DNA from: Pelagophyceae sp. CCMP2097
Taxonomy: Eukaryota > Sar > Pelagophyceae
Direction of reading: 5' to 3'
Assembly (NCBI GenBank): GCA_026770575.1
Contig: MU657223.1
Coordinates: 126,794 to 190,793 of the forward strand
Length of the DNA stretch: 64,000 nt
Every line of letters starts with the position of its first letter. Positions within the stretch are counted from its first letter, which is position 1. Under the pieces are notes generated by a model. It saw only the letters and a list, made by a program, of their open reading frames with translations, made no database searches and was not told where the DNA came from. A program made the translations under genes and the position numbers. Positions 1 to 64,000 of the stretch are shown here, in pieces.

Positions 1-676
1 GGCACTCGTCGTCCGTCTCCTTGGCGCCGCTTCGGGCCGTGTACCAGCCTTTGTCCGTGACGGCGGCGGGCAACACGTAATTCGGGTGCGCCGCGGCCAT
101 CTCGTTTCGCGTCAAACCACCGAGCGCAGAGAACTCAGTGTAGTTCGCCTAATTGCGAGCGATACGCGCATGCGACGCACACCACAATACGCACGTCCGC
201 GTCGTAGATGCCGCCGGCCTCGAAGAGCCGTAGGTGCACGCGCGGCGCCATGCCCAGCGCCTCGGCGGCCCTGCGAGGCGAACGTCCGGAGGCATCGTGC
301 GCCCGCCGAAAGGCACTGCGGGCCTCGTCACGTCGGAAAAGAAGGACTCACGGGGCCATGGTCAGCAACGTGCGCCTCACGGGCGAGACCCAGAGTTCGT
401 TGAGCGGGTGGATGCCGAGATGCGCCGACTTGTCCCTGTCGGCGACGAAGCGGCCCAGCGCCGCCGCCTGCAAGTAGCCGCGCGGGCCTGCGTCCGGCGC
501 CACGCGTCGACGACGCTGCAGGGTGGCTCGATGCTCTTTGCAGGCTCGGCGTGCAGGTCAGCGCTTGCAGGCCACTTACTGAGGTCTGGATCGGCCGTGC
601 GGTGCGCTCGGTAGTCCTCCTCGCTAATCGCCTCGTGCACGTTGTTCATGCTCTCGCCGTGCCGAACAAGCGTCAC
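1..676 (-). CDS. Histidine phosphatase (phosphoglycerate mutase-like), partial at window edge
   Basis: Minus-strand exons read through consistent splice phases: 676-580, 487-352, about 309-206, and a last one entering the window edge at about 102-1. The first visible exon gives TLVRHGESMNN, the RHG phosphohistidine motif of the phosphoglycerate mutase/acid phosphatase superfamily. The next gives LSPRGYLQAAALGRF, the usual second conserved block, then WVSPVRRTLLTM, the block carrying the second catalytic arginine. The third exon gives a segment ending FEAGGIYDAD. Introns start gtaagt, gtgagt and gtgcgt. The RHG exon begins right after a TAG acceptor, so the true start lies in an upstream exon. 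A hydrophobic stretch near 885-830 could be a signal peptide exon, but I cannot join it. Substrate is unknown; the family removes phosphate from sugars, proteins or nucleotides. The 3' end is outside the window. Confidence 0.8.
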
Positions 677-1221
677 CTACCCTCCAACGTCGTCTCGGGC
701 GGCCCTCGGCGGACCCGAGGACCCTTGGGACAGAAAATCGAATCTTCCGAGAAACGCACGCGGAGGCGCGTCTTGCGCCCCCAAGACGAGCTCGGGTGGG
801 CCGCGCAGTCCGCCTGGTCGGCCGGGCCATTCGAGAAGGCTGGGCCGACCATGATCACCAAGAGCAAGAGGTGCCGACAGACCATGTCCCCAAACCTTCG
901 CCGAAACGGCGCTGAAACGGGCTCCGTGGCCTGGTACGTATCGCAATAGACTCCACGGCTCCCTCGCTAGGACTCGCCTGGGGCCACCACGCCGAATTTC
1001 CGGCGCCTCGAATCGCACAGGGAAGTATTAGGGACGGCGCCCCTTTGACGTCGGTCCATGTAGTGCAGCTCGGGCCGCGGCGGGAAGAGTCCGCGGCCGG
1101 CCGGTGGGTAGAAGGTCTGTACAATTCGGATGGCTGCGTCGTTGCGAGGCGCGCAGAGGCCGTTTTCGCGGGCGAGCGCTCGGCCGCACCTTTGGCGCTT
1201 CGGCGGTCGGAATCCGCGGCC
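677..1221. other. Intergenic stretch or missing 5' exon(s) of the phosphatase
   Basis: No exon can be joined with confidence. A minus-strand ORF near 885 starts with a hydrophobic stretch that resembles a signal peptide and could be the first exon of the phosphatase. Otherwise I see nothing. Confidence 0.4.
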
Positions 1222-1683
1222 TTACTGCTGGTCGCCGCCGTTGAGGAACATGGTGTTGACTTGGACGGGGAACGCGGGCATCTTGATGTCGACGGTGTCC
1301 AGGAGAGCGAAGCACGTCCGGACGTTAAAGTCGAACTGGCGCATCAACCGGACGTTCTCCATCAAGTTGATGTTGTTCAGGTTCTCGCGCATCTCCGTGA
1401 TGAGGTGCACGTTGCCCGCCAGCGCGGAAGCGAGCTGGCGCGAGAGGCCGGCGTCTGCGAACTGCGGGCCGCCCGCTGACCGCGGCGCGTCGGCGGCGCC
1501 GCGCTGCGCCTCGAGCTCGTAGAGGCGGACGCCGACGTCGCGCACGGACCGCGCGGGTAGCCTCGCGGCGGCCTGGGCGCATTGGGTAATGAGCGAGTGC
1601 GCTTCGGCGGGAAAAAGCTGCAGCGTCTCGTCGAGGCTGCGCTGCTCCTCCTCGCTCCAAGAGTCGGCGCAAAAGTTGGCCAT
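1222..1683 (-). CDS. SANT-like/DUF3755 family protein
   Basis: Single-exon ORF of 153 residues. The N-terminal part, with WSEEEQRSLDETLQLFP followed by ARLPARSVRDVGVRLYEL, matches the Myb/SANT-like segment of the plant DUF3755 family, where the usual form is W-EEQ...LP-KTVRDVALR. The C-terminal part has the second conserved block of that family: ENLNNINLMENV, then a segment ending MPAFPVQVNTMFL. The middle is a short Ala/Arg-rich linker. Plant relatives are nuclear and have been linked to histone H2A deubiquitination modules. That role is carried over from the family and not shown here. The ATG at 1683 is chosen because homology begins right after it; the open frame upstream to 1914 has no family features. 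Confidence 0.75.
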   Translation of the reverse strand: MANFCADSWSEEEQRSLDETLQLFPAEAHSLITQCAQAAARLPARSVRDVGVRLYELEAQRGAADAPRSAGGPQFADAGLSRQLASALAGNVHLITEMRENLNNINLMENVRLMRQFDFNVRTCFALLDTVDIKMPAFPVQVNTMFLNGGDQQ

Positions 1684-2015
1684 GGCGCCGGCCGAGCGGA
1701 CCGGCGACCCGAAACGCCGCAACGAGGACCTGGCCCACGGACGTGCGGAGGGCGGGGCAGCGGGGGCCACTGAGCTGGGACACTGTTGGGGCGCGGGAGT
1801 CTGTTCAAGAAAGGTTTTTTTGGCGACGCGGCGGAAATGCACGGCCCGCGGCGCGAGGGGCCGGCGGAGCTTTCGAGACTCGGTACGGAGTCCGAGGCCG
1901 GGCTTCGGCGGCACGATTCGACACTCGCGTTGGGTCGTCGGCTAAACGTCGTCGGCTGCGCGTCTCGCCGACCGCCGGCAGGGCGGACGGCGGCGCCCGG
2001 CCCGGCGGCGGCTTC

Positions 2016-2399
2016 TACCCGCGGACGTATGCGTCGGACCACGCGCCCGACGGCCCGCCGGTGTCGTGCGCCGGCGTCGAGCGGTCCGACGAAATCGTGG
2101 GTCGTGCCGGTCCAGAGGTCGCTTGCCGGCGCCGTGACCTCTTCGGTCGCCGCGGCGGCGCCGGCGGGCCCCTTAGAGCAGCCTCTCGCGGTCGTCCCGC
2201 GGCACGCCATGGCCGTGTGCGTAACACGCGCCGAGGAGTGCGTCTGGAACGCTCTGCGCAGCGGCGAGCCGGGACCATCGCACGGTTTTGTCCAACGACT
2301 GGATGGCTCCTCCTTGGTCTCTGCGAAGAGCGGGTCTAGCTGGTCTCGGAACGCGGCGGCGAGCTTGCGCGCCATCGTGCCCAGTGTACGAGCTGGCAA
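2016..2399 (-). CDS. Possible small two-exon gene, unrecognised
   Basis: A minus-strand ATG near 2375 opens MARKLAAAFRDQLDPLFAE. A gtgcg donor about 30 codons later can be joined to a Pro/Arg-rich exon ending SGAWSDAYVRG and a stop near 2015. A Cys-rich stretch (PYCSCEGGKHCTKCES) lies just upstream in another frame around 2450-2520 and might be an earlier exon. I recognise no family, and high-GC sequence gives long chance ORFs, so this is weak. Confidence 0.2.
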
Positions 2400-2702
2400 A
2401 GATTCAGTCTACGACTTATGCCGCAGGAGGAGTGCCGCGATTCGCACTTGGTGCAGTGCTTGCCGCCCTCGCAGGAGCAGTACGGCTTTGGCGCAGCGGC
2501 TGCCAGCGGCTCGCCCGTTATGTCGAGCGCAGGGCCGGCCCGGCGCCGGCGTCGAAGAGGAGTGCCACGGGCCGCACGTGCCAAAGAACGTTCCAAGTCC
2601 CCCCTCCAAGTACGTTTTGCAGAAGAATGAAATTTTCCAGACGATTCCAAGAAAGCGATTCTCGACGAGGTGTTAGAAATTCGTCATCTCAGCCTTGGGA
2701 CC

Positions 2703-4017
2703 ATGCTCGCATCCGTCGCACGGCGCGCCGCGCGCCCGAACCACTTCCGCGCCGCGTTCGTCCAGGTGGCGAGCAGACCACAGGTGCGGCTTTTTGGTTG
2801 GCGCTGTGGTGGCGGCGGCAGTGAAGTCAGCGGTAGGTCGCGCCTCTGGGCCGCAGTGCGGCTGCGCGCTCGTTTGTGACCGAGGTGCTCAACTGGCGCT
2901 GGGGTTCCAAGGTGGCGGCGGCGGAGAAGAAACTGGAGTTGGAGCGGACGGACGAAAAGACGGTCGCAGACCATTCGTGGCGCCAGACGAACCACTGGTG
3001 GAGCGAGGCAGAGCTAAAAAAGGTCGACTTGTCCGAGCACACGCCCGTGACGTTTAGCGACCACGCCATGCGCGGACTCATGCGCATCATGTACCACTCG
3101 TTCAATTTCGTGAGAATACCGGCGTCCGCCCGGTGGTTTCGGACTCCGTGCACCCGAGGCAGAGGCGGTCCCGAGACGGGCCCGGCTTTGAGACGGCCCC
3201 GCGTGGTCTCGTTTGCCCGAAGAGGCGTTTGAAAGGACGGGGGGGTTCCGTCTCACGCTCGCTCGTGCAGGTGACGGGCTACGACCACCGCGACCCGACG
3301 CCCGAGTCGGTGGCGTGGCGTTTGATTATCTTGGAGTCTTTTGCGGGCGTGCCCGGTTTCGTCGCGGCCGGCTTTCGGCACTTCCATTCTCTGCGGACGC
3401 TGCAGCGCGACCACGGTAGCATCTACACGTTCCTGGAAGAGGCGGAGAACGAGCGCATGCATTTGCTCGTCTGCATGAAGATGTTCGAGGCGTCGACGAC
3501 GACGAAGATCTTGTGCATGGCGGCGCAGGTGATTATGACGCCTTTTCTCATGGGCGTCTACATCGTCAAGCGCGGCGCCATGCACCGCTTCGTCGGCTAC
3601 TTGGAGGAGACGGCCGTGCTGACGTACGCGAACCTGGTGGAGAAGGCTTCCACGCCCGGCTTTAAGCTGCACTCGGCCTGGGCGGGTTTACCCGCGCCCG
3701 ACATCGCGAAATCGTACTGGAAGTTGGAAGACGGCGCCACCTGGGTCGACACACTTCGCCACATCTTGGCCGACGAGTCGCACCACCGCGACGTCAACCA
3801 CACGTTTGCCACGCTGCCGGAAGGCGCGGAGAACCCGTTCATCAAAAAGCACATGAAGGATTTCGACAAGGCCGCTGCCCTGCGAGGCATCGAGGTGCAG
3901 GCCGCGTTAGCCAAGGCGGAGATGCTGAAAAACGCCGAAATGCTCGACAAGGACGTCCTCCGCGCCCTCCTCGCAAAGGCAGAGGCCAAAGGAGAGGTCA
4001 AGGACGCCGTCGCGTGA
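2703..4017 (+). CDS. AOX: Mitochondrial alternative oxidase
   Basis: Three exons, 2703-2783, 2837-3109 and 3271-4017, join in phase to about 366 residues. AOX is the cyanide-insensitive ubiquinol oxidase of the inner mitochondrial membrane, a di-iron carboxylate protein. Exon 1 is Arg/Ala rich without acids (MLASVARRAARPNHFRAAF), a typical mitochondrial presequence. The iron-binding motifs are present: WRLIILESFAGVPGFVAA (LET-type helix), LEEAENERMHL and ILADESHHRDVNHT. Introns are gtgcgg...ggtag (53 nt) and gtgaga...tgcag (161 nt). Length and motif spacing fit an active enzyme. The chloroplast homologue PTOX is excluded by the mitochondrial-type leader and AOX-type motifs. Confidence 0.96.
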
Positions 4018-4114
4018 AACCCGGCGCGCCTCCAGGCCGCACGAATAATCCCACCCGCTCTGCCGCGCTCCCCCAGCGAGGCACGACGCCGCGCATATAG
4101 CTACGTAAACGATA

Positions 4115-6072
4115 TTAAACGTTTACTATTACGACGGACCCATCGTCGCCAGCGTCGCCGCCGTCGCCGGCGTCGTCGCCTTCGTCGGGCTCTGGCTCGA
4201 GGGGGACGTAGCCGTCGCTCTGGAGGAACTCCTCCGCCTTGCCCTTTGGCAGCGCGCCGTGATAGATTGCGGCGTTTGGGCCAGAGGCGCCGTTGGACGC
4301 GAAGTGTGCCGCGGCAGACGAGAACACTAAAGCGTCGCCCGGCCGCAGCACGGCCACGGAGACGTCGGCGTCGAGGAGCAAAGCGCGCTGCAGCTCGTCG
4401 AGCTTGGCGTGCGTCGGGACACGCGTCTCGTCTTCTGTGACGCAGTGGTCTTTTGAGAGTCTCGCCGTCGCCGCCAGCGTCGCCACGCCTAACAGTTTGG
4501 TGCCGCCGAGGCCGTGCGCGAACTGCAGCTGCGGCAGCATGTCGACGTGCAGGCACGTCATGCTCGCCGCGTCGCCGATCTGACGAGGCGACGGTCGAAG
4601 AGGCGCGCGCTTTAGAAGCACTCGCTCAATGTCGACACTTTCAGTCCTCGCCGACGCGGGCGCGTACGAACGCTCGCGGGGCCTGCTCTCGCCAGATGAA
4701 CTCCTCGCGCCGGCTCGTCAGCCCGTCCAGAGCGGCGAAGAACTCGGTGCCGACGTCGATGTCGTCGTCCGCCTCACCCGCGAGCGCGGGCAGCGCCGCA
4801 ACGGGCAACTCCACGGCGTAGTACCTACGGCAGTGTCACCCGTTTTGCACGTACGACGGCTAGGATCGTTCCCAGACCTCGGATGGCGCTCGCGGTCCCG
4901 TTTCCCCTCTTGTGAGAGTCATTGTTTCCCACGCAGCATCGACGCGGCGGAGCACCGCGACGCCGCGACCGCAGTCTCGAACTTGAGCTCGACCCGCCTC
5001 GGCGACGCGCGCGCCACGTCAATTGCCTCGAGGATGTCCTAGACGCGCGCATTCAAGGGCCCTCTGCGGACTTTGCATCCAAGCGACATTGGCCCGCCGC
5101 CCAAAGGCCGCTCCAGAGAACGCACCTCAAAGTCCTTCCGGAGCACATCGATCCCGTTGACGGACCGCAGCGTCATGCCCTCGGCACACCCTTCGCGCTC
5201 CGCCTGGGTGTTTGGACTCTAAAGACAAAAGTCGACATGTCGAAAGTGCGCACCGCGGAGCCGGCGTCGACGGGGCCCACTTCCGCGCCGCGCTCTAGTC
5301 AAAGGCGTGACGGCCCATCATACAGGCAGCAACGCGCACCGTCTGGCGTGACGGGCGCAAAGGCAAGGCCCATGGTGTCGTCTTTTGCGTAGAAAGTGGC
5401 AGTCAGAGAGCCGTCCCCCAGCGCCGCGCCCAACTGATTCCAGAACGAGCCGTCGGCGACTTGGGCCAGCTCGCCCGAGGCGAGGTCGCCGATGAGGCGG
5501 CCACTCCCGTCGCCGCCGCCGCCGTCGCGCCACAGCAGGTGGGGTAATACGGCTTTGAGCTTCTTCCGCAGCGAAAAGTCTTCAGATGCGATGGCCTTCC
5601 ACTGCGCCTCGAGCCTCAAAAGCTTCGGCAGCGCGAGGATCTTCGCGGCGTTTGGGAAGACGACGGGCCACGCTTCTTCGTCGGCGATGAGCTCAGCGAA
5701 GCGCGCGCCGTCGAAGCATATCGTCCCAACGCCCTTCAACGGCGACCGCTGCAGCGCCGATCGCACCTCCTTCGGCCACTTGGGCGCGCCGGTGGCGTCA
5801 AAGGCGTAGTCCGCCGGCAGCGCCGCCGCGAGCGGGTCGCCGGCGTCCCACGCGCGCTCGGCGACGGCCCAGCCGCCTTTGCCCTGGACCATCTCGCCGC
5901 GCTCGCCGTCGACGGTCACCGTAAAAGTCTCCGTGCCGTCGGCGGCGCGGCGCAGGCTCAGCAGCTCGATGCCGTTGCTTGACGCGAAGCGACGCAGCAA
6001 AGCGCCGCGCCGGGAAACGCGAGGACCCAGCGGCGACACGAGCCGCGCCGCGAGCATCGTCACGAACCGCAT
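4115..6072 (-). CDS. PDZ domain plus JmjC/cupin-like protein, organelle-type leader
   Basis: Six minus-strand exons join with exact phases: 6072-5340, 5294-5254, 5203-5126, 5038-4956, 4824-4668 and 4579-4115, giving about 518 residues. The N-terminus (MRFVTMLAARLVSPLG, then Arg-rich) looks like an organelle presequence. An unrecognised region of about 200 residues follows. The PDZ domain is built from four short exons: MGLAFAPVTPDERGAEVGP, VDAGSAAEREGCAEGMTL, RSVNGIDVLRKDFEDILEA and VELKFE. The C-terminal half resembles a JmjC/cupin-8 fold: RAFIGDAASMTCLHVDM supplies an H-x-D pair and LRPGDALVFSSAAAHFAS the distal His expected of Fe(II)/2-oxoglutarate oxygenases. An acidic tail ends the protein. 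Four of five introns start gtgcg or gtgct and the fifth gtacg. The PDZ call is firm, the oxygenase call moderate, and substrate is unknown. Confidence 0.7.
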
Positions 6073-6259
6073 GGTCGACGAGGCCGCTCCGGGGCACCCG
6101 GACACGCACCTCCTCGCCCTCGGACCCGCGCGGCAACCGCGTGGAGGTCAACACTTTGGAACACGTCGCCAAATACTTTAGCGAAGGTTCGCGTTGTCTG
6201 CTGCGCGCGCTGCGCGGCCAGGGCTGTCCGTCGGGCCAGCTCCCGCACTCCGCCCCGTG

Positions 6260-6813
6260 ATGCCCGCCGCATCGTCGCCAGACGAAGAGATCATTTTGGA
6301 GGCTCTCGCGGTGCTCGAGGACCTGCTTTACGAGCCCGTCTCCCTCGGCGGCGGCGACGACGACGACGAGTGGAACGTCGCGGAGACGAAAGACGCCGCC
6401 ACGTTCCGCGACGACCTCGAACGCTTCGAAAGTGCGCGTTCGCGTCCGGAGTTCCTCGAGACCGAACGTCACGCGGGTGTCTGCTCGCCTCGTCTCGAAT
6501 CGTTCCTCGAAAACCGATAGGCCGCGCTCTGAGCGCGTTTGCGTCTGGCGAAGGCGAGTACGGCCACGACCAGCACGCTTTGCACGCCGAGTTCCGAACG
6601 CTCGTCGAAGACCGCGTCGAGCGCGCCCTCGAGGACCGCGGCTTCACGCCGCAGCGCTTTCTCTCGGCCGTTCGCGCCGCCATGGACCGCGACTCGACGA
6701 AATGGCAGCGCAGCGGCGCGCAAGAAGTCGTCGCGCTGCTCTCGGAGGTGTGCGACTTTCGACTCTGGGCGAGCGACATGATTGCAAAGGCGCAACGACG
6801 AAGACACAAGTAA
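6260..6813 (+). CDS. ARL2-binding protein (BART domain)
   Basis: Exons 6260-6431 and 6521-6813 join in phase through a gtgcgc...gatag intron to give 154 residues. The protein matches the all-helical BART domain of ARL2BP/BART across its length: DEEIILEALAVLEDLLYEP, then LERFESRALSAF, HALHAEFRTLVEDRVERAL, and finally EVVALLSEVCDFRLWASDM. ARL2BP binds GTP-loaded ARL2/ARL3 small GTPases and acts at centrosomes, cilia and mitochondria. Length agrees with the family (about 160). The closely related CFAP36 family is the main alternative. Confidence 0.8.
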
Positions 6814-6891
6814 CTCTTCCGATCCCCGTCGCCGCAGGGAGCCCATGGGACGGCGGCGCGGAGTCCGAGGGCATGGTTATCCGCGTGCGAA

Positions 6892-8973
6892 TTACGGCCC
6901 ACCCAGCTTGTTGAAAACGAGGTCTGCCACCGCGTCGTCGGCGCTGGCCGCGGCGTAGAGCAGCGGCCGCAGGCCGCGGAGGCGCGAAAGCGCGCCGGCG
7001 TCGAGCGCGGCCATGTTGGCGAGGAGCGCCACGGCGACGCGCACCGTCTCCGCGCGCTGCGCCCGCGGCGGCGCAAGAACCAGCGACGCCTCCGACCGCG
7101 CAACGCCGGCGGGCGCCGGCGCGGCCGGAACCGCGGCGTCGGTGGGCGCGACAGGCATCGCCGCGTGGTCCTGCGCAGCGTCTGGGGACGCAAGGGCCGG
7201 CGCGGGCGGCAAGCCCGGCGCAGAGGCCGGCGGGACCGGCGCGGCCTGGACCATGAATCGGAGGTGCGTTGCCACCAGCGTCGCCACGACGACGTCGAGC
7301 GCCGCAGAATTGCCGGCGACGCGGAGCGCGGCGTGGCCCGCGGCGCCGTAGTCCGCGTGGGCGACGGGAACGTCGGTGAGGAGGAGCAACGATTCCAGGG
7401 CCATGAGACGCAACTCCGAGTCGACGTGGCCGCCCGCGTCCATCTGCAGCCGCTCGACGCAGCGGTCGACAACGTCGCCGGGCGTCCTCGCGAGGGCGCG
7501 CGCGTTGGCCTCCGTAACGCGGAGCGACGACAAAGCGTCTAAAGCGCGCAGGGCGAGCGTGCGCCGGTGCCAGGCCAGCGTGCGCGCCGGCGCCGCGCGC
7601 GGGCCACCCGCGCCAGCAGACGCGCCGTCGACCGTGTCCCGCTCCACGACCCTAGTGCGTCGGTCCCAAAGGCGGTCGTTTGGGGGTCTGTCGCAGGTAT
7701 CGCACCAGCGCCGCAGCCTCGAGGCGTCGTTGGCGTCGAGGAGCGAAAAGCCGTCGGGCTGGGGCGACGCCGCATACGCCAGCGCGCCGCGGATGGCGCG
7801 GAGCGTGGCTTGAGCGAGTTTGAACTTGATGACGCACTCATCATCCGAGTAGCCGCCCAGAGCGCGGTACTCGCGGTGCGCAGCGGGCATCAGGCTCGCG
7901 AGGCCGTAGTCCTACGAGGTTTCGTTTCGCAAGCGTCCTGCACACATTTACATCCTTTCGACGCGTGCCATGGGCCGACATAAGGGTCGGACGCACGTCT
8001 CTGCGCTTGTCGTTGGTCCCGTCCAACGTGCGGCTCGAGTTGAACGCGGACCAGTGCGGTTCCACAAAGTTGCCGCCGACTTCCACGTATCTCGAAACGG
8101 CGGAGATGGTTTCGATGGCCAAAGCGGCGCTCTGGAGACCCAGCAGCCTCGGTTCCAAGAAGGCGAGCACGGCCGCAAAGAGCCGCGGGTGGTTGGCGAC
8201 GCGGGACTTGTTCAGCGGCACGTTGGCCAGGTTGCGCACGATTGTCAGCGCGGCGAGGCAGAGCGGCGAGGCGCACCTCTGCGCCGCGTCGCCGACTTGG
8301 GCGCCGGCGGGCCATTCCCAGACATCAGGCGAGTCGGAAACAGCGTGTGGCCCGAGGCAAATCTTCAAAACGCGCGCGAGGCCGTCGAGCTCCACGGGGT
8401 GCGCGTCCGAGGCCACGAAGGCCACGTCGTCGCCGGAAGTCGTGAGGAGCAGGACGTTTAAAGCCAACCGCAGCCGCGTCCGGCCCTCGTCATCCTACAG
8501 CACAGCCTTATCCCACGATGACCCTTCCCGTGATGACATATTCCTTCCACAAAGACATCGATCCTTGCCGCGAGGCCTCTCTTTCGAATCTCTCCAGAGA
8601 ATGTACGCACGGCCACGTTCGCGTCGCACAGCATCTGCCCCGCGCGCCGCGCCGCCAGCAAAGCCGCGCGGTAATCGGGCGCCGCCTGCTCGAAGATGCG
8701 CCGCGCCGAACGCAGCAGCGTCCTGCGGGTTGCGGTGACGATCGAACGACGGGCAGCGAGGCGCACCTCTCCGTCGTGCGGCCCGCGGGTTTCTTTGTCG
8801 TCGACGGCGTTTCGCCGCCGGGTGTCGCTGCGTTCTTCTTGCGCGCGGTCGCGCCCGTGCCCCGCTTGCCTAGAGATTTGACTCCGAGCTTGCCTCGAGG
8901 CTCGAGCTGGCAGGGGCCGCTTTGGACAGGGAAACTTACAGTACGCCCGCTTCTGCCGCGGTGGCGACGACAT
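6892..8973 (-). CDS. Armadillo-like repeat protein
   Basis: Five exons (8973-8940, 8893-8767, 8722-8617, 8494-7997, 7911-6892) join in phase to about 594 residues. The N-terminus is basic and Lys/Thr/Pro rich, suggesting a nuclear protein. The rest is alpha-helical with ARM/HEAT-type repeats, for example LAALTIVRNLANVPLNKSRV followed by HPRLFAAVLAFLEPRL, and RALDALSSLRVTEANARALA followed by LMALESLLLLTDV. A Pro/Ala-rich linker sits near the C-terminus. The repeat around IVRNLANVPLNK resembles the C-terminal armadillo region of ARID1/BAF250-type chromatin remodeller subunits, but only weakly. Introns begin gtaagt, gtgcgc, gtggcc and gtgcgt. A scaffold role is the safe statement. Confidence 0.65.
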
Positions 8974-9164
8974 GGGAGGCGCCGCGCCCCTGCCGCGTGA
9001 AAAAGGCCTCTCTCGAACGAAGGCCCCCGCGACGCTCGCCTCGACGCGGTCTTCCGCGCACGCCTAATCGCCTAAAACTCTATCTCCATTTTTAACATCG
9101 AGGAAGTTCAAAGAAGAGGGTCCCTTCTCGGCCCGGCGTCCACCTCGGCCCGCGGAGACTCTTG

Positions 9165-10339
9165 TTAGCCTTCCAGGAAGAAGCTGTCCGCCTTGCCCGG
9201 GTTCTTCGCCGCCTCCACCGCGGCGGCGGCGATGCGCGCGTTGCGCCGGCTCCGCGCGTTGCCGCCGTCTGGATGCGGCGGCGGCGCGCCGGCCTTCGGC
9301 GCCGCCTTTGCCACGACGTCGGCGCCTGCGTCCCGTCGCGCCGCGCCCTTGCCCTCGCGGCCCTTGCCCTTGCCCTTGCCTTTGCCCTTGCCTTTGCCCT
9401 CGCGGCTTGCGCCCTCTTGGCTCTCACCTTCTTGGCCGTCGGCCTCCGGTCGGCCCTTGCCGCGGCCGCCCTTGGCGCCGCGGCCGCCCTTGCCGCGGCC
9501 GCCCTTGGGCGCGCCCTTGCCAGGCTTGGCGGACGACGCGGCCTCGGCCTCTGGCGCGTCCTCGGCCTCTTGCGCCTCGCGCGTCTGCCGCGCCTCGTAC
9601 GACTTGAGCATCGCCTAAACGGAGGCCGTGACCGGCCCGCCCACACACGCCGGGGGGAGGATGGGCACCTGGAGGAGCACGGTCGCAGTGTCGATCTGTG
9701 CCTGCACTTTGCCGGTCACCACCACCCCACGGTCCGCGGCGCCGTCGTCCTTCAAGATTTGCACGTGCGTCGACGTGTTCTTCTGGATGTTGTCCAACTT
9801 GGCGCCCTTGCCGCGCAGCAGGAACGAGACGGCGCCCGCGGGGACCTAAGAGACCGCCGTAAACTCTCTATGCCAAAGACGGGTGGGGCCTCTGTGTCTT
9901 CCGCGGCTAAACTCTCTGCCAAAGACGGGTGGGGCCTCTGTGGTACGGCGCCGGCGCGTGCGCGGATCTCCTTGGAGAGCTGGCCCGCGAGCTCGGCCTT
10001 TGCCGCGACGGCGTCCTTCTTACTGGCCTTTGCCTTCTTCGCCGGCGGCGCCGCCGCGTCGTTTTCGGGCGCCGCCCGCTTCGCCGGCTGCTCCGCCGCG
10101 GCCGCCGGCACGGCCGCCGGCGCGGCCGCCGGCTCCGATGCGGCGCCGGGCCGCCGGACGACGCCGTCGGCGGCGACGATCACCAAAGCTGCTGAACGCA
10201 TGACTTCCAGCTCCGCCGCGTAGTCGGTCCACGTCGCCGCCACGCTGAGGGCCAGCGCCTTCTTGCGCAGCTTGTTTGTCGTCCACCCCGCCGCCGGCGC
10301 CGCGCCCAGCGCCGCCTCGATGGCCGCGCGCAGCTCCAT
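9165..10339 (-). CDS. KH-domain protein with Gly/Lys-rich tail
   Basis: Three exons (10339-9947, 9845-9669, 9614-9165) join in phase to 339 residues. Exon 1 encodes a helical N-terminus and a Lys/Ala-rich stretch (PPAKKAKASKKDAVAAK). Exon 2 encodes a compact KH fold: AVSFLLRGKGAKLDNIQKN carries the GKGA loop expected of the GxxG RNA-binding motif, followed by TSTHVQILKD and GVVVTGKVQAQIDTATVLLQ. Exon 3 is low complexity, with long GK and GRG runs, ending in a short helical segment. The tail suggests additional non-specific RNA contacts, as in nucleolar or splicing-linked RNA-binding proteins. The first intron carries a 35-bp direct duplication. Confidence 0.75.
9860..9942 (-). repeat. Direct duplication inside the first intron of the KH gene
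   Basis: Two near-identical units of about 35 bp (9860-9895 and 9908-9942, one 2-bp difference) lie in tandem within the 101-nt intron. They are separated by 12 bp and fill most of the intron. Confidence 0.9.
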
Positions 10340-10529
10340 TTCGTCTCCGAGTCGGGAATATATTTCAGCGATTTTATCGCCGGAATAAACGCCATCTCGA
10401 TAGCGAAGCCTCGCGCCACGACGGGCAGCTCCGGCTCGTCGGACTCGGAGACCGGTAGACCGTCTGCGGCACGGCCTCGGTGTTGTGCCTTTATAGTTTC
10501 CATCTCAGTCTCGGTTGCCGCCAAGGTCG

Positions 10530-11553
10530 CTAGACTTCGCGCGCGAAGTCGGCCGGTCGCTTCTCGAGGAGCGCGTCCATGGCCTCTTTGAAGTCTGGGT
10601 GGGAGTAAGCTCGAGATTGCGACTGTGACTCGACTTCGAGTTGCCGCGATATCTTCTCGTCGAGCGGCGCGCGCGCGATGACCACCGCCTCGCGCAAAGC
10701 CTGCGTCGACGCGTTTTCGGAAAACTCCTGCGCGTACTGCTGCGCGAAGCCCATCATCTCGGGGGTGTCGTCGTGGAGCAGGCCATCGAGGAGCAGGCCG
10801 GGCACTCTTTGCAGCGCGTCGGCGCCGAGCGTGCCGCCGCAGAGCAACGACGACATGGCCAGGTTCGCGCCGAGCCGCTCCGGCGCCGTCGCCTGGCGAC
10901 GCGGCGTGTGAGGCACGTGCGACGGTTGCGGGCCTTTGTCATCCTCGAGGCGGCCCATGCGACCGAGGGCGCACCGATGTGCCCATACCGAGCGGGATAC
11001 CGATGCGCACAAAGTTCAAGCCGAGGCTGGCGCCGCGTGTCGCCGTCATCATGTCGCAGCAGAGCGCCAGCCCAGCGCCGGCGCCGACGGCGGCGCCGTT
11101 GAGGCACGCAATCGTCGGCGCCTTGATCGATCGGAGGCAGAGGAAGCGCGAATAGAAGTTGCGCATTGTTTCGACGTTTTCGTCGTAGGGCCGGTCCGCT
11201 CTTTCACGGAGCCATCTCAGGTCGCCGCCGGCGCTAAATGCGCGGCCGCGGCCCGTGACGAGGACGCACCGGAGCGTCTCGTCCGCGGCGAGGTCGGAGA
11301 CGGCGGCCTCGAAGGCGTCGCCCATGGCCACGCTGAGCGCGTTGAGCTTCCGAGGGTCGTCTAAGACGATCGTGGCGACGGTCCCGCCGCGCGCCGCCGC
11401 CGCGCGCTCGACGGAGACCAGAGCGCCGCCCGTGCTATACCGCCGCACTGCCGCGCGCTCGACGGAGACCAACGCGCCGCCCGTGCTATACCGCCGCACG
11501 AAAGCGGGCGCCGCGGCGCCGCCGAGCCTCAGCGGCCGGAAGAAAGGCCTCAT
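10530..11553 (-). CDS. Enoyl-CoA hydratase/isomerase-like protein, organelle leader
   Basis: Exons 11553-10975 and 10892-10530 join in phase through a gtgcgc...gccag intron to 313 residues. The crotonase fold is clear: IVLDDPRKLNALSVAM, VLVTGRGRAFSAGGDLRWL (oxyanion-hole AGGDL), LNGAAVGAGAGLALCCDM (second oxyanion loop) and the C-terminal helix ending HPDFKEAMDALLEKRP. The N-terminus is Arg/Pro rich, then RRYSTGGALVSVERAA is repeated twice, giving a mitochondrial-type leader. The two glutamates usual in enoyl-CoA hydratases are absent: the second oxyanion loop has Gly where GGG-C-E-L has Glu, and LNFVRIGIPLGMG replaces the PE...PGAG block. It may be an isomerase-like, hydrolase-like or inactive member. 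Confidence 0.88.
11402..11503 (-). repeat. 51-bp in-frame tandem duplication in the crotonase leader
   Basis: Two adjacent 51-bp units (11402-11452 and 11453-about 11503) are nearly identical. They encode a 17-residue motif twice in the presequence (AVRRYSTGGALVSVERA). The reading frame is kept. Confidence 0.9.
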
Positions 11554-11923
11554 TGCTGCGCGCCTCGGCAAGTCGTTTGAATCGGGTGCGGCTGCAAAGG
11601 CTGTTCGGCTTGCTCGGCCCCGCACGGTCGGCGCGGCGGTGGGCGCGGCGTGGGCGCGGCCGCCCGGGCACTGGCAGTGGCGTGGGATGCTTACTAAGGA
11701 GCTACAAGAGTAGGAATTCCTATAGCTAAGCGCTTCTGCAGAGGGTAAGATCCAATACCTTTCCTTGCCGGAATTTGGCATTTTACCACTCGGGTGGTAA
11801 AATCAACGGCATTTTTATAAAGAAGAAAAGTTCAAAAATCAACTTGAAGTCGTCGCTTCCGCTTGAATAGGCCTCAGGGCGCGCGTCTTGTTTTTAAGGT
11901 TCCGCATGGGCAGACCTATGGAT
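11554..11923. other. Upstream region of the crotonase gene, start of AT-rich island
   Basis: GC content drops past about 11,700. Short palindromes of the type taggaattccta appear. No gene is visible. Confidence 0.5.
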
Positions 11924-12360
11924 CAGACAGACAGACGGACAGACAAAATTGCGCATGTATTACTTCAATAACGACCTTCGAAAGAAGGGGCCAGGATTTT
12001 ATCAAATCCAAAGACCCCTCTCCGGGGCAACGTTGCTGAAAAAATCGACTGGAGTGAGGTGTGAGGGTTGTAATTTATACCCCGGGGAGACGACAAGACT
12101 CTCTGAGAGCCACGTGCAGATCAAGAGGTCCTGCGCAGGAGCGACTGGAATCGACCCGAAGGGCCTCAACCATGCTTCTCTGCCGGAAAACTCGGGACTC
12201 GTTGCATTCGGGCTTGCACTGGCTGTTTTGTCTCCTCGACGGCTCATTTTCTCGGCGGGTGGCTTTATTTTCGCACGCCGGAGCGGTACGAGGGCCGGCT
12301 AGGCAGTCCAGCACATTGTGGGCTGTAGGAATTCCTATCCTGATAGGATTCCTACAATTG

Positions 12361-12848
12361 TAGACAGTTTCACTTTTTCTAAGAAGCTTTTCAAGCTACT
12401 TTCAAAGCGAGTATTTTCCAGAAAAAACTTGGCAAGTTGCTTGGAAAGTAGGAATTCCTAGCTTTTCCTAGGGTTCAACTTGCCAAGTTCAGCTTTTCAA
12501 CTTGCTTGGAAGTTTTCCAAGTTGCTTGGAAAGCTCGGGAAGAGTTCGTTGGATGAGCGTTGAGTGAGCGTTAGATGAGCGTTAACCCGGCGCGCCGCGG
12601 GCGCGCCACGCGGGCGCGCCGCGCGGAGGGGGCGGGGCGCGGCCTCAGGGGGGCGGGGCGGCGCCGATGGTGCCCGCGCCTCCGTCGAGGCGCGGGCCGG
12701 TCGCGGGGCCGACGTGCCCCGTCCCGCGCGCCATCTCACCTGGGTGGCCGAAGGAAGGCGCCCTTGACGCCGCTTCGCGCTCACGTTAGCGACAAAATAA
12801 ATGTTGAAAAAGTAGCTTGAAAAGCTCCTTGAAAAAGTGAACTGTCTA
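12361..12848. mobile_element. MITE with about 38-bp terminal inverted repeats and TA flanks
   Basis: The left end 12361-12399 and right end 12812-12848 are imperfect reverse complements beginning TAGACAGT and ending ACTGTCTA. If TA is the target duplication, the ends are GACAG...CTGTC, as in TA-inserting elements. The interior has repeated ttgcttggaaag motifs and a strikingly GC-rich core (about 12,580-12,790) unlike the AT-rich ends. No coding capacity. Confidence 0.7.
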
Positions 12849-12896
12849 ATTCCTTCATCGAGTCTGAAGGATCTGAGCGCGCTGGGCGCATCGGCG

Positions 12897-13262
12897 TCAG
12901 AAGGAGATGCGATCCGTGAGTTTTAGTTGAACAAAAGTTCCAGCCACGCCCAAGTTCATATGACCCTCAAACGAGTCGATCGAAAGCAAATTCTCGGACA
13001 GAGTGAGGTGGATATCGATACCGTTAGAATACGCAAGTCGATTCGACTCAATACTTAATTGCGTGCCGCTCGTATCAACACCACGCATTGACAGTGTTCC
13101 ATTTGTAACAGTCAAAGAATTCCCAGATGAGTCCACGCAGGCAAGTGCCCCTGGTTGGACTTCAAATGCCCCTATACCACTCACATCCATGAGTTTAAGT
13201 TGAACAGAAGTTCCAGCCACGCCCAAGTTCATACGACCCTCACGCGAGTCGATCGAAAGCAA
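12897..13262 (-). pseudogene. Fragment of a beta-repeat protein
   Basis: An open minus frame of about 121 codons, without an ATG at its start, encodes two copies of the motif ENLLSID..EG.MNLGVAGT.VQLKL (units about 12917-13035 and 13193-13290). A Ser/Thr/Gly/Asn-rich link of NGTLSMRGVDTSGTQLSIES type joins them. The pattern suggests short beta-strand repeats as in fibre or surface proteins. It sits among mobile elements, has lower GC than host genes, and the repeat continues upstream to about 13,370 beyond an insertion. I read it as a decayed fragment of a mobile-element, viral or surface-protein gene. No family is recognised. Confidence 0.45.
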
Positions 13263-13290
13263 ATTCTCGGACAGAGTAAGGTGAGTATCG

Positions 13291-13344
13291 TTTCCCCACC
13301 CCGCCTCAGCGGGTGGATCAGTATATATTTAGGATAGAGTATCG
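13291..13344 (+). repeat. 54-bp intron-like insertion with 8-bp target duplication
   Basis: Comparing the two units of the adjacent repeat shows a 54-bp insertion in the second. It is flanked by direct copies of gagtatcg (13283-13290 and 13337-13344). Read on the plus strand it begins gtgagtatcg just upstream and ends tatttag, like a short intron. Confidence 0.55.
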
Positions 13345-13437
13345 ACACCGTTGGAATACGCAATTCGGCATAGCACAGTCGGCTTGATTCTTGCTCGTTA
13401 AAGCGTTTTAGGCGACGTTATGCAAATGCGCCAGTTA

Positions 13438-13478
13438 ACTTGAAAAGCTTCTTTGGAAAAAGTGAACTGAGCTGTCTA
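13438..13478. repeat. Solitary copy of the MITE right end
   Basis: The segment matches the right terminal repeat of the 12361-12848 MITE (cttgaaaagctt...aaaaagtgaact...ctgtcta) with small differences. No matching left end is seen nearby. Confidence 0.6.
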
Positions 13479-13600
13479 GGAATCCTAGTACAATTACAGG
13501 AATCCTATTACTATTAGTAAAGGTCATTTAAAGAACCGGCTAGTACTGGGGGACCCAGCCACTTTCCCAAAAGTCCATAAACCCCGGCCAAAAATCGAAG

Positions 13601-14301
13601 TACAGTGCGAATGTGAGAGTAAGATAATGGATTTTATCTAAAGGCAAAGGCGGTCTCTGCCGCCAGTCGCTTATTTTTTAAGAAGGCGAAAGGCGCTGGC
13701 GGGCCGACTTTTTCGTCATCGTCGACCTCCGGGACCAACCGTAGCCCCGCACCCCCCCGGCTGCCGCCGCTGCTACCCGACGCATATGCGATAAACCACG
13801 CTTACGGTCCCTTCTGTGGTCACCCCTTGATGCACGGTGCAGCGAAAGCGTTGTAAGATAATGGCCAAAGGCAACCCGTTTGCTTTTTTCTTCTTAAAAC
13901 TTAAGCGAATCGACAGTGCCTGTCGCTTGCCTTCTTAAAATATAAGATAATCGGCCTTGGGGGCTGTCCTCAGCCGCCCATGGGCTTCGTCGCAGCTGGT
14001 AAAAAAGTCGCTGAATCTCGGGGTTTAGCGAAGATTTTCACGCACGTGGACGACGCTTTCGCTGCACCGTGCATCAAGGGGTGACCACAGAAGGGACCGT
14101 AAGCGTGGTTTATCGCATATGCGTCGGGTAGCAGCGGCGGCAGCCGGGGGGTGCGGGGCTACGGTTGGTCCCGGAGGTCGACGATGACGAAAAAGTCGGC
14201 CCGCCAGCGCCTTTCGCCTTCTTAAAAATAAGCGACTGGCGGCAGAGACCGCCTTTGCCTTTAGATAAAATCCATTATCTTACTCTCACATTCGCACTGT
14301 A
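13601..14301. mobile_element. Foldback element with about 250-bp inverted arms and TA ends
   Basis: Arms 13601-13851 and 14052-14301 are near-perfect reverse complements around a spacer of about 200 bp. The outer ends read TA-CAGTGCGAATG...CATTCGCACTG-TA. CAGTG termini and a TA target are typical of Tc1/mariner-group elements. No transposase is encoded, so it is non-autonomous. The near identity of the arms suggests a recent insertion or strong selection by the fold. Confidence 0.85.
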
Positions 14302-14510
14302 ATTGAGGACCCGAAGGATCCTTGCCGTTTAAACAACGTCAATTTACGGCAAGGGCCCTTTGATTGAAGGATTACCAGGGGCAATTTTGTCTGTCCGTCT
14401 GTCTGTCTGCCTGTCCGTCCACGGGTAAATCCGTGAAGTTCCACCTTTGGGAAGAAAAGGGCCAATTGAAAAGGGCAGCAACTCGGCCGATTCAGCGATT
14501 GGTGGTTGAT

Positions 14511-14606
14511 GCGGTCGCTAAAATTGGGAGTGGAGGTCGAGCAGGAGCCTCATTGGAATCATCGTAGAAGAAGTTTTTGGTCACAGGTTCGAATCTGGTC
14601 GGCCGC
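14511..14606 (+). other. tRNA-like segment with B box (tRNA-derived repeat head)
   Basis: The 5' GCGGTCG can pair with the 3' CGGCCGC over 7 bp (one G-T pair), like an acceptor stem. GGTTCGAATC is an exact B-box/T-loop sequence, but the T stem has a mismatch and I cannot build clean D and anticodon arms. It is followed by an A-rich tract. This fits a tRNA-derived SINE head or a decayed, possibly intron-bearing tRNA better than a working tRNA gene. Confidence 0.4.
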
Positions 14607-14847
14607 AAAAAAAACAAAAAAAGAATTAGCTCGATAAGAAATAAAAAATAAAAATAAAGATAAGGAGGATTTGAAGGTTCGGCGATTAGTTAAATAATTT
14701 TAATTATTAATTTTACGTGGGCATTAGGAATCCTATAATAATAATAATAATAATTTAGGAATCACAGGGCATTGCAATGGGATTTGTCTGTATCCTTCGC
14801 TCGAAGTCGGGTCCTCCGTGTGCCTCCGGCGCACTCTTGTAATACAA
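14545..14847 (+). repeat. Dispersed repeat, copy 1 (tRNA-like head plus A-rich tail)
   Basis: The sequence recurs in reverse complement at 63762-64000. The shared part contains the B box, the A-rich tract, gataaggaggatttgaaggt, and a block through cctccgtgtgcctccggcg. Copy 1 has an extra segment with an (ATA)n run at about 14,726-14,772, between two copies of gggcatt, and a small insertion near 14,802. Confidence 0.85.
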
Positions 14848-15111
14848 GGGGTATCGGCGATGTAACCGGTCTCAAGTGACGCAAAGTCTTGGCTCTCCTA
14901 GGCCGCCCGCGGGCGTGGGCGTGGGCGCTACGGACGCGCGCATCGCGTTGAAATTTCCCCCCGGGGTGTCCGTGAAATGATCAGCCGCGTGGAGGGCGCC
15001 TTGCAAGGGCGCGAATAAGCGTTTCCTCCAATATTATGGACTCGATAAAATCTTTATTTGCCTCCTTACCTTGATTTTGACTTGATTTTGCCTCCTCTAT
15101 CGGGAAGGTTC

Positions 15112-15121
15112 NNNNNNNNNN
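15112..15121. other. Assembly gap of 10 N
   Basis: Ten Ns mark an unresolved or estimated gap inside the repeat island. Structures across it should not be trusted. Confidence 1.
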
Positions 15122-15428
15122 AAATCTCTTGATTTTCACACGAAAGTGCTGGATTTAAATTATTGAGTGACATTTTGGAAATATTGAAAAGTCCATAATT
15201 TTTGAAATATTTCCCGCTTGCAGAAACAGAACAGCGAAACCGAAAGTGGGTTTTCCCGCGAGGTGCAAACCGGGAAGTTGGCTGGGTCCCCCAGTAAGCG
15301 AAGAAAAAAACAGCGGCCCGGCGACGCCGTTGTTTGCGTTTTGACGCTGCCAGGGGGCGCGTCTGGGTCCCCTCCACCCACCCCCAAATCATGGCGTCCG
15401 CGGAGGACCTCTTTGAGAAATTTAGCAT

Positions 15429-16020
15429 ACAAGATGGTTTCGCCAAGAAACTGATTTTGCATTGCGCGTTTTTTTGGCAAAACTAAAGTGGGCATTGGGC
15501 TGAGCTTCCGGCGGCCGCGCACGCACCCCAAGGAAAAGTCCGCCAGAGCTCTACTTTAACCAAAGAGCGTCTTTTGCAAAAGTTACAGCGATCGAAAGAT
15601 ATAGACACCCTTTTTATATAAACTCACACCACATAGTTTCTAAAATAACGGTCACTTTTCTTAAAAAGAGAGAAGAAACGGCCCATTTTTCAAAAATATG
15701 GGTCAACTGTAGCTTCTTGGTGACAGCCCCGGGCATTTTAGGTCAGGTATTTCGGTGGTTGCTCGACGTAGCCTTCTTACACACGGCCGTGCGCGGCCAT
15801 CGGCGGTGGATGAACGAAAATCCGAGGTCTCCTTGGGTGGTAACGGCCCTCGCCAAAGTCGCCAAATCGATTTTCTCAGCCCATAGAAGACATGCCAAAG
15901 TTCATCCGGCACGGCTGGAGGCGTCTCGGCGCGCTGCATGCGACCCCGGTATCTGTAACTCGAAAGACCGTTTCAAATTTGCCCAAAAAATACTTGACTT
16001 TCTTGGCGAAACCATCTTGT
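15429..16020. repeat. Exact 22-bp inverted repeat pair 550 bp apart
   Basis: 15429-15450 and 15999-16020 are exact reverse complements (acaagatggtttcgccaaga core). Between and around them I see no gene. They may be ends of a small element of about 590 bp. Confidence 0.55.
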
Positions 16021-16736
16021 AGGCAGAGTCCGAACCGACCATCGGTTCTTAAAAAACCGCCGGTCAGATTAAGAACCGGGCCCCTGGAGCCGGATAATAT
16101 CCCAATAAGGGATTTAATGAATTTTAATTGGGTCTTATAAATGCCTTATTGAGATATTGAACGTCTTTTGTCGATTTTTCGTCGGTTTTTAAAAATTGAC
16201 CAGGTTTCTTAAATTGAATTTTATGCTGCTCGCCGCAGTGCTCGGCGTCGTGATCGGTGTAAAATCGCCCAGCTGAGCTCGCGAGCCTTGCCTGTCCGAG
16301 CGCGCCTTTCGGTCCCGACCAGCGGTGCGGCCCAGCGTCGCGAACGCGCTTTTGCCTCGCGGCGACTCGCGGCTTAGAAGGCGAGAGCGCCGTTGGTGCA
16401 CCGCCGTTGGGCGACCCGGCGCTGTGGGTCAAGAGCCTCGAGCCTTGTGAGGGTTGAGCCGCCGCAATTTCGTGGTCACCGGCGACTCGCCTTTGCGACG
16501 GTTGCCTCGAGCGTCTGCCTGCGCTTTGCGCGGCCCCGAGCGGCGTCGTAGGCGTCCGTACCGCGCGCGCGGCTCCGCCGGTCGGCAGCCCGGGTGCGAC
16601 GATAAGTCTGTTTGCGCGCCTCTCGGGCTCAGAGAGCTCCTCGCGCGCGGTGGACGAGTTGGTAGACGAGCCCGGCGAATCGACGTGCAAGCGAAGGCCG
16701 CGGTCCAAGACCGACGCCGACCGCCCCTGCGACGCC
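16021..16736. other. Gene-free stretch upstream of the UDP-glucuronate epimerase gene
   Basis: AT-rich to about 16,230, then host-like GC content. It contains ccttattgagatattgaacg (16,142), a motif related to AT-rich sequence in a SNARE intron at 39,250. No gene is supported. Confidence 0.5.
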
Positions 16737-17909
16737 ATGCCGACGGTGCAGCGGCTCTGGAAGCCCGTGGCCCTCGTCGCCGCGCTCGTCGTCATCGTTG
16801 TGAACGTGCACCGGGAGTACGGGCCGCTCAAGGTTCGCGCCGCGCAGCCGGCGCCCTGGGCCGACGAGCCGTGCAAGGAGGACGGCGGTCGCTTCAAGCT
16901 GACGGCGCAGTCGCGCGTCCTCGTCACGGGCGGCGCGGGTTTCATCGGGTCCTCTCTTATGGCGGCGTTGGCGGCGCGGGAGACGAAGCCCGAGGCTGTG
17001 GTGGGCGTCGACAACTTTAACCCCTACTACTCGCCGGCGTACAAGTTCGCGCGCGCCAAGCGACTGAAGCTCGAATTCGCGCTGGACGTCGTGCGCGGCG
17101 ACGTCTGCAACGCTACGCTGTTGGAGGACCTCTTCGCGAAGCACCGCTTCACGCACGTGGTCCACCTCGCCGCGCAGGCCGGCGTGCGCTACTCGCTGAC
17201 GCACCCCATGTCGTACGTGAAGAACAACGTCGAGTGCTACGTGGCCCTCCTGGAGGTGATGATCAAGCAGCCCGCGCGGCCCGCGTTTGCGTACGCCTCG
17301 TCGAGTAGCGTCTACGGCCTCAACACGAAGATCCCCTTCTCCGAGACGGACGCGGTGACGAACCCGGCCAACTTGTACGGCGCGACGAAGTTTATGAACG
17401 AACAAATTTCCAAGTCGTACAACCACATTTACCAGCTGCGGTCCGTGGGCCTGCGCTTCTTCACCGTCTACGGGCCCTGGGGCCGGCCCGACATGGCCGC
17501 CTGGCTCTTCACGCGCGCCATCGAGCAGGGCAAGCCGCTGACGCTGTACAACCGCGGCGAGATGCGGCGAGACTTTACATACATCGACGACATCGTCTCT
17601 GGCATCATCGGCGCCGTCCAGTACTGCGCCGACAAGCCCGCCGTCTTCAACCTCGGCAACAACCAGCCCGTCGAGCTGATGAAGTTCATCGAGACGATTG
17701 AGCTCGAGCTCGGGCAAAAGGCATCGCTCCGGCACAAAATCTCGACGGCGGAGATCAAGGAGACGTTTGCGGACATCGACAAGGCCAAGGCTTTACTCGG
17801 CTACGACCCCAAGATCAGCATGGAGGTCGGCCTGAAGAACTTCATCGCCTGGTACAAGGCCGAGCCGCGCCGGAACAACTTCGCGGGCGGGCTCTTCAAC
17901 GAACGCTGA
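16737..17909 (+). CDS. UDP-glucuronate 4-epimerase, type II membrane form
   Basis: Single exon, 390 residues. It interconverts UDP-glucuronate and UDP-galacturonate, supplying pectin-like or other acidic polysaccharides. A single transmembrane segment near residues 10-25 (KPVALVAALVVIVVNVH) would anchor it in the Golgi, as in plant GAE enzymes. The extended SDR signature is complete: VLVTGGAGFIGSSL (GxxGxxG NAD site), VVGVDNFNPYYSPAYK, HLAAQAGVRYSL, ASSSSVYGLN, YGATK (catalytic Tyr and Lys), RFFTVYGPWGRPDMA and RRDFTYIDDIV. The ATG at 16737 precedes the membrane segment. The nearest alternative, UDP-glucose/xylose 4-epimerase, is less likely because GPWGRPDMA and VDNFNPYYS are typical of GlcA epimerases. 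Confidence 0.95.
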   Translation: MPTVQRLWKPVALVAALVVIVVNVHREYGPLKVRAAQPAPWADEPCKEDGGRFKLTAQSRVLVTGGAGFIGSSLMAALAARETKPEAVVGVDNFNPYYSPAYKFARAKRLKLEFALDVVRGDVCNATLLEDLFAKHRFTHVVHLAAQAGVRYSLTHPMSYVKNNVECYVALLEVMIKQPARPAFAYASSSSVYGLNTKIPFSETDAVTNPANLYGATKFMNEQISKSYNHIYQLRSVGLRFFTVYGPWGRPDMAAWLFTRAIEQGKPLTLYNRGEMRRDFTYIDDIVSGIIGAVQYCADKPAVFNLGNNQPVELMKFIETIELELGQKASLRHKISTAEIKETFADIDKAKALLGYDPKISMEVGLKNFIAWYKAEPRRNNFAGGLFNER

Positions 17910-18432
17910 AAAGGCAAACGCGCGCAAACGCCGCCGCGGCGCCGGACCTCACACTTCGCCCGGCCCTGTAAAACAACACTTTCATTTGACGAGGCCCAGC
18001 TTTATGTAGACAAAATTTAATGCACGATTAGTGCAAGCCGGTTAAAGCCGACCGCGACGATGCGAGGAAGCACAGTCTTATAGTAACTTCTTAGTATGCA
18101 CCGAAGCTACGGCCGCCAGTGCTGGCCAGCATCCTTTCTTTCCGTGCGATTCCGACCGCCTCGAGCCCCTGGAGGGCTCAGGACTGCTTCAAACGAACAA
18201 AAACGAGGATCGATCGCCAAAATCGTTCCACGTATCGGCCAATCAGGGCCAGCCGTCGTCGGGCGGCGCCCCTGCGAGCGCGACCATTCTCGGGCCCGGC
18301 GCGGCGCCGGGCGGCTCTGCCGTTCGCATCGAACTGCCCGTCATCAAGGCGCGGGCGCAAAGAGGCGCGGCCTTGCATAGTCCCCCTTTGAAGAATAGCC
18401 CTTCGTCGAAGAACAAGACGCCGACCAAGGCC
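17910..18432. other. Intergenic region between epimerase and CLN3 genes
   Basis: 3' UTR of the epimerase and upstream region of CLN3. No gene or repeat is recognised. Confidence 0.5.
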
Positions 18433-20000
18433 ATGGCGCGCGAGGCCCCCGAGGACCGGCCGGCCACGTACTCACCGCTGACGGAGGAGGTGCGTCGCCC
18501 GCGGGCGCGGTGCGCGTTTGACGACGGCGGCACGGTAGGCGCTCTCGCGCGGCGACGACGACGACGGCGACGGCGACGCCGCGCTGCTGGGCGCGGCGCC
18601 GTCGGAGCGGACTTCGCCGACGGTGTGCGGCGCGTTTTGGTTGCTGGGGCTGTTTAACAATTCGTCTTACGTGATCATGATAGCCTCCGCCAAGCCACCG
18701 CCGCGTCAGATGCTGAAACACGGCACGCGAGTCTGGACACGAACCGTCACAGGACGGTGCTGCCAGAGTTCTCAGAAGCAGAGGCTCGACGATGCTTGTC
18801 TAGGTCCATCTCGTCTGGGGGCGTGGCCCTCGTCTTTATTGCAGCAATCCTTCCCGGCGTGGCGATGAAGGGCTCTGCTGGCTTTTGGTTCGACCGAGTC
18901 TCCTACGAGCGGCGCATGCAAGCGGCCGCGGCGCTCATGTTCCTCGGCTTCCTCGGCGTCGGTCCTTTGAGTTTCGGCAGGCTCGCGCCGCAGCTCGTGG
19001 GCGTGATGCTCTGCTCGGCCCAGTCGTCGCTCGGCGAGGCGTCGCTCCTCGCGCTGGCGTCGAGGCACCCGCGCAACGGCGCCGATGCGGTAGCCGCGTG
19101 GTCGTCGGGCACGGGCTTGGCCGGAGTCTTCGGCTACGCCTGGGTCGCAGGCCTGACGCGCTTCCTCGGCCTCCGAGTCGAGACGGCCATCGCGCTGGCC
19201 ATGGTGCGTGGGCATCCCCGCGGCAGAGGCCCGCAGCGGCTGCGCAGGTCTCGCTGCCCTTTGCGTACTACGCCTCTTATTTCGCCTTGCTCCGAGAAAA
19301 GGCAAAACCGGAAAGCGGCGCCGCGACCGCCGCGTTGGTGCCGCAGGCTCTGGCTTTAACCGCGCGCGCGAGGCTGGCGTTCGCGCTGTCGCTGTGGCCC
19401 GTGACGGGGGCCATCGTGGCGGTGTACTTTTCAGAGTACGCGATGCAGAGCGGCGTATGGGCGGCCATGGGCTTCCCAAACCCGCAAAACCCGGAGAAGA
19501 GAGACGCGTTCTACGAGTACGCAAACTGGATGTACCAGTGCGGCGTCCTCGTCTCTCGCAGCAGCGCCCTCGTCTGCGGCGGCGCCGCGCGATTCCGGCG
19601 TCGAAGATTGGAAACCGCCACAGAGTCGCGGGAGAGGCCTGCCGGTCAAACGACGCACTAGGTGCGCAAGCGCGCTTTGTGGGCAATGGCGCTGGCGCAG
19701 TGCGGCATGCTGGCCTTCTTCGCGCTGGACGCCGCATTCCACTGGTGGTACGACTCTTCAATCCTCGCGCTGTGTTTCGTCGTCGGGCTCTTTGGCGGCG
19801 CGGTCTACGTCCACGGCTTCCGACTCCTCGCCGCGACGGGCGACCGAGCCAAGCGCGAGCTGGCCATGACCGTTGGAGCCTTCTCTTCGGACTGCGGCAC
19901 GCTCCTCTCAAACGTCGTCGGCCTCGCGCTGCAGGGGTGCTTGTACGAGGCAAACGACATCGAGGGCGCCACCATCCCCGTCGGCTGGTGTAGCAAGTAG
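18433..20000 (+). CDS. CLN3: Battenin/CLN3 family lysosomal or vacuolar membrane protein
   Basis: Five exons (18433-18489, 18539-18704, 18767-19203, 19248-19571, 19662-20000) join in phase to about 440 residues with multiple transmembrane helices. CLN3 is a lysosomal/vacuolar membrane protein related to MFS transporters, linked to glycerophosphodiester efflux, pH and amino-acid balance. Family blocks are evident: VCGAFWLLGLFNNSSYVIM (first helix), AAWSSGTGLAGVFGYAW, IVAVYFSEYAMQSGVW, NWMYQCGVLVSRSSAL and the last helix pair ALCFVVGLFGGAVYVHGF. The N-terminal tail is acidic (SRGDDDDGDGD). The third-exon boundary was chosen because it alone keeps phase. Introns begin gtgcgt, gtcaga, gtgcgt and gtctgc. 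Confidence 0.93.
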
Positions 20001-20044
20001 ACACCCCGGTACGCATCTAAGACAAATCATTTACTCGACGGCGG

Positions 20045-21208
20045 TCAGCCCTCGGCGGCACCCTCGCCGCGGTTCTTGGACACCTTGCTCGCGACCTTTG
20101 TCCCGATGGCTTTGCCCAGCGCCTTCGAGAGGCGCTTCAGCGACGGCTCGCGTTTGCCGAGGAGGCCCTCGGCGGCGTCGTGGAGCGCGTCGGAGACGTC
20201 GCCGTCCAAAAGCTGTTCGTCCAAAAGCCGTTCGTCGTAGCCGTCGTCCAAAAGCTGTTCGCAGACCAAAAGCAGCGGCGTGGCCACGTCCGCCAAGACG
20301 GCCTCGCGGCGGGCGACGCAGCCCGCGGCGTGCGCGCCGTACGCGTCGAGGGCGCGCGCCGCCACCCGGGTATCGCCGAGCGCGAGGTCCAAAGGCCGGC
20401 GCAGGAACCAGCGGCCGCACATGACACCATTGACATGCGGGAGGTGCGTTTCGACTTGGTCAAACGAGCCGACGCCGCCGTTCAACGTGACGCGCAGGCT
20501 CGGGAAGTCTTGAGCGAGGCGGTGCACGAGTTCGTGGTCGAGCGCGGGCACGAGGCGGTTCTGCTTTGGCGAGAGACCGCCGAGCACTGCGCACCGCGCG
20601 TGCACGACGACGTGGTCCGCGGCGCCCGCGATTGTTGAAACGAACGGTTGTAGCTGCGACGCGTAGAGCCGGTCCGCGTAGCCTTCTCCGGCCATGTCCG
20701 CGGCCATGGCGTCGGTATTCTCATACACTCCCAGACGGCACTTGACCGAGACTTTGTGCGCGCCCGGCAGCACCGCGACGGCAGCGGCCACGTCGGCGAC
20801 GCGCGATGCGTCGCGCATCATCGACGCGCCGTAGTTGGACGCGCCGCCCGTCTCGATGCTCGGGCAGCCGCAGTTTAAGTTTATCTCATTGTACCCAAGG
20901 TCTATTCCGCGCCGCGCCGCGTCCACAGCCGCCGAGACGCTGTTCGCGCCGAGCTGGAGCACGACCTTGTCGGTGACGCCGTAGTGCCGCAGCCCCCGCC
21001 AGCCGTCCTTGCGGCCGTCGCACTTCTCCATCTCCGTCCACAGCCAGACGTCCGGGTTCAGGCGCCGCAGCAGCAGCCGGAGGTGCGCGTCCGTGAACCC
21101 CACCATCGGGGCCACGTGTACGCGGGTCAGCGGGCTCGGCGTTTGGAGCGGCGGCGCCGGGGCCAGCGGCGGCGCCGGCGCCAGCAAGAGGAGCACGGCG
21201 AGGCGCAT
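20045..21208 (-). CDS. tRNA-dihydrouridine synthase, DusA type
   Basis: Single exon, 387 residues. It reduces uridine to dihydrouridine in the tRNA D loop using FMN and NAD(P)H. DusA-type motifs are present: RVHVAPMVGFTDAHLR, WTEMEKCDG, VLQLGANS, INLNCGCPS (catalytic Cys), GGASNYGASMMRD, HKVSVKCRLGV, HARCAVLGGLSPKQNR and LNGGVGSFDQV. A hydrophobic Ala/Pro/Leu-rich N-terminus of about 25 residues looks like a signal peptide, consistent with delivery to the complex plastid; DusA is bacterial in origin. A Leu/Asp repeat (ERLLDEQLLDGD) from a short minisatellite lies near the C-terminus. The C-terminal tail is basic. Confidence 0.95.
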   Translation of the reverse strand: MRLAVLLLLAPAPPLAPAPPLQTPSPLTRVHVAPMVGFTDAHLRLLLRRLNPDVWLWTEMEKCDGRKDGWRGLRHYGVTDKVVLQLGANSVSAAVDAARRGIDLGYNEINLNCGCPSIETGGASNYGASMMRDASRVADVAAAVAVLPGAHKVSVKCRLGVYENTDAMAADMAGEGYADRLYASQLQPFVSTIAGAADHVVVHARCAVLGGLSPKQNRLVPALDHELVHRLAQDFPSLRVTLNGGVGSFDQVETHLPHVNGVMCGRWFLRRPLDLALGDTRVAARALDAYGAHAAGCVARREAVLADVATPLLLVCEQLLDDGYDERLLDEQLLDGDVSDALHDAAEGLLGKREPSLKRLSKALGKAIGTKVASKVSKNRGEGAAEG

Positions 21209-21445
21209 GCTTCGACGGCCTCGACGCTACGAGCGCCTCAACAGAGTCCTTCCGTTATACACCGCACTGAGGAGTCCGCTACGCACGAGCGCGAGACCGC
21301 GGCGGAGCGGCTCTCGTCATCATCGACCGCGCGTGAAGCGCGCCGAGTTGAGGCGCGGAAGAAGGGCTCAGTCTTCCAATTTTTTTCGAACGGACGTCCG
21401 GACCACTCCCTCTCTTCGGCGAGCGTCGATCGAGCTCGAGCCAGC

Positions 21446-23051
21446 ATGAGCGGCTCGGTTATGGAGAAGCGCGATCAGTCGCAGCTGGCGGCGGAGACCG
21501 TGGCGTCCGCCAAGGCCGCCTTCGACGGCGGCGCGAACCTCGACGACGCAAATACGTTGGAGGCGCTTTTGAATGCGGAAAAGAAGTGCCGCCTGGCCAA
21601 CGACGCCTTCGCGGCGCGCGACGTGGTGCGTCCAGGGCGGGGCCGGCGAGATGAGCCAACTGCGGCCGAGCCGCCAGCGGGCGACGCCTCGAGAAAGACC
21701 CCCGGATGGAATTTTCAGCGCGCCTCACTAAAGCGTCTCTCACTTTTTAATTCCCCCGCAGGCCCAGTGCGTCATCGCGCTGTGCATCCAAGCCAAGGCG
21801 TGGACGAAGCTGAACGAGAACCTGAAGCTGATCACGAAAAGGCGCGCGCAGTCCAAAGTCGTCGTCTGCGCCATCGTCGCGCAATGCGTCGTGCGTGACT
21901 CCCCACATGCGGCCCGGGCCCGCGGGGCTCCTGCTCGCCCGAAATGCTGCGGTCGCCCGCGCTGCCCGCGCTGACGGCAGTGCGACGCTCGCTTTTCGTA
22001 GGAACTGCTCAAGGCTTCGCCGGACCCGTTCGGCGGCGACCTCGCGGAGCGCGAGACGCTGCTCAAGGTTCTGCGCGAGATCACCGACGGGAAGATGTAC
22101 GTCGAGGCGGAGCGCGCGGAGATTACGCGCATGCTGGCCATGCAAAAGGAGGCTGCGGGCGCCGTCGCCGAGGCGGCGGACATTTTGCAAGAGGTCAACG
22201 TGGAAACGTACGGCTCGCTGTCGAAGCGCGAAAAGGTGGACTACATCCTGGAGCAGGTGCGCCTGATGCTGGCCAAGGGCGACCTGATCCGGTCGCTGAT
22301 CCTTTCCAAGAAAGTGCAGCGCAAGATTCTGGAGGAGGACGACTTGCAGGACTTGAAGGTGCGGTTCTTCCGCCTCATGGCCGAGTACCACGTCTTGGAG
22401 GACGAGCCGTACGAACTGGCGCAGTGCTTTTGGGCCATCTTTTCTACCAAGTGCGTCCAGGAAGACGAGGGGCAGTGGACCGAGGCTTTATCGACGACTA
22501 CTTTATTCCTGGCGCTCTCGGAGCACGCGCCGCAGGTCCAGGACATGATGCACCGCGTTTTGGCGAACGAGGCCTCCAAGTCCAAGCTCGACCTGCTGCC
22601 GACGTCAAAGGCTGTGCTGAAGCTGTTCACGACGGACGAGATCATCGCCTACCCCATCCCTTTGCATCAGGCCGCGCTGGAGTCGCACGCGGCCCTGGCG
22701 ACGGCCGGCGACGCCGTGCGCGCGCGGTTCGTGAAGACGCTGCACACGCGCGTCGTCCAGCACAACATTCGCGTCGTGGCCAAGTACTACCGCCAGCTCC
22801 GCGTGCCGCGCCTCGCGCAGCTCCTGGGCCTCTCGGAGAACGACGCCGAGCAGCACGTGGCTCACATGGTTTCCGACTGCGGCCTCTACTGCAAGATCGA
22901 CCGGCCCGCGGGCATCGTGCACTTCCAGCAACCCGCGCCGCCCGACGAAATCCTCTCCGACTGGGCCGGCGACATCTCCAAGATGCTCTCGCTCGTCGAG
23001 ATGACGTGCCACCTGATCAACAAGGAGAACATGATCCACAAGATTGTCTAA
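21446..23051 (+). CDS. RPN5: 26S proteasome non-ATPase subunit Rpn5/PSMD12
   Basis: Exons 21446-21625, 21762-21890 and 22002-23051 join in phase to 452 residues, the usual length. Rpn5 is a PCI-domain subunit of the proteasome lid. Family sequence runs along the whole protein: LNAEKKCRLANDAFAARDV, WTKLNENLKLITKRRAQSK, ADILQEVNVETYGSLSKREK, RKILEEDDLQDLKVRFFRL, the PCI winged helix RVVAKYYRQLRVPRLAQLLG with MVSDCGLYCKIDRPAGIVHF, and the C-terminal helix ending HLINKENMIHKIV. Introns begin gtgcgt. The related COP9 subunit CSN4 is excluded by the SLSKREK and C-terminal blocks. Confidence 0.97.
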
Positions 23052-23377
23052 GAGCCGCCACCAACCACCGTCGCGATATCGCCCCCAACCTTCTTTAACG
23101 AGGCCGCCGGTGCGCAAACGGGATTCGCAAGCGGGCTCCCGGCGGCGCACGCCTGAGAGGGTCCTTGTCGATGATAGGGTCCCAGTATTATAGTAAAGAG
23201 CCACCTTGTCTGTGTCTGACTCAGCGGTGACTGTTGCGTGAACACTCGACGTGTTTCTCGGACTTCCGACGTCCGTACGCAGCGCGCACCGGCGTAGACA
23301 GCCGACGCGAGCGCGTCGAGAGCCGGGCAGGCGCCTCTTCGAGCCCTCTTCGACGTCGGAGATCGCGCGCCGGTAGA
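23052..23377. other. Intergenic region
   Basis: 3' end of Rpn5 and upstream region of the flavoprotein gene. Nothing recognised. Confidence 0.5.
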
Positions 23378-25678
23378 ATGCGCTTGCCTCTGCGCCTCTG
23401 CCTCCGCAGCGCCGCCGCGGCGCTGGGCGGCGCCTCGACGCGCGCGCTGGCCGACGAGCGGCCGCCGGCCGCGCGGGAGTACCCGTTCGTCATCGTCGGC
23501 GCGGGCATCGCTGGGAGGGCGGCGCTCCACGAACTCCTGGACCGCAGGTGCGCCTCCGCGCGTGCGCCTCGGACACGCTGGGGCCCTCCGCACCGCTCAA
23601 CGCAGGCCCGACGCGCGCGTCCTCGTCGTGGACGCGGACTCGGTGTGCATCCGCGACGCGGAAGCGATTGCGGCACTAAAGCGAAACTCGAAACCAAACG
23701 TGGACTGCGTCGTCGGGTGCGCGTCTAGCATAGACGTCGAGCAGCGCCTCGTCTCCGTCGACGGCCGCGACGTGCGCTTCGGCGACAAGTGCATCCTCGC
23801 CACGGGCTCGCCGCCGCCGCACGTGCCCGACGACTTTGTCGACGCGGCCATCGTGGACCGCGTGGCGACGCTCGGGCGCGGCGCGTCCCACGACGCCAAA
23901 ATCCTCCAAGACGTTTTGCGCCGCGCCGCCGCCGGCGAGCACGTCCTCATCGTCGGAGCCGCCTGGCCCGCCGTCGAGCTCGCCTCGCTGGCGGCGCAGG
24001 CGGCCCCAGCGGAGACGCGCAGAGCGGCAAAGCGCCGAGCGGCCACGGGCGAAGAGCCGCCGGCGGTGGTGACGCTGCTCTTCCCCGAGCAGGCGCCGCT
24101 GCAGGCGCGCGTGCCCAGATGGCTCGGCGGCCTGCTGCGCAAACGGCTCGAGCGGCGGAGGATCGACGTCCGGGTCCACTCGCAGGTCCGCTACGTCGGC
24201 CCCGCCGAGGATGGCACGGGCCGCCTGCGCGTCTACGTCGGCCGCGCCTACGACGCCATGCAGGCCTCGTCGGTGGATGCAGATTTTGTAGTGATCGCGG
24301 GAGGGGAACATCATTTCCAACACTCGAGCGACCGCGGCGGCGAAGCCGCTCACCTCGGCTTCTGCGCCACCGCCGCGCGCACCGCGCCGAGAGGCACCGC
24401 CGTGCTGCCCGTGAGAAAGCCTCGGCACTGTCTTCCACTTTTCAAACCGCGTCCGCAGGTCGTGGGCGGCCCCGTGTCGCTCGTGGAGATGGCGAGCCCT
24501 TTGTGCGTCAACGGCGAGCTGTGCGCCTCGTCCAGAGTGCTCGTCGCCGGCGACGCAGCAGCGACGCCACCGAGGCAGCTGGCGGCGACGGTGTGTGCCG
24601 CGGTGCCTGTTGGGGAGGATGCAGAGTTTTACGCGTCGTCGATTTCGGCGCACGCCGGCGAGGCGCACGCGCGCGAGAGCGGCGCCGCCGCCGGCGCGCA
24701 CGCCGCGTCGGGAGACGGCAGCCTCGCCGCGGCCATGTTCGTCGACCACGTGCCGCGAGGCACCGCGTCGAGTCGGAATACCAGGCAACGTTGGGCGGCA
24801 TCAGAGACTCGGATCGTTTGACGCGCAAGACGACGACTGCTAGGGTCTATGCGTGCGATTCTGCGCGCGCGGCGCTGGGCGGCTTTGGGTGTAGCCTCGT
24901 GGGCCGGTGCGATTCGGAGCTGGAGACGCACGCGTTTTCCTTCACCGGCGCGACGAAAAACGCGTCGGGCGTCGTCGCGCTCTACGTCGAGCGGCCGCGC
25001 GCTTCCGGCCCGCGCGTCGTCGTCGGCGTCGTGCTCTGGGGGGCCGCGCTCCTCGACGGCCCCGAAACGCTGGCAGCCGCGAAGAGAACCATCCTCGACG
25101 CGCGCCAAGCGGCGGGCGGCGCAGACGACGACGTCGAGGCCTTCGCCGCGCTCCGCGCCGTCGCAGATGTGATTGCCACCGCCGCGCCGGCGACGCTCCT
25201 CTCGACGCACGAATCCTGCGTTCCAAGGGACAGCTGTCGCATTCCAAGGGACGACTGTCGCAACCCCACCGCACGAAGGGACGACTGTCGCGACCCCATC
25301 GCACTTCGGTCTTCAGGCCTGCGCACCGGTACCAGATCTCGCGCGCGGAGCGGCTCGGACCGCGCTACGCACCCGGCGCCGGCGCGGCCGACACGGCTCT
25401 CTTCTCGCGCGGCCGCAACTCGTCGGGCGCCGAGAAGAAAAAGCAGGTGCGCTTCTGCTCGCTGCCCGGCCCCGCTGCTGCGCGTCCGACGCGGACCGCC
25501 CACTCCGCAGGCGTACTCTGCGGGCATCGTGCAGTCGCTCGGCGTGGGCATGGCGCAGACGGACGCCGAGGCCCTCTTGTTCCACGCGCAGCGTTTGGCG
25601 GCGGAAGCCGAGACGCGACGAGAAAAGATCAAACGCGATCCCTGGCACCACCCACCCCAGAACCACCCGCCCCAGTGA
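23378..25678 (+). CDS. AIF-like FAD-dependent oxidoreductase
   Basis: Multi-exon gene. Exon 1 (23378-23547) gives a mitochondrial-type leader (MRLPLRLCLRSAAAALGG) and the FAD-binding YPFVIVGAGIAGRAALHELL. Exon 2 starts at 23606 in phase with PDARVLVVDADSVCIRDAE. Later blocks are CILATGSPPPHVP, a second Rossmann strand HVLIVGAAWPAVELASL, and ASSRVLVAGDAAATPP near 24,530. The region 24,775-25,110 reads YQATLGGI, ALGGFGCSLVGRCDSE and VVVGVVLWGAALLD, as in the C-terminal domain of apoptosis-inducing factor. Final exons end in a basic, helical tail (SLGVGMAQTDAEALLFHAQR) before the stop at 25678. AIF family members act in the mitochondrial intermembrane space in respiratory-chain import and cell death. 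The second GxGxxG is degenerate. Exon joins after 24,300 are uncertain. Confidence 0.75.
25218..25312 (+). repeat. Short minisatellite near the 3' part of the AIF-like gene
   Basis: A unit like agggacgactgtcgca is repeated about three times between 25,235 and 25,300. It may lie within an intron; in frame it would encode RDDCR-type repeats. Confidence 0.7.
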
Positions 25679-25994
25679 CGCGGCGACTTGCCACTTTGTA
25701 ACGCGGCGACTCGCGGCTTTGTACATATTTCCTCGGGGAGCCGCGCCGGGCTAGACCGGGTCCCGCTCTCGCACTCCACCTCCGGCGATGTCCTTCTACC
25801 CCCTTGCCCGAGCTGCCAGTGCCAGTGGGGTGTACCCATTACTCCTTTTCGGCGACGGGTCGCAGTAATGATGATGATTCGCAGAATATTGCAGAATCGC
25901 AACTTGGCAAATGTCCAGAAATTTTTGACTGTGCACCTGCGGCCACCCCGACGTCGCGGGCGAGACCGGCGCTGCGCCCCGGTTTAAGGTCGCG
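25679..25994. other. Intergenic region
   Basis: Short spacer upstream of the large multidomain gene. Nothing recognised. Confidence 0.5.
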
Positions 25995-28900
25995 ATGAGC
26001 GACGCCTCGCTGCGTTTATGGGCGGCTGCGCGCGGCTGGACGGGGTCCATGGCGGATCAACTCGTCGAAGCCTTTTTAGACCTCGATACTTTACGCGTCT
26101 GCTCCCAACACCTCGACGACTGCAAGGAGGCTTTAGGCGAGGTCGGCATGGCGCCGGGCCCGCGCCTGCAAGTCATGCGCGCCATCAAAGAGCTCAGGGA
26201 CGAAGCCGAAACGCCGAAACCAAGCCCCGCCCCCGCGCCTCCGGTCGCGGCAGCCGCGCCGAAACCAAAGGCGGCCGCCGCGCCGCAACCCGATGCGACC
26301 GCGGTCGCCGCGCGCAAAAAAAAGGCGAAGGCGGTCGCGGCTGCAGCGAAGGCGGCCGCAGCCGCCGATGCGTCAAACGCCGCGTTCATGGCCTTCGCGG
26401 CGGCGCACGCCGCCGCACCCGTGGCGCCCGTCGCGCGCGCGCCGGCGCTCGCCCCCGCTCCCGCGCCGCCCGTCGCGCGCGCGCCGGTGACCGCGCCCGC
26501 CCCCGCACCCATCGCGCGGGCCCCCGCGCCCGCCCCCGCGCCCGCGGCGCCCATCGCGCGCGCGCCGGTGCCGCCGGCGGCCGACGCTGTCGTGCGCGTC
26601 GTGCTGGACGTTGCGAACATTGGCCACCGCAAGGAGGGCTCCGCGGACGCGACTCAAGTCCTCTTCAGCTGGCCGCAAGTCTCTGCGGCCTTTGCCTACT
26701 ACGAACTTCAAGGCTGCGAGGTCACGGGCGTGCTTTCGCATCGGACGTGGCGCGTGAACAAGCCGCCTCGCGACTTTGAATACGAGGCGAGCCTCTGCGT
26801 GGCGAATTCCAACGACCGAGAATCGGACAACGACGACCGGTTCATCTTGAACTTTGCGCGCGACCACGACTGCAGTTTCGTCAGCAACGACAACTACCGC
26901 GACTGGGCCGAGCGCCTCCCTACGGAAGACGCCGAGTGGTTGCAGCGCAGCCGGGAAAGGCTCCACGTCAACTTTATTTTTGTGCGGCAACGGGACGGTG
27001 TCCTCTTCACGCCGGACCGGCCGCACCACGCGCCCAAGCAAGCGCCGCCCGAGGACCGCGCCGACGCCTGGGCGCCCGCCGACGACTGGGAGGACGTCGG
27101 CGACTCGGCTCTGGTCTCGGACGCGGAAACGGGCGCGCGGAACTGGCGTCGCGGCGCGCCGCAGCTGCAGTGCCAGCTGCTGCGCTTCGTCGTTTTTGGC
27201 CGCGGCGCGTTTGAGCCGACGACGCTGTACTTTGACGCGCCAAGGTCGACCACTCTTTACGACGCCCTCTCCGCGTTCGTGAGCCGGCAAAACGCGCACG
27301 CGACCGCGACCGCCAAGGCGTTCGCCGCGCTCGCCCGCCCGGGTATGGTCCCGGAGGCGTGCCTCGTCTTCGACGCCGACGGCACGCCCCTCTTCGCCGC
27401 GGCGAGCGCCAACGGGGCCTCGGCCACTTTAGAGGGTTTATGCTTCGAAAGAGCCGAGCTCTTGTACGTGCTCCCGCTCCACACAACCGACGCCGCCTCT
27501 TTAAAATCGGTACCGTCGGCGGGCAACGTGGTACCGTCGGCGGGCAACGTCTACGGGCGCGCGGCAGCGTACACAGGCCACTTCTCCGCGACGGACGCAG
27601 GGTCGCTCGCCGCCGTCGGCGCCGGGGAAGCCGTCTCCGTGGCGGCTCTCTTAGCGACGTTGATGGTCGCCCGAGGCCGCACGACGCCGCAGCAGAAGCG
27701 GCGCCTCGTCTGGCAGGCTTGGGCCTCGACGCGCAACGCGCCGCTCTGCCGCGCTCTGTACGAACTCCTGCGCGAGGGCTCACTGAAGTCGCCCGCCGCT
27801 AAAGCGGCTTTGGTTGCGGGGTTTGTCGACGCTCTCAAGTGCGTCCCCGGCGCCCCGCAGGCCCGCGTCGATGCGCTGCGCGGCGCGCCGGCGCTTTTGG
27901 CAATGTGGCTCCGCAAGGCGCCGTCCGATTCCGTGAACGACGTCTTCGAAAAGATGTCGCTCTGCTGCGCCTCTTCCGTGAAGCCTTACGGCGGCCTGCG
28001 ATTCATCTCGCCCGTGCGCTTGCAAGGGTCGACTGCGACGTACTCCTTCCCCGCCGTCGCGCAAGGTTTCTCGCGCGGTCGGCTGGCGCTCGAAGCGGCG
28101 TCGGCGAGCGGCGCGATTTCGTCCGCGGACGACTCGGGCTTTGGAGACACTTTAAGACCCGAGGACCTGCGGCGCGACGCGTGCGCCGAGCGCGCTTTGG
28201 CGAGGCACGACGGCGACGAGGCTCTACTGCTTACCGCGGCGGCGAAGCGGGTGCTGAGGCAGCCGGTGGCGCGGTTCCAGACAAGTTACCAGGACATGTG
28301 CGCAGATTTCCGAAGGGACGCCGTCAGCGGCGAGACGGTTTTGGGAGTCGTCAGCCCCGGCGACTTGAAGGACCCGGCGGCGCCGCGGCCTGCGCTGGTC
28401 CACGCGCCGGACGCCTCTTTAGCGGTGTGCGAGACGGCGGGCGCGACGCAAGAATTGAAGGGCGACTCGTTCGGCCAAGTTAACGACGTCAGCGTGCACC
28501 TGTCGCTCTACGTCCCCGCCCTGGGCATGGCGCTGACGGTGGACGCGGACGCGCATGCTTTGGGACAGGCGGAGAAGATTCGCTTGGCGTCTGCCCAGGA
28601 GCGCGCCGCGTGCGATTATTGGCTGACAAAGGGGACTAAAGCAGTCGCGCTGGCGACGTGCGTCCTCGTCGACACTTCCACTTCCATGTGCACGCCGCTC
28701 TGGCCGCCCGACGATGCCATTTCCGGTAACTTTGAGGATTATGCTTCAACAGAAGTACGCGTGACCAAGCTGCAATTCAGCGAGCGGGACCCGCAGGCCG
28801 CGGCGCTGGCCGCGCTCCCGCACACCGTGCACGACCGCGTCAGGACGATGAACCCCGTGCGGTGCCGCGAGGACGACAGCCGCGGCTCTCCCGGCGACTT

Positions 28901-31900
28901 TGCCGGTTCCGTATTTGTCTCCTTCACCTCCGTCTCAGCAGCCAAAGAGGCTTTACAGCTCGGCGTCGTCAAGACTGGTGGGTCGCGCGCCAAGCTCGAG
29001 CCGGTCTGGAAGCAGGCTTCGGCGCCGGACAGGAGAAAGTCGCAGACGGCGCATCCGACGCGACTCTGCGCAGCGCAGTGCGGCTTCTCCGCGTTTGCGG
29101 ACCGAGCCATGGTGAGCAGCGCGGCCTCGCGTGCCTTGCTTGACGACGTTGCCGAAGGAAAACGTCAAACTCGACCGCCTCATTTTCATGCTGCGACAAA
29201 GATGTCTTGCTTGACGACGCTGGCGCTAGGCGCCGCAGTCGACGTCGATGGGCTTGGGCCTCATCCGCTTCGACAACGCCGCGACGGTCGTGACGCCCAT
29301 GACGACAGCGCTGCGAGGCTTCCAGCACGACCTCGACACCATCTCGCCGAGCGGCGAGACAGCGCTCTGGGACGCCATCGCGCGACGCGGCGTCCGGGGC
29401 GGCGACGTCCGAGAGGCCGGGCGACGGAGCCTCGCGAGCGATGCAGCCAACGTCGCACGCAGGTGCTGGCCGTATCGAACCTCACCGAGTTTGCTGCTGG
29501 CGAGCGCCTGCTGCAGGCCGGTGCCCCGATCCGCCTCCGGATCGTCGCTCTCACGGACGGTTCCGACACGGCGAGCTCGCAGCGCGCGGCGCACGCGGCG
29601 TTTGCCGCTCTGCAAGCAGGAGTCCAGATCGACGCCATCCTCATCGGCCCCGTCTTCGGCGAGCTGCCCGCGATTGCGAAGCTGACGGGCGGCGCGACGC
29701 ACCGCGCGCGGGATATGGCCGACTTGATGGCAATATGTGAATCTTCCGCCTTCGTCTGCGGCGGGACTTCGTCGATTCCGCTCCTCGGCAAGGCCGCGAC
29801 GTTTGAAGACGTCTCCAAGGCTCTGAAGAGGGAGACGTCGGCGTCGAAGCAGATCCCTCGATGGGCGCCCTTTAAAACGGACGCGAAAAGCGCAGCGCCG
29901 GCTTTGGTCTCGGACGTCGTGCAGCGCGCCGTGTCCGTTGCGACGCCGGCGGCCGTCGTCATCGCGCGCGCGCGGAGGCGCGTCGCCGGCGCCGGCAACG
30001 GCCGCGCGGCGCCGCCGCAGAGGCGAGAACTCCGCATCATGTACGAGCTCTCTCTCGCGCACGAGGCCCTGGCCCACGATTCCGCAGACGTGCGGGTCCT
30101 CGCCGGCGAGGAGCTGACGCCGTGGCGGGTGGTGCTGCGCGGGCCTCGAGACACGCCCTGGGAGGGCGGCACTTTTCAGCTCGCGATCGACTTTGGGCCG
30201 GAATATCCCTTGGAGCCGCCGACTGTCCACTTCCTCACGCCTATTTTGCACCCAAACGTCGACGACGCTTCCGGTCGCGCCTGCCACTCCATCCTCGGGA
30301 CGGCGTATACCTCAGAGACGATGGTGAGGATTCTGTGCGGTTTGTGCGGCCCCGAAGTTGTGCGCCGCTGAGATGACCGGCGTAGGCTTTGGACGTCATT
30401 CTGGCCATCAAGTCCATGCTCTACGCGCCCGAGCCGAGCGACGCTTTAAACCAGCAGGTGGCCATGCGCATGCGCGACGATTCCGCGTTCAGAGCAGAGG
30501 TCCAGCGGCACGTGTTGAAACACGCAAGCCGCAGCCTCGATTCCATCGTCGCGGGAGTGGAAGACGGCGACGACGAAGCAAGCGAAAGTGAAGACGAGGC
30601 GGACGACCGCTGCTGCGCTCTGACGCAGCGCAGGATGGCGCCCGGCGTGGACTTTGTCGAGACGAAGTACGGCGTCTTGTACGAACGGGCCGCTCTTGAA
30701 GCGTTCTTCTTGGCTGGCGGTTTGAAGTACGACCCGAAAGCTTCCGAGGGCGCGGTGGACGCTTTGATGCTTTTAAGAGACGAGGGAGACTACTGGTCCG
30801 TCTCACAACGGGCGGGGCAAGGCTCGCAGTTCTTTTTAGCTGCGGCGGCAGACCTGCGGGAGCCCGACGACGAAGACGACGACGACGACGACGACTCCAA
30901 GCCCGAATCGGCGGACGACGACGCCTGCTGCTTCAACTGCGGCCGAGGCGTATCCTTTGCCCTGGTGACGTGCCAGAATTGCGCCCGGGCCTCGTACTGC
31001 TCGTACACCTGCCGCAAGGATCACAGGGAGGCCCACGCGCACTTTTGCTTCGCGCCGCCGGCGCCAGCGCGCGCCATCGAAGACGACGGCGCTTTCGCAG
31101 TGGCCCTGCTGCGCTGCTGCGCCGCCGAGGCCTGCATCTTGAACGCCGGCTTTGAGGCCGCCGCGAAGCTGGCCAAGGAGGCCATCGAGGCCATTTGCGC
31201 CGTCTTGCCCCGAGAGTCGTTCGTGGACGGCGACGCGTTCAACATCCCGGCGGAAATCCGGCGCTTGTGGTGCCGCGCCCACGTGGCCGCGTTTACGGCG
31301 TGCGACGCCGCCAAGCTGAAAGACGAGGCGCACTCGCACAGAGCCATGCTCCAAATGCTCGGCGCGGAAACGCCGCCGCCGCTGCTGCCGCCGCCAACGC
31401 CGACGCCGCAGGCGCGGCCGCCACCGCCGCCTTTCGACGGCCCTTGTTGCAGGAGCGCGCAGGCCAAGGCGGCCTTGGTGCCCGCTTTGATCTCGTGGTC
31501 CTACTTCATCAAGGCGGGCCCCGGCTTCTCCATATTGCTCCCGGGGACGGAAACGCGCGTCCAATTCGTCGTGCCGGCGGACTACGACGTCTGGATGCCG
31601 ACCAGACTCGCCCTCGTCTGCAACTCGGCCAACGGGAAATGCGTCCGCTGCGCGGCCGTGCAGCTGACGAACGCGCAGCGGAAAGAGGACCGAGCCAAGC
31701 GCCTATCAGAGGTGCGGCCGTGGCACGAGCACAACGATCAGTACCACCTCGCCCCGAGCGACGACGCCGCCGGCGAATTGATCCGCTTCGAGCATCCGTT
31801 CAGGCCGGGCGTCGTCTGTTCTGCGGCGGTCCCGGCAGGCTTCAACTTTCGGAAACGGGGCTTGCAGGTCGACCCCTTCAACGTGCCAAAGCTCTCCGTG

Positions 31901-32020
31901 CGCAGACTGGTGGGCCACGAGTCGAAGCACATCGATGACGCTTGCACGGCCCCGACGTACAACGAGTTTATGACATTGACAAGCGGCGGCCCCCAGAGGC
32001 GCCGCGATTACGGATACTAA
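25995..32020 (+). CDS. NYN ribonuclease - RRM-like - VWA - E2 ubiquitin-conjugating - U-box-like - MYND multidomain protein
   Basis: The frame from ATG 25995 is open for about 1,050 codons, then joins through three introns to a final exon 30386-32020. Order of parts: SAM-like helices (MSDASLRLWAAARGWTG); Ala/Pro linker; a Zc3h12-type NYN RNase at about 26,600-26,990 with RVVLDVANIGHR, DNDDRFILNFA and SFVSNDNYRDWAERL, keeping the acidic residues; a long unassigned region; the VWA start CVLVDTSTSM at 28,670; an RRM-like stretch with GSVFVSFTSVSAAKEAL; the rest of the VWA with GLGLIRFDNAATVVTP and RIVALTDGSD; an E2 fold at 30,015-30,560 with WEGGTFQLAIDFGPEYP, ILHPNVDDASGRACHSIL (HPN and active Cys) and ALDVILAIKSMLYAPEPSDA; U-box-like CALTQRRMAPGVDFVETKY; MYND CCFNCGRGVSF with CQNCARASYCSYTCRKDH; and an unassigned C-terminus. 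The E2 fold is split by the intron 30324-30385, which ties the two long ORFs into one gene. Confidence 0.8.
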
Positions 32021-32251
32021 GCTTGCAGCGCGCGCCGGGTGGGCCTCGCGCCGGCGCCGTCTCAGGCGGAAGTGGGCCGCGGCAGGAGGGCCTCGGGCGG
32101 GCCGCGGCAGCGCGGGGTGCCACCTCAGACGAACGCGGGCCGCGCCGTGTGCTCGAGGACGAGCGCGGTGAGCGTGTCGCCTACGGACGGGCGTGCCGCC
32201 TCGAAGACGCAGGGGAGTTGGTCGGGCGACGTATGCGGCTTTCAGGGTCGC

Positions 32252-34995
32252 TCATCTTCCTTTCAAGTTGGGCCTTTGCCAATAACGCTCGTCTTCCTTG
32301 GGGCTTTGCGGCGCGGCCCTTGGACCCGAGACCGTCTCGTGCTCGAGGAGGTCTGCGACGATTGCCTCGACGAGGGCGCGGTGTTTTTCCAGCGTCTCTG
32401 CGCAACGCTTATGCGCCTCGTCAATCAACAGCTTCGCCTCTTCGTCAATCAGCGACGCGATCCGCGGCGACGCCGTGCGAGGGCCGCCCATGAACTCCTG
32501 GTCCTTCGTCGCGCTCTCCCTGCGGCGTGAGGCTCCCAAAGACGACGAGGACGGAGCGAAAGGCGCAACCAGACTACACGACTCGGACGGAGCGAAACGC
32601 GCCAGCGAACCGACTCACCAGCTCGTGACGGAGAGCTCGCGGCGCGTCTTGTCCGAGCAAAAGGCCCACTGGGCAACCTAGCGTCGTGGCTCCGACGGTT
32701 GATGGGCTTCGAACCACCCGCGCTGCGCCGGAGGCGGGCTTCCCCTGGCGATCATCGAGCCTGTGATACCGCTCACGACTCCCTGGCGTCCGTCGAGCCT
32801 CTGATGCCGCTCACGACTCCGTCGCCACCGTACGGTCCGCGTCTCTCAACGGGCATCCGGACGCGGGAGTGACCATGCGGTGCGCAAGCGTGCGCACGTG
32901 CTGCAAATCGTCAGACGCGCCCGTCGTCACGTCGTCGGCGCCAAAGGCCAGCTCCTCGGCGCCTGGCGCGGCACCGTCGACGGCCGGCGGCGCGTGTCTG
33001 GAAGTGTTCGCTCATGCCACGGGTTTCACCGACGTCTATCTCACCCCCGATGCCACCGTTGTCTCCGACGTCTATCTCGCCCCCAATGCCGACTCTGTCT
33101 GCTGCTGTGACGGTCCTGGTTTTCCGACCCGACGCGGCGGCGCGCAGCGGCCGCCGAGCGCGACGGCGAGCTGGTCTTTGAGGTAGTGGAGCGAGTGCAG
33201 GCCCACCTGTGGGCGCTTTCGCGGCCAACGAGCGAGGCTCGGGACGCACGTCGTCGTCGACGTCCATGGGCGTGAAGAGCGTCGCGCCGGCGATGCCCGA
33301 GATGCGCGGCACGATGGACACCTTGGCCACCGTGTCGTAGCCGGGCCTAAGGCGCGGTTGCAAGCGCGGCGAATGGTGCCAGCAAAGGTCGGGGCTTGCG
33401 GTTGCACCCCCCGCAGTCACGGGCCGCACGCGAGCAGCGCCATGGCGGCGTGGCCGGCCTCGTGCCAGGCGACGACCTCGCGGCGCTTCACATTCGCGGC
33501 ACTTGACACCCTTTGCAAGCCGAGCGTCAGCCGGTCGAGCGCGGCTTCCACGTGGTCCGCGGAGATGCTGTCCTTGTTTCCGCGGACGGCGTAGATGGCT
33601 GCCTCGTTGAGGAGATTTTCCAACATGGCCCCGGAGAAGCCAGTCGTCCGCGCAGAAATTGCCGCAAGGTCCACGTCCGGCCCCAGAGCCTTGCCGCGCG
33701 CGTGCACCTACAACGCCGTGCGGCACCGCAGCAAGCAACGAAAATGGCCTCGAAAATGGGACGCGCCTCGAGAATGGCCTCTCTGCCGATGCGGTCCGGG
33801 AGCGGGATGGGGATGCGCCGGTCGAAGCGCCCCGGCCGCAGCAGCGCCGGGTCGAGGACGTCGGCGCGGTTCGTGGCCGCGATGACGATGACGCCGGTGT
33901 TGCCGTGGAAGCCGTCGAGCTCTGAAAGAATCTGGTTCAGCGTCTGCTCGCGTTCGTCGTTCGCCCCCATGAAGCCACCAGAGGCGGCTCTCTTCCGGCC
34001 AATGGCATCAATCTCGTCGATGAAGATGATGCAGGGCGCGGAGCGCATGGCGTCGGCGAACATGCTGCGGATGCGGGAAGCCCCGACGCCGACAAACATT
34101 TCGATGAACTCGGAACCCGACGCCGCGATGAACGGCACGCCCGCCTCGCCCGCCACCGCCCGCGCCAGCAGCGTCTTGCCCGTGCCTATTCGATTACCGT
34201 CTCCCCCGAACGGTCTCTCCCGAAGCGATTCGACGCACCGGGCGGCCCTTCGAGGATGACGCCGCGCGGGCAGACTGCCCCGAGCTTGTTAAACTTCTGA
34301 GGGTGTTTCAGAAACTCGACCACCTCTTGCAGCTCGCGCTTCGACTCGTCGCACCCCGCGATGACGCTAAAATCGATGCCCGTGACGGGCTCGTACTGGA
34401 CCTTGGCGCGAGACTTAAGCAGGTTCATAATGTCGCCGGGCCCGCGGCCTTTCGTCTCGCCGCTGTCAAAGTTGCCCCCTTTGCCGTCCTTGCCCTTCAA
34501 GTCTCTTGGGTCCTCCTCGGGGGCGCGGCCGAGTTTCGAGAAGATGTAAGCCGCGCCGCCGAAGATTGTTCCGGTGAAGAGCAGGTCCGCCGCGGCGTCC
34601 AAAGCTCTGTAAGGCGGGTTCGCCGACTGGACCTCAAACACCACAGAATGGTCGCGCAACACGCGGATCGTGTTCGACACCTCGTTTGGCAATAAAGCGA
34701 CGACGTGCGCGCCCGGCGAAGGGGAAATGTTGTCCAAAGCGACGAGCTTCAAAGAGTCGGCCGCAATGTAGACGCGGCCCACGGCCTTTCGGCCCACCTC
34801 CTCGTAGAATCGCGAGAGCGACCACTCCGCGTCCTTCTTGTCCTCCTCGTCGGCGGCAAAGGCGGAGAGCGGCAGGCCCGCGGCCCCCGCGACGAGGGGG
34901 ACGTAGTACTTCTTCAGCGCCGCGCGCCGAGGCACCAAGCGCGGCACCACCGCCGCCGCGCACAGGAGGGTAGAGGCGAAGAGCGAGACGAACAT
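32252..34995 (-). CDS. FTSH: FtsH AAA+ zinc metalloprotease, likely plastid-targeted
   Basis: Multi-exon minus-strand gene. ATG 34995 opens a hydrophobic leader ([18 protein letters not shown]), then a basic stretch and [11 protein letters not shown], like a signal plus transit peptide for thylakoid FtsH. Then come the FtsH extracytosolic domain, a membrane segment ([16 protein letters not shown]) and the AAA module: [20 protein letters not shown]; Walker [18 protein letters not shown], split by a 53-nt intron; [16 protein letters not shown] (Walker B); the second region of homology ending [11 protein letters not shown]; the zinc site [15 protein letters not shown]; and [20 protein letters not shown]. 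The last exon ends [20 protein letters not shown] and the stop at 32252. An alternative last exon near 32,200-32,150 is possible. Intron 33766-33708 has a GC donor. Thylakoid FtsH degrades damaged photosystem II proteins; the role is by homology. Confidence 0.93.
32963..33148 (-). repeat. FtsH intron carrying a tandem duplication
   Basis: The intron lies between the exons encoding [11 protein letters not shown] and [13 protein letters not shown]. It holds two imperfect units of about 35 bp, each with ggggGcGAGATAGACGTCGG-type core (about 33,030-33,100). Its donor may be GC (33148) or a GT 21 bases downstream; both keep frame. Confidence 0.6.
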
Positions 34996-35172
34996 CGTCG
35001 ACGTACGGTCCCGCGCCGAGCTTCGGGCTCGCGCTTCGATCTTCGAGCAGAACACCCGAACATTTTTCAAACTTTTGTGGCGTCCGCACTGGCAGGCTCC
35101 TTCTGTCAGAGACGCAAACGTCGCCCCCGGGATGCCCCGCCGCCGACGGGGCTCTATAGTGGCTCTCATCCC

Positions 35173-35224
35173 AGGCGCGTGTTCACCGAACATCTCAACG
35201 GCGACTGTTCACCGAGCATCTCAA
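35173..35224. repeat. 26-bp tandem repeat upstream of FtsH
   Basis: Two adjacent units containing gttcaccga(a/g)catctcaacgg lie about 180 bp 5' of the FtsH start codon. They could be a promoter or UTR element; function unknown. Confidence 0.7.
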
Positions 35225-35288
35225 CGGCCGACGATACAAAATTGGTCCCAAGCAGCTTATGCTCTTACGGGGCGCCCTTTGGCCTCGT

Positions 35289-36739
35289 TCAGATGCCGAG
35301 CATAGCGGCGGCGGCGGCGCCGGGCGTCGGCGGCGGCTTGACGTCCTTTGGCGCAATGGTCTCGATACGTTTGATAATCTCAGCGAAGAACTCCGCCAGC
35401 ACCCGCTGCGTCACCGACCCGTTGGGCTGGAGCAGCACGGTGCGCTCGACCTGCGCCTGGACGACGGCGAGGAGCGCGCCCTTTGCCACCAAAGGCGCGG
35501 CGCCCTGCTGCGGCGTCAGAGCAGCCTCGAGTAAAGTGTTCCACTCTGACGCGTCAGAGTCCATGTCCCGGCACGCCGCGATCAACAACTTGTACACCTC
35601 CGCCGCCGCCGCGTAGGCCGGCGGCACCGCGCCAGCCGCGCCCTTGACGCAGTCGGGGAACTGCGTGTGCAGCAGCCGCGCAGTCGTCGCCTAGCGTCCT
35701 CGCGCCGTCGGGTCCATCGTGCTCCGTCTCCAATCGGCGCCCTGTGTGCTCTAAGAACGGACCTCATCGTAGCGGCACGTGTGCGCCGCGTAGAGCTGGA
35801 GCACTTTCCTGTGATGTCAAAGGATCATCTTCTGACGACGGCGGACGGCAGCGTAGGCGAGACAAACGCACTGCAGGATGGCGACCATGCCGCCCATGTC
35901 GGCCTCGTCGCCCTTTGCCTTCTTTGCCCAGCTCTCCAGGGTAGTCAGCACGGCCTCGTCGAACTTGCCGTCCTCGACTTTGGAGGCGACCTTTGTCGCG
36001 AGGACCTGGGCCTTTTCCGGGGCCAGGGGCCAGCGCAGCTCGCCGTCGTCGTCGGCGCAGGAGACGACAATGTCCGTCAGCCGGTCCGAGGCGCTCTCGA
36101 GAGCGTCGGTGGCCTGGTCAATAATGGCAGACAAAGTGTTCGCCAAGTTCGAGGCAAACGCGTGCAGCCGCGCCTTGGCCGCGCTGTTCGGCGCTTCGTC
36201 CGAGAGGGTCGCAATCGCCATGAAGAACTGGGGCGTGCCTACGCCGCGGCGTCGACGGCGAGAGCCGCGACAGGCGTCGACGCCGAGAACCGCAGAGGGC
36301 GACCGCCGTCGAGTGCCCTCCGGCGGCGTCGCAAGGCGCATCCCGGCGCAGCGCCGCACGCACCGACGGTGCTGACCAGCGAATCCGCCTACGACCGGCG
36401 CGTCGGTGCGTGCGGAGGGAGGATGACACGTTGAACATGCGTCGTGCGGGCACCTGGAGGCGCGCCGGCAGCTCGTAGACGGGGAGGTCCGCGAGCTCCT
36501 CGACAAGCTCGCCGTACGTCTTGACGCCCGACGGCCGCCGGCTCGACTGCATCAAAACGGCGCCTCTCCGCGCCGGCGCCGCAGCGCGATCTACGCAGCG
36601 CGCGTCCTTCCGAAGCTCGCCGGCAACGGCCGCTTGGAAAAGACGCACCGTGGACCGCGGCCTTTGGGCCGAAGCTCTGCGGTGCGAACGCGCAGACGCT
36701 CGCGGCGCCGAGCGCGCAGGCGGCGAGGTGGAGTCTCAT
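35289..36739 (-). CDS. Plastid-targeted protein of unknown function
   Basis: ATG 36739 opens MRLHLAACALGAASVCAFAPQ, a signal peptide whose cleavage region matches the heterokont AFAP motif with Phe at +1, followed by SFGPKAA. This is the standard signature for import into the four-membrane plastid. Downstream exons, joined by GT-AG introns, give TYGELVEELADLPVYELPA, then a helical exon (about 36,243-35,878) with FFMAIATLSDEAPNSAAK and LRWPLAPEKAQVLATKVASK, and a last exon (about 35,693-35,289) with ARLLHTQFPDCVKGA, EVYKLLIAACRDMDSDASEW and FFAEIIKRIETIAPKDVKPP. It is soluble, alpha-helical and acidic. I do not recognise a family. Exon 1 and 2 limits are approximate. Confidence 0.65.
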
Positions 36740-37933
36740 TCGGAATCGCGATCGCTATACTTTTTTTAGCGAAACGAAGTGGTGAGTCGGGTGCGGCACG
36801 AAGCCCATCCTGTGGACCATTCAAGGAAAGAAGACCGCCATGCAGAGTGCTGACTGCGGAGTGCGGCCGTTGGAACGCGCGAACGGTGCCGGTTGTGAAA
36901 ATGGGCCGCAGCGAGGGCCGCAGCGAGGGGGTGAGATAACCACTTGATCCAAGAGGCAGCGAGGGCCGCAGCGAGGGGGATGGCTTACGCGACGCATGTC
37001 GTGGAAGAAGGCCGCAGCGAGGGGGGTAGTGACAGGCTGCGCCTTGCCGAGATTCACGCGGCGGCAGGCGTGCTGCAGAGCGTGCAGCCGAGCCCGACGC
37101 GCATGCCCCCGGTCTCGTTGCGGGATGGTTAAGGTGCGTGCCCCTCGGATCATTGATCACGCAACCGCTTTGATCGTATTTGTCCAAGATCGCGGCTTCA
37201 AGTCGAAGAGCCTCGAAGCGCTTCCTGCGGCTGAGCCTGCGGGTACCACGAGCCTGCGGCCGAGCCTCCTGCTCAGACGCCTTTGAGGGTCACTTCCTAT
37301 AGGCTCCGGCTCCGCCGCGAAAATGGGGAGGGATCCCTCTTCCCACGCGCCGCTCTTGATTGTTTCGGCCGTGCACTAGGAATTCCTAGACATCGACGTC
37401 GAGCAAGGCGCCCGGGAGACCGTCCCCACCCCAGCACAATTCGCAGCCCACGCCGCGCCGCGTGTTGCTTTAGTATCGCCAACCGAGCTGCTTATTTGCC
37501 GCACAGGCTCGGCGCCAATACGCCGCGCGCCAGCAGGCCTACGTCTTCCGACAGGGGCCTTTCGTCCAGCGGCCAAACGGCCGGCACTGCTAGATGACTG
37601 ACACCGCCCGCCGCTTCTCTTCGCGCTCTCCCGTTTCTCTGCTCCCTGCGCTTGGCCTGCCCACCGCGCCGTCTGTTTGCTTGAGTAAAGTGAATATCGC
37701 TAACCCCATCTCCGCCGAGCTCGGGTGCCAGTGGCCGTGTTTTAATCCGCCGGTGCATGGTCCTCGTCGTCTGAGGTCCGCGGCGGCGTCCGCCGGCGCG
37801 GCGGCGTTCCCACAAAGGGGGTTTTGGACGCCGGGGCGACGCTGCCTCGAGCTTTTCGGGCGGCGGCGGCGCCGCGCCAGAAAAAGACCATTCGGTGGCC
37901 CGCCGCCTGTTCCGATGCGCCCTTCCTAGGTGG
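36740..37933. other. Gene-free stretch with GC-rich minisatellite and a dispersed repeat
   Basis: Between about 36,900 and 37,025 the unit ggccgcagcgagg occurs several times. A dispersed repeat copy lies at 37593-37702. No ORF here shows family features. Confidence 0.6.
37593..37702 (+). repeat. Dispersed repeat, copy A
   Basis: About 100 bp shared with 46575-46676 in the same orientation. It starts gatgactgacaccgcccg and ends in an agtaaa(g)tg motif. See copy B for flanking direct repeats. Confidence 0.8.
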
Positions 37934-39436
37934 ATGTCCGCTGAGGATCATCCGGACACGCCCTTGATGTCGGCATCCGATCCTTTCTACGTGGTCAAGG
38001 ATGAACTCGCGCGAACACCGCGTCTGGCCACATGTCCCGCGGCCTCGGCGCTGCCGCGGGCTCGGCGGTAGCCCGCGCCGACGCGCGCGCACCTAGGCTG
38101 CCAAGGTGGCGAAGATCGACTCGTCGTTGGCGTCGTTCACAGACGTGCTGTACTCTTCCAACACGGCCTCGAACCCGGCCTTTAAGGAACTGAAGAAGAA
38201 TCTGGTACTCGCCCTATAGATCGCGACCGGGGCTCGCGTTTGAACCCCTGCCGCCCGAATTCAACGCCTGGATTCAACGCCCGCCGACGGCCGGATGCTA
38301 GGCGCGGGACCTGCGCGCCGCGGACGCGCAGCTGAAGGACCTCGGTCTTACCGTAAACTACGTCGAGCGCGACCGCGCCACGTTTTCGCACATTGATGAC
38401 CGCGAGCTCAACGACCGGAAACGATTCATCGTCCGCCAAGACCGCCGGCGTCCCATTCTGAAGGGCGGGCAGACGGAGCGGCCTCTGCACCGAAGGGACG
38501 TTTTTTCGGCGCGCCGCGCAACGCGCCCGCCCGCGCAGGAGGAAGTCGGCAAGAAGCTGGCGCAAGCGCGCGACGCGGCGTCGGGCGAGCGCGCGCGCCG
38601 GAAGATCCAGGCCGACGAGAAGTCATCGCTCGCGGCACGCCCCCGGGTCGTTTACGCCGGTCGAAAACCTGCACCGCAGACATCATGACACACGGAGTCG
38701 CGAGCGGCATACGAGGGCGCGCCGGGAAAGGCCGTGGTCGTGCGCGGCCGACGTTGCTCGTTGTGTGGTCCTTTCTGGCCGCGTCACGTTCGTCTCCAGG
38801 CCAACGCGGGCAACATGGGCGCGCGGTCGGACGTGGAGATGCAGCACACGGACTTTATCCACAACCAGCACGCGCGCACGCGGCAGGTCATGGAGGAGCA
38901 GGACGAGAATATCGAGCAGCTCGACGGCGCCGTAGACCGCATCCACCACATGGCGGAAGAGATCCACGGCGAGCTCAAGACGTGAGGACCCGCGCTCCGC
39001 GCTCCGCGGTGCCAGGGGCGCCGGAGACGCGCCCGTGCCCCCGGAGGGGGCGACGAACAAGGCGATTGCAGGCAAACGCGCCTCATCGACGACCTCGAGG
39101 CCGGCCTCGACGAGACGACTGAGAAGATGAACTTCGTCATGGGCAAGCTCGCAAAGCTGCTCAAGACCAAGGACACGTGCGTTGGCCGCTCGCGGGCGCC
39201 GCCAAAGAGAGGCTTTTACAATTTTCTCAATAAAGATTTGATAAAATCTTCAATTTGCCTTTATTGAGATATTAACGTTGCAAAAAAGTCGAATATTTAA
39301 AGGGAAGGCGCGACGGAGACCGGCACAACGCCGTTCCCACTGCAAGCGTTCTCCAAACGCCAGGTGCCAACTCATGACCATCGTCATCTTGACCGTCGTC
39401 CTCATCGTCCTCGTCTTGCTCGTCATCTGGGTCTGA
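37934..39436 (+). CDS. Qc-SNARE (syntaxin-6/SYP5-SYP6 type)
   Basis: At least seven exons. Exon 1 (37934-38008) ends DPFYVVKDEL, the syntaxin-6 N-terminal signature. Exon 2 is 38097-38204. Exon 3 from 38302 has LGLTVNYVERDRATFSHI and DDRELNDRKRFIVRQ, the N-terminal Habc-type helix. The SNARE motif spans 38800-38981 and 39072-39176: NQHARTRQVMEEQDENIEQL, then RLIDDLEAGLDETTEKMNFV. The last exon (39364-39436) supplies the membrane anchor LMTIVILTVVLIVLVLLVIW. The last three exons keep exact phase. Qc-SNAREs work in trans-Golgi, endosome and vacuole fusion. The first intron has a GC donor (38009) and the last is an AT-rich 187-nt intron. The join after exon 3 is uncertain. Confidence 0.88.
39177..39363 (+). 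repeat. AT-rich SNARE intron with sequence related to the repeat island
   Basis: The gtgcgt...gccag intron contains aataaagatttgataaaatctt and ctttattgagatattaacg. Similar words occur at 15,045-15,065 and 16,142-16,160 in the repeat island. Base composition is unlike neighbouring introns. Confidence 0.5.
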
Positions 39437-40054
39437 GGCTCGCCGTCCGAGGAGGCTCTTCGTCCGAGGCGGCTCGTCGTCCGACCATCCACAGCCGTGG
39501 CGGCGCACGGCCGAGCGCCCGCGAGGCCTCCGCTCACAATCAGACTGGATGCCACATCGACTCGCAGACCACCGGCGACGGCCAGTGTGGAGGACGCGCG
39601 GCCCGGCTACGCCTGTAATCGCTCGATCATTATCAACCTGCTTCACACAAAGCGCGCCGCGATGGCCCTGGGACGAGTCCCCGCGTCTGCGCGCGAGTGC
39701 CACTGCCTGGCCAAGCGCACGCGAGGTCCCTTCTCTGCTTTATAATTCCGTTTCCTAGGACCCGAAATAGTCCTCAGCCTCGGGAGCTGGAGAAGGGGCC
39801 ATAAAAAAATTTTAAACGGGTCCTGCGGAGCGAGACGCTCCGAAGCTCGGCGGCAGCGAGGACCCTCTGTCGCGCCCCCAGGTCCAGATGGCGATTTATT
39901 TTTTTGCGGCGAGTACTCGCGAGACGAATTAATTTTGTCGGGGGCTGTCTGCGCCTGACGCGTCGGCTGCGAGTCGGGCACATTTGTTCGCCTATTTACG
40001 TGGGACTCGGCAGCTCGCTCGCCTGCGACCGGGCCGCTCGTTTCGCGCGGCGAA
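39437..40054. other. Intergenic region upstream of Sec24
   Basis: No gene features. A short AT-rich block lies at 39,800-39,930. Confidence 0.5.
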
Positions 40055-43000
40055 ATGTCGCACCAGGGCTTTGGACCGCCCAGGGGCCCTCCGCAGACGT
40101 ATAACCCGGCGGGCATGCAGGGCGGCTTCGCGCCCCCTCCGGGCGGCATGCCGCCGCCGCCGCAGTTCCAGCCGCCGCCGCAGCCGCAGACCATGGGCGC
40201 GTACGCGCCGCCGGGCGGCCGGAGCATGGCGCCGCCGCCGCCGCAGCAGTTCAGCGCGCCCCCGCCGCCGCAGATGGGCAGCTACTCGCCGGCGCCGCCG
40301 CCGCCGATGGCGTCGCCGCAGATGCAGACGTTCCAGCCGGCGCAGTCGACGTACCAGCCGCAGGCGCCACCTGCGACGTACGCAGCCGCCCCGACGATGC
40401 ACGAAAACTTGCCCCGGCGTCGATTTTCCGGGACGGAGCCCCTCCCCGAGAGAGGGGACCAGGTTGACGCTGCAGGCGTGATGGATTATCCGCCGGCTCA
40501 ATTAGGCAACAATATAGGCAGCAGCCGCCACCGCAGGCACCCGCGGCCGCCTTTGGGCGCATGAACATGGGCCCGCCGCCGTCGTCGGCGTACGCGCCGG
40601 GCGCGCCGCCGGCGCCTCAGATGATGCAGCCGGCTGCGCCGCAGATGATGTCGACGCAGCCGGGGGGCTACGTGCCCGAGCCGGCAAAGGCGGGCTTTAT
40701 GACGCCGCCGGCGTCTCAGGCGGGCCCGGGTTACGCGCAGAGCAACTCGCCGGGCTACGAACAGGGTGGCGTCGTTGCCGGCGCGCCCCAGGCGGCGCTT
40801 GCCGCGATTGATTATGCTTCCCAGTGCGACGCGCGGTACATGCGCTGCACCGTCGGCAAGTTCGGCAACTCGGCGGCGACGCAGGCGGCGGCCAAAGTGC
40901 CCTTCGGTGTCGTCTGCCAGCCCATGGCCCTGGACACGTCGAACGACGGCGTGCCTTTGGAGGTTGTGAACTTTGGCTCAACAGGCATCGTCCGCTGCAA
41001 AAAGTGCCGCGCCTACATCAACCCCTTCGTGTCGTGGGTGAACAACGGCCGGCAGTGGCGGTGCAACGTCTGCGGCTTTGTGAACGACGTGCCCAACTCG
41101 TACTTTTGCCAGCTGGACCCGGAGACGGGCCAGCGGCGCGACCGCGACCAGAGGCCCGAGCTGCGCGACGGCAGCGTGGAACTCGTGGCGCCGGGCGAGT
41201 ACATGGTCCGCCCGCCGCAGCCGCCCGTCTACGTCTTCGTCCTCGACGTCTCCGCCGCCGCCGTGGCCAACGGCTCGGTGGCCGTGGCCGCTGGGGCCAT
41301 CGGCGCCTCTTTGGATTCGCTGCCCGGCGCGCCGCGTACGCAGTTTGCTTTGATCACGTACGACGCCGCCGTGCACTTTTACTCGCTCAAGGCGACGCTG
41401 CGCGCGCCGCAGATGCTCTGCGTGGCAGACCTGGCCGATTTCTTCGTGCCGCTGCCCGACGACCTGCTCGTCAACCTCGCTGAGTCCCGGGCCCAAGTCG
41501 ACCAGCTCCTCGACTCGCTGGCTGCCATGCACGGCGGCGGCGGCGACGCGGGCGCCCAGGGCGCCGCCGCGGGCGCGCGCAGCGAGGCGGCGTTGGGGTC
41601 GGCTTTGACGGCGGCGTACCGAGTCATGGGCCACGTCGGCGGCAAGTTGTGCGTCTTCGTCTCCGCTTTGCCGAGCGTCGGCGAGGCGCCGCTGAAGCAG
41701 CGCGAGAACCCGCGGGCCTACGGCACGGACCAGGAGCGGCTGCTGCTCCACGCCGAGTCGGCGCCGGAGCCCAGTTGGTACGAGACCAAGGCCATTGAAT
41801 TCTCGCGCCTCCAGATCGGAGTGGAGCTCTTCATCACCGCGGCGGCGTACTGCGACGTCGCCACGTTGGCAGTGCTGCCAAAGGTGACGGCCGGGCAGCT
41901 GTACCACTACCCTGGCTTTGCGGCGCACCGCGACGGCGAAAAGCTCGACGCCGAAGTGAGGCGCGCGCTGACGCGGCCCACGGGCTTCGAGGCGGTCATG
42001 CGCGTGCGCTGCACCCGCGGCCTCCGCGTCACCGCCTTCCGCGGCAATTACTACATCCGCGGCCACGACTTGCTCGCGCTCCCGAACTGCAGCGCCGAGT
42101 CCGTCTTCGTCCTCGAGCTCGCGCACGACGAGGCCCCGCTCACCGCAGGCGTCGCGACCGTGCAGGCCTCGCTGCTCTACACGACGTCTAGCGGCGAGCG
42201 GCGCATCCGCGTGCACACTTTGGTTGCGCCCGTGACGTCGAGCGTCGCCGAAATCGTCGCGTCGGCCGACGTCGACGCGCTGGTCAACGTCATGGCCAAG
42301 AGCGCCGTCGACGTCGCGTTGAAGTCGGGCCTCGAGGCGGCGCGTTCTAAGCTGCAGGCAAAGTGCGTTGAGATCATCGGCGCCTGCCGCGCGGACCGCG
42401 TTGGAGGCGGCGTCGGGCAGATTTCCAACTACGCCACGCAGTCCATGCCCGGCTACCGCGCCGCCGGGCCCGCGCCGGGCTCGCAGCCCCAGGCGCCCCA
42501 GGCGCCCAAGCTGCCCGACGCGCTGCAGCTCCTGCCCTTGTACACCATGTCGCTCCTCAAGTGCTCGGCCTTCCGCGGCGGCGTCGACGTCCGAGCCGAC
42601 GAGCGCGCGTTCGTGCTGCAGCGCCTCGACAACATGTCGCCCGACGACACGCGGTACTACGTCTACCCGCGCCTCTTCGCCCTCCACGCGCTGCCCGGCG
42701 ACGCCGGCTTCGCCGACGGCAACGGCGACGCCAACGGCAACGGCGCGCCGGGCATCGTGCTCCCGCCGCCGTGCAACCTCTCCGCCGAGTCGCTGACGAG
42801 CGACGGCGTCTTTCTTCTGGACAACTCGCTGCAGCTGTTTGTATGGCTTGGCGCCGCCGTGCCCCAGCACCTCTTCGACACGCTCTTCTACGTGCAGCAG
42901 AACGGCGAGATCGCACTCAAGCCCGCCGACGGCGACGCCAACTCGCTCGCCTCGCGCGCCCAGGCCATCATCGCCGAGCTGCGGAGCCAGCACGCGCCGC

Positions 43001-43140
43001 ACTTGCACCTCGAGGTGGTGCGCGAGGGCGACCCGCAGCGCGCCGCCGTCTTCTTCCGGCACCTCGTCGAGGACCACGCCGCGTTCTCCGGCGGCCAGTT
43101 CTCCTACCAAGAGTTCATGGCCCACATCCAGCGCTCGTAG
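40055..43140 (+). CDS. SEC24: COPII coat subunit Sec24
   Basis: Exons 40055-40377 and 40518-43140 join in phase (gtacgc...atatag) to 981 residues. Sec24 is the cargo-selecting subunit of the COPII coat that buds vesicles from the ER. Domains in order: a Pro/Gln/Met-rich disordered N-terminus of about 200 residues; beta-barrel start; zinc finger GIVRCKKCRAYINPFVSW with WRCNVCGFVNDVP; trunk (VWA-like) VYVFVLDVSAAAV to QFALITYDAAVHFYSL; helical domain around TVQASLLYTTSSGERRIRVH and VNVMAKSAVDVAL; and gelsolin repeat VFLLDNSLQLFVWLG. The C-terminus (QFSYQEFMAHIQ) is typical. Length is normal. Confidence 0.97.
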
Positions 43141-43657
43141 ACGGGTGGGCCCGCTGCAGACAAAAACGGCGCCGGCGCCGGAGTCGTCGCGGGCGCGGCG
43201 CCCGCGGCGTGCGGACGAGCCGCGACGCGCCCGGTCAAGCCCCGGCGCGAGCCGACCGCCACGCGGGACAGACGAGCCGGTCCGTCGCCTCGGGGGAGGC
43301 GCGTCCTCGCTCCCTCGTCCCACGCCGAAGTAACCGAGCTGCTTCCCGAGATCAGAGCGGCCGTATTGGCGTTCGAGCGCGGGAACGACGAGGAGAGGAA
43401 CACACAGCCCGCGGGACATGCAGCGCTGCAAGACTGAGAGTCCCTTCACTGCTCACCGGAATCAGAACCCCTCTAGCGTTGCCAGGCAGGCTTGATCGGT
43501 GCCCTGGCGGGCGGACCACTTCACATCGGTGTATGTTTTATGATTGGGGGGTCCCCAGAGCCGTTTTGGACGGTGGGTTGGATTCGGCGGCGGCTTCGTG
43601 CACCTAGCACGAGCTGCTCGCCTCGGAGACGTACGGGTCTTGTGCGCGTCAGGCGGC
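43141..43657. other. Intergenic region
   Basis: 3' region between the convergent Sec24 and unknown genes. Nothing recognised. Confidence 0.5.
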
Positions 43658-44542
43658 TCATGTCGAGACGAGGCTCGGCGGGGCCGTGGTGCTAAAGAGC
43701 TGATCGAGGTGCTCGACGCCGATCTTGCCGTCGGCGAGCGGCGGCCCGACGGCGGCGAAGTGCGTCTCGACGGCGGCGGCAACGACGGCCTCGGAGGCTG
43801 GCGCGGCGTCGTCCGTCGCGGGCTCGGCGCCATCAGCGGCGTCGACGGCGACGGCCGCCGCGGGCGGGCTCTCGAGGCGGGCCGCCTGCGGCTGCGGCTC
43901 GGGCGTGCGGTGGCGCGCCGGCGCGGCGGCCTTGGGCGGCGTCGTTTCGGGCTTGGGCGGCGTCGCGGGCGTCTCGGTGGCGCCGTCGTCGCACGTGAAG
44001 ACGTCGGGAGCGTCGCAATCGCCGAGAGTCATCACCTCCACCGCCATGTGTGAGTCCTGAGGCTTGACGTACAGCGAGCACTCGACGTCGTCCATGCCGC
44101 GCGACGGCGGCCGGCCGTCGGCGCGGGCGGCGGCCCGCTGCGCGCGAAGGAGTTGCCGCAGCTGCTCCGACTGCTGGCGCGATGCGCGCTTCTCCGCCGT
44201 CTCCTTGGCGCGCGGCGGCGCGCGCTTCGGCTGCGTCTTGTCGGCGCGCTGTTGCCGCGCGTCGAAGCGTTGGCGCGTCGCCGTGGCCACCTTTTCTTTA
44301 CGCGCGCCGCCGTCCGCCTCGGCCGGCGGCGCCGCACCGGCGGCGCCGACGGGCACCTCGTCCCACTTCACCACGATCTTGGACACCTCGGGGTGCGCCT
44401 CGATCATGGCCTCGAGCTCGTCTCGCGTCACGACTTGCCGGTCCACGGGCCACGCGTCCTTGATGCCCTCCCACGCATCGCCGGCGACGAGCTTGGCGTG
44501 CTCCTCCGTCAGCACCGCCGGGAAGGACGAAGCCGCACCCAT
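43658..44542 (-). CDS. Hypothetical protein with myristoylation-type N-terminus
   Basis: Single-exon ORF of 294 residues starting MGAASSFPAVL, where Gly2 and Ser6 fit N-myristoylation. The first 70 residues look folded (DAWEGIKDAWPVDRQVVTRD). A basic, Arg/Gln-rich helical stretch follows, likely coiled coil (KETAEKRASRQQSEQLRQLL). Next is a short conserved-looking segment, DDVECSLYVKPQDSHMAVEV, then a Pro/Ala-rich acidic tail ending in a small helix (DGKIGVEHLDQLFSTTA). No family recognised; a membrane-associated adaptor would fit. It lies head to head with the next gene. Confidence 0.55.
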   Translation of the reverse strand: MGAASSFPAVLTEEHAKLVAGDAWEGIKDAWPVDRQVVTRDELEAMIEAHPEVSKIVVKWDEVPVGAAGAAPPAEADGGARKEKVATATRQRFDARQQRADKTQPKRAPPRAKETAEKRASRQQSEQLRQLLRAQRAAARADGRPPSRGMDDVECSLYVKPQDSHMAVEVMTLGDCDAPDVFTCDDGATETPATPPKPETTPPKAAAPARHRTPEPQPQAARLESPPAAAVAVDAADGAEPATDDAAPASEAVVAAAVETHFAAVGPPLADGKIGVEHLDQLFSTTAPPSLVST

Positions 44543-44718
44543 GCCGAAGAGCGAGGAGAGCCGCTGGTCGGAGAAGCTGCAGCTGGTCGGAGAGCGGGCG
44601 CGGGAGACAACGGCTTTGGAAAGTCGCGCTGCGCTTCGTCTTTCCGGCGATCGCGAGAATCCGTCGCATGCGCTGCGCTTCGACGGTGCTCGCGGTGCAT
44701 CGCGCTTTACGGTCGTCG

Positions 44719-46307
44719 ATGGCGTCCGAGGATGTCGACCCGGCGCTGTGCGTCGTGCTGCCGGTCTACAAGGCGATGCCGTATCTCGCTGTCGCCGTGC
44801 GCGACGTCCTCAAGCAGGACCTCCAAGGCCAACGCCTCGAGCTCGTCTGCTCCTGGGACGGCGCCGCAGACGAAGACTGGGACTGGCTCGTTTCCCTCGC
44901 AGCCGCGCTCGGCGGAGAGCGCGCCTCCGTCGACGAGGTCGCCGCGCCCGCCACGCCTGCGGCGCCCGCCGCGCCCGCCGCATTGCAAGCTGGCGACGCG
45001 CCGGCCGCCGCGTGGGCGCCGGGCGCGCCGGCGTGGGCGCCCGCGGCGAACCCGGCCAACGACGCGGCGCCGCGGGCAAACGAGGACGAGGACCATCCTT
45101 TGTTCAAGTCGGACGAGCCGGCGGCGCCGGCGGCCGAGGCGCTGAGTCCGTCCGAGGCGGCGAAGAGCTGCCGCCCCGAGCATTTGCTCCGCGTCGTGCG
45201 CTACGCGGACAAGGCGAACCGCGGCCAGGGCGCTGCCATGTCTCTGGCGCTGAAACGGTCCCAAGCGCCGTTCGTCGCGCAAATGGAGTCGGACGATTCG
45301 CGCCCACGCAGCGACGGCCTCTTCCTCATGCTCGACGCTCTACGGAAGCACGAAGATTGGGACGGCGTGGCCTGCGACGCGGTCTGTTTTGGAACACACG
45401 TCTCGCAAAGAATGGCCGCCTACGTCGACTGGCAGAACTCTTTAACGCAGCCCCAACACCTCTCCCGCGAACGATTCGTCGAGATCCCGGCGCTCCACCA
45501 GACGGCTTTGTTCCGCCGCGCGGCCGTCGACGCCACACTCGCGCCGACGTGCGTCTTGTATGAGTGCGTGCCCTGTTTCACTGCAAACGCAGGCGCGGCG
45601 CGTACCGCGACGGCCGCGACCTCTGCGCCGCAGACGCCGCGGACCACGCCGCGCAGCTCGACACGCCCGTCGACCTTTGGTGGTGGCTCGAGTTCTTCGA
45701 CCGAGGCCTACGCTGCGGCCGAGTCTCGTCGCCCCTCTCGACCGCCGCGGCCGCCCCCTCGACAAACGCCGACGCGCCGTCCGACGCCGCCGCGACGACC
45801 GACGCGCGGCACGCGTCGGACTCGCCCGTGGCGCTGGACGGCCGCTTCTTCGGATGGCGGCAGCACGCGCGGCAGCGCACGCGGCAGCACGGCCGCCTCT
45901 CACTGGAGAACCTGCGCAAGGTCAAGGTCCACTTCCTCCTCCGCGGCGACGTGAAATACGGCAATGCCGTCGTCGTCTCCGTGGGCAAAACGCTCGACGG
46001 CTACGCCGACGAGCTCCGTGCGCACCCGCACGCGCCGGAGAGCGTGCACACAGTGGAGTGGCGGCCGTCGAAGCGCATCTACCCGCCGTGAGTCGCCCTT
46101 TGACGACGACGCTTCCGCTTGCGCGCGACGCAGCCGCCTAGCTTCCCGCCGGTCCCGGCGGCGCTCCTCCGGCGCAACATGGCTGCGGCGGCCGGCGACG
46201 ACAAGCCGCTCCTGCGCCTCTTTGCGTACGGCGACGCGCGAGCGCGCGCGCGCGTCAAGCTCCACGTACCGGACTGGGACGACGCCCTCGACATCTTCTG
46301 CGCCTGA
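44719..46307 (+). CDS. GT2-family glycosyltransferase, B3GNTL1/QTGAL-like
   Basis: Exons 44719-45548, 45593-46087 and 46142-46307 join in phase to 496 residues. The GT-A fold opens CVVLPVYKAMPYLAVAVRDV and continues with ANRGQGAAMSLALKRSQAPF and VAQMESDDSRPRSDG (the D-x-D-like metal site). Then come WQNSLTQPQHLSRERFVEIP, ALHQTALFRR and PVDLWWWLEFFDRGLRCGRV. The C-terminal half has WRQHARQRTRQHGRLSLENL. This order resembles animal B3GNTL1, reported as the queuosine-tRNA galactosyltransferase. I assign the GT2 family firmly and the QTGAL link tentatively. A low-complexity Ala/Pro insert splits the GT domain. There is no signal peptide, so it is probably cytosolic. Confidence 0.75.
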
Positions 46308-46696
46308 AAAGGACGTAATAGGGCCAAGCGGGCTATAGCAGGGAGGACCAAGGCTGCAACCGCGTCTCGAGGCGCGGACGACGAGGCTCCGGCCCTGCGT
46401 CACGTTGAGCTCCAGCACAGATGACACCGCGGGTGCAAAAACGTGCGCGTCGAGGCGACGACGGCGATCCCGCGGCGGGTCCGTCGGCGCGCCCCCCCCG
46501 GCGGATCTCCGAGATGGGCGACCGGGCGGGCACCGCGGTGCCGGGTTCCGAGTCGTGCTCGAGGTGTCGCCAAAAGATGACTGACACCGCCCGCCGCTTC
46601 TCTACGCGCTCTCCCGTTTCTCCCTGCGCTTCGCCTCCCTCCGCGCCGACTTTGATCGTTTAAAGTAAATGTCGCCAAAAGGCCCACACCTAAGAG
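46308..46696. other. Spacer or 5' region of the F-box/LRR gene, with dispersed repeat copy B
   Basis: It contains the second copy of the dispersed repeat. It may hold the first exon of the F-box gene (an ATG at 46421 opens a basic frame), but no phase-keeping join was found. Confidence 0.5.
46575..46676 (+). repeat. Dispersed repeat, copy B, flanked by 12-bp direct repeats
   Basis: About 100 bp shared with 37593-37702. It is bracketed by tgtcgccaaaag at 46564-46575 and 46670-46681, which look like a target duplication. It ends 15 bp before an intron acceptor (ctaagag|G at 46696), so it may form most of an intron. Confidence 0.75.
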
Positions 46697-49575
46697 GCCC
46701 ACATCGACGAGGACGTTATCGTTGACGCCGCGTTGATGGGCCTCGGCGAGGCGCTCGAGGCGTTGGACCGCGGCGGCTCGCACGTCGCCGGCGTGCTGAC
46801 GAGCCTCCGGACGCAGGTGCGGTAAACTGCCGGAGAGCGCCGCCGTGGCCACTCCCCTACAGCGCCGTCGTGACCTGAGATCTTAGGGTTTCGCGCTACG
46901 AGAACTCGTCGATGCGCACCGGAGGGCGGTGCGTCGAGACCCTGCACGTGTCCGTCTCCCGCGACGAGCGTGTCTAGGTGGCGCGGTGCTGCGCGCGGCC
47001 GCGCGAGGGCCACGCTTTGAGCGGCGTCGTCTGCCGCGCGTCGCAGGCCATCGTGCGCCGCGCCGTCGGCCACGTGGCCGTCTGCGCCGGCGTCAAGCGC
47101 GACGCCGCAGACTTCACCGGCGCCGAGGCGGCCGCGCCGCGCACCAGACGCCTCCTCGCCGGCGTGCTTAACGCTGCCGCCGACGACGAGCTCCAAAGGA
47201 CGGTGCGCTGCGTGCTGTGGTGGTTCGCCGAGACCATCTGCGAGGCGCCGCTCGGCCGCGTCCGCGCGCAGCTCGAGACGACGGCGGCGCTGCTCCGGTG
47301 GGTCGACGGCGGTATGGAAAAGGGCGCGCCGCCAACGAGAAGCGCTGCCGACCGGGGCGCGCCTCGGCCTCGTCAAAGCGCCGGCGGCGCCTCCGCGGAG
47401 CTCGCCGCGGCGCGCCGGTCGGCGGAGCGGCCTCAGTCGCGGGCCAAGCCGGGCGCTGCCGCCACCCCCGCGGACGACGCGGCGGCCTCTGCCGCTGCGG
47501 CCGCGGACCACCGCGCGAGCCTCGCGCGCCTCGACCTCGCGCTTGCGCTCGGCAAGGCTGCTTTTCACGACGGCGCCCCGCGGGCCGAGCAGCTCGCGTG
47601 GCTCGTTTCGCTGGCTGCGCCGCGGCCCTTTGAGGCGCCCGGCCTGCCGGACGATGCTCTGTGCCTTGTCCTATCCGCCGTCGCGGAGGACGGCGACGTG
47701 ACCGGCTTTGCGCGTTTGGCGGGCGTCTCGCGGCGGTTTCGCGATTTGACGCGGCGCATCGGCGCCGCCGCGCTCGCCGCTGCTGGCGCCACGCTCCGAT
47801 ATATGGAGGAGGGCCGCTACGACGACGACGCTAAGGACGCCAGCCTCGCTGCCACGCTGCGCTGGCTCGGCGATGCCAGGCCCCTCACAGTCCGAATCGT
47901 CGGCCGGCCCGCGGGCGACGCCCTCGAGCTTGAAGCGCTCTGCGACGCTTCGCGGCGTTGCGACGGCACGGGGCTGCGGCACCCGCACGCGTCGCTCGCG
48001 GCCGTGTTTTCGATGGGGGCCCCGCGGCTGCGCGACTTGGTATGTTTCAAAGTCGTCGACGTCGGCGGCTTCGACGACGGCGCCGCCGCGGCTGTAGCCG
48101 CCGGCTGCGAGGTGCTCCAAAGCGTCGTCCTCCGCGGCACGGGCGTCGGCGACGCCGGCGTCGCCGCCCTGGCCGCGGGGCTGCGCTGCACGCTCCGGCA
48201 CCTCGTCGTCGCGGACACGCGCCGACGGCCTGTGGTCTCTGACACTGTTGCCTACGCGGCACACCAAAATGGCACCGGCCCGCGGCCGTCTTTGGGCGAC
48301 GTCGGCGTCGCGGCGCTAGCGCGCGTCTGCGCGCCGAACGCGTCCAACCCGCGGCGTGGCACGCTCACCACGCTGGCCTTTGAGCGGCAGGCGCGGCTCA
48401 CCGACGAGGGCGTCCTCGCTGCCGCGTCGGGCCTCGGCGCGGGACTCGTCAATCTCTCGTTCGCCGGCTGCCACGGGCTCTCGGACCTGGCGCCGGTGGC
48501 CATCGCCGACGCGTGCCCTCGCCTCCAATCGCTGTCTTTAGCAGACTGCAGCGGCGTCTCCGACGTCGGCGCTTTGGCCCTCTCGCGGCACGGCGCTTTG
48601 CGGCACGTCTCGCTCGCGGGCACGAGGTGCACCGCAGTCGGCATCTCGGCAATCATCGAGCACTGCCAAAGCCTCGCCGCCCTCTGGCCGCGCGCCGACG
48701 CCGCATGTCGACGAAAAGCGTACGCTTGCGCGCACGCGGGGACCGACGAAGCGTTGCGGCCACTGGCCGACGTTTCTGTACTGCGAGACATTTGCCTTCG
48801 ACGATTTGCTTTCGAAGCCGCCACCTTCGACCGCGCCGAAATCCGGAGAGTTACGCTCCTCGACCGCGCCGTGCGGCTCAGAGGCGGCGCGGCGCCCGCA
48901 GAGGCGCCGGAAGAGGCGGACGGTGCGCTGGAGGATATCGTCTTCGACTCACGGCGACCGCCCGGCGCGTTGCGGCGCACGTCGCTGGTGCCGCGGTGGT
49001 CGTCGCCGGCGTTCTGCACGCTTGTCCTCGATTCGGACCACGCACCGCTGTCGAGCCGCGCCCCGGGCGAGCGCGCGCGGCCGGCGGCGCTGCTCCGGCC
49101 CGGCTGCGCGCTGTGCCGCGTCGACGGCGCATGCGTCGCGGGCTTCCCGTCGCTCGAAAATGCGCGCGCCGCCGCCAAAGGTGCCGTGCAGAAAGGCGCG
49201 GTGCTGGAATTCGCGGCGCTATCCGTGCTCCAAATCGCGTTCGCGATGCTTGTCGACGCCGTCGAAGACGGCGCAGACGGCGCCGAAGCCGCGCTGGACG
49301 ACGCGCGCCTCGTTCGCTGCCTCCTCGACCGCGCACGGTACGCGCGCGACGGACGCCAACCGGACTCTGTGCCAGACTCTGTGCCGTGGTGTTACGCGGC
49401 CGTCGGCGTCGTCGCAGCCTTGCTGCGCCGTGCCATCACCGCGCACGCGCGGTCCACGAATCGCCGCGAATTTCTCCACGCGCTGCGGTCGCACCCGTCG
49501 CTCCGGTCGCACCGCTTCGCGCTGCGGTCGCGCCGGCAGCGGACGGCCGGACCCGCGGATACGTTTCCGAGCTGA
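46697..49575 (+). CDS. F-box and leucine-rich repeat protein
   Basis: Exons 46697-46816, 46887-46928 and 46978-49575 keep phase 0 throughout; the 5' end is missing. The N-terminal part is helical and BTB/ARM-like without a clear family. An F-box lies at about 47,640-47,760: LPDDALCLVLSAVAEDGD, then FARLAGVSRRFRDLTRR. About eight AMN1/FBXL-type cysteine-containing LRRs follow, for example GVAALAAGLRCTLRHLVVAD, GAGLVNLSFAGCHGLSD and CPRLQSLSLADCSGVSDVGA. The C-terminus has further helices. F-box/LRR proteins select substrates for SCF ubiquitin ligases. The LRR region is interrupted by a 20-residue insert around VAYAAHQNGTGPRPSLG. Confidence 0.82.
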
Positions 49576-49749
49576 CTCGTGCACAAAACCTGTACACAAG
49601 ATGCACATATGCATATGAACATAGTCACTCTTTGGCCAGCTGCCTGCACACGACGAGCGCTCGAGGACGCAGGGCACCTCGGTGAACAGTTGCGGTGGGG
49701 GCATCTCCGCGCGGCAGCTGAGAGTACAAAATGTGGGTTTACATGGGGC

Positions 49750-50797
49750 TCAGGCGTTGAGCTCCTGCGCCTTGAGCAGCTCCATCGCCTTGAGCGAACG
49801 GAGGAAGTCTCGGAGATATTGAAAGACCTTGTCGTAGGGCACGTCGTTGTGCGAAAACCCGTCGAGCCACATGGGCGCAAAGGGCTTCATCGCCTGGCCG
49901 TGGAGGTTGCGGCCGCCGTGGAGCGGCGCGACGGCGTCGGCCGTGCCGTGGACAACCGCAACGGGACATCGGACGAGCGGCATCTTTTCGTAATTACAGA
50001 AGATGTCGATCGAGTACAGCGTCAGTGACGAGACCTATAGGTAGAGGTTCGCGGGCTCCTCGGAGGATGGCGTCGGACGCGGGCCTCACGTAGCCGAGCG
50101 CACAGCGGATTGCCGACTCGATGGGCGACTGCAAAAAGAGGCCTCGGCACTCGAGCGGCGAGGCGTCGCAGCCTGAGACGGTTCGCGAGGCGAGGTCCAC
50201 GGCGGGCCCGCTGCCGATACTCCGGCCGTAGATGACGATCCGGCTCGGCGATACGCCGCACGTTGTTGTGAGGTAGCGCCAGGCGGCATCCACGGATCTC
50301 AACGCACTCGCCTCGCACGGCGGCGCGCAGCCCTGCGAGAACCGCGACAGCGAGTAGCCCACGTACTCGTACGACAGCACCTGCGCAAAAGCGTCGCACG
50401 CGGGGCCGTCGGGGCCTCTTTGTCGGCGTCAAATGACGCCGGTCCTTGCGTCGGCGCCCGTCACGCGGCAGAGCGCGTCGAGGAAGGGGAGGTGAAGGCC
50501 GATATCCTCAGCATTGCCGTGCGAGTAGAGGATGGTGAGGCCGAGGCCGGGCGCGTCCGAGGCGCCGCGGCCCGACGCGAGCACGTGCCTAGCCCACGCA
50601 TCCGACTGGCCCCGACTCGACGGCCCCGAGCGGGCCTGAGACGGCCCCGAGCGGTCGGACGCCGCGGGTGACACTGCGGGGATGGGCTCGTCTTCTGTCG
50701 TCCGTAGCCAGATCAAGTCCTTGCGCTTCATCAAACCGTCCTGGTAGAACGACAGCGGCAGCCGCGGCGCCGGGAACGCCAGCGAGTTCACCAGGGA
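49750..50797 (-). CDS. ABHD17-like alpha/beta hydrolase (serine hydrolase)
   Basis: Exons 50797-50438, 50380-50090 and 50034-49750 keep phase 0; a short 5' exon upstream is missing. The order of blocks is that of ABHD17/FAM108 depalmitoylases and plant relatives: LPLSFYQDGLMKRKDLIWLR, TILYSHGNAEDIGLHLPFL (oxyanion HGN), LSYEYVGYSLSRFSQG, RIVIYGRSIGSGPAVDLA (nucleophile GRSIG), FLQSPIESAIRCALGY, MPLVRCPVAVVHGTADAVAP (acid Asp) and FSHNDVPY (catalytic His). The catalytic triad is complete. ABHD17 enzymes remove palmitate from membrane proteins; the substrate here is unknown. Its usual N-terminal Cys cluster is not seen and may be on the missing exon. Introns begin gtcatt and gtgagg. Confidence 0.88.
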
Positions 50798-51295
50798 CTA
50801 CAGGGGCGCCGCGCATCGGCGCGCCGCCAGCGCCCCAAAAGTCCCCTATACACAGGGCCGCACCTGCATCGCCGACCGTCACCGCGTAGCGGGCTCAAAT
50901 CAGACCCGGAGCATGCGTTGCCGAGGCGATGGGTCGACAGCGGCCGACCACACGACGCCTAACAAAAAAGCCAACCGTGACGGAGACGATCACCAAAATA
51001 CTTCGCTGAAAATTCTCTCGTCGATCGGTGATCGGACCATCCCCGTTGCTCCGCGCCGGCGTCTTCGTTCGCTCGTCGACGGGTCGATTACTTCGGCCGC
51101 TGGTTGCGGCCAGTCGAAAGAGGTCTTTGGTGGGGGCTCCCCAGTGGGGGGAGCTTGGAGGACTCGTATCATTTCGGCGGCAAGGAGGACGATCGTCCTT
51201 GACGGCTGTGGGGTTGTATCATTTCGGCGGCCGGCGGAGGCGGAGGCGGCGCTCGGGGCCCGTTGGGCGGTTCAGTACTGGGATTTCGATGACGG
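50798..51295. other. Intergenic region with a short repeat
   Basis: gtatcatttcggcggc occurs twice (about 51,165 and 51,215). It may hold the first exon of the ABHD17-like gene near 50,890-50,800. Nothing else recognised. Confidence 0.5.
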
Positions 51296-52310
51296 CTACT
51301 GGTAGCGTTCTGGGAAGACTGGAATCTCCACGATCGTCGTCTCGTCTTCCCGCCCCTCAAACTTCGTCGTCGCGAACCGCGGCGCGGCGAAGATGCCGCG
51401 CTGCTCGCTCGCGAGGTAGTCGCCGCCGAGGGCCAGAGCGCGGACCGCGACGAATACGGACGCCGCGCCGATCGCGCGCACCACCGAAGCCTCGCCTTCC
51501 CGAGCGCGCTTCGCCACGGCGCCGGCCAGGTCGCGGTAGTCCGTGTTCCGCGCCGCGCTCAGCACCGCGTCGTCGGGCACCGGGTCGGGCAGCAAGTAGT
51601 CGGCGCCCGTCCTAAAGTTCGGCGTTTCACCGCGGCCCGCGCAAACGGCGGACGCGGCGTTTTGCGCGTAGATGGTGATGGTGAGCTCGGTGCGCGAGTC
51701 TCGGAAGCGCGCCTGGCAGTGGATGCGCGTGTCGAGGTCCTCCAAGCACCTGCGCGCCGCGATGGCCACCGCTTTAATGGCCGTGTTGACGTTCGCGTCG
51801 TTCTTCGCGTGCAGCTGCACTGGGAAGCCCTGGATCGCGTCCGCCATGGCCGCGCCGCCTGCGAGCGCAAATCGAGAAGGCGCGACGGGTGTGCGGGGCG
51901 CCGGTTGGACAGATGAAGCGCGCGATGGTCTTTGAGTCGTCGTCGCCGCTGACCCACTTCACCCGGCCCGGCGGCGCCCCGTCATCGATGGGCCTGCGGG
52001 CGGACATCGCGCAATAATCGAGACGAGCAAGGCGGAAAGGCACCGTTGCCGCTGCCCGCCGCGGTGGCGCGCGCCGTCGCCTACGCGTACAGTCGTCTTC
52101 GGCAGTATCGCGCTCGGCCTTCGCACCGTTGCCGCGGTGGACGCCGTTGCGGGGCCGCTTGGGCGGATGGGCGATTACGAGCTTGGCCCCGTTGACCAAG
52201 TTGCTTTGGAGCATTCGCTTGAGGTTGCCCGTCTCGCGCTCCAGCTCTTCGATCTTGAGGAGCATCGCAGCCCGGTCCATGTCGTCCGCCATGCCATTCA
52301 TGGCGCGCAT
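51296..52310 (-). CDS. Tandem SpoVS-domain protein
   Basis: Exons 52310-52087, 51993-51911 and 51858-51296 join in phase to 289 residues. The N-terminus is a short coiled coil (RAAMLLKIEELERETGNLK) and a basic linker. Two SpoVS-like (Alba-related) domains follow. The first has VKWVSGDDDSKTIARF, QLHAKNDANVNTAIKAVAIA and RTELTITIYAQ. The second has YRDLAGAVAKRAREGEASVV, RAIGAASVFVAVRALALGGD, YLASEQRGIFAAPRF and TTIVEIPVFPE. SpoVS is a small bacterial protein acting in sporulation, presumed to bind nucleic acid; eukaryotic examples are scarce. The first intron needs a GC donor (52086-52085). Function is unknown; nucleic-acid binding is inferred from the fold. Confidence 0.7.
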
Positions 52311-52773
52311 GCCCGCCGCGCTCGCGGGGCGCGCCCACCGCAGCACCGCCGAAGAGGCTCGGTTGAAGAGGCTAACTCGTAGGCTCGTAGGGGATCAAGC
52401 CGATGAAAAGGCGCACAGTTGGCAAAGAGGCAAAATGGGCCGGGCCGATGAAGAGGCGGACGGGGCTCGGGGGCGCCTCTACTCGACGTCGCTGCGCATA
52501 GAACCCAGGGCTCCCTTCGCGAGCTCGATCGATGCACGCAAATGCACTTTTTAGAAGCCCGAAACTTTGTGAGTCGGAGATATTCGCGTACGTTCGTTCG
52601 TTCTGGGGCTTACGCGACGCGTGTCTGGACGAGCAGGGTGTGGACGAGCATGGGGACTCCCCTGGTTTGTGGCGTTTAGAGTTATGATTTAAATTCGAGT
52701 AAAGTGTCGGGGTTGCCTTTGTTGGGCGGCCCATATGATGCCTCCGTCTTGGTGGAGGTGGTGTATTGCGGCT
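52311..52773. other. Intergenic region
   Basis: Lower GC near 52,550-52,720. Nothing recognised. Confidence 0.5.
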
Positions 52774-55016
52774 TCAGGAGACGCGCCCCGTGAACCTGGG
52801 GTGGTCCCGAGCGCGGTCGCACAAGAGCTTGCGGAGTTGCGTCGGCGAAGTGTTTTTGCGAATGTGTCCGTCGGCGCCAGCGGAGAGGTACAACTTGACA
52901 TCGTCGGGCGAGTCGTTCGCCGACACCACGAAGACTAAGCGCGGCAACCGCGCCGCGTCCAGCAGCCGGATCTCGCGGACGAGGTCCGTGCCGCACTTGT
53001 TGTGATTCACAAGACCAAAGTTCTGATCCACGAGGCAGACCTAAAGGCGGTGTACCCGTTTCACGACGCGGTGATACGCACGTCCGTGTCGGCGTCGACG
53101 GCGGTGCGCGCGAACCCGTCGATGGAGTCGAAGGTGTCGCCCGCGACGATGGGTTCGTGGCACCGCGGGAAGGCGGTGCGCACGAGCTTGGCCAGGAGCT
53201 TGCGCTGGATCGGCGAGTCGTCGACGACCGCTACGGCCAGCGCCGCAATGTCCGAGGGCACGTCGGCCGCCGGCGCCGTGAACGGCACGCGCGGCAGCTC
53301 CAGGCGTGCCACCACCTCGTCGGCGGAGAGCACGAGGCGCAGCGTGCCGCCGAGCACCTACCAGTGCGTTTCGGGCGCATCCGAGACGGTCCGAAACGCA
53401 CCTCTGCGGCGTCGACTGCGTGGCGGAAGCTTCCCACCCCGGCCGTGGGCGTGGCGTCGCCGCAGGGTCGCTCGCCGCGGCGCGCGCCGTAGTTCAATTC
53501 GTCCTCGCCGACGGTAATCAACCGCGCGTGCTTCGGCCCGGCCCAGTTGCGGACCTCCAAAGTCACGCTCGCCGCCGCGTCCGCCGCGGAGACGAGCGGC
53601 TCCACGCGCGCGCCCACGGTAGCCGGTCTGCGCGCGTCTCCGTACTTGAGAGCCTACTCTTCGCTGCGTGACGCCGGGGTGCCACGCCGCACGCACGTTG
53701 GAGAGACAGTTGTCTATGATGATGTGCATCAGCGTGCTGTCCAAGCGGAGCGAGTGCTGGCGGTGCGCGTCGAAGCCCGTGATGGGCGTCATGAGGAAGG
53801 TGCGGTTGGCGACGATGTACGGCCGGAGCCGGCCCTCGACGAGGCTGGCCAGGTCGACGTCCTCGAGCCTGGCCTCGTAGCGGCCCACCTTTAAGCGCAC
53901 GATGACGCCGCGCGTGTCGTTCATCTCGGTCATCTCGCACACGAGCCTGCGAAAGCTGTATGGCGCGGGCCGTCGGTTTCGGGCTTTGCGGTGCTCACGC
54001 GCGCTGGGCGTCGTCGGTGCAGAGGGCGGCCAACGCGAAGAGCCTGTTCTTGAGCTCGTGGTTCATGAAGCGCTCCGTGTGCTCGTTTTCCGCCATTCGT
54101 TCGTGCAGCTTGGCCACGCGGATGCTCTCGACGTCGCGCGCCACGCGTGAGCGCGCGTCCCGCAGGATGCAGTACGAGCACTCGCGCGCAGTGTTCGCCG
54201 CGAACAAATTCCAGGCCAGCAGGCACGCCGGCAGCTTCGCCGCGCGCGGCGGTAACGAGCCCGCCGACATCTCAAACGGAATGCGCTGGCCCGTCATCGA
54301 ATCCAACACGCGAGACGTAAACTGCATCGTCCCGCCCCCGCGGCCGCGCACGAAATCAAGCACCTATGGGTGCGCCAAGTCGTCAGCCACGCCAAGTCGT
54401 CAGCCGCGCCTCGTCGCCAGCCGCGCAGAGCGGCGGCGTTCTACGGCGCGCGGTCACTCACGCGCGCGACGTCGTTGGCCGCGACGAGGCGCTTGAGCGC
54501 GAAGGGCGTTGCCGGGGCGTCGCGCAGCACATTGGCGCCTCCAGTGTTCAGCAGCGCGATCAGCGTCTCATTGCCGCCCGATTCGTCGCCGACCGAGATG
54601 CGCGCGACCTACGCCCGCGTCGGCCACCGCCGCGACGCTGCGAAACACACGCACGACATCGGCAGTGGCACCGCGAAACCCACTCCGTCGAACCCACTCA
54701 CCACGTCGGCCGTCGCGTAGAGGACGTGGACGGCGGCCTGGTCGTGATCGAGGCTCAAACACTGCCGCAGCGCCAGTGCTAGGATGACGAGGATGGCGCC
54801 GATCGTGCCAAGCACCGCGGCGGGCGTGCGCCCCGCGGCGCACACGCAGGCCTCTGTGGCCTCTGCGCGCGCCGTTTGGGCGACCAACGCAAAACCCGCC
54901 AGCAGCGCCGCGCAGAGCCCGAGGGCCACGAAGAGGCTCGCCGCCAGCTTGTGCCGCGCCGCGATCAGATCCAAGTGCCGCTGGCCTTGCGAAGAGTCCT
55001 CGTCGCGCTTTTCGAC
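52774..55016 (-). CDS. Membrane hybrid histidine kinase with receiver domain
   Basis: Multi-exon minus-strand gene, 5' end missing upstream of 55016. Order: two membrane segments (LAASLFVALGLCAALLAGFA and VLGTIGAILVILALALRQCL); a PAS-like region including VLDFVRGRGGGTMQFTSRVL; the H box FMNHELKNRLFALAALC near 54,040; a kinase core with HIIIDNCLSNV (N box) near 53,720; and a C-terminal receiver domain. The receiver has VAVVDDSPIQRKLLAKL (acid pocket), VCLVDQNFGLVNHN (phospho-Asp, after the intron at about 53,080-53,040), LVFVVSANDSPDD (Ser) and GADGHIRKNTSPTQLRKLL (Lys). Hybrid kinases relay phosphate from His to Asp in sensing. The G boxes of the ATPase are not clear, and several joins are uncertain. 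Confidence 0.78.
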
Positions 55017-55243
55017 CTACACCGTAAAACAGCATTGTCCGACGCCCCCTTTAGGGCATAAAAATGGAAAAGGCCCCGCGCCGCCGCGCAAGAACCCAGG
55101 GAGTGCCCCCGAGGCCCGGCGCGCCGGCGGCGGCGCGATTGTTATTTATAGGGGCCGGGACGCGCGCGGGACGCGCGTCGGGGATTTTGCGAAAGAGGAA
55201 CGACGGCCCCGGCGCCCGGCCCCGGCGCCCGGCCTCGGGCGGT

Positions 55244-55474
55244 TCACCCCTTATGTTTCCGGGACGCTGCGGCGACGAAGAAATCGTCCTCCTCGCCGAG
55301 GTCTTGCTCGCCGGAGGTCGGCATATTGACCCCGCCGGATTTTTCGGGCGGTTCCGCCGCGATGCCGTGGGGGCCTTCGCCGGCGCGCCAGCCGGAGAAG
55401 TAATTGTGCAGCGCCGCCAAATCGAAGCCGCAGCGCCGACAGGACGGCGAACCTACCCAAGGGATGAGACACAT
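55244..55474 (-). CDS. Possible small protein with CxxC motif
   Basis: ATG-started ORF of 76 residues: MCLIPWVGSPSCRRCGFDL at the start, an acidic C-terminus (SGEQDLGEEDDFFVA) and a basic end. It may be an isolated small gene or a 5' exon of the kinase gene. No family recognised. Confidence 0.3.
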   Translation of the reverse strand: MCLIPWVGSPSCRRCGFDLAALHNYFSGWRAGEGPHGIAAEPPEKSGGVNMPTSGEQDLGEEDDFFVAAASRKHKG

Positions 55475-55983
55475 GGTGGTCCTCGAGCGAGAACAAAAGA
55501 AGCTTCGGCTTCGAAAAAGTCAATAGGCAAGTTTAGATGAAGTCTTCGGCGGTTAAATTTCCGTGGCGTCCGTAACTGTCTTCGTATCATGCTGACCTGC
55601 CGAAAAAAATCCTTCCGATCTCAGGAGCTCGGGAAGGACCCCCGGAGAGAGGCGCCTTCGGGCGGCTTCACTCAGCGTAGTCTCGTCGTCAAGTTTTAAC
55701 ACGAAACGCCTCGAAAATCCCGGACATCACTCGTCGTCCACAAAAGCAAAAACGACCGTCCGACCTGAAAAAACACAAGAATGATCTTTTTTTTAAAAGC
55801 TCTGACTTTCGCCTCATTTATCGCCGTGGCGGCCAGAAGGCGCATTTGGGCAGCGAAGCGCGCCTCACCGCTGCGCCTGATCGCGCCGCTGCGGCCTCTG
55901 TGCCAAACTTTTTCGGGTCCAAAGTCTATTTTGCCTCATTTTCCGGAATTTGTATTTCGTCGAAGAGAAAGTCGGAGAATCAC
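55475..55983. other. Intergenic region
   Basis: AT-richer stretch with T runs upstream of the RING-Tubby gene; probably promoter and 5' UTR. No specific element recognised. Confidence 0.5.
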
Positions 55984-57608
55984 ATGAACCCCGCAAGCAC
56001 ACCGCGGCAGGCGGGCGCGGAGCCGAGCGACGTCATTTACCCCATGCCGCCGGCGCTGGCGCGCAACCTCTCGAACAAGAGCCTCTGCCACCTCGCCGAC
56101 GAGGGCAGCGCCTCTCCGGCAATTCCGGCCTATCGGCCGAATTCGCGCTTCGTGGCGCGCGCCGGCTCGGACCATTTCGAGGCGGGGCCGCACCGCGTCG
56201 AGAACTGCGTCATCTGCCTCGAGCGGCTCCGCGCCAACGGCGACGATGCCACGACTGTGCCCTGCGGCTGCCAGCTGCGCCTCGAGACGCCGTCGAAGAT
56301 GCACGTCCAGTGCCTCCGTGAGTCAACCCTCGGCCCCGGCGGATCGGCGTTTGCCCAGGGGCGTGGCCCGCGCGCCGCAGGAAATCATTAAAGCGTCGTA
56401 GGTGCTTGGGTCAACGCGTGCGCCAAGCGGGCCTCGAATGACATCGGGTGCGCCGTCCGCAGAATCTTGACTTTTTGAGAGGGGCTGCGGTCAGTTGGGA
56501 ACCGCCATTCGGACCGCGCCCTCCTCGCAGGCTGGAGCGTGCGCCGACGTGCCCGCTGTGCCGCGCCCAGTTCACGGACGACGCCGTGTGAGTCCTCCTT
56601 TGCCGCAACGCCGCAACGCGGCCGGCTCTTTGCTTTGCGCTTTGCTCGACGGGTCGCGCTTTAGGTTCAACCTCATGATCGCGCCGCGACCACGCCTGTG
56701 CCTGCAGATGCGGCCGTGCGAGTTTGCGCTGGAGGCGCTGCAGCCGGCGGACGGCGCGCTGCGATGCGTGGTGCGGGTCTTGGATCGGGCGCAGCGGCGG
56801 CGCTGGGCCAACCTCGCTTCGTCCGACGCCGCGCCGCTGCTGGCGCTCAACGTCGAGGGCTTGTGCGGGCCGAACGGCGCGCCGCGGCGCGGCAGCGAGC
56901 GGCCTCTCCTCATCGCGCGCGCGCCGCGGCGCCTGGGCACGTCGCGCCTCGCCACGCGCTTTGAAATCGTCGTCCTCGACCCGCGGTGCAGCGACGACGA
57001 CGAGATGCCGCCAACGGGCACCGTGGCCGCGCACCTCACGCGCAACTGGAAGGGCACCAAGTGGGCCGTGCGACGCGGCGTCTGGCGCGCCGCGAAGATC
57101 CAAAACCCCCGGACCGGAAAATCCGAATGACTCCTGTCGTTTACCGCGCCGCTTGTAGGTGCACGACGGGGCGGCCAAGGGCGGCGCAACGCGGTGCACC
57201 GTGGAGTACGCGGTGAACCGGCTGGCGAACCGGCCTCGGTCGATGTTTGTCCAGCTCGGCGACGGCTCGGGCGCCGCAGCCGACGCGGCGCGCGCAGACG
57301 CGCGGCCGCCCGAGGGCGACGCGGCGCAGCGGCGCGGCCTGCGATCGCGCGCGCCGGAGTACAACTCGCAGCTGCAGGGGTTTTGCCTCGACTTCTTTGG
57401 CCGCGCGCGGCTGGCGAGCGTGCGCAACTTCCAAATCGTCGACTCGGGAGCCGGCGCGCCGCTGCTCGACGACGAGACGCGCTGCCTGCTCCTCTTCGGC
57501 CGCTGGTCGCCCGACGAGTTTCACCTGGACGTCAAGGCGCCGTTCTCTCTGGTGGACGCGTTCGCGGTGGCCGTGTCGTCGTACGCGACAAAGCTCGCCA
57601 CCATCTAA
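55984..57608 (+). CDS. RING finger - Tubby domain fusion protein
   Basis: Four exons. Exon 1 (55984 to about 56,316) gives VENCVICLERLRANGDD, VPCGCQLRLETPSKMHVQCL. Exon 2 (ending 56587) gives LERAPTCPLCRAQFTDDAV. Together they complete a RING-type C-x2-C...C-x-C...H-x2-C...C-x2-C set. Exons 3 (56665-57067) and 4 (57159-57608) encode a Tubby C-terminal domain: RPCEFALEALQPADGALRC, ATRFEIVVLDPRC, GTVAAHLTRNWKGTKWA, RCTVEYAVNRLANRPRSMFV, SVRNFQIVDSG, and DAFAVAVSSYATKLATI at the end. Tubby domains bind phosphoinositides. Plant TLPs pair Tubby with an F-box; a RING here suggests a direct E3 ligase with membrane-lipid recognition. Exon 2 to 3 and 3 to 4 joins keep phase; the exon 1 to 2 join does not resolve cleanly. 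Confidence 0.75.
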
Positions 57609-57970
57609 AGCCCGCGCGGCACCCGCGCGGCCGACCGGCGCGCGGACATCGGGCGCCGCGCCAAACGCGCGCCCGCGCCACGCCTCGACGACGCCGCTCT
57701 CAGAGCGGCAGAGGCGCGGCCAAATCGACCGCATCGCGGCGGTTCCTGTATGCTTGCCCAATGTGCTGGGCATCTGTCTCCCCTGCCCCTAGTCTAAAAT
57801 CCCTTCTTTCATGCGGCCGCACTGGCGACAAAGCCAGGTCCTGTCTGACGTCTCGAGCTCGGCCTCCACCCTTGCCTGAAACTTGCTGAATCATTTAGCG
57901 AATTAAAACCTCGCTAATTTCCGCGATCACACTGGCCAGTCTCCGGCCTCTGGTGTGGCCTCGATCCGGC
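57609..57970. other. Intergenic region
   Basis: Nothing recognised. Confidence 0.5.
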
Positions 57971-59854
57971 ATGGACGTCGTGCGGCGGAACGCCTTCGGT
58001 GCCGCCCGACGGCGCCTCGCAGGCGCCCCGCAGCTGGCGGCGCGGGCGGCGCCGCCCGGCGGCCCGCACTGGCAGCAAGGTCGCGCGTACCACCAGTACA
58101 ACCACCGCCTCGCGCGCCTGAACAAGCTCAAGCAGCCCAAGAGCCAGTACAAGGAAAACATGCCCGACGGGTTCCACAAGGCCGTCGTAAGCCGCCCCCT
58201 CTGAGACCGGACGCCACGGAACCGAACGTCACAGGCCATCAATCAGCGCCTCGTGCGGATGAAGCGGGCCGAGGACATCCTCGAAGAGTTCAAGACCGCA
58301 GGCGAGGGGATGCGCGATGGACCAACTTGGAAGACGGGCCCCGGCCCTTGAGGTCCCTCGAGACTACGTCGTCTCGCCGACGGCGTCGTCTTGATGCCGG
58401 GTCCTCTGCTGGGCGGGTCCTCTGCCTTTACAAATATCCTTGAATCAGGCGACAAGTTCAACGAGGTGAACATGGTGACTGCGCTGCACTGCCTCGGGAA
58501 GATGGAGCGGGAAAAGTCGATGGTGCGCGACGACAAGCGCTACGGCCGCATGGTCTGGGTGGCATCGACGTTCTGCGCCGAGTGGTCGCCGCGCCACCTC
58601 TCCGACGCCGCCTGGGCCGTGGCCAAGATCGGCGGCGATATCTCCACGGGCCGCCAGACGTTTTTCCGAGCGGTGGCGGACGAGGGCGTTCAGAAGATGA
58701 ACGACTTCATCCCACAGTCTTTATCCCTCACCGTCTGGGCTCTGGCCAAGGTCAAGGTTTCAGCGCCGAAATTCTTCCGCGCCGTGGCGCTGCGGGCGCT
58801 GCCGCTGGTGCCGGACTTTAACGCGCAAAACTTGGCAAACACCGTCTGGGCCTTTTCCCGCACACGCGTCGACGCCCCGGACCTCTTCCGCGCAATCGCC
58901 AGCCGAGTCTGCGAGCGAAGTTGGGAGCTGAATCCGCAGCACATGAGCAGCATCGTCTGGGCCTTTTCCAAGAAGAAGATTGAAGCGCCCGAGCTCTACG
59001 CCAACCTTGCCGAACACGCCGCCGGCCGGCCGGAGCGCTTCCTGCCGCCGCATCTGGCGACCATGGCCTGGGCCTACGCGAACGTCGGCTTCGCGGCGCC
59101 GGACTTGTACAAAGCGCTACAGCCGCAAGTCCTGAAATCGCTCCCCGCGTTCTGCGCGAATGAATTAGCAAACGTCGCCTGGGGCTACTCCAAAGCCGGC
59201 GCCGGCGACGCGGACCTCTTTCACGCCATCCTCGCAGAGGCGACGCCGAAGCTGCACGACTTTAACCCGCAGTGCCTCTCTCACATTGCCTGGGCCTTTA
59301 CACACAAGGGCTTTGAAGCGCCGCAAATCTTCGACGCTATATCCGCGGCCATCTCCGACAAGGCCACCGCCGCTACGTTCTCGGCGACGAGCCTCGCAAG
59401 CGTCGCCTGGGCCTGCGCCACGGCGCGCGTGGAAAACGCGGCGCTGTACGCCGGAATTGCAGACGAGACCACGCGCCTCGCGCATTCGGACGCGCGCCTC
59501 TTCACCGACGAGGACCTCGACAAGCTCGAGTGGGCCTTTGCCGAGGCGCGCATCGTCGCGCCGGAGCTGCGCGACACCATCGCCGACGCGCGGCGTGTGC
59601 TCCTCGAGCCGCTGCCGCTCGTCGACGAAGTCGACGACGTCGCCCCCGTCGACGCCGCCGCAGCCATCGCCGCCATCAACGCCACCGCCGCCTTCGATGC
59701 CACCATCGTTGCTTCCGCCGCCGTCGACACTGCCGGTGGCGACGCTGCCGCAGTCGATGAGGCCACCGTCGCCATCGCCGCCACCGTCGCCGCCGCCGCG
59801 ACTCCTCCCGCCACGGACGACGAATTGCATTTCACGACCGTTAAATCACGATAA
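57971..59854 (+). CDS. Octotricopeptide/FASTK-like repeat protein, organelle-targeted
   Basis: Exons 57971-58186, 58235-58313 and 58449-59854 join in phase to 566 residues. The N-terminus (MDVVRRNAFGAARRRLAGAP) is a mitochondrial or plastid presequence. From about residue 110, helical repeats of 36-38 residues recur, each with a W-A-F/Y-A/S-K-type core: NLANTVWAFSRTRVDAPDLF, HMSSIVWAFSKKKIEAPELY, HLATMAWAYANVGFAAPDLY, ELANVAWGYSKAGAGDADLF and CLSHIAWAFTHKGFEAPQIF. Such repeats occur in algal and apicomplexan organelle RNA-binding proteins (OPR, heptatricopeptide and FASTK groups) that stabilise or process transcripts. A RAP domain, often C-terminal in these, is missing; a Thr/Ala/Val/Asp-rich low-complexity tail is present instead. 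The second intron (58314-58448) has a GC donor. Confidence 0.8.
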
Positions 59855-60208
59855 CCAGGTGCGCGCTGGACTCCTGTGTACCCTGACGACTAAGCGGTTG
59901 GACTGTTGCTTCGGCGGGACTCTTCGGCAGGGCTCCGAGGCGATCTCTGGCATGTCTCACTGTCTGCTTCGGCGTCTCTGACAGACTCTGCGAGTCACGG
60001 GCCCACGGGCGACGAGGGCCCTCGAGGACTCTTGCTGCTGACTCTGGGGTCCAAGGGGCGAGGCGCACGCTCGAGGCAGCTCCGACGGGGACGACGGCCC
60101 CCCGGAGAAGCGATATCCTTGAGGCTGCGTTAGTGCTTTGCAAAGGCCGCGGCGTCGACGATGAGGTCGCGTCGCGCCGGCGCTTCGTGCCTCGGTGGCG
60201 CGCCACGC
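59855..60208. other. Intergenic region
   Basis: Space between convergent genes. Nothing recognised. Confidence 0.5.
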
Positions 60209-61596
60209 TCAGGTGCGCGCGGCGAGGATTGCGTCGCGGATGGCCTCGTCGCTCGTGTCCTCAGCGGGCGTGCGGCCCTTGCGGTCCAAACTCCACGTCG
60301 AAGCGCCGCGCTCGAGGAGCAGCGCCGTCGCCGCCTGTTCGTCAAACGTCGTTGTACGATTAGACTGCCACCATCGCAAAGCGGCGGCCCACGGCGCTTC
60401 CTCCTAATGAACCCCACCGACTCCATCCCCGCCGCAAAGCCGACTCGATTCGCGCGTTCGGGACCCCCCGCTCCGAAGTCGAGGGCCCCGCCCCACGACG
60501 CTCCTTCTACGCACGGGGTTGAGCTTGAAGGCTGCGAAGTGGAGCGGGTACTGCATTTTGTCGTTGGGTTCGTCGATCGACGCCAGCCCGGACGGCGCGT
60601 CCAGCAGCGCCTTGAGCACGTCGACGTTGCCGCGGCGGGCCGCGCGCGACACCGCCGTCGACCCGAGGAAGCCCTTCAAAGACGCGTCGGCGCCGCGCGC
60701 CAGCAGCGCGCGCACGACGTCGGCGCGGCCCGCGTCAGCCTAAGCGAGTCGTCCACCACGCGGCGAGGGGCGCCCGTTCAAGAGGGACGTACGGCGTAGA
60801 TGAGGGCCGTGTTCGTGGACTCGTCGCGCGCGTCGAGCTGGGCGGCGTCTGCGTCGAGGGCGGCGTCGACCTCTGCCGCCGTCGTCGCCTTGGCCGCGGC
60901 GGACGTGGCCTCCGGCGGCGTCTTTTTCAGAAGTTTGGCGTCGTGGCCGAGGGGGCCCGGGATGTCGCAGAGCTCCCAGAGCCGGCGCGGCAGGAGGCCG
61001 AGGTGCGGCACGCAAAAGTCGGGGCCGTTTTCGCCTTCGTGCGCCCCGAGGAGCGCCGTCAGGGACCCGGCGTTCTTGCCGAACCCGACGTCGTTCGCCA
61101 AAGAGTCGCCGACCATCAGGAGCTCGGTCGTCTGCATGCCCCACTTTTGGGCGATTTTGTCCATGGCCGCGCGGTCCGGCTTGGCCGCGACGCCCGAGTC
61201 GCGCGACACGGCCGGGTCAAAAGCGGACTGAGGCCACACCTCGGCGTGAAAAAAGTCGACGGTCTTCTGCGTGTTGCGCGTCACGACCGCCGTCGGGATG
61301 CCGTGGCGGCGCAGCCAGCGCACGAGGTCCACGGCGCCTGGCATCAGCGCCATCGTCGCTCGACCCTCGGCCTCCAAGCCGTCGATGATGCCGTCGGCTT
61401 TCAGTCGCTCCTCGGTGTTCATCGTCTCGAGCTTCTCCAAGATGTCCTCGTCGTTGGCGACGCCGACGCGCTTGTACATCTCCGCGAGGTCCAAAGTCGG
61501 TTTGATCAGCGTCCCATCGAGGTCAAACACGACGCCCCGGATCTTGGGCCGCACCCGCCCCGAAAACGCCAGCGACATCGTCGAGACGACCCGCAT
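60209..61596 (-). CDS. HAD-superfamily hydrolase fused to ankyrin repeats
   Basis: Exons 61596-60793, 60739-60515 and 60364-60209 join in phase to 394 residues. The HAD part (about 230 residues) has all four motifs: GVVFDLDGTLIKPTLDLAE (nucleophile Asp), IPTAVVTRNTQKTVDFF (Thr), VAAKPDRAAM (Lys) and LLMVGDSLANDVGFGKNAGS (acidic motif). After an Ala/Thr/Asp linker come three ankyrin-type repeats: TNTALIYAVADAGRADVVRA, LLARGADASLKGFLGSTAVS with RRGNVDVLKALLDA, and EQAATALLLERGASTW with LDRKGRTPAEDTSDEAIRDA. Introns begin gtacgt and gtgcgt. The HAD part resembles phosphoglycolate/nucleotidase-type phosphatases; substrate unknown. Confidence 0.85.
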
Positions 61597-62114
61597 GCAG
61601 TTCGGGCGGCCACGCGCGACGCCCGAAGAGCAGGCGGAGTGAGTCAGTGGAGCTGAGCTTCTCTGAAAAGCTTTACAACTTTTTACTTTAAGAAAAGGCT
61701 TCTTTGGCGATGACTTCAGAGAAGGCTTCCTCCTCGCGATCGTTCGCGTTTGAGCGGGCCTTGACTACAATTGTAATTAGCCTTGACCACTTCGGAGTCG
61801 AAGCCATGCATGTATCCTGTACGACGACTCGGCGTGTATACGGAGCACGGTGCGGCCCTCGGGAGGAAGAAGCAGGGGTCGGCGTACATGGCCCTTAATG
61901 GCTTTCTTCGATACGACCGACCCGTGTCAAAGTCCCGCGACTGCGTGATTGACTCTATTGGTAATCATGTTATTAAGCATTTGAATTGGCGGACGTCGGC
62001 CCGCTCGGCACCGACGTGTTCTTTGAAGAGAGCGAAAAGCTTAAGGGATTTCCGTTGACTAAAGAGTCCGTGAGGATCCACGTGTTCTTTGAAGAGAGCC
62101 AGCGGCCGGGGGTC
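61597..62114. other. Intergenic region
   Basis: AT-richer block at 61,660-61,990. tgttctttgaagagagc occurs twice (about 62,019 and 62,082). No gene recognised. Confidence 0.5.
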
Positions 62115-63594
62115 TCATACAGTGAGCGCGAGGATGAGGTCTATGACGCGCGGGTCCGCGATCATGCCGCTGTGCGTCAAGTTCGCAAACGTGACGGCCT
62201 AGGGTGTCATCGCATACGCAGTCGTCGTCTTGATAGCGTGGGAAAGGTCCTTTGGTCGGAGGACGTTTGCGTCGAGGGGCGTTGGGCGACGCGGTCGCGG
62301 CCGGACGCTGGCTTTGGACGTCGCTTGCCCAGGCCTCGCAGACGCGGAGCGACTCGGCGTTGACGGTACCGTCGCCGTCGCCCGTGTGCACTTTCGGGGC
62401 CTTGGCCCAGTCTTTAGAGTAGTCCAAACGGAGCGGCGTCGCGACGCCCAAACTGTACAGACACGTCGAGTTGACTCCTGGGTCCACCGCCGCGTCGGGG
62501 ATGAGTCGCCGGATTCGCGCGTGGACCTTTGGGCCGACGGCGTAGCCGACGTCTTCTAAGAAGTCATCGACGTCGTCTGCCGTGTAGTCCCTATCCGGCG
62601 TCCGCACGAGCACTTTGCCGGCCCAGGGCGACAGCGGGCCCGGCGTGGGGAGCATCCAATGGTTCGTCTCGTACGACCGCTGCTCGTCGCGCAGCGCGGA
62701 CGCGGAGACGGGCAAACCCTCGGCGTCGCCCGAAGCGAAGAGCCGCAGCTCCTTGGCCGCGCCTGAAGGTAGAGTGTAGTGGCAAGTCTCATCAACGAGC
62801 CCCCAAGACCGGCTCAGGGGTGCACGGTCCCGTGCTCGGAGGATCCAACACGCTCGTCGGACGCCTCGCCTGCGAGCGGCGCCGAGATGGGGGTCCATTG
62901 GCGGATGTATCGGAGCTTCCATTCCGCGGTCATCTGCGACAGGAAATAATAACATTGCAGGCCACCCATCGAGTGCGACAATAGCGTCGCGCGCTCGCCC
63001 GAATTCAAAACCGTCTCCTCGACGAGCAGGCGGACCGCGTCGAAGTACCTGGCAAAAGCTGGCGTCGAGCAGGCGGATGGCGTCGGCAGGGGCAGAGCGG
63101 GGTCCTCAGACGCACATTTTGCCTTGGAACGCCGGCGTTTCGTCGCCGCGTTTGGAGATGTCGGCGTCGGGCCCGTAGCGGAAGTCGTAGGGCGCGCCGC
63201 GGAGCGTCTTGTTCTTCTCGTAGCCCGCTTTTACGAGTTCCGCGACCATGGCCGCAAAGGCCTTAGTCTGTGCCGGAAGGCGCGGGTCCAGGCTCTCCAG
63301 CGAAGACGTGTCTCCAAAGCCAGGCACGCGCGTGGCGACGCCCGGCGCGTTTCTTGCAAAGCCGTCTTCGTCGACGGCCAGCCGTATGTTGTCGGCCCAG
63401 CAGGTCGTCCCGGCTATCAAGCCGCCGAGATTCAGCCAAAGAGGAAACCAGCCCGCCTTCAAGGCGCAGTACCAGGCCACGCCGGCGGGCTTGTCCAGCC
63501 GCGCCTCGAGCCGGTTCGAGCCGTCACCGGGGATAATGATAATCGGGCTCCGCGATAAGGCCCCGACCAGCAGGGCCAGCCCGAGGACCCGCAT
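62115..63594 (-). CDS. LCAT/PDAT-family acyltransferase or phospholipase
   Basis: Exons 63594-63116, 63048-62852, 62762-62320 and 62198-62115 join in phase to 400 residues. A short hydrophobic N-terminus (MRVLGLALLVGALSRSP) is a signal peptide. Family blocks: PIIIIPGDGSNRLEARLDK, CWADNIRLAVDEDG, LRGAPYDFRYGPDAD, nucleophile elbow TLLSHSMGGLQCYYFL, QWTPISAPLAGEA, HTGDGDGTVNAESL (acid Asp) and ANLTHSGMIADPRVID (catalytic His on its own last exon). LCAT-like enzymes move acyl groups from phospholipids to sterols or diacylglycerol, or act as phospholipase A. Length is short and lid regions are reduced, so plant LCAT-like phospholipases are as near as LCAT itself. Introns begin gtgcgt, gtgttg and gtccaa. 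Confidence 0.9.
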
Positions 63595-63761
63595 CCTCGA
63601 CCGCGACAGCGGGGTCCTGCAACGTCAGCGGACCGCCCAGTGGGGACGTCGACCCTCGCAAAGGCCGGGACCCGGGCACTGGGCACGCTGCCTGACAGCT
63701 CTGAGGTGACGGTCGTGTTCTTCCCGAGTTTATCGCCAAATTGGGGAAGATTTTCATATCA

Positions 63762-64000
63762 TATTACAAGAGCGCGCCGGAGGCACACGGAGGACCCGAA
63801 GGATACAGCCAAATCCCATTGCAATGCCCACGTAAATAATTGAAATTATTTAACTAATCGCTGAACTTTCAAATCCTCCTTATCTTTATTTTTATTATTT
63901 TATTTCTTATTGAGCTATTTATTTTTTCTTTTTTTTGCGGCCGACCAGATTCGAACCTGTGACCAAAAACTTCTTCTATGATGATTCCAATGAGGCTCCT
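63762..64000 (-). repeat. Dispersed repeat, copy 2 (inverted, runs off the window)
   Basis: Reverse complement of 14545-14847, including the exact B-box word GGTTCGAA(T/C) region, the A/T-rich tract and the cctccgtgtgcctccggcg block. It lacks the (ATA)n insertion of copy 1. It is cut by the window end inside the tRNA-like head. Confidence 0.85.

Follow-up and report, generated by a model that had tools for sequence, protein, structure and literature searches.

A single gene of the pelagophyte Pelagophyceae sp. CCMP2097 joins an NYN ribonuclease domain to an E2 ubiquitin-conjugating domain, and the presence of the NYN, E2, U-box-like, VWA, and MYND parts in one chain is well supported by comparison with its predicted homologues. 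The gene occupies positions 25995 to 32020 (+ strand) of the window, by which we mean the whole stretch of 64,000 nucleotides from contig MU657223.1 that was analyzed, and our model consists of four exons encoding 1,920 aa. One gene, the order of its domains, and the conserved catalytic residues are what is seen in the sequence. We propose, at roughly even odds (about 0.5), that the product would be a ribonucleoprotein-surveillance enzyme that cuts RNA, ubiquitinates the proteins on it, and clears both together.

The + strand contains two long frames, 25929 to 30371 and 30386 to 32020, both with motifs quoted in an earlier sequence-only reading of this DNA, which had linked them by one intron at 30324 to 30385. 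That intron (intron 3; + strand, GT-AG, 62 bases) was the top of 62 stop-free GT/GC-AG joins tried, and its removal raises the UQ_con score from 78.1 to 111.5 bits. It is not the only one: the gene has three introns, two more being inside the VWA domain. Between 29112 and 29462 the frame read earlier differs from the conserved frame, and two further introns were placed there. Intron 1 (29112 to 29229, + strand, GT-AG, 118 bases) is part of the top-ranked combination among 1,428 free of stops that were scored on the homologue P0001, with 29238 as a possible alternative end. Intron 2 (29380 to 29462, + strand, GC-AG, 83 bases) was likewise chosen by scoring against P0001, and an alternative GT start at 29392 was nearly equal (584 versus 579, after a penalty of 8 that we set ourselves for the GC start). 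P0003, the public model of the same gene, breaks at intron 2 too, its blocks ending at 29384 and resuming at 29468. The exons are accordingly 25995-29111, 29230-29379, 29463-30323, and 30386-32020 (+ strand), with the stop codon at 32018-32020 and a start codon common to P0003 and to the start of P0005. GC at the third codon position was 0.82 to 0.94 in the exons (n = 4), 0.54 to 0.78 in the introns read the same way, and 0.68 to 0.69 in the flanks; this contrast, together with the layout conserved in homologues, speaks against a chance origin.

Three protein searches gave P0001, P0002, P0003, P0004, and P0005. The claim that one gene joins an NYN RNase to an E2 is borne out by P0005, in which a single open frame of 1,992 aa, within a 6,183-base record, encodes the complete series in the order N-terminal helices, DCD, NYN, ubiquitin-like, central region, VWA, E2, U-box-like, MYND, and C-terminal parts; about 200 bases are left beyond the frame, judged from the lengths alone. 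P0001 (1,590 aa) starts within the NYN domain and continues to the C-terminal end, while in P0002 (Aureococcus anophagefferens JL722_11770, 1,270 aa) the NYN is represented by its start and the VWA by some of its parts, the E2 and the U-box-like segment are present, and MYND is absent. Because P0001, P0002, and P0005 all continue into the E2 within one predicted protein, a single chain is favored. P0005 likely comes from a pelagophyte, since its alignment with P0002 from Aureococcus shows 79% identity. Between the window and P0005, identity is 51% (71/138) for NYN, 55% (80/146) for E2, 58% for the main VWA part, 46% for MYND, 36% for the U-box-like segment, and 35% for an RRM-like insert. The N-terminal domain (31%), the C-terminal region (26%), and the linker preceding the E2 (25%) are lower. 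NYN and E2 are thus conserved to about the same degree. A homologue search with residues 195 to 860 of P0003 returned nothing but P0003 itself, a scan of viral contigs with P0005 gave 600 pattern stretches and no relatives, and an NCBIfam search gave nothing useful. P0004, a JGI protein of 1,166 aa with a Ufd2P_core (E4 type) and a C-terminal E2, is an E2-E3 fusion unrelated to this gene.

HMM searches of the translated frames matched both the NYN and the E2 domain. The NYN domain (RNase_Zc3h12a, PF11977) lies at 26589 to 27023 (+ strand, residues 199 to 343) and was matched by Pfam at 5.9e-8, with 33 bits on the raw frame against a curated cut-off of 23. All four acidic positions of the Regnase type that the sequence-only reading had reported are present, namely, D205 (26607-26609), D280 and D281 (26832-26837), and D299 (26889-26891), all on the + strand; we assigned the names of these positions from Regnase-1, to which we take them to correspond. 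They are kept in P0005, where the motifs read DVAN, NDDR, and TDD (DVAN, NDDR, and SND in the window). A profile built from the window and P0005 found 12 PDB chains at E ≤ 1, comprising two of KHNYN, eight of ZC3H12A/B/C, and two of PRORP2, and in it KHNYN lines up with the DDR and with the final Asp. By itself, the P0005 domain falls under the Pfam cut-off (0.16, 12.1 bits), and Pfam gave no NYN at E ≤ 1 in P0001 or P0002, in both of which the domain is incomplete. No zf-CCCH finger was matched at E ≤ 1 in either window frame or at E ≤ 5 in P0005.

The E2 domain (UQ_con) lies at 30036 to 30541 (+ strand, residues 1281 to 1428) and is split by intron 3. Pfam matched it at 6.4e-22 (78.1 bits) on the raw frame and at 3.2e-32 after splicing, when the match covers positions 19 to 139 of the 140 in the profile, in keeping with the earlier description of a whole E2 that spans an intron and has an HPN motif (30249-30257, + strand) and an active-site cysteine (Cys1363; 30282-30284, + strand). 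The domain of P0005 scored 1.4e-26, the HPN and the cysteine are kept in all four sequences compared (window, P0001, P0002, and P0005), and 310 PDB sequences were matched at E ≤ 1e-5. After the cysteine stands an unusual HSILGTAY, versus LDIL in many E2s of the same genome. UBE2O has SH3-like domains; these had no Pfam match in the window frames or in P0005 and are present in L017, the UBE2O homologue of this genome. Derivation from UBE2O was rejected, the present E2 scoring 48 bits against L017 and 80 bits against the best E2 of its own genome.

The VWA domain is interrupted by a second fold. Its first strand lies at 28653 to 28748 (+ strand) and carries DTSTS (D893) as its metal-site motif, and the DxSxS pattern is present in 4/4 sequences (window, P0001, P0002, and P0005). 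An RRM-like domain follows at 28749 to 29018 (+ strand, residues about 919 to 1008), and the rest of the VWA, spliced, lies at 29052 to 29756 (+ strand), with the GETALWDA and LTDG motifs and 58% identity to P0005 across 168 residues. The motifs DTSTS, GETALWDA, and LTDGSD, which we take to be the DxSxS, Thr, and Asp of a MIDAS, are kept in all four sequences. A VWA domain had been called before, and the domain itself is supported after splicing (VWA_2 1.4e-5), but the frame used for that call runs through two introns; a straight read-through was rejected, and removing the introns restores the VWA match. The spliced score is 26.1 bits for the window, just below the cut-off of 27, compared with 31.3 bits for P0001 and 23.3 bits for P0005; a solved-structure search with the spliced VWA gave two chains, at 0.084 to 0.1. 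The stretch GSVFVSFTSVSAAKEAL, quoted among the VWA motifs in the sequence-only reading, belongs instead to the inserted RRM-like sequence, which that reading missed. The predicted fold of the insert matches RRM; profile matches are weak, there is no Pfam RRM match, and inspection by eye shows neither the aromatic residue of RNP2 nor one of those of RNP1. The possibility that this stretch is an intron or an inserted fragment of another gene was rejected: the sequence continues the open frame and is also conserved in P0001, in P0005, and, in part, in P0002. No other copy of its DNA was found in the genome.

Downstream of the E2, the U-box-like segment occupies 30602 to 30787 (+ strand, residues 1449 to 1510) and is 36% identical to P0005 and 22% to P0001. 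A U-box-like element around CALTQRRM had been proposed, and this assignment, which is weak, stands in part: a profile from four sequences listed 14 PDB chains at E ≤ 5 with E3 ligases first (0.0014 to 0.0049), but Pfam U-box on the segment of P0005 reached 0.0091 and 16.6 bits, under the cut-off of 21.4. None was listed on the segment of P0001. Several of the 14 chains are presumably U-box proteins, one being named only "Core." A second U-box seen by eye at 27954-28250 had no support, with two unrelated PDB chains, and is not claimed. The MYND zinc finger (30926 to 31054, + strand, residues 1557 to 1599), noticed before from its cysteines, was recovered by zf-MYND at 1.5e-6 on the raw frame of the window, with 28.6 bits versus a cut-off of 22.7; the same profile stays under the cut-off in P0001 (18.7 bits) and P0005 (19.4 bits). 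A fold search with the structure model of exon 4 gave no match at E ≤ 0.001, the top row being a MYND at 0.41.

The remaining regions are less clearly assigned, and the structure models were poor overall (mean pLDDT 40.8 and 44.7). The chain likely begins with a helical N-terminal domain (25995 to 26210, + strand, residues 1 to 72), which is predicted as four helices with pLDDT of about 58 to 72. It is SAM-like by eye only; no Pfam SAM match was obtained on the window or the P0005 piece, and SAM was rejected. P0005 has a DCD (development and cell death) domain before the NYN (residues 134 to 221, 1.9e-9, 37.8 bits), and P0002 has one under the cut-off at 167 to 226 (22.4 bits); at this place the window has a Pro/Ala-rich linker. 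A ubiquitin-like fold, not noticed in the sequence-only reading, is likely, on weaker evidence, at 27162 to 27488 (+ strand, residues 390 to 498). Also inside exon 1 is a perfect 21-base tandem duplication at 27509-27550, which is in frame (VPSAGN twice). The conserved central region (27552 to 28250, + strand, residues 520 to 752) consists of a helical part followed by a segment of unassigned fold, 50% and 57% identical to P0005, respectively; a profile search with the second part gave only two unrelated PDB chains at E 1.4 to 1.5. The C-terminal region (31094 to 32017, + strand, residues 1613 to 1920) is of unassigned fold and 26 to 30% identical to P0005 and P0001.

Searches of the alga's own 66.2-Mb genome placed PF11977 at three loci, namely, the gene described here, L009 (an NYN gene of plain type), and L011 (a gene with NYN and KH), and gave 24 matches to UQ_con, including L017 with its SH3-like domains. 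The C-terminal 544 aa used as a query had one match in the genome, the gene itself. In L011, NYN and KH lie in adjoining minus-strand frames (637-2118), possibly a KHNYN-like gene. L008 (1501-1734; G000:C262:23692-23976) encodes an E2-like sequence with GRVAHSLL and Ala at the expected active Cys, probably an inactive E2 variant. Elsewhere in the window, positions 12001-16000 have a GC of 0.48 to 0.56 versus about 0.67 around them and no frame of more than 143 aa wholly inside, and are perhaps noncoding or foreign. ARAGORN called a tRNA-Leu (CAA) at 33330-33425 (+ strand), which may be a false call, and an AAA ATPase frame (33527-34285, minus strand) adjoins it.

The reading of this protein as one that would cut RNA and tag protein rests on the catalytic residues, which are conserved, and on an animal system in which an NYN RNase cooperates with an E3 and an RNA binder. 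There, KHNYN (NYN), TRIM25 (E3), and ZAP (the RNA binder) operate in a single complex, and a ZAP-NYN protein engineered as a fusion is active (PMC11685948). The same source describes multimerization as important and the E3 activity of TRIM25 as dispensable in the ZAP system, which calls for caution about a coupled reading (PMC11685948). We hypothesize that the RRM-like insert, the VWA, and the MYND would bring the protein to a target ribonucleoprotein, whose RNA the NYN domain would cleave. Charged by the E1 of the cell, and with the U-box helping in cis, the E2 would ubiquitinate proteins on that RNA, or its own chain, and the RNA and its bound proteins would thereby be removed together. That both activities exist, that transfer is in cis, that the targets are ribonucleoproteins, and that the role is surveillance or antiviral is what we infer from the sequence. 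A stronger form, in which a single-chain machine would recognize the ribonucleoprotein through the RRM nested in the VWA, cut the RNA with its NYN domain, and ubiquitinate the bound proteins with its own E2 and U-box, making RNA decay and the removal of protein a single coupled act, is offered tentatively and seems to us rather doubtful.

The main rival reading is self-ubiquitination, in which the E2 and U-box would mainly modify their own polypeptide and auto-ubiquitination would control how much of a dangerous RNase is present or how active it is. A cis E2 adjoining a U-box may well favor self-modification. NYN proteins are known to be regulated by ubiquitin: domains that bind ubiquitin or NEDD8 occur in KHNYN and N4BP1, both of which have been considered as substrates of ubiquitination (PMC6681339). 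However, the VWA with an intact metal site, the MYND, and the RRM-like insert are also kept, which is beyond what self-control needs, and we consider this reading unlikely, if still a serious one. Improbable, in our estimate, is a scaffold in which one of the two enzymes, NYN or E2, is no longer catalytic and has a binding role instead: the NYN scores poorly in homologues, the residues after the E2 cysteine are unusual, and inactive E2-like proteins such as L008 exist in the same genome, but the four NYN acids are present in the window and P0005, and the HPN and Cys are present in 4/4 sequences.

Very improbable is a split into two neighbors, with NYN and VWA encoded by a gene that stops near 29740 and E2 and MYND by another, given that P0001, P0002, and P0005 each reach the E2 in a single predicted protein. 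Separate genes, the outcome that the sequence-only reading had set against a fusion, are implied by the public model P0003 (M885DRAFT_272681, Pelagophyceae sp. CCMP2097, 1,134 aa; window 25995-29740), which ends before the E2. Its residues 1 to 636 and 638 to 888 match the window exactly, but it leaves the conserved frame at about 28728, residues 889 to 1134 are in frames other than the conserved ones, and 24 residues kept by homologues are dropped. By this comparison, the public annotation evidently hides the NYN-E2 fusion.

A chain uniting an NYN RNase with an E2 and a U-box was not met among the titles and abstract openings listed in searches of open-access papers, and the available portions of two surveys of the ubiquitin system hold no NYN-E2 case (PMC11354881, PMC4327156). 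At stake is whether NYN RNases and E3 ligases, where they come together, couple RNA cleavage mechanically to ubiquitination, and with both catalytic sites in one natural protein, coupling would be directly testable by mutating either site. The gene also has a VWA with an RRM-like fold set inside it, and the model given here corrects a public one that hides the E2. Like UBE2O-type E2/E3 hybrids, the protein is very long and combines an E2 with ligase-like parts of its own, but the SH3-like domains of UBE2O are not matched here. It resembles the giant OST-HTH proteins of Aureococcus, proposed RNP scaffolds with several RNA-binding and ubiquitin E3 domains, in being a large pelagophyte chain with putative RNA-binding and E3-type domains, whereas those have an OST-HTH core with E3 and ubiquitin-like domains and, in the available text, no mention of an E2 or NYN RNase (PMC2848206). 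N4BP1 and KHNYN, with CoCUN/CUBAN domains, bind ubiquitin or NEDD8, and the accessible part of that source mentions no E2 or U-box, whereas the algal protein carries an E2 (PMC6681339). With Regnase-1/MCPIP1, to whose single chain a review attributes both RNase and deubiquitinase activity, it shares the NYN RNase; unlike that protein, which has a CCCH finger and removes ubiquitin, it is without a CCCH match and has a ubiquitin-adding E2 (PMC7719135). As in ZAP-TRIM25-KHNYN, an NYN RNase would work with an E3 and an RNA binder; unlike that system as described in the available portion, with three proteins, a RING-type E3, and no E2, the alga has its parts in one chain, with an E2 (PMC11685948). 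Whether a one-chain machine of this kind would be the all-in-one counterpart of the multiprotein NYN-plus-E3 antiviral or surveillance complexes of animals we put forward only as a possibility, and one with the odds against it. Taken together, the parts and the theme are known, and the combination adds the ubiquitin-conjugating enzyme itself to the RNase chain.
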